DNA of 28,132 bases. Source: a virus. The stretch's first letter is position 1. Each line of letters begins with the position of its first letter. Location of the stretch: positions 1 to 28,132 of the IMG/VR virus record IMGVR_UViG_3300023179_007111; one strand, given 5' to 3'. The translations under genes were made by a program, and so were the position numbers. The notes beneath the pieces were generated by a model. That model worked only from the letters and a program-made list of their open reading frames with translations. It did not search any database and was not told the origin of the DNA. Shown piece by piece: positions 1-28,132 of the stretch.

Positions 1-798
1 ACGGGCGGAAATGCTGGTGGGTCTGGTAGTTCGGGATCGGGTGGCGGTGGGGGTGGGGCCAGTGCCATAGCGAAAAATGGATCCCCATTAATCGTCGCTG
101 CTGGTGGCGGGGGCGGTGGTGGGGCTGGTAACGATCACAATGCATATGCAACGCAGGGAGGCTCTACTTCAGGAACTGCCGGTGGCGCTGGTGCAAATAA
201 GTCTGGAGACGGCGGTGGTGGCGGTGGTGGTGGTGGCGGATCACCAGGTGGTGCTGGAGGAGGTTTACAGGGCGGCGATTATGGTGGTTACAGTGGAAAC
301 AATGGCACCAGCATTGGCGGCACGGTGACCAGCCGAGGTGGGGCAGCCGGCGGTAGTAATGGGATCGGGCAAATCACGGTCTTTGATGCTGCTACACAGA
401 GCAATGTGACTCGTCAGACCTACCCAGAATGGGGCGCACTGATGAACGCCAATGCTGTGTGGGAAACAAATATAGGTGCAGCATCGTGCAGTAGAACATA
501 TACCATTGATGCTCCGGTCACCGGAACTTATAACCTACAGGTTTTGGTCGACAATACTTGTACAATTTATATCGACGGTGTCGCAGTATTAAGTGCTGCT
601 AATACCTGGACCGCGACATCATTTACTCAGAAAGCAATATCTCTCTCAGCCGGAAGTCACACACTAAGGTGGGATGCCACTAATACTGGGCACCCTGGGG
701 GTATTGCAGTTCGGTTAGTATTAGCATCAGCGAGTGGGGCAGGCAGTGGCGCGAGTGGCAATGTGGTATTGACCTGGGTAGGACCTGTGCCCAGATAA
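1..798 (+). CDS. Glycine-rich tail fibre or adhesin protein, 3' part (5' end outside window)
   Basis: The frame is open from the first base and closes with TAA at 796-798, so 265 C-terminal residues are visible. Residues 1 to about 120 are dominated by Gly runs (up to ten Gly in a row) broken by Ala, Ser, Asn and Tyr, including a PLIVAAGGGG stretch of the kind seen in glycine-rich receptor and fibre domains. Residues about 160-255 have an alternating beta pattern (TGTYNLQVLVDNTCTIYIDG, then SAGSHTLRWDATN) like the PA14/GLEYA or carbohydrate-binding beta-sandwich domains at the tips of phage fibres. Role by inference: receptor-binding distal fibre or adhesin. No transmembrane segment. It lies just upstream of a late-promoter-like octamer, which fits a late structural gene. 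A non-fibre structural decoration protein is possible. Confidence 0.7.
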   Translation, partial: TGGNAGGSGSSGSGGGGGGASAIAKNGSPLIVAAGGGGGGGAGNDHNAYATQGGSTSGTAGGAGANKSGDGGGGGGGGGGSPGGAGGGLQGGDYGGYSGNNGTSIGGTVTSRGGAAGGSNGIGQITVFDAATQSNVTRQTYPEWGALMNANAVWETNIGAASCSRTYTIDAPVTGTYNLQVLVDNTCTIYIDGVAVLSAANTWTATSFTQKAISLSAGSHTLRWDATNTGHPGGIAVRLVLASASGAGSGASGNVVLTWVGPVPR

Positions 799-801
799 AT
801 A
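794..801 (+). promoter_or_regulatory. T4-type late promoter-like octamer (GATAAATA)
   Basis: GATAAATA differs at one position from the T4 late consensus TATAAATA. It overlaps the stop codon of the fibre gene and lies 27 nt before the ATG of the secreted nuclease, so a transcript would start near 807. No -35 element is expected for this promoter class. Confidence 0.45.
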
Positions 802-828
802 AAAAACGAAATCTCAACGGATATATCA

Positions 829-1641
829 ATGAAAAAACTGCTGTTTATTCTATCAATCTTGTTATCAACACCTGTATGGGCCTGGGATCAGACCCCGCCC
901 AGACCTCTGGATGCCTGCCGGACAGATGCGCCCTACGGTTTTCCACAGGGACGTCAGGGTTACGCTGAGTGCCGTCTGGCCTATGCCACGCTGAATGACA
1001 CTCAGGCCAAATTGCCTGTCTGGACTGTATACACACTGACCCCCACCGAGGCCCTGGGATGTCTGCCCAGAACCAATGCATTTGTGGCAGATGCCAGTAT
1101 CCCCCGAGGTCAGCGAGCAGAACCCGACGATTACACCGGCACTGGTTACGATCGAGGCCACGTGGCTCCTGATGGCGATATGAGTTTTGATCCACAGGTG
1201 GAATACGAAAGTTTTCTGATGACCAATATGATGCCACAACTGGGCGGATTAAATCGGGGCATCTGGAAATTGTTGGAAACCACCATTCGTGGCTGGGTGG
1301 TGCAGCGCCAACAGAGTTACGCCATCTATGCTGGGCCCATATACAGTGCTGGCGATCCCACCATTGGTGCCAATCGTGTGACAGTGCCACACGCATTTTA
1401 TAAAATTGTCATCAACACGGCCACCGGCGAAACCCTGGGCTGGGTGTTTCCTCAGGCTGGTAATCTGGGCAATGATCTGACCCGATTCCGCGCACCCATC
1501 AGTAACATACAACAACAGACCGGTCTACGTTTTGGGTTTCCTGGCAATGTCAGAGAAATACCACCCGGCACAGAATGGCCCGTGGATTTTGGTCAGCTGA
1601 CCAATGCCAAACGATCCCGCTGCGGTCGTGCCAGTGAATAA
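829..1641 (+). CDS. Exported DNA/RNA non-specific endonuclease (NUC/NucA family)
   Basis: 270 residues. Residues 1-18 (MKKLLFILSILLSTPVWA) form a classic Sec signal peptide: positive N-terminus, hydrophobic core and a VWA cleavage site. The mature part carries the beta-beta-alpha-metal signature DRGH at 108-111 (YDRGHVAP), with His111 as the expected general base. The metal-ligand region MTNMMPQ...LNRGIWKLLE at 131-150 matches the Asn-containing helix of Serratia nuclease. Known family role: Mg-dependent cleavage of single- and double-stranded DNA and RNA without sequence specificity. Four Cys in the mature part could form disulfides in the periplasm. The ribosome binding site is weak (ACGGA about 13 nt upstream). 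A secreted nuclease is unusual in a T4-like phage; it may degrade DNA released at lysis or entering DNA of competitors. It is not a structural homologue of T4 endonuclease II or IV. Confidence 0.88.
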   Translation: MKKLLFILSILLSTPVWAWDQTPPRPLDACRTDAPYGFPQGRQGYAECRLAYATLNDTQAKLPVWTVYTLTPTEALGCLPRTNAFVADASIPRGQRAEPDDYTGTGYDRGHVAPDGDMSFDPQVEYESFLMTNMMPQLGGLNRGIWKLLETTIRGWVVQRQQSYAIYAGPIYSAGDPTIGANRVTVPHAFYKIVINTATGETLGWVFPQAGNLGNDLTRFRAPISNIQQQTGLRFGFPGNVREIPPGTEWPVDFGQLTNAKRSRCGRASE

Positions 1642-1644
1642 CTG

Positions 1645-1673
1645 TTGACAACTCCGGCGATTTCCAGTATAAT
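1645..1673 (+). promoter_or_regulatory. Perfect-consensus sigma70 promoter (TTGACA-17-TATAAT)
   Basis: TTGACA at 1645-1650 and TATAAT at 1668-1673 are separated by exactly 17 nt, a 12/12 match to the bacterial vegetative promoter. With the last T of the -10 at -7, the predicted start point is 1680, which is the A of the next gene's ATG. The transcript would therefore be leaderless. It implies early transcription of the nucleotidase gene by unmodified host polymerase. Confidence 0.85.
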
Positions 1674-1679
1674 GGCTGT

Positions 1680-2216
1680 ATGAAAATACTAGAAATTGCC
1701 CAGCCCCTGGCCACCGTCCAGAGCAAGATCTATGTGGATATGGATGGAGTTCTGGTGGATCTGTTCAACCACGTGGGAGAAATTCACGACGTTGATCACT
1801 ACAACGATATGACCAAATCTCAGTGGGACGAGTTTTTCCAGTCCACCAATGCCTATGAGTTGTTCAGAGATTTACCAGCATTTGCCACTGCCAACGCACT
1901 GCTAAAAATTGTTCAACAATACGCAGGTGGCTATACCATTCTCAGCAGTCCCCTGAATTTTGATCGGGCCGGCAGTATTCAGGGCAAACAGGAATGGCTA
2001 ACCAATCACATCACAGTGCCGGCAGATGCCTGGGTGTTTGAGCACGACAAATACAAGTATGCCACCAACAATGGCGTTCCCAACATTCTGATCGACGATT
2101 GGGGCGTCAACATTGAAAAATGGCGAGCTGCTGGTGGCATTGGCATCAAGTTTCAGAGTGATGAAGACACACTGAACGTTCTGAAACATCAGCTGGATCT
2201 GGCCTACCAGAAGTAA
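1680..2216 (+). CDS. HAD-superfamily 5'(3')-deoxyribonucleotidase-like phosphatase
   Basis: 178 residues. The HAD core is complete. Motif I is VDMDGVLVD at 19-27, with nucleophile Asp20 and acid/base Asp22. Motif II is ILSSP near 87-91. A Lys follows in GKQEW (motif III region). Motif IV is LIDDWGVNIEKW near 137-148. The length and the DMDGVLVDL motif match the NT5C-type deoxyribonucleotidases common in T4-like phages, which dephosphorylate dNMPs or nucleotide sugars and tune precursor pools. The substrate is not readable from sequence. No Shine-Dalgarno is present; the start codon coincides with the predicted +1 of the consensus promoter. The N-terminus MKILEIAQPLAT loosely resembles those of the next genes but is the weakest member of that set. 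Confidence 0.8.
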   Translation: MKILEIAQPLATVQSKIYVDMDGVLVDLFNHVGEIHDVDHYNDMTKSQWDEFFQSTNAYELFRDLPAFATANALLKIVQQYAGGYTILSSPLNFDRAGSIQGKQEWLTNHITVPADAWVFEHDKYKYATNNGVPNILIDDWGVNIEKWRAAGGIGIKFQSDEDTLNVLKHQLDLAYQK

Positions 2217-2221
2217 CCCCG

Positions 2222-2243
2222 CATAGTGTATAAATACACTATG
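2222..2243 (+). promoter_or_regulatory. Late promoter TATAAATA inside a perfect 9-bp inverted repeat
   Basis: CATAGTGTA (2222-2230) and TACACTATG (2235-2243) are perfect reverse complements separated by TAAA. The T4 late consensus TATAAATA occupies 2229-2236, at the centre. A late transcript would start near 2242, about 43 nt before the next ATG. The RNA of read-through transcription could fold into a hairpin here, so the element may also act as a weak terminator or processing site. Confidence 0.6.
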
Positions 2244-2284
2244 AAATCTGATATCCCCACAATTGTCTCTGGTGTTCTGAAAAA

Positions 2285-2980
2285 ATGAGAACCCAAGACC
2301 TATTCCGACAAAACATCGCCTATCACGACCAGCTGAATCCTGATGTCTGGTCAGGTGATCAGATCAGAACAGAAGTCAGATATCGCCTGCTGCAGATAGC
2401 GCAGGTGTTTATGGAATATCTGGAAGTGCCGGACTTTAAATTGCTGGATGTTGTGCTCAGAGGCAGCCTGGCCAATTACAATTACACCCCATACAGTGAC
2501 TTTGATCTGCACCTGATCACCAATTACGCAGATTTAAATTGTGACATTGCCGAAGCATTCTATCGTGCCAAAAAGACCCTGTGGAACAGTGAGCACGACA
2601 TTCTGATACGTGGCCACGAAGTTGAAGTCTATGTGGAAGATGTTCAGGCGCAGGCCATCAGTGAAGGCACCTACAGTCTGCTGGACGATCAGTGGCTGCG
2701 TCGGCCCACCCATCGACCCCCTCGCATACGCAGTCGAGCAGTGGTGGCCAAGGCGCAGGATCTCATGAGACAAATCGATCAGGAAATTGCCGATGGTAAT
2801 GTGTCAGATCTGGAAAGACTTCAGTTAAAAATTAAAAATATGCGTAAAAGTGGTCTGACTCGGGGCGGGGAATTCAGCACCGAAAATCTGGCATTTAAAA
2901 TACTACGCAATCAGGGCTACATTGACCGACTGTATCAGGCACAAGCCCAAGCTCAGGATCAGAATCTGAGTCTGCCATGA
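2285..2980 (+). CDS. Nucleotidyltransferase-fold protein (GSx10DxD)
   Basis: 231 residues. The pol-beta-type nucleotidyltransferase signature is RGSLANYNYTPYSDFDLHLI at 59-78: the G60-S61 turn, then D72 and D74 as metal ligands. A candidate third carboxylate is in VEVYVED near 113-119. The remainder is helical and basic (KIKNMRKSGLTRGGEF), possibly binding nucleic acid. Members of this superfamily transfer NMP to proteins, tRNA, antibiotics or nucleotides; which applies here cannot be told. The N-terminus MRTQDLFRQNIAYHD is similar to neighbouring MRxxE/DF leaders. It follows a late promoter, so late expression and possible packaging in the head are inferred. A second, unrelated member of the same fold lies at 8784. 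Confidence 0.72.
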   Translation: MRTQDLFRQNIAYHDQLNPDVWSGDQIRTEVRYRLLQIAQVFMEYLEVPDFKLLDVVLRGSLANYNYTPYSDFDLHLITNYADLNCDIAEAFYRAKKTLWNSEHDILIRGHEVEVYVEDVQAQAISEGTYSLLDDQWLRRPTHRPPRIRSRAVVAKAQDLMRQIDQEIADGNVSDLERLQLKIKNMRKSGLTRGGEFSTENLAFKILRNQGYIDRLYQAQAQAQDQNLSLP

Positions 2981-3049
2981 GTATTGACAGGAACCACCCA
3001 TCTCAAATGACAACTCCGGAACTTATCACTGAAAGAGAGAACAATTGAC

Positions 3050-4666
3050 ATGCGCATCTGGGAATTTTTAATCGAGCAGACACTCACAGAAGGCGCCACA
3101 GACATATTGTATCACTACGCACCTGTGGGAGCTGCCCTGGAGATTCTGAAGTCTGGTGAGTTTGGATTCAGTCTGCTCAAAGGTGCTGATCGCAAAAACA
3201 TGCCAGAAGGTTATGATTTTTTCTTCAGCACCACACGCAGTCGCGTGGGTGATTATCACAGAACCACCGGCAACATTGCGGTGATGTTTGTGCTGGATGG
3301 TCGGGCCATAGCGCAGCGTTATCGAGTGGTACCAGTGGACTACTGGGAACAGACCTGGTTGGACACACACGGTCACCGCACCCGAGAAAGCGAAGACCGC
3401 ATACTCAGTCGCGAGCCCACCATGAGCATTGGCTATGCCAGAGAAATACACATCTTGGTACAAGATTACCGTAACGAAAATCACACCCCAGCACGTATCA
3501 GAACCTTGATCGATCTGGCCAATCAACGAGGAATTCCACACTGGACTTATCTCAACCCCACTGCCTGGAGACTACAAGATCGTCGCCGTGCTCTGACGCC
3601 CAAACACGAGCAGGCGTATTTCCAGGGTCAACTACCACCAGAAAAGGACTACACTGGCACACAGTGGGAGCCCACTGACTATATCAGACCCTGGATAGAA
3701 CTACTGGACTTTGATACTGATCAGCGCAGTCAACTGGGTAACCGAGCACAGTATCTGTTGCGTCAATTGAACTATGGAACCCATCGAGGCGATGATCATG
3801 GTCTGTCATCAGATCTGAGTAATTCCGGCAAACCCGGCAGCACAGGGCGTGAAAGTGTGGTCAGACTGGTGAAGTTTATGCGTGCCCGGGGCATGAGTAT
3901 TCCAGACTTTGTGGAATATCTGCGCCAGAAATGGGAAAGATCAGATACCAATTTAAATGAGTTTCGTGCACAGTCCTCTATAGAGACTCCAAAAGAATGG
4001 CAGAATATTACTCTTTATCACGGTACCTCTCAAAAAGAAAATATGTTGGAAATAGTACGTAATGGTTTAAAATATCAGCCAGAAAAAGTGCAAACAAAAT
4101 ATCAGGACTCGCCAAATTTTGCTCCCCAAATGGGAGGTAGTTATCTAAGTCGAGATTTTGGTAATGCCGTAAGATATAGTATTATGACCGATGTGGACGA
4201 TGAAGATTGGGAAGAATATCGAAAACTAACACCATATGGATATGTATTAGAATTTAGTGGTCAAGATCTGGCGCATGTGACTCCTGACGAAGATGAATTA
4301 GGGCATATTGCCAAACGGGTGCTGTTATCAAACAAGCCAGGGCAGTTACAGAATATCATACAAAAGTTGCCTGCTGATTTACAACAGGGACTAATAGATG
4401 GAGATTTTGAATCCATTTCAATTACAGGCAAATGGTTAGTGAACAATTTATCTCCCAACGTCTTAAAGTATTTGTTGACTAGTATGGTCAGCGGCTATAA
4501 AAACATTGTGAATTTTAGCACCATAAGGCCTCGTGCAGTCTGGGTAATACCCAAACCCGCGCAGAGGCACTTGCCGGATGCGCGGGGCACATTCACCACC
4601 TTTGCAGGCTACGCTGATTATGCCAAAAAATACGGACGTAGAACTGAACTTAAGAACATACCCTAG
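3050..4666 (+). CDS. Two-module ADP-ribosyltransferase-like protein, possible Alt-type head protein
   Basis: 538 residues. Residues 1-15 (MRIWEFLIEQTLTEG) resemble the T4 capsid-targeting leader MKTYQEFIAEA and contain LTE/G at 12-15, a match to the T4 prohead protease rule (L/I)xE/(A/G). Module 1 (about 18-140) has ILYHYAP, FFFSTTRSR (57-65) and ESEDRI (113-118), an arrangement like the ART fold (nicotinamide-binding His/Arg, STT strand, catalytic E). Module 2 (about 318-430) has TLYHGTS, GGSYLSRDFGNAVRYS and YGYVLEFSG, also ART-like. The linker is basic. T4 Alt is an injected ART that modifies host RNA polymerase, so this is a candidate functional analogue. The stretch from about 3950 to 4520, covering module 2, is visibly more A+T-rich than the rest of the gene. 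Fold assignment is from motifs only; module 1 is the less certain of the two. Confidence 0.6.
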   Translation: MRIWEFLIEQTLTEGATDILYHYAPVGAALEILKSGEFGFSLLKGADRKNMPEGYDFFFSTTRSRVGDYHRTTGNIAVMFVLDGRAIAQRYRVVPVDYWEQTWLDTHGHRTRESEDRILSREPTMSIGYAREIHILVQDYRNENHTPARIRTLIDLANQRGIPHWTYLNPTAWRLQDRRRALTPKHEQAYFQGQLPPEKDYTGTQWEPTDYIRPWIELLDFDTDQRSQLGNRAQYLLRQLNYGTHRGDDHGLSSDLSNSGKPGSTGRESVVRLVKFMRARGMSIPDFVEYLRQKWERSDTNLNEFRAQSSIETPKEWQNITLYHGTSQKENMLEIVRNGLKYQPEKVQTKYQDSPNFAPQMGGSYLSRDFGNAVRYSIMTDVDDEDWEEYRKLTPYGYVLEFSGQDLAHVTPDEDELGHIAKRVLLSNKPGQLQNIIQKLPADLQQGLIDGDFESISITGKWLVNNLSPNVLKYLLTSMVSGYKNIVNFSTIRPRAVWVIPKPAQRHLPDARGTFTTFAGYADYAKKYGRRTELKNIP

Positions 4667-4700
4667 GACCGTTGGGGTTATGTACGCGGCTGCTGCGTTA

Positions 4701-4725
4701 GGATACTGATTCGCTACCAGTATCC
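4701..4725 (+). terminator. Stem-loop downstream of ART-like gene (possible terminator or RNA end)
   Basis: GGATACTG (4701-4708) pairs perfectly with CAGTATCC (4718-4725) around a 9-nt loop. The stem lies 34 nt after the stop codon at 4664-4666. It is not followed directly by a U tract, but a run of six T is at 4741-4746. Either a transcription terminator or an mRNA 3'-end stabiliser is possible. Confidence 0.4.
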
Positions 4726-4749
4726 TTAAAAACAGCACTCTTTTTTAAG
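4725..4749 (+). other. Second, A/T-rich stem-loop abutting the first
   Basis: CTTAAAAA (4725-4732) pairs with TTTTTAAG (4742-4749) across a 9-nt loop. Loop and stem lengths equal those of the adjacent hairpin. The T-rich arm could serve as the U tract of the first hairpin, in which case only one of the two would form. Confidence 0.3.
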
Positions 4750-4770
4750 CCTTTGTTCAAAGTAAGTCAG

Positions 4771-4778
4771 ACTAAATA
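4771..4778 (+). promoter_or_regulatory. Late promoter-like motif (ACTAAATA)
   Basis: ACTAAATA matches TATAAATA at six of eight positions and keeps the TAAATA core. It lies 22 nt before the preferred ATG at 4801, in an inverted-repeat setting (AATATA C TATATT at 4775-4787, flanked by TCAGA and TCTGA). The same CTAAATA core recurs upstream of the clamp and transglycosylase genes. Confidence 0.35.
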
Positions 4779-4800
4779 TACTATATTCTGAGTGAACATC

Positions 4801-6468
4801 ATGCGAGCACGACAATTTATCCCAAAAACCCCCATTTTAGAACAGCAACTGGATGAGATCAACATGAGTCCTGGAGCACTCAAACAGTTTGCTCAGACTC
4901 ATCCCCTGGCTCAGCAGATCACAGCCGGATTTGAATTGGAACTGTGTTTTACTGACATCGGTCGACCCCAGAGCTATGGCGGCATAGAAGATGAGAGAAT
5001 CAACAGATACTGGGATCTGGAAACCATTCAGGATTTGTTCAGTGAATATACCAGTCGTCGTGACCGTGGTTATAGTCGTATGGAAGAAGATTACCAGGAG
5101 GCCTATTTTGAAAAGGTTTACGACAATATTGATCCCGACGAGGTAGAAAGGCTGGCCAGAGCGAAAGCCCGAGACGACATTGATTCTGACACAGTGGAAG
5201 AACGTGTGCAGGCAGTGTTGGCTGACGACCCCGACGCTGATGAGGATGAGGTCAGAGAAAAGGTCATAGAAGAAATAGTAGATGCCAACTGGTCAGATCA
5301 TGAAGACGAAGCCCGTGAAGAAGCGGAAGAAGACGTCCGCAATGAGTTGGACTACGACTTTGGTGAGTGGCTCTGGGCCAATCACAATTATCTGAGCGAT
5401 GTGGCGGCCGAGTATGATCTGGGAGTGCCGTTTGAAGATGATGATTCATATGATGATACGCCCTATGATACTGATCAGATGGAGGACGCAGCACGTCGAC
5501 TCAGACATTATACCGACATGCGGGTCAGAGTCAGCTCCAGTTACCACAGCGTGCAGCGCCTGCCGGATCTGATAATCATTGAACCCGATGGCAGTATTGA
5601 ACCCGACGACAGTGATGAGGCCGCTGCTGAAATCATTACTCCACCACTGCCACTGGCAGAAACCCTGGAGTTGTTTGCCAAAGTTCGAGACTGGGCTGAA
5701 GAATACGGTGGCTACACCAACAGCAGCACCGGACTACACTTCAACATCAGCAGTCCCGACATGAGTCAGTTTGACTATGTCAAAATGGTGTTGCTGCTGG
5801 GAGACCAGCATCTGTTGGGTTTGTTTGATCGTGAATACAACAGCTATTGTAAAAGTGCCATCGGCAAAATCATATCAGAGATGCGACGCCAACACTACCA
5901 GGGAGAGGGCCAAATGGATCGAGTGCTGGCTGAACGTGTGATGGAAGTGTTGAAATCTCACACCTATCGTCTGGCACAGGAGTTCATCCAAGATGCCATC
6001 AAGAGCTGGGGCAATACATTCACCACAGACAAATACACCAGTCTGAACTGGAAGGGCGATTACATGGAGGTCCGTGCTCTGGGTGGTCCCAAGATCATGA
6101 CCGATCCCCAGCTGACTCTGAATGCCATTTACCGTGTGATCAGAGTCTGGGCCAGTGCCGTGGATCCCCAGCTGGACCGTGAAGAGTATCTGAAAAAACT
6201 CTATGTCATGACTCAGCGTGGTGTGGAAAACACTCAAGTGGGCAACAAGATATCAGTGAGTCAGATAATTTCCCGTTACATGACTGGAGATCGCAGTAAT
6301 CTGGACCTGCTGGTGGCCGAACTTCGCAAGCAGATCGCACAGAGCGCACAACAACGTGATCTGGCCAAAGTGCGTGGTCAACACAAACCTCTGCTGCCCG
6401 AACCCAACCCACAGATGAATCTGGATCTTCGTGATCGTCCTGACGCTGCCCCCAATCAGGAGATCTGA
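4801..6468 (+). CDS. Amidoligase-like protein (COOH-NH2 ligase, glutamine synthetase fold)
   Basis: 555 residues from the ATG at 4801; this start gives MRARQFIPKTPILEQ, matching MRARDL and MRAREF downstream, and is preferred to an in-frame GTG at 4792. The amidoligase pattern is present: GFELELCF at 43-50 (Glu metal ligands), DGSIEPDD near 263-270 followed by AEIITPPLPL, STGLHFNIS near 309-317, and LNWKGDYMEVRALGG near 419-433. Between the first two lies a strongly acidic helical insert (about 95-190, many Glu/Asp). Family knowledge: ATP-dependent amidoligases join carboxyl and amino groups in peptide tags, cell-wall peptides or glutathione-like compounds. The target here is unknown. It shares the short N-terminal leader with its neighbours and is 3 nt from the next gene, suggesting co-expression. 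The MEVRALGG motif makes a nuclease or kinase unlikely. Confidence 0.68.
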   Translation: MRARQFIPKTPILEQQLDEINMSPGALKQFAQTHPLAQQITAGFELELCFTDIGRPQSYGGIEDERINRYWDLETIQDLFSEYTSRRDRGYSRMEEDYQEAYFEKVYDNIDPDEVERLARAKARDDIDSDTVEERVQAVLADDPDADEDEVREKVIEEIVDANWSDHEDEAREEAEEDVRNELDYDFGEWLWANHNYLSDVAAEYDLGVPFEDDDSYDDTPYDTDQMEDAARRLRHYTDMRVRVSSSYHSVQRLPDLIIIEPDGSIEPDDSDEAAAEIITPPLPLAETLELFAKVRDWAEEYGGYTNSSTGLHFNISSPDMSQFDYVKMVLLLGDQHLLGLFDREYNSYCKSAIGKIISEMRRQHYQGEGQMDRVLAERVMEVLKSHTYRLAQEFIQDAIKSWGNTFTTDKYTSLNWKGDYMEVRALGGPKIMTDPQLTLNAIYRVIRVWASAVDPQLDREEYLKKLYVMTQRGVENTQVGNKISVSQIISRYMTGDRSNLDLLVAELRKQIAQSAQQRDLAKVRGQHKPLLPEPNPQMNLDLRDRPDAAPNQEI

Positions 6469-6471
6469 TCC

Positions 6472-8787
6472 TTGAGAGCCCGGGACCTATTGGAAAAGTG
6501 GAGCAAAAAATACAAGAGCTCAATTGACTGCAGTCACCCCCGAGGATTCAGTCAGCGTGCTCATTGTCAGGGACGCAAAAAGCACAACGAAGATGCAGAG
6601 GCAGGCACACAGCCCACACTGATGGATGCTCTCAGAGACTTCTTTCCTGTGGCCATGCAGCATCTGGATCTGGACCATCTGCCCAGAATCACCTTTGTGC
6701 AGGATGTCACAGGCCATCACGCCCCTACCTTTGGCAAGTTCATGAATGCTGAAAACACCATCTTTGTGGACATTGAGAATCGTCATCCCAATGACATCCT
6801 GCGCACTCTGGCACACGAACTTGTTCACTATAGACAAATGATGGACCATCAGCTGGATGACAGCAGTGGTGAAACCGGCAGTGATGAAGAAAATCAAGCC
6901 AATGCCCAGGCTGGTGTCATCATGCGCAACTTTAACCAGCAGTATCCTGAATATCTGGAACTGGGCCCTGTGATTCTGCCAGCTAAAAAAACACACATCA
7001 GTGAATCCCATGATGCGACCCCAGCCCAACAATGGTCCAGTCCAGAAGAACGCTGTAAGAAAAAGATATCAGAAGCCAGTGATGCGGATGTGGAACGTAT
7101 GTCTCAGCAGTGGGTTGAGGGCTACGGCAGCGAAGATATCGCATACAACGCTCTCATCAGTATTCGAGAAGAAATCGTTTTTGTATTGCCCAGGTATTGC
7201 GAAACTTACCGTGTGGCCTGCGACATGCGAAAACAAATGCAGGCCATGGGATCGGAAAAGTTTCATGCCTGGATCATCGTCACATTCACTCAGGACCTTG
7301 CTGCTGCTGGTTGGCCTCGACCACACTCAGACACATTCACTGACCTTACCAAGCGATTGGTATTCAAACCACTGCGCGGCGGTGTCAACCCTCTTGACAC
7401 ATTAACAGAACAAATCGAGATTGGCAAGGACACCCCAGCACAACAATGGATCCATAAAATTTATGATGAATTTCACGAACATCCATTCAATCCCCGATAC
7501 CGAGTCATGACCTGGGGGTCAGGTGACGATCAGCAACTGGCCATATTTGAACTGGCACCAGTGTTTGGTAAACCCACCACAGTGGACATCAAATGGTTTC
7601 AAGCATATCCACAACGACAGGGCATTGGCACCCGAGCCATGCAACGGCTACAACAACTGGCACTGGAACATGGCATCACACTCACCATATATCCCTGGAA
7701 CCGAGGCGAAGTCAGTCAGAGTAAATTGACCAAAATCTATCGTGGCATGGGATTCCGTCCCACAGCACGTGGTGTCAAAGACATGTCATGGCAACCACAA
7801 CAACAAAGTCTGTCAGAAACATTTGACCAACCCTATCCTTTGACCTGGGAACACAGTGAATACGGTGATGTGGATGCCCTGGCCACTCTGGACGATGGCA
7901 CCCATCTGACTGTGATGTTCAGTAAACAAGACGATGATAGTTGGGGAGTGTCCTTTTACAGAAACGACAGTCAGCGCACCACAGGCCTGGGAGATGCTCA
8001 CAGAGTGTTTGCCACAGTGTTGGCTGCCATTGCCGAGTTTGTCAAAAAACAACAACCGCGGGCATTAACCTTTTCGGCTGTCAAAGTTGAAGAAGACGAC
8101 GACAGTATACAAGACCAACTCAGTAGGATCAAACTCTATGACAGAATGGTTGAACGTTACGCACGATCTGCTGGTTATGGTGTCACCAGAGTGGATAAAA
8201 CTCATTTGGTGGCTTATAAATTGACCCGATTGAAACAAGAGCTGTCTGAACAGCAACACCAAGATTACATGGCGGGACATTGTCATGTCATGGCAATAGC
8301 ATTAAAGTTATTACACCCTGATTGGCAAATCCGAGCGCACATAGGGTGGGACGATGACGAAGCTGAAGATCATGAGTATCGAGTTGATCATGTGTATATC
8401 GTCGCTCCTGATGGATCAGCATACGACTGTCGTGGCAGGTTTGACAACGAGGACCAGTTGGTGGGCCCCGACACCACGGGAGGCATTGACACACAGTATG
8501 TGGACCTGGAAGTCACAGACATCAAACAGTTGATCGCACGTGGCGAATTAAAACAGTTTACCAAACAGGATATAGTTCATGCCACGGAATTTGCCAAGCA
8601 GAACGTAAACGAAAACTTTAAAGATGGTCGGCATCCCGAAGACAAAGGTGACAGCAAACGATACGGTGTTCCCACCCGAGCCAGTGTCAGCACACTGCGT
8701 AAAGTGGCCAAACAAGGCGGACGTCGAGGTCAACTGGCACACTGGATGGCCAATATGAAAGCAGGCCGGGCCAAGGCAAAGAAATGA
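6472..8787 (+). CDS. Multidomain zincin / GNAT / papain-like protein (polyvalent-protein type)
   Basis: 771 residues, TTG start; the start is supported by the leader MRARDLLEKW and a 3-nt gap after the preceding stop. Order: leader 1-10; Cys/His knot IDCSHPRGFSQRAHC (18-32); zinc metallopeptidase with HELVH at 115-119 and acidic EENQAN about 20 residues later; an uncharacterised helical segment (about 190-300); GNAT acetyltransferase (about 325-430) with QRQGIGTRAM acetyl-CoA loop (381-390) and IYRGMGF; a beta domain (about 455-585); a papain-like segment with GHCHVMAIAL (Cys604), DHVYIV (His640) and AYDCRG (Asp652); and a basic C-terminal tail GDSKRYGVPTRAS...GQLAHWMANMK. TPAQQW occurs twice (183-188, 321-326) at domain borders. 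Multi-enzyme chains of this sort are known as polyvalent proteins co-injected by phages. The activities are inferred from motifs; the papain-like call is the weakest. Confidence 0.65.
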   Translation: MRARDLLEKWSKKYKSSIDCSHPRGFSQRAHCQGRKKHNEDAEAGTQPTLMDALRDFFPVAMQHLDLDHLPRITFVQDVTGHHAPTFGKFMNAENTIFVDIENRHPNDILRTLAHELVHYRQMMDHQLDDSSGETGSDEENQANAQAGVIMRNFNQQYPEYLELGPVILPAKKTHISESHDATPAQQWSSPEERCKKKISEASDADVERMSQQWVEGYGSEDIAYNALISIREEIVFVLPRYCETYRVACDMRKQMQAMGSEKFHAWIIVTFTQDLAAAGWPRPHSDTFTDLTKRLVFKPLRGGVNPLDTLTEQIEIGKDTPAQQWIHKIYDEFHEHPFNPRYRVMTWGSGDDQQLAIFELAPVFGKPTTVDIKWFQAYPQRQGIGTRAMQRLQQLALEHGITLTIYPWNRGEVSQSKLTKIYRGMGFRPTARGVKDMSWQPQQQSLSETFDQPYPLTWEHSEYGDVDALATLDDGTHLTVMFSKQDDDSWGVSFYRNDSQRTTGLGDAHRVFATVLAAIAEFVKKQQPRALTFSAVKVEEDDDSIQDQLSRIKLYDRMVERYARSAGYGVTRVDKTHLVAYKLTRLKQELSEQQHQDYMAGHCHVMAIALKLLHPDWQIRAHIGWDDDEAEDHEYRVDHVYIVAPDGSAYDCRGRFDNEDQLVGPDTTGGIDTQYVDLEVTDIKQLIARGELKQFTKQDIVHATEFAKQNVNENFKDGRHPEDKGDSKRYGVPTRASVSTLRKVAKQGGRRGQLAHWMANMKAGRAKAKK

Positions 8788-9620
8788 GAGCCAGAGAATT
8801 TGTCAGAGAAAGCGGTCGTCGTCTGGCCAGCCAGGGCAAGGAAGTTTCCCGAGTCTACCCAGAAGATTTTAAAAAGGCCAAAGCCAGTCTGGACCCCCTG
8901 CTAAAGCAAGCAGGCATCACCGCCGGATGGACTGCTGGTGGAGCTGGTAGTTTCGATCCCGAACACCCCTACGGTGGCGGCGGTCGTGCCAGCAGTGGTG
9001 ACATTGATATTATGATTGATCCTGATGATCTCAGAGCAGCCTTTCCTGTGGATCTAGAGCAGTATAATCAGGCAACCCAGGCCCTGGGCGCTCGAGCATT
9101 TGCCAATGTCATGGCCAGTCCCGAAAGACGGGAAAAATTGGCACAGACTGCCAGCAAGTGGGCCCTGGCACAATACATGACAAAAAATGGTTATCCCACC
9201 GACCCCGGCACGCTGACAGTGGAGTATGGTGCTGATGACAAGATCTTTAGTGTGGATTTGATATTACGCCCCCGGACAGCCTGGGAATTACACGCTCATG
9301 ACTTCAGTCAGGATCCCGAAATGCGCGGTGGTCAATTGTTCACCGACGTCTACCCCACACTGGTACGACTGGCCAGCAAAACCACTCAGATTGATCCCAG
9401 AACTGGCGAGGAAAAAGGCAGTCTACAATACAGTCCCGATCGAGGGCTGGTGGACAGAGCCACTGGTCAAGTGGTGGCCATTGATAAAAATGACATCGCA
9501 AAAATTCTACTGGGGCCTGCGGCCACTGCCCGAGACCTCAGCAGCATTTCTGGCATTCGTCGAGCACTCAGCCAGGATCCCGAAAAGTTGGCCCAGGTTT
9601 TTCCTGACAGCACAAATTGA
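8784..9620 (+). CDS. Nucleotidyltransferase-fold protein with MRAREF leader
   Basis: 278 residues. ATG overlaps the previous stop in ATGA, so translation is coupled. After the leader MRAREFVRES, the nucleotidyltransferase signature is TAGGAGSF (50-57) then SGDIDIMID (71-79), giving GS at 55-56 and metal ligands D73 and D75. The spacer is longer than the usual ten residues because of a Gly-rich loop (PYGGGGRASS). The third Asp is probably in FSVDLIL near 154-160. The C-terminal third is helical (ISGIRRALSQDPEKLAQVF). The next gene encodes a ligase-like adenylation domain, so the two may work together, e.g. on nucleic-acid ends, but no substrate can be assigned. Only the fold is supported. Confidence 0.65.
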   Translation: MRAREFVRESGRRLASQGKEVSRVYPEDFKKAKASLDPLLKQAGITAGWTAGGAGSFDPEHPYGGGGRASSGDIDIMIDPDDLRAAFPVDLEQYNQATQALGARAFANVMASPERREKLAQTASKWALAQYMTKNGYPTDPGTLTVEYGADDKIFSVDLILRPRTAWELHAHDFSQDPEMRGGQLFTDVYPTLVRLASKTTQIDPRTGEEKGSLQYSPDRGLVDRATGQVVAIDKNDIAKILLGPAATARDLSSISGIRRALSQDPEKLAQVFPDSTN

Positions 9621-9632
9621 TAAATATCAATT
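9615..9632 (+). promoter_or_regulatory. Late promoter-like GATAAATA within an 8-bp inverted repeat, abutting an ATG
   Basis: AATTGATA (9615-9622), AA, TATCAATT (9625-9632) form a perfect inverted repeat that overlaps the upstream stop codon and ends one base before the ATG at 9633. GATAAATA (9619-9626) differs from the T4 late consensus at one position; its predicted start would be about 9632, giving an almost leaderless message. No Shine-Dalgarno is present, consistent with that reading. Confidence 0.45.
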
Positions 9633-11474
9633 ATGCTACTACAAGAACTCTTTGCGCCCAACAAAACTCCACTGAACGAAGGCATTGACCATCCCGAAGA
9701 CCTGATCATCAGTCAGGGTGCTCAGGGTGCCCAACGTGCTGTGTCAGCCATTGCCAGATTGGGTCAGGATGCCAAAACTGTAAGCATCAAATGGGATGGT
9801 TTCCCTGCGGTGGTGTTTGGTCGAGACACTGCTGGTGAATTGGTGTTCATGGACAAGCACATGTATGACAAAGTTGCCAAGGGTCGCCTGGAATTCACAA
9901 CCATTAGAGATTATGATCAGGCCCGTGGTGCTGATCGTTCGGATCTGTGGGAAAAAGAAAGTGTGCTCCGAGCTGCGCTGGAGCGAATTGTGCCAGCAGT
10001 TAAAAATCAATACTGGATGGGTGATCTGATGTGGTCCGGCACTCCAGCCACATCTGATGGATTTTTCGTATTCAAACCCAACACTGTGGAATATCGAGTC
10101 AGCATTGTGGGAGATCTGGGCCAGGACATTTCACGCAGCGTGGGCGGAATCGCTGTGCATACATTTATACCCGAACTGGGTGCGGCCGATGAACCTCTGA
10201 CAGGGCTGAAAGGTCTTAAGACTGGCGCTGGTATCACCTTCCTGACCGGAGAAATGCGAGAGCAGCCCAAAATTCTGGTCAATGCAAACTTTTTGGCCCG
10301 CACACAGGGCATCATTGATCAACACCGCCGAGCAGTGGATAAATTCATCGCCGATCTCACTGAGATGCGCGGCAAGAGCATCCTGACCGCCATGGGCCCG
10401 TTCATCACCAGTATGTTGGCAGACGATGACATTGCCACAGACATTGTGCCCAGATTCCTGGAGTTCTTGAAATCCCGTCTGAACCCCACAGCACAGCAAA
10501 AATTCCTGGGCCCAAACAACGACGGCTGGTTATACCAGGCCGATGGTGGAGCACCGGGTTTGTTGGGTATCTGGAGCATGTGGGCTGCTGTCACAGATCT
10601 AAAATTACATGTCAAAGAACAAATTGACACACAAATGCAGGGCAGTGAAGTGGTGGCTGTGATTGACGGCGAGCCCAGACACGAAGGCTATGTGTTCGGT
10701 GGCGGGGAAAGCAAACTCAAACTGGTGGACCGATTGGGATTCAGTCGCGCCAACTTTGCCAAGCACCGAGTGCCCGATGAAGAGATTGCTCGAAAGAAGG
10801 GCATGCCAGTGGCAGTGTTCTGTTTTGGTCGTATGAACCCACCCACGCTGGGTCACAGATTGGTCATGGCCAAAACAGTGGAGCTGGGCGGAGACAACGC
10901 CTACATCTTCCTGAGTAACACACAAAACACCGATACTGACCCCCTGGCACCTGCCATTAAAGCAGCATTTATTAGAAAAATATATCCCGACCTGGGCCAA
11001 CACATTGTCGACGAACCTGTGGCCACGCCCATACAAGCAGCCAACTGGTTGTATGCCCGGGGGTTCAGAAACATGACATTCGTGGCCGGCAGTGACCGAT
11101 TGGGCTCGGGCGCCGGCAGTATAGAAAAACTGCTGAACAGTTGGAACAGTGGCACAGTTCGCACCGCTGATAATATATTTGGGCCCGAAGGTCGTGAACA
11201 CGTGGTGCTGAATTTTGTCAGCAGTGGATCACGTGATCCTGATGCCACGGACATCAGTGGCATCAGTGGTACACTGGCTCGACGATTTGCTGCTGCTGGT
11301 GACGAAAAAGCATTTGAACGGGCAACCGGAGTAGGAAGCAATATCCAGGTGCAGGGCCAGACACTGTATCAGGCCACACGTCAGGGACAAGGGATCACCG
11401 ATCGATCCGCAGAACCACAGATCCAGGAATCAGTTGACTGGCTTCGAAAAATGGTACAGCGTCTATCCAAATAA
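9633..11474 (+). CDS. Ligase-like adenylation domain fused to HxGH-type nucleotidyl (adenylyl) transferase
   Basis: 613 residues. Leader MLLQELFAPNKTPLNEG contains LNE/G at 14-17, a match to the T4 prohead protease site. Domain 1 (about 25-370) looks like a nucleic-acid ligase/NTase core: SIKWDGFPAVVFG at 51-63, with Lys53 as candidate AMP acceptor (KxDG), and SKLKLV at 360-365 as motif V. Domain 2 (about 390-555) is a cytidylyl/adenylyltransferase: VAVFCFGRMNPPTLGH at 393-408, where TLGH replaces HxGH, and an ISGISGTLARRF segment near 542-553 equivalent to the ISxTxxR motif. Domain 2 resembles NMN or pantetheine-phosphate adenylyltransferases. The fusion could charge, repair or cap an RNA or make a nucleotide cofactor; the substrate is unknown. 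I am confident of domain 2 and fairly confident of domain 1. Confidence 0.72.
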   Translation: MLLQELFAPNKTPLNEGIDHPEDLIISQGAQGAQRAVSAIARLGQDAKTVSIKWDGFPAVVFGRDTAGELVFMDKHMYDKVAKGRLEFTTIRDYDQARGADRSDLWEKESVLRAALERIVPAVKNQYWMGDLMWSGTPATSDGFFVFKPNTVEYRVSIVGDLGQDISRSVGGIAVHTFIPELGAADEPLTGLKGLKTGAGITFLTGEMREQPKILVNANFLARTQGIIDQHRRAVDKFIADLTEMRGKSILTAMGPFITSMLADDDIATDIVPRFLEFLKSRLNPTAQQKFLGPNNDGWLYQADGGAPGLLGIWSMWAAVTDLKLHVKEQIDTQMQGSEVVAVIDGEPRHEGYVFGGGESKLKLVDRLGFSRANFAKHRVPDEEIARKKGMPVAVFCFGRMNPPTLGHRLVMAKTVELGGDNAYIFLSNTQNTDTDPLAPAIKAAFIRKIYPDLGQHIVDEPVATPIQAANWLYARGFRNMTFVAGSDRLGSGAGSIEKLLNSWNSGTVRTADNIFGPEGREHVVLNFVSSGSRDPDATDISGISGTLARRFAAAGDEKAFERATGVGSNIQVQGQTLYQATRQGQGITDRSAEPQIQESVDWLRKMVQRLSK

Positions 11475-11486
11475 ATTAAATACTTG

Positions 11487-12110
11487 ATGAATATTGAATT
11501 TTTTCCCCGGAGGTTTTTTCTACTAGGTGTAAATTTTACACTGGATATCCCCCACGACGAGTTGATTCAGGAATTTAAAAAAGAAGATTGGGTCTGTTGG
11601 AATGCTGATGTTCCCAAAGGACACGAAAATCCCAATTGGAACTATCGTTACAAATTGCCCAATATTAAGACACCAACAGTACAAAAAATACACAATTATC
11701 TTCATTCAGAGCAGGTATACAATAAAGCACTAGATGGTCTATATGAGTTTAGAGATCAATTCACTGGACTCTGGTCCATGCCCAAAGATCAGATGAAAGA
11801 ATGGGCCTGTTGGCACGCAGAATTCATGTGGGACAAACCAGGATTTTATCTAGAACCGCACAATGATTACAGAAGATTAGTGGCAGCAGGAATGATATAT
11901 TTTACTGAACATCATGATGTCAATGTTTCTACAACATTTTATTCAGATCGGCAGTTGAATAATCCCATGACCATGACCACCAATTACGGTGATGGTTGGC
12001 TAGCTGTTAATGACTACTGCAACTGGCACGAAGGAAGAAATGCATCTGACTATGACCGTTACAGCGTTTTGCTGGGACTAACTATTAAAACACCAAAAGA
12101 CTATCAATGA
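11487..12110 (+). CDS. 2-oxoglutarate/Fe(II)-dependent oxygenase-like protein
   Basis: 207 residues from ATG 11487 (an in-frame TTG lies directly before it). The double-stranded beta-helix signature is present: LEPHNDYRRL at 122-131 gives the HxD iron ligands H125 and D127, CNWHEGRN gives the distal His181, and DRYSVLLGL gives Arg191 as 2-oxoglutarate-binding RxS. Such enzymes hydroxylate or otherwise oxidise amino acids, nucleobases or small molecules. It overlaps the first radical SAM gene by 4 nt (ATGA), so the two are translationally coupled and possibly act in one pathway. No Shine-Dalgarno is visible; the upstream AT-rich AATAAATT (11470-11477) may be a degenerate late promoter. From here on the DNA is visibly more A+T-rich than in the preceding 9 kb. 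Confidence 0.72.
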   Translation: MNIEFFPRRFFLLGVNFTLDIPHDELIQEFKKEDWVCWNADVPKGHENPNWNYRYKLPNIKTPTVQKIHNYLHSEQVYNKALDGLYEFRDQFTGLWSMPKDQMKEWACWHAEFMWDKPGFYLEPHNDYRRLVAAGMIYFTEHHDVNVSTTFYSDRQLNNPMTMTTNYGDGWLAVNDYCNWHEGRNASDYDRYSVLLGLTIKTPKDYQ

Positions 12111-13558
12111 CTACTGAGAACAAAAAATTATGGCCCATTAAGTCTGACACCGGTTGTTATTTAAAATGGTCCTGGAGCACCATCTACCTAAATCGTGGCA
12201 CCACTGCCAGCTGTCACAGAACAGTGCATAATCATTTCACAGCTGAAAATTTTGACGAATTTCATAATCTTCCAAAAAAATTAGATGATCGTCGCAGAAT
12301 GTTGGCAGGAGGTTGGCCCGAAGAGTCAGAAACCACCAAATGGGGCATAAGCGGTTGCACTTATTGCAAGCACATGGAAGATCTGGGAGGGACCAGTGAT
12401 CGACAAGTACAACTACAAAATTTAGGTACAGTTTTTCAAAATCACACCAATGTAATTCCCCCCGAATTGCTGGAAGACCCCAATGCTGTGTCAGTTACCC
12501 CCACCATTGTGGAAGTCTACTTCAACAATGTCTGTAACATGGCTTGTTTGTATTGTGGCCCACACTTTAGCACCATGTGGGAAGAAGAAAATCGCAGATT
12601 TAACGCACAAGAAGACGGTATTCTGGCCAATCCACTCTGGCAGAGAGATCAGGTGCGATATGATGCCATGCGAGATAAACTGTTTGCCTGGTTACGCGAA
12701 CATGGTCATAAAATCTGGAATTTTGGTATGTTAGGAGGAGAACCATTCTTCCAGAAAGAATTTGATATGGTATTGGATCACTGGGAAAACTACCCTAATC
12801 CAGATCTGACCCTAACCATTGTGACAAATCTTAAAATCGAGCATGGTAGATTTGTTGGTTATATTGACAGATTAAAACGCATGGCGGAAACTGGCAAAAT
12901 CAAATCTCTGAATATCAGTGCCAGTCTGGATTGCTGGGGGCCCCAGTCCGAATATTTGCGTTGGGGATTAAAATTAAGCGAATGGGAAAAGAATTTTACA
13001 TACATGGTTCCGCAGGAATGGATTACCCTAAATGTTAACATTACCATCACTCCACTAAGTATAAAAACTTTACCAGAGTTTCTTGAAAAAATTAATGCCT
13101 GGGACCAGGATCGATTGATAAACATTGTTGCAAAAAATTTAAAATTACCTTATGAAAAACTATCACAACATCGAGATCGAATTTTGCAAATGATAAGTCA
13201 GAATAAAATACCACAGGCTGATATTGACAAACACATTTGTGTAAGTTTTATGCACGTACTAGACCCCACTCAGATGAATCCATTGTGGTTTGGACAGGGA
13301 GTTTTTACCCAAGACATGCAACGTGTAGCAGACCTGATGCCTGTGTTGACTGAATATCAAAGAAATTATAAAACTTACATGCAAGGCATCGCCAATAGTA
13401 TAGAAAAAACGTCTCGAGATCCTAAAAAGATATTGATGTTAGAAACATATTTAAATGAAATGGATCGGAGACGAGGAACCGTTTGGCCAGAGCTTTTTCC
13501 TTGGTTAGTTGATCAATTCGCTCAAGCCAGGACAGAATTAGGAGAACTTGGTGAATAA
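12107..13558 (+). CDS. Radical SAM protein with N-terminal twitch-like domain (array member 1)
   Basis: 483 residues. The radical SAM cluster is NVCNMACLYC, Cys143-147-150 (CX3CX2C), followed by MLGGEPFF (GGEP at 210-213) and SASLDCWG (about 280). Upstream lies a four-Cys module: Cys17, Cys36, Cys84 and Cys87 (GISGCTYCKHMEDLGG), as expected for an auxiliary Fe-S cluster of twitch/SPASM type, here placed before instead of after the TIM barrel. The C-terminus ends with a DRRRGTVWPELFPWLVDQF block that recurs in shortened form in other array members. Family knowledge: twitch/SPASM radical SAM enzymes mostly modify peptides, sugars or small molecules through a 5'-deoxyadenosyl radical; phage members have no proven function. 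It overlaps its upstream gene by 4 nt. It is the longest of the five clustered proteins. Confidence 0.88.
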   Translation: MTTENKKLWPIKSDTGCYLKWSWSTIYLNRGTTASCHRTVHNHFTAENFDEFHNLPKKLDDRRRMLAGGWPEESETTKWGISGCTYCKHMEDLGGTSDRQVQLQNLGTVFQNHTNVIPPELLEDPNAVSVTPTIVEVYFNNVCNMACLYCGPHFSTMWEEENRRFNAQEDGILANPLWQRDQVRYDAMRDKLFAWLREHGHKIWNFGMLGGEPFFQKEFDMVLDHWENYPNPDLTLTIVTNLKIEHGRFVGYIDRLKRMAETGKIKSLNISASLDCWGPQSEYLRWGLKLSEWEKNFTYMVPQEWITLNVNITITPLSIKTLPEFLEKINAWDQDRLINIVAKNLKLPYEKLSQHRDRILQMISQNKIPQADIDKHICVSFMHVLDPTQMNPLWFGQGVFTQDMQRVADLMPVLTEYQRNYKTYMQGIANSIEKTSRDPKKILMLETYLNEMDRRRGTVWPELFPWLVDQFAQARTELGELGE

Positions 13559-14687
13559 TAATTACTGTAAAAGTCCCTGGACCGGAGTTTTTATTGAAAC
13601 TGATGGATCCGTAAAAAGTTGTTGTGCCGGGGGGCATTACTGGGGCAACCTTAATGAGAATACCATTGATGAAATACTGACCAAACCCGAAGTTATTGGA
13701 ATCAAACAAGGTATAATCAACAATCAGCCAGTGGAGTATTGCAAAGGTTGTCGTCGAGACGAGGAGGCAACTGGGTATAGTTTGAGAAATTATTACGATC
13801 AGTTCACAACCACCAATGAGCTGCTGAATTCCGCCAATGACTTTGTGTTAAGAAATATAGATATTCGATGGAACGCTTTGTGTAATCTTAATTGCGTTTA
13901 TTGCAACGAGCGCAGTAGCACTAAATGGCAGGGACTCAAAGGAATCCCTATTGAATCTTTGGAACGGCAATATTATGATCATGTTCTGGACTTTATTAAA
14001 CGAAATGGACAGGATTTAGAAGTTGTATTGTTGGTGGGGGGCGAACCTCTGTTGCCCAGACAAAATCGAAATCTATTAGATAATATACCCGATGACAAAC
14101 ACATTGATTTAATCTCCAACCTCAGTAGTAATTTAGATAATAACCAGGTTTTTCAGAGATTGCAATCCAAAAAAGACGTAAGTTGGCAAGTTAGTTTTGA
14201 ATCAATAGGATCGAAATTTGAATATGTTCGTCATGGTGCCAACTGGAAACTATTTGTTGATAATTTAAAAAAAGTCAAATCCATACCCGGACATAGAATA
14301 ACAGCATTGCCAGTCTATTGCATTTATAGCGCGTTAAATTTAATAGAAATTTACGAATTTATACAAGAAATTGACATACAAATTCATTGGCAAAAACTGT
14401 GGGGACCAAACTATCTCAATGTGACTAATTTTTCTCCCAGAATTAAACAATTGGCCATAGAAGAAATTAGTCGAGTTTTGGATTTACCATATTTGGATAA
14501 ATTCACCAGTGGTATGAACAGAGTGTTCTTTGAAAATCAGTTAAAAGAGTTGACAGGGTCATCAGATCAGAACGTGGATAGTGAGTTTTTAAAGTGGACC
14601 GAAAAATATGAAACCACATATGCCACCGATGCAGGTAAACTAGCCGATGTCTTTCCCAAATTAAATGATGCCTTGCGAAGCCAATAA
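13551..14687 (+). CDS. Radical SAM protein with N-terminal twitch-like domain (array member 2)
   Basis: 378 residues from GTG 13551, chosen because AGGAG at 13540-13544 is 6 nt upstream; a TTG at 13548 would be too close. The start overlaps the previous gene by 8 nt. N-terminal module: Cys6 (NNNYCKSPWTG), Cys24-25 (DGSVKSCCAGG), and Cys64/Cys67 (EYCKGCRRDEE). The radical SAM cluster is LCNLNCVYC, Cys111-115-118, followed by VGGEPLL (163-169). The C-terminus has the DVFPKL block (about 367-372). The IETDGSVKSCC segment is the pattern seen where an auxiliary cluster is bound. The substrate is unknown. Its order and overlap with members 1 and 3 indicate a single polycistronic unit. Confidence 0.87.
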   Translation: MNNNYCKSPWTGVFIETDGSVKSCCAGGHYWGNLNENTIDEILTKPEVIGIKQGIINNQPVEYCKGCRRDEEATGYSLRNYYDQFTTTNELLNSANDFVLRNIDIRWNALCNLNCVYCNERSSTKWQGLKGIPIESLERQYYDHVLDFIKRNGQDLEVVLLVGGEPLLPRQNRNLLDNIPDDKHIDLISNLSSNLDNNQVFQRLQSKKDVSWQVSFESIGSKFEYVRHGANWKLFVDNLKKVKSIPGHRITALPVYCIYSALNLIEIYEFIQEIDIQIHWQKLWGPNYLNVTNFSPRIKQLAIEEISRVLDLPYLDKFTSGMNRVFFENQLKELTGSSDQNVDSEFLKWTEKYETTYATDAGKLADVFPKLNDALRSQ

Positions 14688-15879
14688 TAATTATTGTGTG
14701 TTAGTTGATATTGGACTAGCATCACAGACCAATGGCAACACCACTGTCTGCAATCAGAGTCGCACTGAACTTAAAGATGCAAATGGCCAAGTTCTTAGAT
14801 TAGACCGAAACAGTTTACATGAAAGTTGGGCCAGTCCAACCAGACAAGAAATACGTTGTTCCATGTTGTCCGGAGAACAACACGCCAATTGCCGAGATTG
14901 CTGGGACGAAGAACTTGCTGGCAGAATCAGCATGCGACAGTTGAGCAATGAAAAATTTTCCAGTGTAACTGTTAATACAAATCAACCCAGGGTGTTCATG
15001 TTCAAACCTGGAAATGTCTGTAATCTCAGTTGTAGGCACTGCAACCCATTTGTGAGTTCCAAATGGTACCGCGATCACTACCAGGCAGCAGTTAAACCAA
15101 AAAATAATATTAGTTTTGTGGACTACGTTAGATCATACGATTCTATCAGAGATAGTTTTGCTACAGAAAATACGAATCTCTGGCCCGTACTCAAACAATG
15201 GAATAAAAATCTAATTTATTATGATCTTTACGGTGCCGAGCCCCTGTTAATTGCCCCCTTATTAGAAACACTTAGAGAAAGTTATCTCAGTGGGGTGTCC
15301 AAAAATCAAGAAATACACATCAACACCAATGGTACTATCTGGCACGACGACTTTAATGAAGTCTTTGGATCATTCAAACGTGTTGAGTTGGGAATCAGTA
15401 TTGACGGAATTGAAGAAAAATTTGAATACATGCGTTATCCTGCAAAATGGGAATTAATACTGGAAAATTTAAAAAAATATCAGGAACTTTCTCTAAAGTA
15501 CCCCGGTATCGAACTTTCGGTCTGCATAACGGTCAGTCTTTTAAATATATATTACCTGCCGGAATTTTTAAATTTTTTCCATCGAATTGGCATCAGTTGC
15601 GGTACCAATTTCGTACACAGGCCCGATTATCTTAACATGAGAATTGCCCCACCAGCAGTTAAACAAAAAATCATTGACAAACTTGAAAATAGCCAATATT
15701 TTGTCGGTGGGTGGGGAGAAAAAACTTCTATTATAGCCAATTTTATCAGACTGGATCATGAAAACTCCCAACAGTTAATGCAGGAGTTTTGGGAATACAC
15801 CAAAAAATATGATGTACTGCGTAAAGAATCATACGCCGATGTCTTTCCAGAATTTTATGAGATACTGACCAATGAGTAA
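14665..15879 (+). CDS. Radical SAM protein with N-terminal twitch-like domain and GAEP variant (array member 3)
   Basis: 404 residues if translation starts at ATG 14665 (an adjacent in-frame ATG is at 14668); the start overlaps the previous gene by about 20 nt and has no clear Shine-Dalgarno. N-terminal module: Cys11 (NNNYC), Cys29, Cys76 and Cys79 (ANCRDCWDEE). Radical SAM cluster NVCNLSCRHC, Cys119-123-126. The SAM-binding GGEP motif is changed to GAEP (190-193, LYGAEPLL). SIDGIEEKFEYMRYPAKW is near 246-263. The C-terminal block reads RKESYADVFPEFYEIL; a decayed copy of this end is found at 18365-18472, so the gene or a close paralogue was duplicated. Function as for the array; the substrate is unknown. 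Confidence 0.87.
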   Translation: MMPCEANNNYCVLVDIGLASQTNGNTTVCNQSRTELKDANGQVLRLDRNSLHESWASPTRQEIRCSMLSGEQHANCRDCWDEELAGRISMRQLSNEKFSSVTVNTNQPRVFMFKPGNVCNLSCRHCNPFVSSKWYRDHYQAAVKPKNNISFVDYVRSYDSIRDSFATENTNLWPVLKQWNKNLIYYDLYGAEPLLIAPLLETLRESYLSGVSKNQEIHINTNGTIWHDDFNEVFGSFKRVELGISIDGIEEKFEYMRYPAKWELILENLKKYQELSLKYPGIELSVCITVSLLNIYYLPEFLNFFHRIGISCGTNFVHRPDYLNMRIAPPAVKQKIIDKLENSQYFVGGWGEKTSIIANFIRLDHENSQQLMQEFWEYTKKYDVLRKESYADVFPEFYEILTNE

Positions 15880-17167
15880 TACACTTTGTTCATTCGCATT
15901 TGCACACACTGATATTGAACCCAATGGCGATATAAAATTTTGTTGTGCGGCGCGGGCTGGGGACAATCGTGATCTCAATGGAAATGTGTATAATGTAACT
16001 ACACACACCCTGAAGGAAGCCTGGAATAGCGAAATACTAAAGCAAACACGCATGGAAATGATCGAGGGCAAGCGCCCTGCGGTTTGCAATTATTGTTGGC
16101 AACTAGAAAACTCTGATAATACACAGGGATCTAGTGTACGATTACAAGCCGCAGAAAAAAGAATTCCCATAAGTTCTATCAGTGACAGAATTGAGTATGC
16201 CAAGAATCATAACGGGGAGCTAAAGGATCTGGCTTTTGATTTTCAATTGTCAATTGGCAATTTATGTAATCTAGCATGCAAGATGTGTAATCCTGGATAT
16301 AGTACACAATATCAAAAATTCTTTTCCAAGTTTCACAATTCTCCACAAGAAATTAATTTTGTCAAAAATCCACCGTTAAATTCTGGTGGTCATTTTGAAT
16401 TCCCTTTCGGCACAAATTTTGACTGGCCAGTTACTCAGTCCCTGACTGAAATCTTTAAAGATCATATACCCACGCTCGAAAGAGTATTTTTTACTGGGGG
16501 CGAGCCAACATTAATACCAGAAGTTTTAGAGTTTATTGACTATCTATCCATCAATGCTCCCAGGGACTTTACTGTGTGGCCCAGTACCAATTGCACCAAT
16601 ATTAATAAAAAATTATTAGACTCTTTAGAAAAGTTTAATAGAATTTGGCTGAATTTGAGTTTGGATGGCATGGATGACATTGCGTATATTCAGCGCACTC
16701 CTAGCAAATGGGAAAATATTGAAAAAAATGTAGATCAGCTAATGCACTGGGCCAAAGATCAAAGAAATAATGGAAAACAGATTGATGTCGCAATAATCAG
16801 CACATTGACTTCAATGAATTTTCATCATATGTTGGACTTCTGGGAATATTTGGAAAATCGCTACGATCACGTCACCTATTATGGGATATCTGCCAATGTG
16901 GTTTTGTTAAAAAACACAAATTTTGGGATAGAAACCGTGCCCAAAGTAGTAATAGAAGAACTTAGAAATAAGTGCATTCAGTTATTGGAAAAATCCAATA
17001 AGTCCACTCGTGTTGCACTTGAACAATACCTGCATCTACTAAACACCGTCAATTTTGCAGACAATCACGAACAAATACATTTCTGTCTGGAAAAGTTACA
17101 GCAGTATCATCCGGATTTGGATATTAAAAAGATTTATCATATATACTACACAGATCAGTTGACCTAG
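15872..17167 (+). CDS. Radical SAM protein with N-terminal twitch-like domain (array member 4)
   Basis: 431 residues, ATG overlapping the previous gene by 8 nt. N-terminal module: Cys6 (NTLCSFAF), Cys24-25 (NGDIKFCCAA), then Cys72 and Cys75 (AVCNYCWQLE). Radical SAM cluster GNLCNLACKMC, Cys132-136-139. TGGEPTL has GGEP at 209-212; LSLDGMDD follows near 262-269. Between the module and the barrel is a longer linker (about 80-125) than in the other members. The C-terminus lacks the FPEL block of its neighbours and ends YYTDQLT. Those last bases and the following 30 bases are repeated before the DsbA-like gene, which marks the original junction between this gene and that one. Confidence 0.87.
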   Translation: MSNTLCSFAFAHTDIEPNGDIKFCCAARAGDNRDLNGNVYNVTTHTLKEAWNSEILKQTRMEMIEGKRPAVCNYCWQLENSDNTQGSSVRLQAAEKRIPISSISDRIEYAKNHNGELKDLAFDFQLSIGNLCNLACKMCNPGYSTQYQKFFSKFHNSPQEINFVKNPPLNSGGHFEFPFGTNFDWPVTQSLTEIFKDHIPTLERVFFTGGEPTLIPEVLEFIDYLSINAPRDFTVWPSTNCTNINKKLLDSLEKFNRIWLNLSLDGMDDIAYIQRTPSKWENIEKNVDQLMHWAKDQRNNGKQIDVAIISTLTSMNFHHMLDFWEYLENRYDHVTYYGISANVVLLKNTNFGIETVPKVVIEELRNKCIQLLEKSNKSTRVALEQYLHLLNTVNFADNHEQIHFCLEKLQQYHPDLDIKKIYHIYYTDQLT

Positions 17168-17202
17168 AAACCAACAATAATGTAAAATTTAATTTTCAGG
17201 GA
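17151..17202 (+). repeat. 52-bp imperfect direct repeat, copy A
   Basis: Matches 18475-18526 at 48 of 52 positions; all four differences are transitions. It contains the last 17 bases of radical SAM gene 4 (coding TDQLT and the stop) and the following AT-rich spacer. The other copy stands directly before the DsbA-like gene. The two copies bracket radical SAM gene 5 and a pseudogene relic. Confidence 0.9.
17159..17188 (+). promoter_or_regulatory. Sigma70-like promoter in repeat copy A (TTGACC-18-TAAAAT)
   Basis: TTGACC (17159-17164) and TAAAAT (17183-17188) each match the consensus at five of six positions with an 18-nt spacer. The -35 overlaps the final codons of radical SAM gene 4. The start would be near 17195, leaving a leader of about 66 nt for radical SAM gene 5. 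Confidence 0.45.
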
Positions 17203-17217
17203 TTACTTATTACTAAT

Positions 17218-17233
17218 CTTGTAAAAATACAAG
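17218..17233 (+). other. Short stem-loop in leader of radical SAM gene 5
   Basis: CTTGTA (17218-17223) and TACAAG (17228-17233) form a perfect 6-bp stem with an AAAA tetraloop, 28 nt before the ATG. This segment is absent from repeat copy B, so it came with the inserted gene. It could influence translation or mRNA stability. Confidence 0.3.
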
Positions 17234-17260
17234 TAGATGTGAGAAATGTAAAGCTACTAT

Positions 17261-18352
17261 ATGGCAAATCAATTTTGTAGATATCTATCTAATGGCTATA
17301 CATTAAATATAACCAAAAATAATCTTATCAACGTAACACCATGCTGTCTTTATATAGGGAACGGAATTACATTAGATTCTCAATTGTTGGAAAATCGCAA
17401 AATTATATTTGATTCTGTTACAGGATGGACCAACAATTGTTCAAATTGTAAGGATATGGAAGATATTGGTATAGGCAGTTTAAGAACCGCTAGTTTTGAC
17501 TGGATCGATAACAACGAACACTTTCAAGACGCTATATCTTTGGATATTCATTTAGATAATGAATGTAATGCAGCTTGTGTGATCTGCTCAGAAAATTGTA
17601 GTTCATTGTGGAAAAAAGAAAATTTAAAATTACACAATAAAAAAATAAAAATTATCAAAAATGAAAATTCCATAGATGAACAGATAGAACGCGTTTTTGA
17701 TTTAATACCTTTAAGAAAATTAAAATACGTCAAATTTTTTGGAGGTGAGCCTTTATTTACCGATACACACTTAAAATTTATACAACGCATCACAAATCCA
17801 GGCCAGGTGACTCTCCATTACACCACCAATGGGTCCATATACCCAAACAAAGAAGTATTATCTGCATGGGAGCCATTCAAGGTAGTAATCTTCGCTGCAA
17901 GTTTAGATGGAATTGAAGATCAATTCAATTATGTTCGATGGCCCTTGCCATGGAATAAAGTTAGTAAAAATTTAATTCGATTACGAGAAAATAAAGATAT
18001 AGTTAACTTGATGTTTAGAATAGAATTTACAGCCAATTTTCTCAATTCATATTATTACGATCGTCTAGAAAATTGGATGGCTGAAAATCTATCCACCAAT
18101 AATGCAGGAGACAAGACCGAGTTAGAATTACACCGCTGCTGGGGAGGTATATGGGATTTAGAAAAAATGCCTTGGGGAATACGAGAACAGATTATGAAAA
18201 AGTATCCACCACATCATGTAATATATCGCCTAATAGAAAACTTACCTGAACCAACCAGCTTAGACCCATGGAGAAAGTTTGTTGAATTATGGGACAACCA
18301 TCGAGGTAACAGTTGGCAGAAATCTTTTCCAGATCTGGTATCTTATGTCTAA
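17261..18352 (+). CDS. Radical SAM protein with N-terminal twitch-like domain (array member 5, inserted)
   Basis: 363 residues; the shortest and most A+T-rich member, with many AAA, TTA, ATA and AAT codons. N-terminal module: Cys6 (NQFCRYL), Cys28-29 (VTPCCLY), Cys60 and Cys63 (NNCSNCKDMEDIG). The last segment resembles member 1 (TYCKHMEDLGG), so it is closer to member 1 than to its neighbour. Radical SAM cluster NECNAACVIC, Cys102-106-109; FFGGEPLF has GGEP at 161-164; ASLDGIEDQFNYVRWPLPW follows. C-terminal block SWQKSFPDL. It has no overlap with neighbouring genes, unlike members 1-4, and no good Shine-Dalgarno. It lies between 52-bp repeats, indicating insertion by recombination from a relative carrying a different array. 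Confidence 0.87.
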   Translation: MANQFCRYLSNGYTLNITKNNLINVTPCCLYIGNGITLDSQLLENRKIIFDSVTGWTNNCSNCKDMEDIGIGSLRTASFDWIDNNEHFQDAISLDIHLDNECNAACVICSENCSSLWKKENLKLHNKKIKIIKNENSIDEQIERVFDLIPLRKLKYVKFFGGEPLFTDTHLKFIQRITNPGQVTLHYTTNGSIYPNKEVLSAWEPFKVVIFAASLDGIEDQFNYVRWPLPWNKVSKNLIRLRENKDIVNLMFRIEFTANFLNSYYYDRLENWMAENLSTNNAGDKTELELHRCWGGIWDLEKMPWGIREQIMKKYPPHHVIYRLIENLPEPTSLDPWRKFVELWDNHRGNSWQKSFPDLVSYV

Positions 18353-18364
18353 TATAGTAGACAT

Positions 18365-18472
18365 CAACAATTAATACAGGAGTTCTGGGAGCATACTAAT
18401 AAATATGGTGATCTACGTAACGAGTCTCGTGCCTTTACCTTTCCAGAATTCTATTAGATACTGACTACTTAA
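18365..18472 (+). pseudogene. Decayed C-terminal fragment of a radical SAM gene
   Basis: In one frame this reads QQLIQEFWEHTNKYGDLRNE, then a segment ending FPEFY, an in-frame TAG, ILTT and TAA. It aligns with the last 36 codons of radical SAM gene 3 (QQLMQEFWEYTKKYDVLRKE, then FPEFYEILTNE, stop). There is no start codon or upstream coding part. It is a relic of a fourth-branch paralogue removed or overwritten when radical SAM gene 5 arrived. It fills most of the gap between 18353 and 18534. Confidence 0.85.
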
Positions 18473-18474
18473 TC

Positions 18475-18526
18475 CAGATCAGTTGACCTAGAAATCAACA
18501 ATAGTGTAGAATTTAATTTTCAAGGA
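18475..18526 (+). repeat. 52-bp imperfect direct repeat, copy B
   Basis: Matches 17151-17202 at 48 of 52 positions. It includes a dead copy of the last codons of radical SAM gene 4 (DQLT, stop) and the spacer that leads into the DsbA-like gene. Unlike copy A, it ends in AAGGAG, the ribosome binding site of that gene. Confidence 0.9.
18483..18512 (+). promoter_or_regulatory. Sigma70-like promoter before DsbA-like gene (TTGACC-18-TAGAAT)
   Basis: TTGACC (18483-18488) and TAGAAT (18507-18512), five of six matches each, spacer 18 nt. The start would be near 18519, just before the AAGGAG at 18521-18526. The promoter is conserved between both repeat copies despite four substitutions. Confidence 0.5.
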
Positions 18527-18534
18527 GTATTTTT

Positions 18535-18792
18535 ATGTCACAGATGTTTTCGGCCGAACAAAAGGCCAAGCTCACTCAACTAGTCAATGAAGGCATTGCA
18601 GTCTTGACCGAAATCGAAGACCTCACAGGTGGTTTGAACGACACCATCAAAGCAGTGGCCGAAGAGCTGGAAGTCAAACCAGCCATTCTTAAGAAAGCCA
18701 TCAAGATTGCACAAAAATCCAAGTTTACTGAAACCAACCAGGATCACGAAACACTACAGGACATTCTGGAAACCGTGGGCCGCACTGTCTAA
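18535..18792 (+). CDS. dsbA: Small DsbA-like double-stranded DNA-binding protein (late transcription)
   Basis: 85 residues, entirely helical in appearance, no Cys. The segment GGLNDTIKAVAEELEVKPAI followed by LKKAIKIAQKSKF matches my recollection of T4 DsbA and its cyanophage homologues (89 residues in T4: a short acidic-basic protein with an ELGVDGKMFNRL-like helix). T4 DsbA binds late-promoter DNA and stimulates late transcription with gp33, gp55 and gp45. A strong AAGGAG lies 8 nt before the ATG. Its G+C and codon use return to those of the polymerase region, and it overlaps the next gene by 1 nt. A generic small helical DNA-binding protein is the alternative. Confidence 0.6.
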   Translation: MSQMFSAEQKAKLTQLVNEGIAVLTEIEDLTGGLNDTIKAVAEELEVKPAILKKAIKIAQKSKFTETNQDHETLQDILETVGRTV

Positions 18793-19460
18793 TGTTTTGC
18801 TACGTCAAAGATCAGTTTTGCTACCTGGTAGTCAACAAAAATGCTTCTCAGACTTATAGCAAATTGTTGTCTGATCATGGATGGCAGCGGCGAGATTTAT
18901 TTGCCAACGATCTTGATCTAAAAAATATGGTGCTATGGGGGCATATTTCAGATCCCGAAGCAAGACACACCAAGGGTTTAGCAACATATCTACTCATCAA
19001 CTCCGAAATAGACTACACAAACCCCAGTGTTGCTAAATTACTAGTCACTGGGGTTTTTGACACACACACATATAGTATATCAATGATGCTTGGTCCAATC
19101 TGGAATTACCCAATTCATTGGATACCATTGGACTACACTTTTATTGATCAGTTTTCGCAAACATTCGATCACCTGAGAAAAAAATACGGACCCAACGAGC
19201 TCACACAAATGTGGTTTGAAGAAAATAGTATCGACGTTAATGTGGACAATGCCATATGGCTAAATCGATCGCATTCCGTAGAAAGAAAGATTCGAGATAC
19301 TATTAATTACTACAAGTTTCAGCACCAGGAAGAATACGGTCAACTTATAAAAAATTATTTGTATCCGGACATTGTCCAATATCGAAAAACATTGAACGAG
19401 TATGCTAAAAAATTTGGGCACTCAGTTGATGTAATACCGGCAAGCCTTTATGAAGAATAA
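18792..19460 (+). CDS. Sulfotransferase-like phage protein
   Basis: 222 residues, ATG overlapping the previous TAA by 1 nt. FCYLVVNKNASQTYSKLL at 9-26 has the form of the 5'-phosphosulfate-binding loop of Golgi-type sulfotransferases (hxxxPKNASTTxxxxL). WGHISDPEARHTKGLATYL at 49-67 resembles the 3'-phosphate-binding strand and helix (RDPxxRxxSG), with Arg-Asp reduced to Ser-Asp. The remaining parts are not recognisable. If active it would move sulfate from PAPS to a sugar or peptide. Related sulfotransferase-like genes are frequent in marine T4-like phages. The departure from the consensus at the second motif leaves activity uncertain. Confidence 0.5.
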   Translation: MFCYVKDQFCYLVVNKNASQTYSKLLSDHGWQRRDLFANDLDLKNMVLWGHISDPEARHTKGLATYLLINSEIDYTNPSVAKLLVTGVFDTHTYSISMMLGPIWNYPIHWIPLDYTFIDQFSQTFDHLRKKYGPNELTQMWFEENSIDVNVDNAIWLNRSHSVERKIRDTINYYKFQHQEEYGQLIKNYLYPDIVQYRKTLNEYAKKFGHSVDVIPASLYEE

Positions 19461-19746
19461 CCGCTGGCACAAAACTTTACAATTTCTTCAGGCGGATTGG
19501 AAAAGCAATCCGTTAAGATTGGCATTGGAAACTATTAACTGGGCACTCAATCTTGCAATTGCTCTGATTTTTGCCATAACAATACCTGATGTCCCATTGC
19601 TGATTGTCTATCCCATTTTCTTTGCTGCATTAAGCATCAGTATCTATTCTGCCATCAGCAGGGGAAGTTTTGGGTTATTGATCACTAGTATCACTCTTTT
19701 TGCAATTGATATTGTTGGTTTTATCAGACTACTATATAATAGTTAA
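19450..19746 (+). CDS. Small three-helix membrane protein
   Basis: 98 residues, overlapping the previous gene by 11 nt. Three hydrophobic segments are visible: about 31-48 (ALNLAIALIFAITIP), 50-68 (VPLLIVYPIFFAALSISIY) and 75-94 (FGLLITSITLFAIDIVGFI). A basic N-terminus precedes them (MKNNRWHK...DWKSNPLRLALETINW), so it probably sits cytoplasmically. Small inner-membrane proteins of this shape occur beside replication genes in T4-like cyanophages, with unknown function. No catalytic residues, lipobox or holin dual-start motif was noticed. Possible roles are holin-like, exclusion or replication-membrane anchor; none can be preferred. Confidence 0.7.
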   Translation: MKNNRWHKTLQFLQADWKSNPLRLALETINWALNLAIALIFAITIPDVPLLIVYPIFFAALSISIYSAISRGSFGLLITSITLFAIDIVGFIRLLYNS

Positions 19747-19779
19747 GTGTCGCTCACTGCACGAGCATGTAGAAAGGCC

Positions 19780-19797
19780 GACCAGCCATAAATGGTC
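19780..19797 (+). promoter_or_regulatory. Putative gp43 translational operator hairpin
   Basis: GACCA (19780-19784) and TGGTC (19793-19797) form a 5-bp stem with the 8-nt loop GCCATAAA. It sits 3 nt before the Shine-Dalgarno GAGGAA (19801-19806) of the DNA polymerase gene. T4 gp43 represses its own translation by binding a 5-bp stem with an 8-nt loop just upstream of its Shine-Dalgarno; the geometry here is the same, but the loop sequence differs from the T4 loop. Confidence 0.55.
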
Positions 19798-19809
19798 AGA
19801 GAGGAAATA

Positions 19810-22470
19810 ATGAGTTATGTCGACGCACTTTTTGATCGCGCCAAAGATCAAATCCACGTGGTTGAAAGAAATGATGGCCTTCGAATCTATCAGGAATACC
19901 CTGCCAATTACGTGCTCTATTACGATGACCCACGTGGCAAACACCGGACCATCTACGATACCCCAGTCAGCAGATTCAGCACCAGGGTAGGTAAAGAGTT
20001 TCATAAAGAATTAAAAATCAACTCAGGCAAACGCATCTGGGAATCAGACATCAATCCAGTGTTCCGCTGTCTGGAAGAAAACTATCTGGGAAAAACTGCT
20101 CCCCGACTACAGACAGCGTTTTTTGATATTGAAGTGGATTTTGATCCTGTCAGGGGGTTTAGTCCACCAGAAGACCCATTCAATCCAGTAACAGCAATTA
20201 CCATTTATTTTGATTGGCTGGACAAGATTGTGACTCTGGCTACACCACCCAAAAGTCTGAGTTGGGAGACTGCGGAAGAGATTGCTGGAAAATATGACAA
20301 TTGCTTCTTGTTTGATCGTGAAGAAGATCTATTAGACACCTTCCTGAATCTGATCGACGATGCAGATATATTGAGTGGCTGGAACTCCGAAGGCTTCGAT
20401 ATTCCCTATATGGTCATGCGTACCAAACGTGTGCTCAGCAAAGATGATTGCCGACGATTTTGTTTGTGGGGGCAAATGCCCAAGGAACGTACATTTGAAC
20501 GATTTGGGGCCAGCCAACTCACATTTGACCTGATTGGGCGTGTGCACCTGGACTACATGCAACTCTATCGCAAGTACACCTATGAAGAGCGCCACAGTTA
20601 TAGTCTGGACGCCATTGGTGAATACGAATTGGAAGAGCGTAAAACTCAGTATGAAGGCACTCTGGACCAGTTGTACAATCGAGACTTTGAAAAGTTTATC
20701 GAATATAACCGGCAAGACACCATGCTGTTGGCCAAATTGGATAAAAAGTTAAGATTTCTGGACCTGGCCAATGAACTGGCACACGACAACACTGTGCTAC
20801 TGCAAACCACCATGGGTGCTGTGGCAGTTACTGAGCAAGCCATTATTAACGAAGCACACCAGCTGGGTCTGGTGGTGCCCAATCGAACTGGTCGGGAAGA
20901 TCAGGGTGATACTCAGGCTGCCGGGGCCTATGTGGCTTACCCCAAACAAGGCATGCATGATTATGTGGGTTCAATAGACATCAACTCACTGTATCCCAGT
21001 GCTATTCGTGCGCTGAACATGGGTCCTGAAACCATTGTGGGCCAGTTAAGGCCCACCATGACTGATCATTACATCAATCAGAAAATTGCTGGTGGCAGTA
21101 GTTTTGCTGATGCCTGGGAAGGTATATTTGGCAGTTTGGAATACACCGCTGTGATGAACATGGAGCCCGGCACTGAGCTTACCATTGACTGGGAAAACGG
21201 CACCAGCGATGTGCTCAGTGCTGCTGACGTCTGGCGATTGGTTTTCGACAGCAATCAGACCTGGATTCTCAGTGCCAATGGCACCATATTCAGTAACGAA
21301 CGCAAAGGTATTGTGCCCGGGCTGCTGGAACGCTGGTATGCCGAACGTAAGGAAATGCAAGCCAAGAAGAAAGAGGCAACCGAACCCGAAGACATTGCGT
21401 TCTGGGACAAGCGTCAGTTGGTTAAGAAAATTAATCTAAACTCATTATATGGCGCTATTTTGAATCCTGGATGTCGATTCTTTGACCATCGCATTGGTCA
21501 GAGTACTACACTGACTGGCAGAGTGATTGCCCGACACATGGATGCATACATCAACGAATGCATCATGGGCAGTTATGATCACACTGGTAAATCAATCATA
21601 TACGGTGACACCGATTCGTGTTATTTTAGTGTCTGGCCGGCCATCAAAGACGATGTTGCTGCGGGTCGCATGGAATGGAACAAAGATCTTGCGGTGGCGC
21701 TGTATGATAACATTGCCGATCAGGTCAATGACAGTTTCCCTGCATTTTGTGAACGTGCATTCCATACTCCCCGCCGGCAAGGCGAACTAATCCGGGGGGG
21801 CCGAGAACTGGTGGCCATCAAGGGCTTGTTTATCAAGAAGAAACGTTATGCAGTGCTGATCTATGATCTGGAAGGCAAGCGCCTGGACACTCACAGCAAA
21901 CCCGGCAAGCTCAAAGCCATGGGGCTGGATCTGAAACGTTCAGATACCCCCAAGGTCGTACAGGACTTCCTGAGTGATGTTCTGCTGGAGGTACTGACTG
22001 GTGCCACCAGAGACAGTATTATTGAAAAGGTCCGTGAATTTAAACTGGAATTTACCGAGAGACCGGCCTGGGAGAAGGGCACGCCCAAACGTGTAAATAA
22101 TCTGACCAAATATACCAAGGAAGAAGAACGACTGGGCAAAGCCAATATGCCGGGCCACGTTCGCGCAGCAATGAATTGGAATAATTTGCGCAGAATGCAT
22201 GGTGATAACTACAGTATGAGTATCGTGGATGGCATGAAGACTATTGTGTGTAAACTAAAAGACAACCCCCTGGGGTATACCAGTGTGGGATATCCCACAG
22301 ATGAGACGCACATACCACAGTGGTTTAAGGATTTGCCATTTGATGACAGTGAGATGGAATCCACTATTGTGGATCAAAAAGTAGAAAACCTGTTGGGTGT
22401 GCTTGACTGGAAAATTTCAGAAAACACACAAATCAAAACCACTTTTGATGATTTTTTTAGCTTCGAGTAA
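19810..22470 (+). CDS. 43: Family B replicative DNA polymerase, T4 gp43 type
   Basis: 886 residues from ATG 19810, chosen because GAGGAA lies 4 nt upstream; an in-frame ATG at 19792 lies inside a hairpin and adds only six residues. 3'-5' exonuclease motifs: FFDIEVDFD (Asp106, Glu108), GWNSEGFD (Asn192, Asp197), YNRQDT (Tyr299, Asp303). Polymerase motifs: A, SIDINSLYPSAIR (388-400); B, KKINLNSLYGA (539-549); C, YGDTDS (598-603). KKKRYAVLIYD follows. The C-terminus TTFDDFFSFE looks like the clamp-binding tail (T4: LDFLFG). The length is close to T4 gp43 (898), with no intein or split. It synthesises both strands with the clamp encoded 2 kb downstream. The next gene begins 2 nt after its stop. 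Confidence 0.97.
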   Translation: MSYVDALFDRAKDQIHVVERNDGLRIYQEYPANYVLYYDDPRGKHRTIYDTPVSRFSTRVGKEFHKELKINSGKRIWESDINPVFRCLEENYLGKTAPRLQTAFFDIEVDFDPVRGFSPPEDPFNPVTAITIYFDWLDKIVTLATPPKSLSWETAEEIAGKYDNCFLFDREEDLLDTFLNLIDDADILSGWNSEGFDIPYMVMRTKRVLSKDDCRRFCLWGQMPKERTFERFGASQLTFDLIGRVHLDYMQLYRKYTYEERHSYSLDAIGEYELEERKTQYEGTLDQLYNRDFEKFIEYNRQDTMLLAKLDKKLRFLDLANELAHDNTVLLQTTMGAVAVTEQAIINEAHQLGLVVPNRTGREDQGDTQAAGAYVAYPKQGMHDYVGSIDINSLYPSAIRALNMGPETIVGQLRPTMTDHYINQKIAGGSSFADAWEGIFGSLEYTAVMNMEPGTELTIDWENGTSDVLSAADVWRLVFDSNQTWILSANGTIFSNERKGIVPGLLERWYAERKEMQAKKKEATEPEDIAFWDKRQLVKKINLNSLYGAILNPGCRFFDHRIGQSTTLTGRVIARHMDAYINECIMGSYDHTGKSIIYGDTDSCYFSVWPAIKDDVAAGRMEWNKDLAVALYDNIADQVNDSFPAFCERAFHTPRRQGELIRGGRELVAIKGLFIKKKRYAVLIYDLEGKRLDTHSKPGKLKAMGLDLKRSDTPKVVQDFLSDVLLEVLTGATRDSIIEKVREFKLEFTERPAWEKGTPKRVNNLTKYTKEEERLGKANMPGHVRAAMNWNNLRRMHGDNYSMSIVDGMKTIVCKLKDNPLGYTSVGYPTDETHIPQWFKDLPFDDSEMESTIVDQKVENLLGVLDWKISENTQIKTTFDDFFSFE

Positions 22471-22472
22471 CT

Positions 22473-24548
22473 ATGAAAAAAATAGAACTAGTCAACGTAA
22501 CTAATCTGGAATCTATGCCCAGGACTCCATTGACCACATCTGATGTGGTTTTTGAGCATATGGATAGATTTACCCAACATCGGATGACATTTGACAAGGA
22601 TCTGAGACTCAAAGGCAAATACTGTTATCACCCGTTTAATACAGTGACCATCGACAGTCAGGGAGATTGTTATGTGTGCACCTGTCAGGCTTGGTTACCC
22701 ATTAGCGTGGGAAACATTCTGGAATTCAACAGTCTGACAGCAATCGTGCAGAGTACCCGAGCCAGAGAAATACAAGCCAGTATTATTGATGGTACCTACA
22801 AATACTGTGACCACAAAACCTGTCATCTGATTACCAGCGATCGGCTCGAGGGACGAATTGATCACAGGCCCGACACAGTAAATTGGATTGTTTTTGCCAT
22901 TGACGATAGTTGTAATCTGACTTGCCCCAGTTGCAGAACAGACATGATTTTCTATAATCGAGGCGAAGATTTTGATCGACGCATGCGAATCAGCGATCAC
23001 TTGGTAAAACTAATTCAGGATCACGACCATTTCTTAAAATTTACTCTGAGTGGTGATGGAGACCCTTTCGCCAGTCATGTCTATCGTAACATGCTGGAAA
23101 AGCTGGATCTCAGTCGACGTGGAACCACTGAAATTGAAATTGTAACCAATGGCATTCTAGCCAAGGACCACTGGCACAAGATGTCTGGCATCCATAAAAG
23201 CGTCATGAGGTTTAAGATTAGTTTTGACGCTGGTAGTCCAGAGGTATATGCACAAACACGCAGGGGTGGTAACTGGAATAAATTAATTGAAAGTTCAGAA
23301 CACATCATCAAATGGAAACAAAAAAATTATTCTGACATGGAACTTGTGGCAAATTTTGTAGTGCAGACCACAAACTTTCGTGACATGCACCAGTTTGTAA
23401 AGTTGGCCCAGGACCTGGGATTTGATGAAATCGCATTCCAGAAAGTTACTGATTGGGGTAAGTGGTACGACAACGGGGTTAACCGATTTGCAAAACATGC
23501 AGTGTGGATGCCTAACCATGAAAATTATCAGGAGTTAATAGAAATTATTAATGATCCTATCATGACCGATAGAAAAATTAACTTAACCAATCTTTCACAT
23601 CTGCGAAAAACGGTACTATCTTTGTCGGAACTAGTAGAGTTAAAAAACTCAGTCAACACAAAACTCAATACCAGTAATTTGAAATTAATAACGGACAGTT
23701 ATAAAACTCAGTTTGAAACTATTAAAAATATATCATCTGCCTATGAAAGAAATCTAAAGGCAATGTCTGACATTGCTAATGATGTCAGTGTTAATTTAAA
23801 ATTTTTAGATACTGAAATAGAAAAAATCAACACTGATATTGATCAGGAAATTGATTCAATAACCTCCAACTATCACCAGAGAGGGTACAAAATAAATGGA
23901 CAGTTTGCCACCAATCGAACCAATGAAATTACTGAAAGAAACGACAGAAAATTACCAATGCTGGAGGAAACTCGCCAGGAAATTGTTGCCTTGATTCAGA
24001 AGTATTCTAACTGGAAATACCCGGGTCTGGAAATTGGTCCTGGCGACGGCATCTGGACCGAATACCTGGTGGCAAATGAACCACTGTATCTGGTGGACAT
24101 ACATCAAGCATTTTTAGATTCCACCAAGAGTAAATTTAACGAGTTATTCCAGAACAGATTACGCACATACGTTACCAAAGAAACCAGTCTGTATACGCTG
24201 CCGCAAAATCAATTTGGTTTTGTGTTTTCGTGGAATGTTTTTAATTATCTGACCACGGATCTGATAGATCAGTATCTGAAAGAAATTTTCAGTGTGTTAA
24301 GACCTGGCGGGATTTGCCTGTTTAGTTATAACAACGCTGAACGCGTGCATTGTGCAAAGTATGTAGAACTGGGGTACATGAGTTACATGCCCAAAACACT
24401 ATTGACTAAATTAATCCATCAACATGGATTCGAAATAGTCAGTCTAGAAGACAGGAATGAGTTTATTTCCTGGGTTGAAATACGCAAACCCGGTGCTCTG
24501 ACCACCATCAAGGCCCACCCTGTTCTGGGTGAAATTATCCAAAAATAA
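22473..24548 (+). CDS. Radical SAM - methyltransferase fusion protein (sixth radical SAM gene)
   Basis: 691 residues, 2 nt after the polymerase stop, so probably translationally coupled. N-terminal Cys-rich module: Cys51 (KYCYHPF), Cys66, Cys69 and Cys71 (GDCYVCTC), Cys112 and Cys117 (YCDHKTC). Radical SAM cluster DSCNLTCPSC at Cys147-151-154. The GGEP equivalent is GDGDPF (194-199); FKISFDAGSPE is near 247-256. Residues about 385-510 form a long charged helix or coiled coil. Residues 515-675 are a class I methyltransferase: GLEIGPGDGIWTEYL (motif I), VDIHQAFLD, FSWNVFNYL, VLRPGGICLFSYNN. The protein could combine two SAM-dependent reactions on one substrate. It differs from array members 1-5 in the GDGDP motif and in the extra domain. 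The substrate is unknown. Confidence 0.85.
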   Translation: MKKIELVNVTNLESMPRTPLTTSDVVFEHMDRFTQHRMTFDKDLRLKGKYCYHPFNTVTIDSQGDCYVCTCQAWLPISVGNILEFNSLTAIVQSTRAREIQASIIDGTYKYCDHKTCHLITSDRLEGRIDHRPDTVNWIVFAIDDSCNLTCPSCRTDMIFYNRGEDFDRRMRISDHLVKLIQDHDHFLKFTLSGDGDPFASHVYRNMLEKLDLSRRGTTEIEIVTNGILAKDHWHKMSGIHKSVMRFKISFDAGSPEVYAQTRRGGNWNKLIESSEHIIKWKQKNYSDMELVANFVVQTTNFRDMHQFVKLAQDLGFDEIAFQKVTDWGKWYDNGVNRFAKHAVWMPNHENYQELIEIINDPIMTDRKINLTNLSHLRKTVLSLSELVELKNSVNTKLNTSNLKLITDSYKTQFETIKNISSAYERNLKAMSDIANDVSVNLKFLDTEIEKINTDIDQEIDSITSNYHQRGYKINGQFATNRTNEITERNDRKLPMLEETRQEIVALIQKYSNWKYPGLEIGPGDGIWTEYLVANEPLYLVDIHQAFLDSTKSKFNELFQNRLRTYVTKETSLYTLPQNQFGFVFSWNVFNYLTTDLIDQYLKEIFSVLRPGGICLFSYNNAERVHCAKYVELGYMSYMPKTLLTKLIHQHGFEIVSLEDRNEFISWVEIRKPGALTTIKAHPVLGEIIQK

Positions 24549-24558
24549 TTTCAATCAG

Positions 24559-24587
24559 TTGATTTTTCTAAATAAACTGTGTATGCT
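24559..24587 (+). promoter_or_regulatory. Possible sigma70-like promoter before the clamp gene
   Basis: TTGATT (24559-24564) and TATGCT (24582-24587) lie 17 nt apart, four of six matches each. The start would be near 24594, just upstream of the AGGAG. Weak on its own, but the clamp is needed early, so some early promoter is expected. Confidence 0.25.
24567..24574 (+). promoter_or_regulatory. Late promoter-like motif (TCTAAATA) before the clamp gene
   Basis: TCTAAATA matches TATAAATA at seven of eight positions. The 11-mer TTCTAAATAAA recurs exactly at 25376-25386, before the transglycosylase gene. Flanking CAGTT and AACTG form a 5-bp inverted repeat around it. Confidence 0.35.
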
Positions 24588-24607
24588 GATACAAATAGGA
24601 GAATATT

Positions 24608-25342
24608 ATGCGTGATTATCTATTAGACATCGTTAAGAACACTTATGGTCTGGGCATCATTGATCTGATCAAGATCACTGGCACTGATTCAGAGACCAAA
24701 ATTGAGGCCATTGCTGAAGATAGGTCAGTTATCCTGCAGGGTAAGATTAATAATCCTGTGCCGGAATTCATTGGCACATTTGGTATGCCTAATCTGGGCA
24801 AGCTCAATACCATTCTTAATATTCCTGAGTACAAGGAAGATGCTAAAATCACACTGAGTACACAGGAACGAAATGAAGAAACTGTGCCCGTGGGTCTGAA
24901 CTTTGAAAATTCCGGAAAGGACTTTAACAATAGCTATCGCTTTATGAATCAGGAATTGGTTACTGAAAAGGTCAAGAGTGTCATTAGCCGTAAAACCATC
25001 AACTGGGCAGTGGAATTTCAGCCAACTGCTGCCAATATCCAGCGTCTGAAGTTCCAGTCTAGTGCCAACTCAGAAGAGTCCACGTTCACTGCCAAAACTG
25101 AGGGCACAGATCTCAAGTTTTATTTTGGAGATCACAGCAGTCATGCTGGTAATTTTGTGTTTCAGAACAATATCAGTGGGAAACTCACCAAGTCTTGGAG
25201 TTGGCCTGTGGCGGCAGTAATTTCAATTCTGAGTCTGGCTGGGGACAAGACTTTCCAGTTCAGTGATGATGGCGTGGCGCAAATCACTGTAGACACTGGA
25301 TTGGCGACCTACAACTACCTGCTACCAGCACAAAGCAAATAA
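24608..25342 (+). CDS. 45: Sliding clamp, T4 gp45-like
   Basis: 244 residues; T4 gp45 has 228. AGGAG at 24597-24601 is 6 nt before the ATG. The sequence has the diagnostic alternating beta pattern with little conservation: early GLGIIDLIKITGT, LNTILNIPEYKEDAKI (about 65-80), and the C-terminal DGVAQITVDTGLATYNYLLP, which resembles the end of T4-like clamps. Role: trimeric ring that tethers the DNA polymerase and acts as mobile enhancer for late transcription. Location 60 nt after the fusion gene and 2 kb from the polymerase supports the call. The loader genes (44, 62) are not in this window. Confidence 0.82.
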   Translation: MRDYLLDIVKNTYGLGIIDLIKITGTDSETKIEAIAEDRSVILQGKINNPVPEFIGTFGMPNLGKLNTILNIPEYKEDAKITLSTQERNEETVPVGLNFENSGKDFNNSYRFMNQELVTEKVKSVISRKTINWAVEFQPTAANIQRLKFQSSANSEESTFTAKTEGTDLKFYFGDHSSHAGNFVFQNNISGKLTKSWSWPVAAVISILSLAGDKTFQFSDDGVAQITVDTGLATYNYLLPAQSK

Positions 25343-25376
25343 AATGACCATACGACCATTTCTGTATGATAGACAT

Positions 25377-25384
25377 TCTAAATA
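25377..25384 (+). promoter_or_regulatory. Late promoter-like motif (TCTAAATA) before the transglycosylase gene
   Basis: The same TCTAAATA as before the clamp gene, within the shared 11-mer TTCTAAATAAA. If it acted as a T4-type late promoter, the start would be about 25390, inside the Shine-Dalgarno, so a promoter role here is doubtful; it may instead be a spacer remnant. Confidence 0.25.
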
Positions 25385-25397
25385 AAGAGGAAATACG

Positions 25398-27029
25398 TTG
25401 ACCTTTGATCGCGATAACTTAACCGCAAAACAAAAGGATTATGCTATATTTTTGCCTGCTCTGAGCGGCTTCTATGCCACATATGTGGGCAAGCAGCGTC
25501 ACGATCCTGACTTTGTACCTCAGAGCCGTATACCAGCAGATTTTGAAAATGGTATCGAAGGACTCAACTGGCTCAATCCTGACCAAGCGTATTTTCCCTA
25601 TAAGTGGGCCTTGTATAGTGCAGGACACGCTGATCTGGACATCAATAGAGACAGCCCCAAAGAGGATATGATACGCAATCGAGATCGTTCCACAAGTTTT
25701 GTGGTAGGAGATTCCGGTGGATTTCAGATTGGCAAGGGTGTCTGGGAAGCCGACTGGAAGGACATTAACTGCCCGCGAGCACAGCGAAAGCGCGAGCAGG
25801 TGTTGTCCTGGATGGATGCCTACATGGATCGAGGCATGGTACTGGACATTCCGGCCTGGACCTGTGATTATCCTCCAGGACGTCAGGCATCGGGAGTCAA
25901 CAGTTATGCCGATGCAGTGACCAGCACATACATCAATAACGATTACTTCATGCGGAATCGCAATGGTAACTGCAAGTTCCTGAACGTGCTACAGGGGCAA
26001 ACTCATGCACAGTCAGATGACTGGTACGACCGCATGAAAAAGTACTGCGATCCCCGACAATACGAAACTCCGTTTGAAGGCTGGGCCATGGGCGGTCAGA
26101 ACAAATGTGATGTACATCTGACTCTGCGCAGATTGGTGGCATTGAAATTCGATGGCCTGTTGGAACGCGGTCAGCATGACTGGCTACACGTTTTGGGTAC
26201 CAGCAAGTTGGAATGGGCTTGCCTAATGACAGACATCCAACGTGCAATTCGACAGCACCACAATGAGAACTTTACCATCAGTTTTGACTGTGCCAGCCCG
26301 TTCCTGGCCACGGCCAATGGTCAGGTATACATGAGGACCGAAGTGGAAGATCGCCGCAAGTGGGTATATCGCATGATGGCCAGCGCGGACGATAAAAAAT
26401 ATGCGGTGGATCAGCGCCGTTATGGCGATGCAGTGGTGGCTGATGGAATCTTCGAGGACTTTACTGAAAGCCCAGTGAGCCAGCGTTTAAAAATCAGTGA
26501 TGTCTGCATCTACAAGGATGGCATCAGAAAAACTGATCAGGAGTTGCAGGGCGAAAAGTTCAACTTTCAGAACCCCGATCATTATCATGTGGTTCCAGAT
26601 CTCAATAAGATTGGAAAAATCGGCCGAACCAGTTGGGACAGCTTTAGTTATGCCCTGCAAATGGGCCATAATGTCTGGAGTCATATCAATGCTGTTCAGG
26701 AAGCCAATCGTCGTTACGATTCGGGGTTTGTTCCCAGAATGCTGGTCAGAGAAAAGTTCGATCGCATCACGTTCCGTCAGGTAGTGGATGAGATTTTCTC
26801 CACCAGCGACAGGGATCGTGCTGAAGCACTGGTCGACGAGCACAGCAAGTTCTGGATGGACATTCCTGGGTCCAATGGCACCACTGGTAAGAAAACCATA
26901 AATTCCATAACCGCTTACCAGAGTTTGTTTGAGGAGGTGGGTACATCTACTGAGACCTGTGTGGACTTTCATCGTGATGACAGTGGTATCGATGAAGGCA
27001 AACTTGACGATCTGGAAATGTCTATTTGA
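25398..27029 (+). CDS. dpdA: DpdA-type (TGT-family) guanine transglycosylase for 7-deazaguanine DNA modification
   Basis: 543 residues with TTG start; AGAGG at 25386-25390 is 7 nt upstream. The TGT-family active site can be traced: DSGGFQ (105-110; Asp equals TGT Asp102), FLNVLQGQTH (194-203), GWAMGG (228-233, equivalent to GGLAVG), LHVLGTSKLEW (263-273) and ISFDCASPF (294-302), whose Asp equals the TGT nucleophile Asp280. The classical TGT C-terminal zinc site CxCxxC is not seen, and the N-terminal and C-terminal parts are unlike tRNA enzymes. This fits DpdA, the phage and bacterial branch that inserts preQ0-type bases into DNA. Location beside polymerase and clamp genes suits DNA modification. 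Alternative: a tRNA transglycosylase; less likely given the missing zinc site. Confidence 0.75.
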   Translation: MTFDRDNLTAKQKDYAIFLPALSGFYATYVGKQRHDPDFVPQSRIPADFENGIEGLNWLNPDQAYFPYKWALYSAGHADLDINRDSPKEDMIRNRDRSTSFVVGDSGGFQIGKGVWEADWKDINCPRAQRKREQVLSWMDAYMDRGMVLDIPAWTCDYPPGRQASGVNSYADAVTSTYINNDYFMRNRNGNCKFLNVLQGQTHAQSDDWYDRMKKYCDPRQYETPFEGWAMGGQNKCDVHLTLRRLVALKFDGLLERGQHDWLHVLGTSKLEWACLMTDIQRAIRQHHNENFTISFDCASPFLATANGQVYMRTEVEDRRKWVYRMMASADDKKYAVDQRRYGDAVVADGIFEDFTESPVSQRLKISDVCIYKDGIRKTDQELQGEKFNFQNPDHYHVVPDLNKIGKIGRTSWDSFSYALQMGHNVWSHINAVQEANRRYDSGFVPRMLVREKFDRITFRQVVDEIFSTSDRDRAEALVDEHSKFWMDIPGSNGTTGKKTINSITAYQSLFEEVGTSTETCVDFHRDDSGIDEGKLDDLEMSI

Positions 27030-27054
27030 CATCTGAGAAAATTTCAATTATTAT
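27026..27054 (+). promoter_or_regulatory. Sigma70 promoter (TTGACA-17-TATTAT)
   Basis: TTGACA (27026-27031) overlaps the stop codon of the transglycosylase gene; TATTAT (27049-27054) is 17 nt downstream: 11 of 12 consensus bases. The start is near 27061, giving a 14-nt leader with AGGAGG at 27065-27070. It drives the nuclease gene independently of the upstream gene. Confidence 0.75.
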
Positions 27055-27074
27055 ATAACTCAACAGGAGGAAAT

Positions 27075-27665
27075 ATGAAAACTGCGCCGCTGATAAAAAT
27101 TACTAAAATCAAAGCAAATCTTGTAGGAAAACACGTTCCCACAACTCATAACGGCTCTGCCGGTAGACATATTGAAGATTTAATGATGGAACAGGGATTT
27201 AAAATAAATCAAGGTGCTGGTCCAGATCTAGATTTTGGACCAGGAAACCAGATTGAAATGAAAAGTCGAGACGAAGATGCAACTAGCCCACATACTGTGT
27301 GTAATGTTTCATTTCAGGAAATTCTGAATTCTTCATATGAAGATTCTCCCGTGTATAATAAAATACAGAAGCAATTTCGAGTTAAGATTAAAGATGGAGT
27401 AATTGTCAGCCAACAAACCTATGATCTTAGTTCAGATTGGATACAGGATTTAATCAAGGATGCCTGGGTAACCTGTCAGAAAAATGCAATTGCAGGTATA
27501 ACAACTAAATGCACGATTCCAGGAACCCATTTTGGTTATATTGAATTTCGAACTGACAAGCAGACCAATAATACAATTTACAGATTCAGATTGTCTGATA
27601 GTGCAATGAAAAAAATTGAAAGTATTGGCAATTCAACTATTAATGATCTTTTTGATTTGGCGTAA
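27075..27665 (+). CDS. PD-(D/E)XK nuclease, MutH/Sau3AI-like
   Basis: 196 residues; AGGAGG 4 nt before the ATG. The nuclease core is in residues 27-66: SAGRHIEDLMMEQGF with Glu34 on the first helix, GPDLDFG with Asp51/Asp53, then QIEMKSR with Glu61 and Lys63. This E...D...ExK order with a GxxG/E helix is what MutH and Sau3AI/DpnII-type enzymes show (GxLLE, DF, ELKT). Residues 100-196 look like a beta-rich second half (YIEFRTDKQ, TIYRFRLSD). MutH-like enzymes nick or cut DNA in a modification-sensitive way. It is A+T-rich relative to its upstream neighbour, which suggests separate acquisition. It could spare modified phage DNA and cut host DNA, or be a repair or homing-type nuclease. The PD-(D/E)XK call is firm; the MutH subfamily less so. 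Confidence 0.68.
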   Translation: MKTAPLIKITKIKANLVGKHVPTTHNGSAGRHIEDLMMEQGFKINQGAGPDLDFGPGNQIEMKSRDEDATSPHTVCNVSFQEILNSSYEDSPVYNKIQKQFRVKIKDGVIVSQQTYDLSSDWIQDLIKDAWVTCQKNAIAGITTKCTIPGTHFGYIEFRTDKQTNNTIYRFRLSDSAMKKIESIGNSTINDLFDLA

Positions 27666-27667
27666 CA

Positions 27668-28111
27668 ATGACTCTAAACGAACGCGAGAATATTGAACGT
27701 AGAAAAGATGCTGCAGAACGTAAAATTTTTGTGCAGTTTCAAAAAGAAGGCATACACTGCTATCCTGCAGCAGCCACCGACCCTCAACTAAAAACCGGAG
27801 ATGCCTATGATGTATCGTTCCTTGCTAGTCCTCATCGCCACATTTTCCATTTCAGGGTGTCAATCAGTGTGTGGCACAACGACAGGGACATCGAGTTCAT
27901 CCAGTTCAAACGCTGGCTCGAATCGTTGTATAGTGGCCAGATTCTAGAACTCAATTACAAAAGTTGTGAAATGATGGCAGACGATTTGTATCTACAAATT
28001 GCCTTAAAGTATCCCGATCGCGATGTTCACATCGAAGTCAGTGAAGATGGCGAGAATGGGTGTTCAATTGAGTACAATCGTACTCGTCCTTATCAATCTG
28101 TTGTAGTTTAA
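27668..28111 (+). CDS. T-fold protein resembling QueD / 6-pyruvoyl-tetrahydropterin synthase
   Basis: 147 residues, starting 3 nt after the nuclease stop without a clear Shine-Dalgarno. A QueD-like layout can be aligned: GIHCYPAA at 28-35 (first zinc His30), SPHRHIFHFRVSISV at 54-68 (HxH at 56 and 58), DRDIEFIQFKRWLE (72-85, like the GMVxDFxxLK strand-helix), SCEMMADDLYLQI (99-111, like PTxENLAxxI) and VHIEVSEDGENGCSIEY (like VxVxETxxxxAxY). The catalytic Asp-His pair of QueD (LDHxxLN) is not visible (LELNYKSCE), so it may be inactive or act on another pterin-like substrate. QueD makes carboxytetrahydropterin on the route to preQ0, the substrate that DpdA needs, which fits the upstream gene. 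The family assignment is by motif spacing only. Confidence 0.42.
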   Translation: MTLNERENIERRKDAAERKIFVQFQKEGIHCYPAAATDPQLKTGDAYDVSFLASPHRHIFHFRVSISVWHNDRDIEFIQFKRWLESLYSGQILELNYKSCEMMADDLYLQIALKYPDRDVHIEVSEDGENGCSIEYNRTRPYQSVVV

Positions 28112-28124
28112 AGGAGTTGTAACT

Positions 28125-28132
28125 GTGTCAAA
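28125..28132 (+). CDS. Start of next gene (partial)
   Basis: AAGGAG at 28111-28116 is followed 8 nt later by GTG at 28125 and then TCA AA to the window edge. Only the first two codons are visible, so this is a start-site prediction with no product call. Confidence 0.4.

Follow-up and report, generated by a model that had tools for sequence, protein, structure and literature searches.

Why would a phage carry five radical SAM genes in tandem, each encoding a cysteine module ahead of the barrel, and on what would the enzymes act? We addressed this question in the 28,132-nucleotide stretch of viral DNA that contains the array (the window), in which a large, uncultured phage of the T4 superfamily carries the array as lateral cargo directly ahead of its DNA polymerase gene. 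Our analysis points to sugar oxidoreductases akin to BtrN, which would tailor a glycan made by the phage, a reading to which we give a probability of about 0.5 and in which the substrate is putative.

Organization of the array

All features described here lie on the plus strand. The array is preceded by the gene of a putative Fe(II)/2-oxoglutarate-type oxygenase (11484..12110; 208 aa), proposed from its motif only (PHND ... WHEGR), with no Pfam or NCBIfam match and with an orthologue in L007, a relative at 90% identity. This gene opens an AT-rich block, its GC content being 39% versus 52% in the preceding gene. Member 1 (12107..13558; 483 aa), an N-twitch radical SAM protein, contains C17-x18-C36, C84xxC87, C143x3C147x2C150 and GGEP; member 2 (13548..14687; 379 aa) contains C7-x17-C25, C65xxC68, CNLNCVYC and GGEP; member 3 (14665..15879; 404 aa) contains C11-x17-C29, C76xxC79, CNLSCRHC and GAEP; and member 4 (15872..17167; 431 aa) contains C6-x17-C24, C72xxC75, CNLACKMC and GGEP. 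The divergent member 5 (17261..18352; 363 aa; GC content of 33%) contains C6-x21-C28, C60xxC63, CNAACVIC and GGEP. None of the five reading frames is interrupted, and each retains the seven cysteines, in agreement with the coordinates and cysteine arrangement of the original prediction.

The oxygenase gene overlaps member 1 by 4 nt, and the overlaps between members 1 and 2, 2 and 3, and 3 and 4 are 11, 23 and 8 nt, respectively, while 93 nt separate members 4 and 5. These overlaps agree with the earlier proposal that the oxygenase gene and members 1-4 form one expression unit, and the overlapping arrangement is consistent with a single transcription unit. An Rfam search for RNA or riboswitch control of the array gave no match, and promoter and terminator scans scored the real sequence no better than shuffles. 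Farther downstream, a sulfotransferase-like protein (18792..19460) is proposed from its motif only, which reads VVNKNASQTY in the window and IPKNASTTY in the L007 orthologue; family searches with this protein were without match.

A twitch-type module precedes the radical SAM core

In an alignment of 101 rows, comprising phage and bacterial relatives, the four N-terminal cysteines and the three radical SAM cysteines are invariant at a mean column identity of 17%. The rows were picked for the CX3CX2C motif and the N-terminal cysteines were no selection criterion; the conservation of the latter goes beyond chance. Their module precedes CX3CX2C in every row, with a C1-C2 spacing of 17 residues in 82 rows, 18 in 18 rows and 21 in one. 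In all five members, CX3CX2C is followed by a GGEP-type SAM-binding motif. No C-terminal cysteine set was found in any of the five, and the twitch module is not C-terminal to the barrel. The seven-cysteine motif of SPASM proteins, which have two auxiliary clusters, is also absent, the alignment holding just four conserved extra cysteines.

Based on the NCBIfam model NF033640 (N_Twi_rSAM; curated cut-off of 170 bits), members 1 to 4 score 200.9, 215.6, 287.6 and 231.5 bits, all above the cut-off, with matches that span the full length, N-terminal cysteine module included. Member 5 reaches 166.8 bits, about 3 under the cut-off, with its best stretch starting at profile position 62, and we classify it as a divergent NF033640 relative that retains all seven cysteines. 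The Pfam SPASM family PF13186 scores above cut-off at the N-terminus of member 2 (7-68) and member 4 (6-76), and PF04055 does so in members 2, 4 and 5, with members 1 and 3 falling below. Together with the homology to BtrN described below, PF13186 and NF033640 bear out the twitch-type module ahead of the barrel that was first noticed in the sequence, and a reversed-twitch radical SAM architecture is very probable. We rejected the idea that this architecture is new, since the reversed order already defines NF033640; the enzyme type was catalogued previously, in a model without stated function, to which the window adds the tandem arrangement and the turnover of the array.

A sixth radical SAM gene, absent from the earlier note, lies directly after gp43 (22473..24548; 691 aa). 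Its product combines an N-terminal cysteine module, a core with GDGD replacing GGEP and a C-terminal methyltransferase part that matches the models BioC and phrog_4752. It scores 41-45 bits with NF033640, below the cut-off, and the gene has relatives in 22 viral loci.

Homology to BtrN

A profile of the 101 relatives matches, at positions 6-77, residues 186-261 of BtrN (4m7t; E 1.3e-9), and this same segment aligns also to the SPASM/twitch domain that anSME and SkfB carry at the C-terminus. The C-x17-C...CxxC of BtrN aligns with the phage N-terminal cysteines. By this sequence evidence, the front module of the phage proteins and the twitch at the C-terminus of BtrN are homologous, and the module order is therefore truly reversed. 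BtrN (PDB 4m7s, 4m7t), a 2-deoxy-scyllo-inosamine dehydrogenase, shares with the phage enzymes a four-cysteine twitch and a CX3CX2C core; its twitch is C-terminal, whereas that of the phage enzymes, whose substrate is not assigned, is N-terminal. In this inosamine dehydrogenase, the twitch supplies four cysteines to one cluster (PMC6231123, PMC9012708).

The AlphaFold2 model of member 2 had a pLDDT of 95.4 and a pTM of 0.92, and that of member 4, built on a four-row alignment, was discarded (pLDDT 49). A protein of an uncultured Caudovirales phage in BFVD, A0A6J5NYF9, shares the fold over its entire length (TM 0.95, 35% identity) and carries only the annotation 'Radical_SAM domain containing protein'.

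Lineages and turnover

Based on our trees, the five members belong to one subfamily and represent five separate old lineages, which rules out a recent tandem duplication and does not fit unrelated acquisitions with different barrel types. Member 1 groups with the first radical SAM gene of the phage glycosyltransferase-like cassette described below (trees: 100/98; 90, with a long branch). Member 3 has orthologues of 60-90% identity in L007, L008 and L009, member 4 has relatives in 19 viral loci, and member 5 is missing in L007. In Vibrio phage K566, an isolate, tblastn gave three weak matches to members 3-4. Relatives carry one to four such genes at this site, so that five is not a constant number, and as many as 11 N-twitch radical SAM genes per 260-kb contig. 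The five members proved too diverse for a joint alignment to be useful in scanning.

Member 5 is flanked by two copies of a 58-nt direct repeat (90% identity), the first at 17151..17208, with a promoter-like TTGACC-N18-TAAAAT, and the second at 18475..18532, directly before an 85-aa ORF. Between member 5 and the second copy lies the 3' end of a member-3-type radical SAM gene (18365..18465), which reads IQEFWEHTNKYGDLRNESRAFTFPEFY* with an in-frame TAG; this relic accounts for the read-through match downstream of member 5. Its DNA is 76% identical to 15769-15869 over 101 nt, with an alignment score of 53 versus at most 19 in 200 shuffles. Neither the relic nor the flanking repeats were part of the earlier note.

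The original prediction had offered either successive steps on one substrate or a diversifying toolkit. The turnover of members between relatives speaks for the toolkit, and variable membership mildly disfavours an obligate linear pathway; successive steps on one substrate are indistinguishable from alternative or parallel modifications.

A glycosyltransferase-like cassette in related phages

Our searches identified a cassette that occurs in hundreds of large phages and is new in this analysis. It comprises a tail-fibre gene, three putative glycosyltransferase genes (GT1, GT2 and GT3), one to eight N-twitch radical SAM genes, often an SGNH gene and sometimes a carbamoyltransferase gene. All three GT-like genes were present in 80 of 80 GT1 loci, at least one N-twitch radical SAM gene in 76 of them (in most, four to six) and a carbamoyltransferase gene in just eight; in the reverse search from the radical SAM genes, GT1 was found in 77 of 80 loci. 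The confirmed places number at least 595 and at least 574. The GT assignment is based on DxD-like motifs and synteny: GT2 is related to GT3 (97.5%), searches of Pfam, NCBIfam and PDB profiles with the three families gave no match, and the E. coli GT8 enzymes WaaJ/WaaO were matched with a probability below 1%.

No gene of the GT cassette lies within the 28-kb window. One phage, L009, links the cassette with members 3-4 and gp43 in a single run, GT3-GT2-GT1-rSAM-rSAM-member 3-member 4-gp43-rSAM/MT. Another relative, G020 (89%), carries a gp43-side pair and, separately, an array of seven genes with GT-like, SGNH and carbamoyltransferase genes on its flanks. Supply genes also occur in relatives, namely a SAM synthetase gene in G020, a ferredoxin gene in L025 and an A-type Fe-S carrier gene in L021, the last of which is matched more weakly in L017 and L025.

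Large arrays of NF033640 genes occur in phages and Bdellovibrionota. In bacteria, a carbamoyltransferase gene stands beside two N-twitch genes in a Bdellovibrionaceae locus (L055) and at the end opposite an N-twitch pair in a Bacteroidales cluster (L112). GT1 was present in 4 of 20 Bdellovibrionota array regions versus none of 20 control regions; in many bacterial arrays, the probes used detected no glycan genes.

Multi-gene radical SAM sets have precedents in T4-like phages, and we therefore rejected the set as a novelty. The T4-like environmental phage TARA_ERS488813_N000010 is reported to carry 12 radical SAM genes and an A-type Fe-S carrier (PMC5332604), and a second report places radical SAM cassettes of pelagimyophages within a glycosyltransferase-rich host recognition cluster (PMC7029224). 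By description, these large T4-like phages resemble ours in their many radical SAM genes and in variable cassettes close to genes for tail fibres and GTs; a reversed twitch, a conserved gene order and array scars are not among the features given in the relevant passages of these two reports.

Proposed function and alternatives

In the proposed mechanism, the four N-terminal cysteines would fully ligate one [4Fe-4S] cluster, which, as has been proposed for BtrN, would accept an electron from the radical formed on the substrate. From such a cluster, net oxidations or other C-H chemistry would be expected of most members, with polyols or sugars as substrates. Gene neighbourhoods suggest that these substrates are sugars or glycans made by the products of nearby genes, which are of the GT-like, SGNH and carbamoyltransferase types and, in other loci, also include aminotransferase and sugar-nucleotide genes. 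Such enzymes would yield a variable glycan, displayed on tail fibres or the host envelope, and member swaps may alter its chemistry and thereby receptor recognition, rival-phage exclusion or evasion.

The ligation alone leaves the reaction type unfixed, because the auxiliary cluster of anSME is likewise fully ligated and that enzyme acts on protein. Peptide or protein modification of the RiPP or sulfatase-maturase type, with tail-fibre or small cassette proteins (ORFs of 105 and 119 aa) as targets, is an alternative, which we consider rather improbable. The radical SAM core is closest in sequence and fold to the peptide modifiers anSME, SkfB, SuiB and EpeE, tail-fibre genes adjoin the cassette, and each of the seven cassettes inspected closely has small conserved ORFs beside its GT-like genes. 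Nevertheless, these ORFs lie among GT-like genes and are missing from the window array, where a 93-nt gap and a 182-nt, mostly relic stretch leave no room for a precursor gene, in line with the original prediction that none is visible in the cluster. Unlike the SPASM/twitch peptide modifiers anSME and SkfB, whose core is similar, the phage enzymes are reversed in order and have no second SPASM cluster site. No RRE was matched in Pfam or NCBIfam, and the N-terminus is taken up by the twitch.

A role in auxiliary metabolism, with lipids or other small metabolites as the modified substrates, is unlikely. The gp43-side hotspot does hold mixed cargo, including two fatty-acid desaturase genes (PF00487) in L008 and, as judged by eye, further metabolic genes in L044, and the GDGT synthase core gives a moderate sequence match; the far larger set of arrays, however, accompanies GT-like, SGNH and carbamoyltransferase genes. 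It is very improbable that the window array is decaying cargo with no present function: the relic gene and duplicated repeats indicate turnover, but the five frames remain open with seven cysteines each, and members 2-4 have orthologues of 56-65% identity that retain all of them. Viperin-like enzymes making altered nucleotides for defence or counter-defence were rejected on scores as scarcely credible, since the weak viperin matches to all five cores reach 20-33 bits with NF038283 (cut-off of 180), the PADLOC pVip matches are weak, other radical SAM models match about as weakly, and an N-terminal twitch and arrays are foreign to viperin.

BtrN-like tailoring of a phage-made glycan is thus the reading that we carry forward. 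More tentatively, the widespread late-gene cassette may be a combinatorial glycan writer, in which each member would add a different radical-made sugar modification and recombination would reshuffle the coat chemistry. Phage synteny provides a concrete hypothesis, BtrN-like glycan tailoring, for NF033640, and near-identical phages that differ by single members offer a natural assay system. If the hypothesis is true, radical chemistry would join the means by which phages decorate themselves or their hosts.

The five-gene array and its cysteine pattern

The 28,132-base IMG/VR record is probably a fragment of a virus genome. The original prediction was of five tandem radical SAM genes at 12107-18352, each encoding four N-terminal cysteines (C-x17/18/21-C ... 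CxxC) ahead of CX3CX2C and GGEP or GAEP; five head-to-tail ORFs were found at these positions, and the pattern is present in 5/5 members. In an alignment of 101 phage and bacterial relatives, whose rows were picked by profile and presence of CX3CX2C and not by the N-terminal cysteines, all seven cysteines (four N-terminal, three radical SAM) are invariant (101/101) at a mean column identity of 17%; GGEP and a few core residues are nearly invariant. Chance is excluded as the source of the cysteine pattern.

Reversed domain order

This protein type is already known as NCBIfam NF033640 (N_Twi_rSAM), whose cut-off is exceeded by members 1-4 and narrowly missed by member 5, and in members 2 and 4 the N-terminus is matched by Pfam SPASM. 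In a PDB search with the 101-relative profile, the dehydrogenase BtrN was matched via the N-terminal segment (profile 6-77 to 4m7t 186-261, E 1.3e-9), while the peptide modifiers anSME and SkfB were matched via the barrel, and their C-terminal auxiliary domain gave a weak alignment with the N-terminal segment. With a narrower member-2 profile, the BtrN C-x17-C...CxxC motif, whose four cysteines fully ligate one [4Fe-4S] cluster (PMC6231123), aligns cysteine by cysteine with the N-terminal module. In BtrN, CX3CX2C precedes the twitch cysteines, whereas in the window members it follows them. Since the twitch domains of characterised enzymes are C-terminal extensions (PMC9012708), these matches bear out the proposed reversal: the domain order is genuinely permuted.

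From the 101-row alignment, AlphaFold2 produced a confident model of member 2 (pLDDT 95.4, pTM 0.92). Foldseek showed that phage proteins share its whole fold (TM 0.95), and that PDB entries overlap it only partially (query TM at most 0.45 among the matches listed), as expected from a permuted domain order. MiaB-type and LipA enzymes also place an auxiliary cluster ahead of the barrel, but in domains of other kinds.

History and turnover of the array

Two trees, of 51 and 108 rows, place members 1-5 in five separate lineages (members 1 and 5 lying on long branches in the larger one), and a recent duplication as the origin of the array was therefore rejected. In both trees, members 1-4 each group with partners from other phages, and member 5 is without such partners. 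Gene order 2-3-4 is conserved in three phage loci (L007, L008 and L013) and order 3-4 in L009; L007, whose member 3 shares about 90% identity with that of the window, carries members 1-4 only. Member 5 and a 101-nt relic lie between two 58-nt direct repeats (17151-17208 and 18475-18532), which are 90% identical and contain promoter-like hexamers. The relic, located between the member 5 stop and the second repeat, derives from the 3′ end of a member-3-type gene and contains an in-frame TAG. The array has thus turned over, and the repeats could be crossover sites for swapping its genes. The GC content of the putative oxygenase gene and members 1-5 is 33-40%, versus 52% in the preceding gene and 47% in the following gp43 (DNA polymerase) gene, and this AT-richness fits lateral cargo. 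By DNA polymerase, which is about 50% identical, the nearest isolates are large myovirus-type phages, e.g., Sinorhizobium phage Phosso and Agrobacterium phage Atu_ph07.

Directly after gp43, at 22473-24548, lies a sixth radical SAM gene, absent from the original prediction and fused to a C-terminal methyltransferase. The fusion is conserved in at least 22 viral loci and has a related N-terminal cysteine module, with Cx4C for CxxC and GDGD for GGEP. The window also encodes, at 18792-19460, a sulfotransferase-like protein with an altered motif, which L007 keeps intact (IPKNASTTY); in the same gp43-side hotspot, L008 carries two fatty-acid desaturase genes (PF00487; 2712-4218, minus strand).

A wider phage cassette

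By profile search, a 260-kb relative has 11 N_Twi genes, a 201-kb phage 9, and the 79-kb contig G020 9, seven of the last in one array and two adjoining gp43. Such genes recur in a tightly syntenic cassette, in the order tail-fibre gene, 105-aa ORF, GT3, GT2, 119-aa ORF, GT1 and one to eight N-twitch genes, followed by a conserved 360-384-aa protein, SGNH/DUF6071 and sometimes a carbamoyltransferase. IMG/VR scans gave at least 595 confirmed places for GT1 and at least 574 for the first cassette radical SAM gene. Among the best 80 GT1 loci, three GT-like genes are present in 80/80 and at least one N-twitch gene in 76/80; the 360-384-aa protein (23/80), SGNH (22/80) and carbamoyltransferase (8/80) are rarer, partly because the examined stretches end before those genes. 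GT1 is present in 77 of 80 radical SAM-seeded loci. These counts rest on the closest matches, some contigs possibly being near-copies, and describe the cassette core rather than every member. In L009, the cassette, members 3 and 4, gp43 and the radical SAM-methyltransferase lie in one run; the window array therefore belongs to the same system.

The GT label rests on DxD-like motifs and context; GT2 is homologous to GT3, and no family library confirmed a glycosyltransferase identity for GT1, GT2 or GT3. Two N-twitch proteins are fused as one 903-aa ORF in L041 (4889-7600), the frame being broken into three ORFs in the near-identical L050 (4890-7600).

Bacterial relatives

In Bdellovibrionota, N_Twi genes were found in 55 of 192 genomes (E ≤1e-40), several with nine; at least nine, often clustered, are present in G135, G142, G061, G054 and others. 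Comparison of 20 array regions with 20 control regions from the same genome set gave GT1 in 4 versus 0, GT2-type genes in 2 versus 0 and carbamoyltransferase in 1 versus 0, an enrichment in the right direction but modest. A carbamoyltransferase adjoins two N-twitch genes in L055; in the Bacteroidales cluster L112, polysaccharide-exporter-like and DegT-like genes, read by eye, lie between a carbamoyltransferase and an N-twitch pair. Both loci are suggestive.

Proposed function

Electron acceptance by a fully ligated auxiliary cluster has been proposed for BtrN and anSME (PMC6231123). By analogy, the N-terminal cluster would be fully ligated and accept an electron, and the enzymes would therefore perform net oxidations or similar C-H chemistry; their substrates may be the sugars of a phage-made glycan. 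Genes for SAM synthetase, A-type Fe-S carriers and a ferredoxin also occur in relatives, consistent with intensive use of radical SAM chemistry. The SAM synthetase of G020, an 89% relative of the window, is located at 13782-14717 of L100 (PF00438/PF02772/PF02773).

A plausible rival explanation, and the main one, is that the enzymes modify a protein or peptide. The cassette ORFs of about 105 and 119 aa that accompany the GT-like genes (L009 4372-4689 and 6217-6594; L098 16125-16484 and 18021-18338), for which a family match was looked for and none found, may be substrates or accessory proteins.

Other phages rich in radical SAM genes have already been described: a T4-like environmental genome has 12 such genes and an A-type carrier (PMC5332604), and pelagimyophages have radical SAM cassettes in a glycosyltransferase-rich host-recognition region (PMC7029224). 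No paper on reversed-twitch arrays or this cassette was found in a literature search that covered few subscription journals. The five-gene array is a real, well-conserved feature, and its predicted function is testable.
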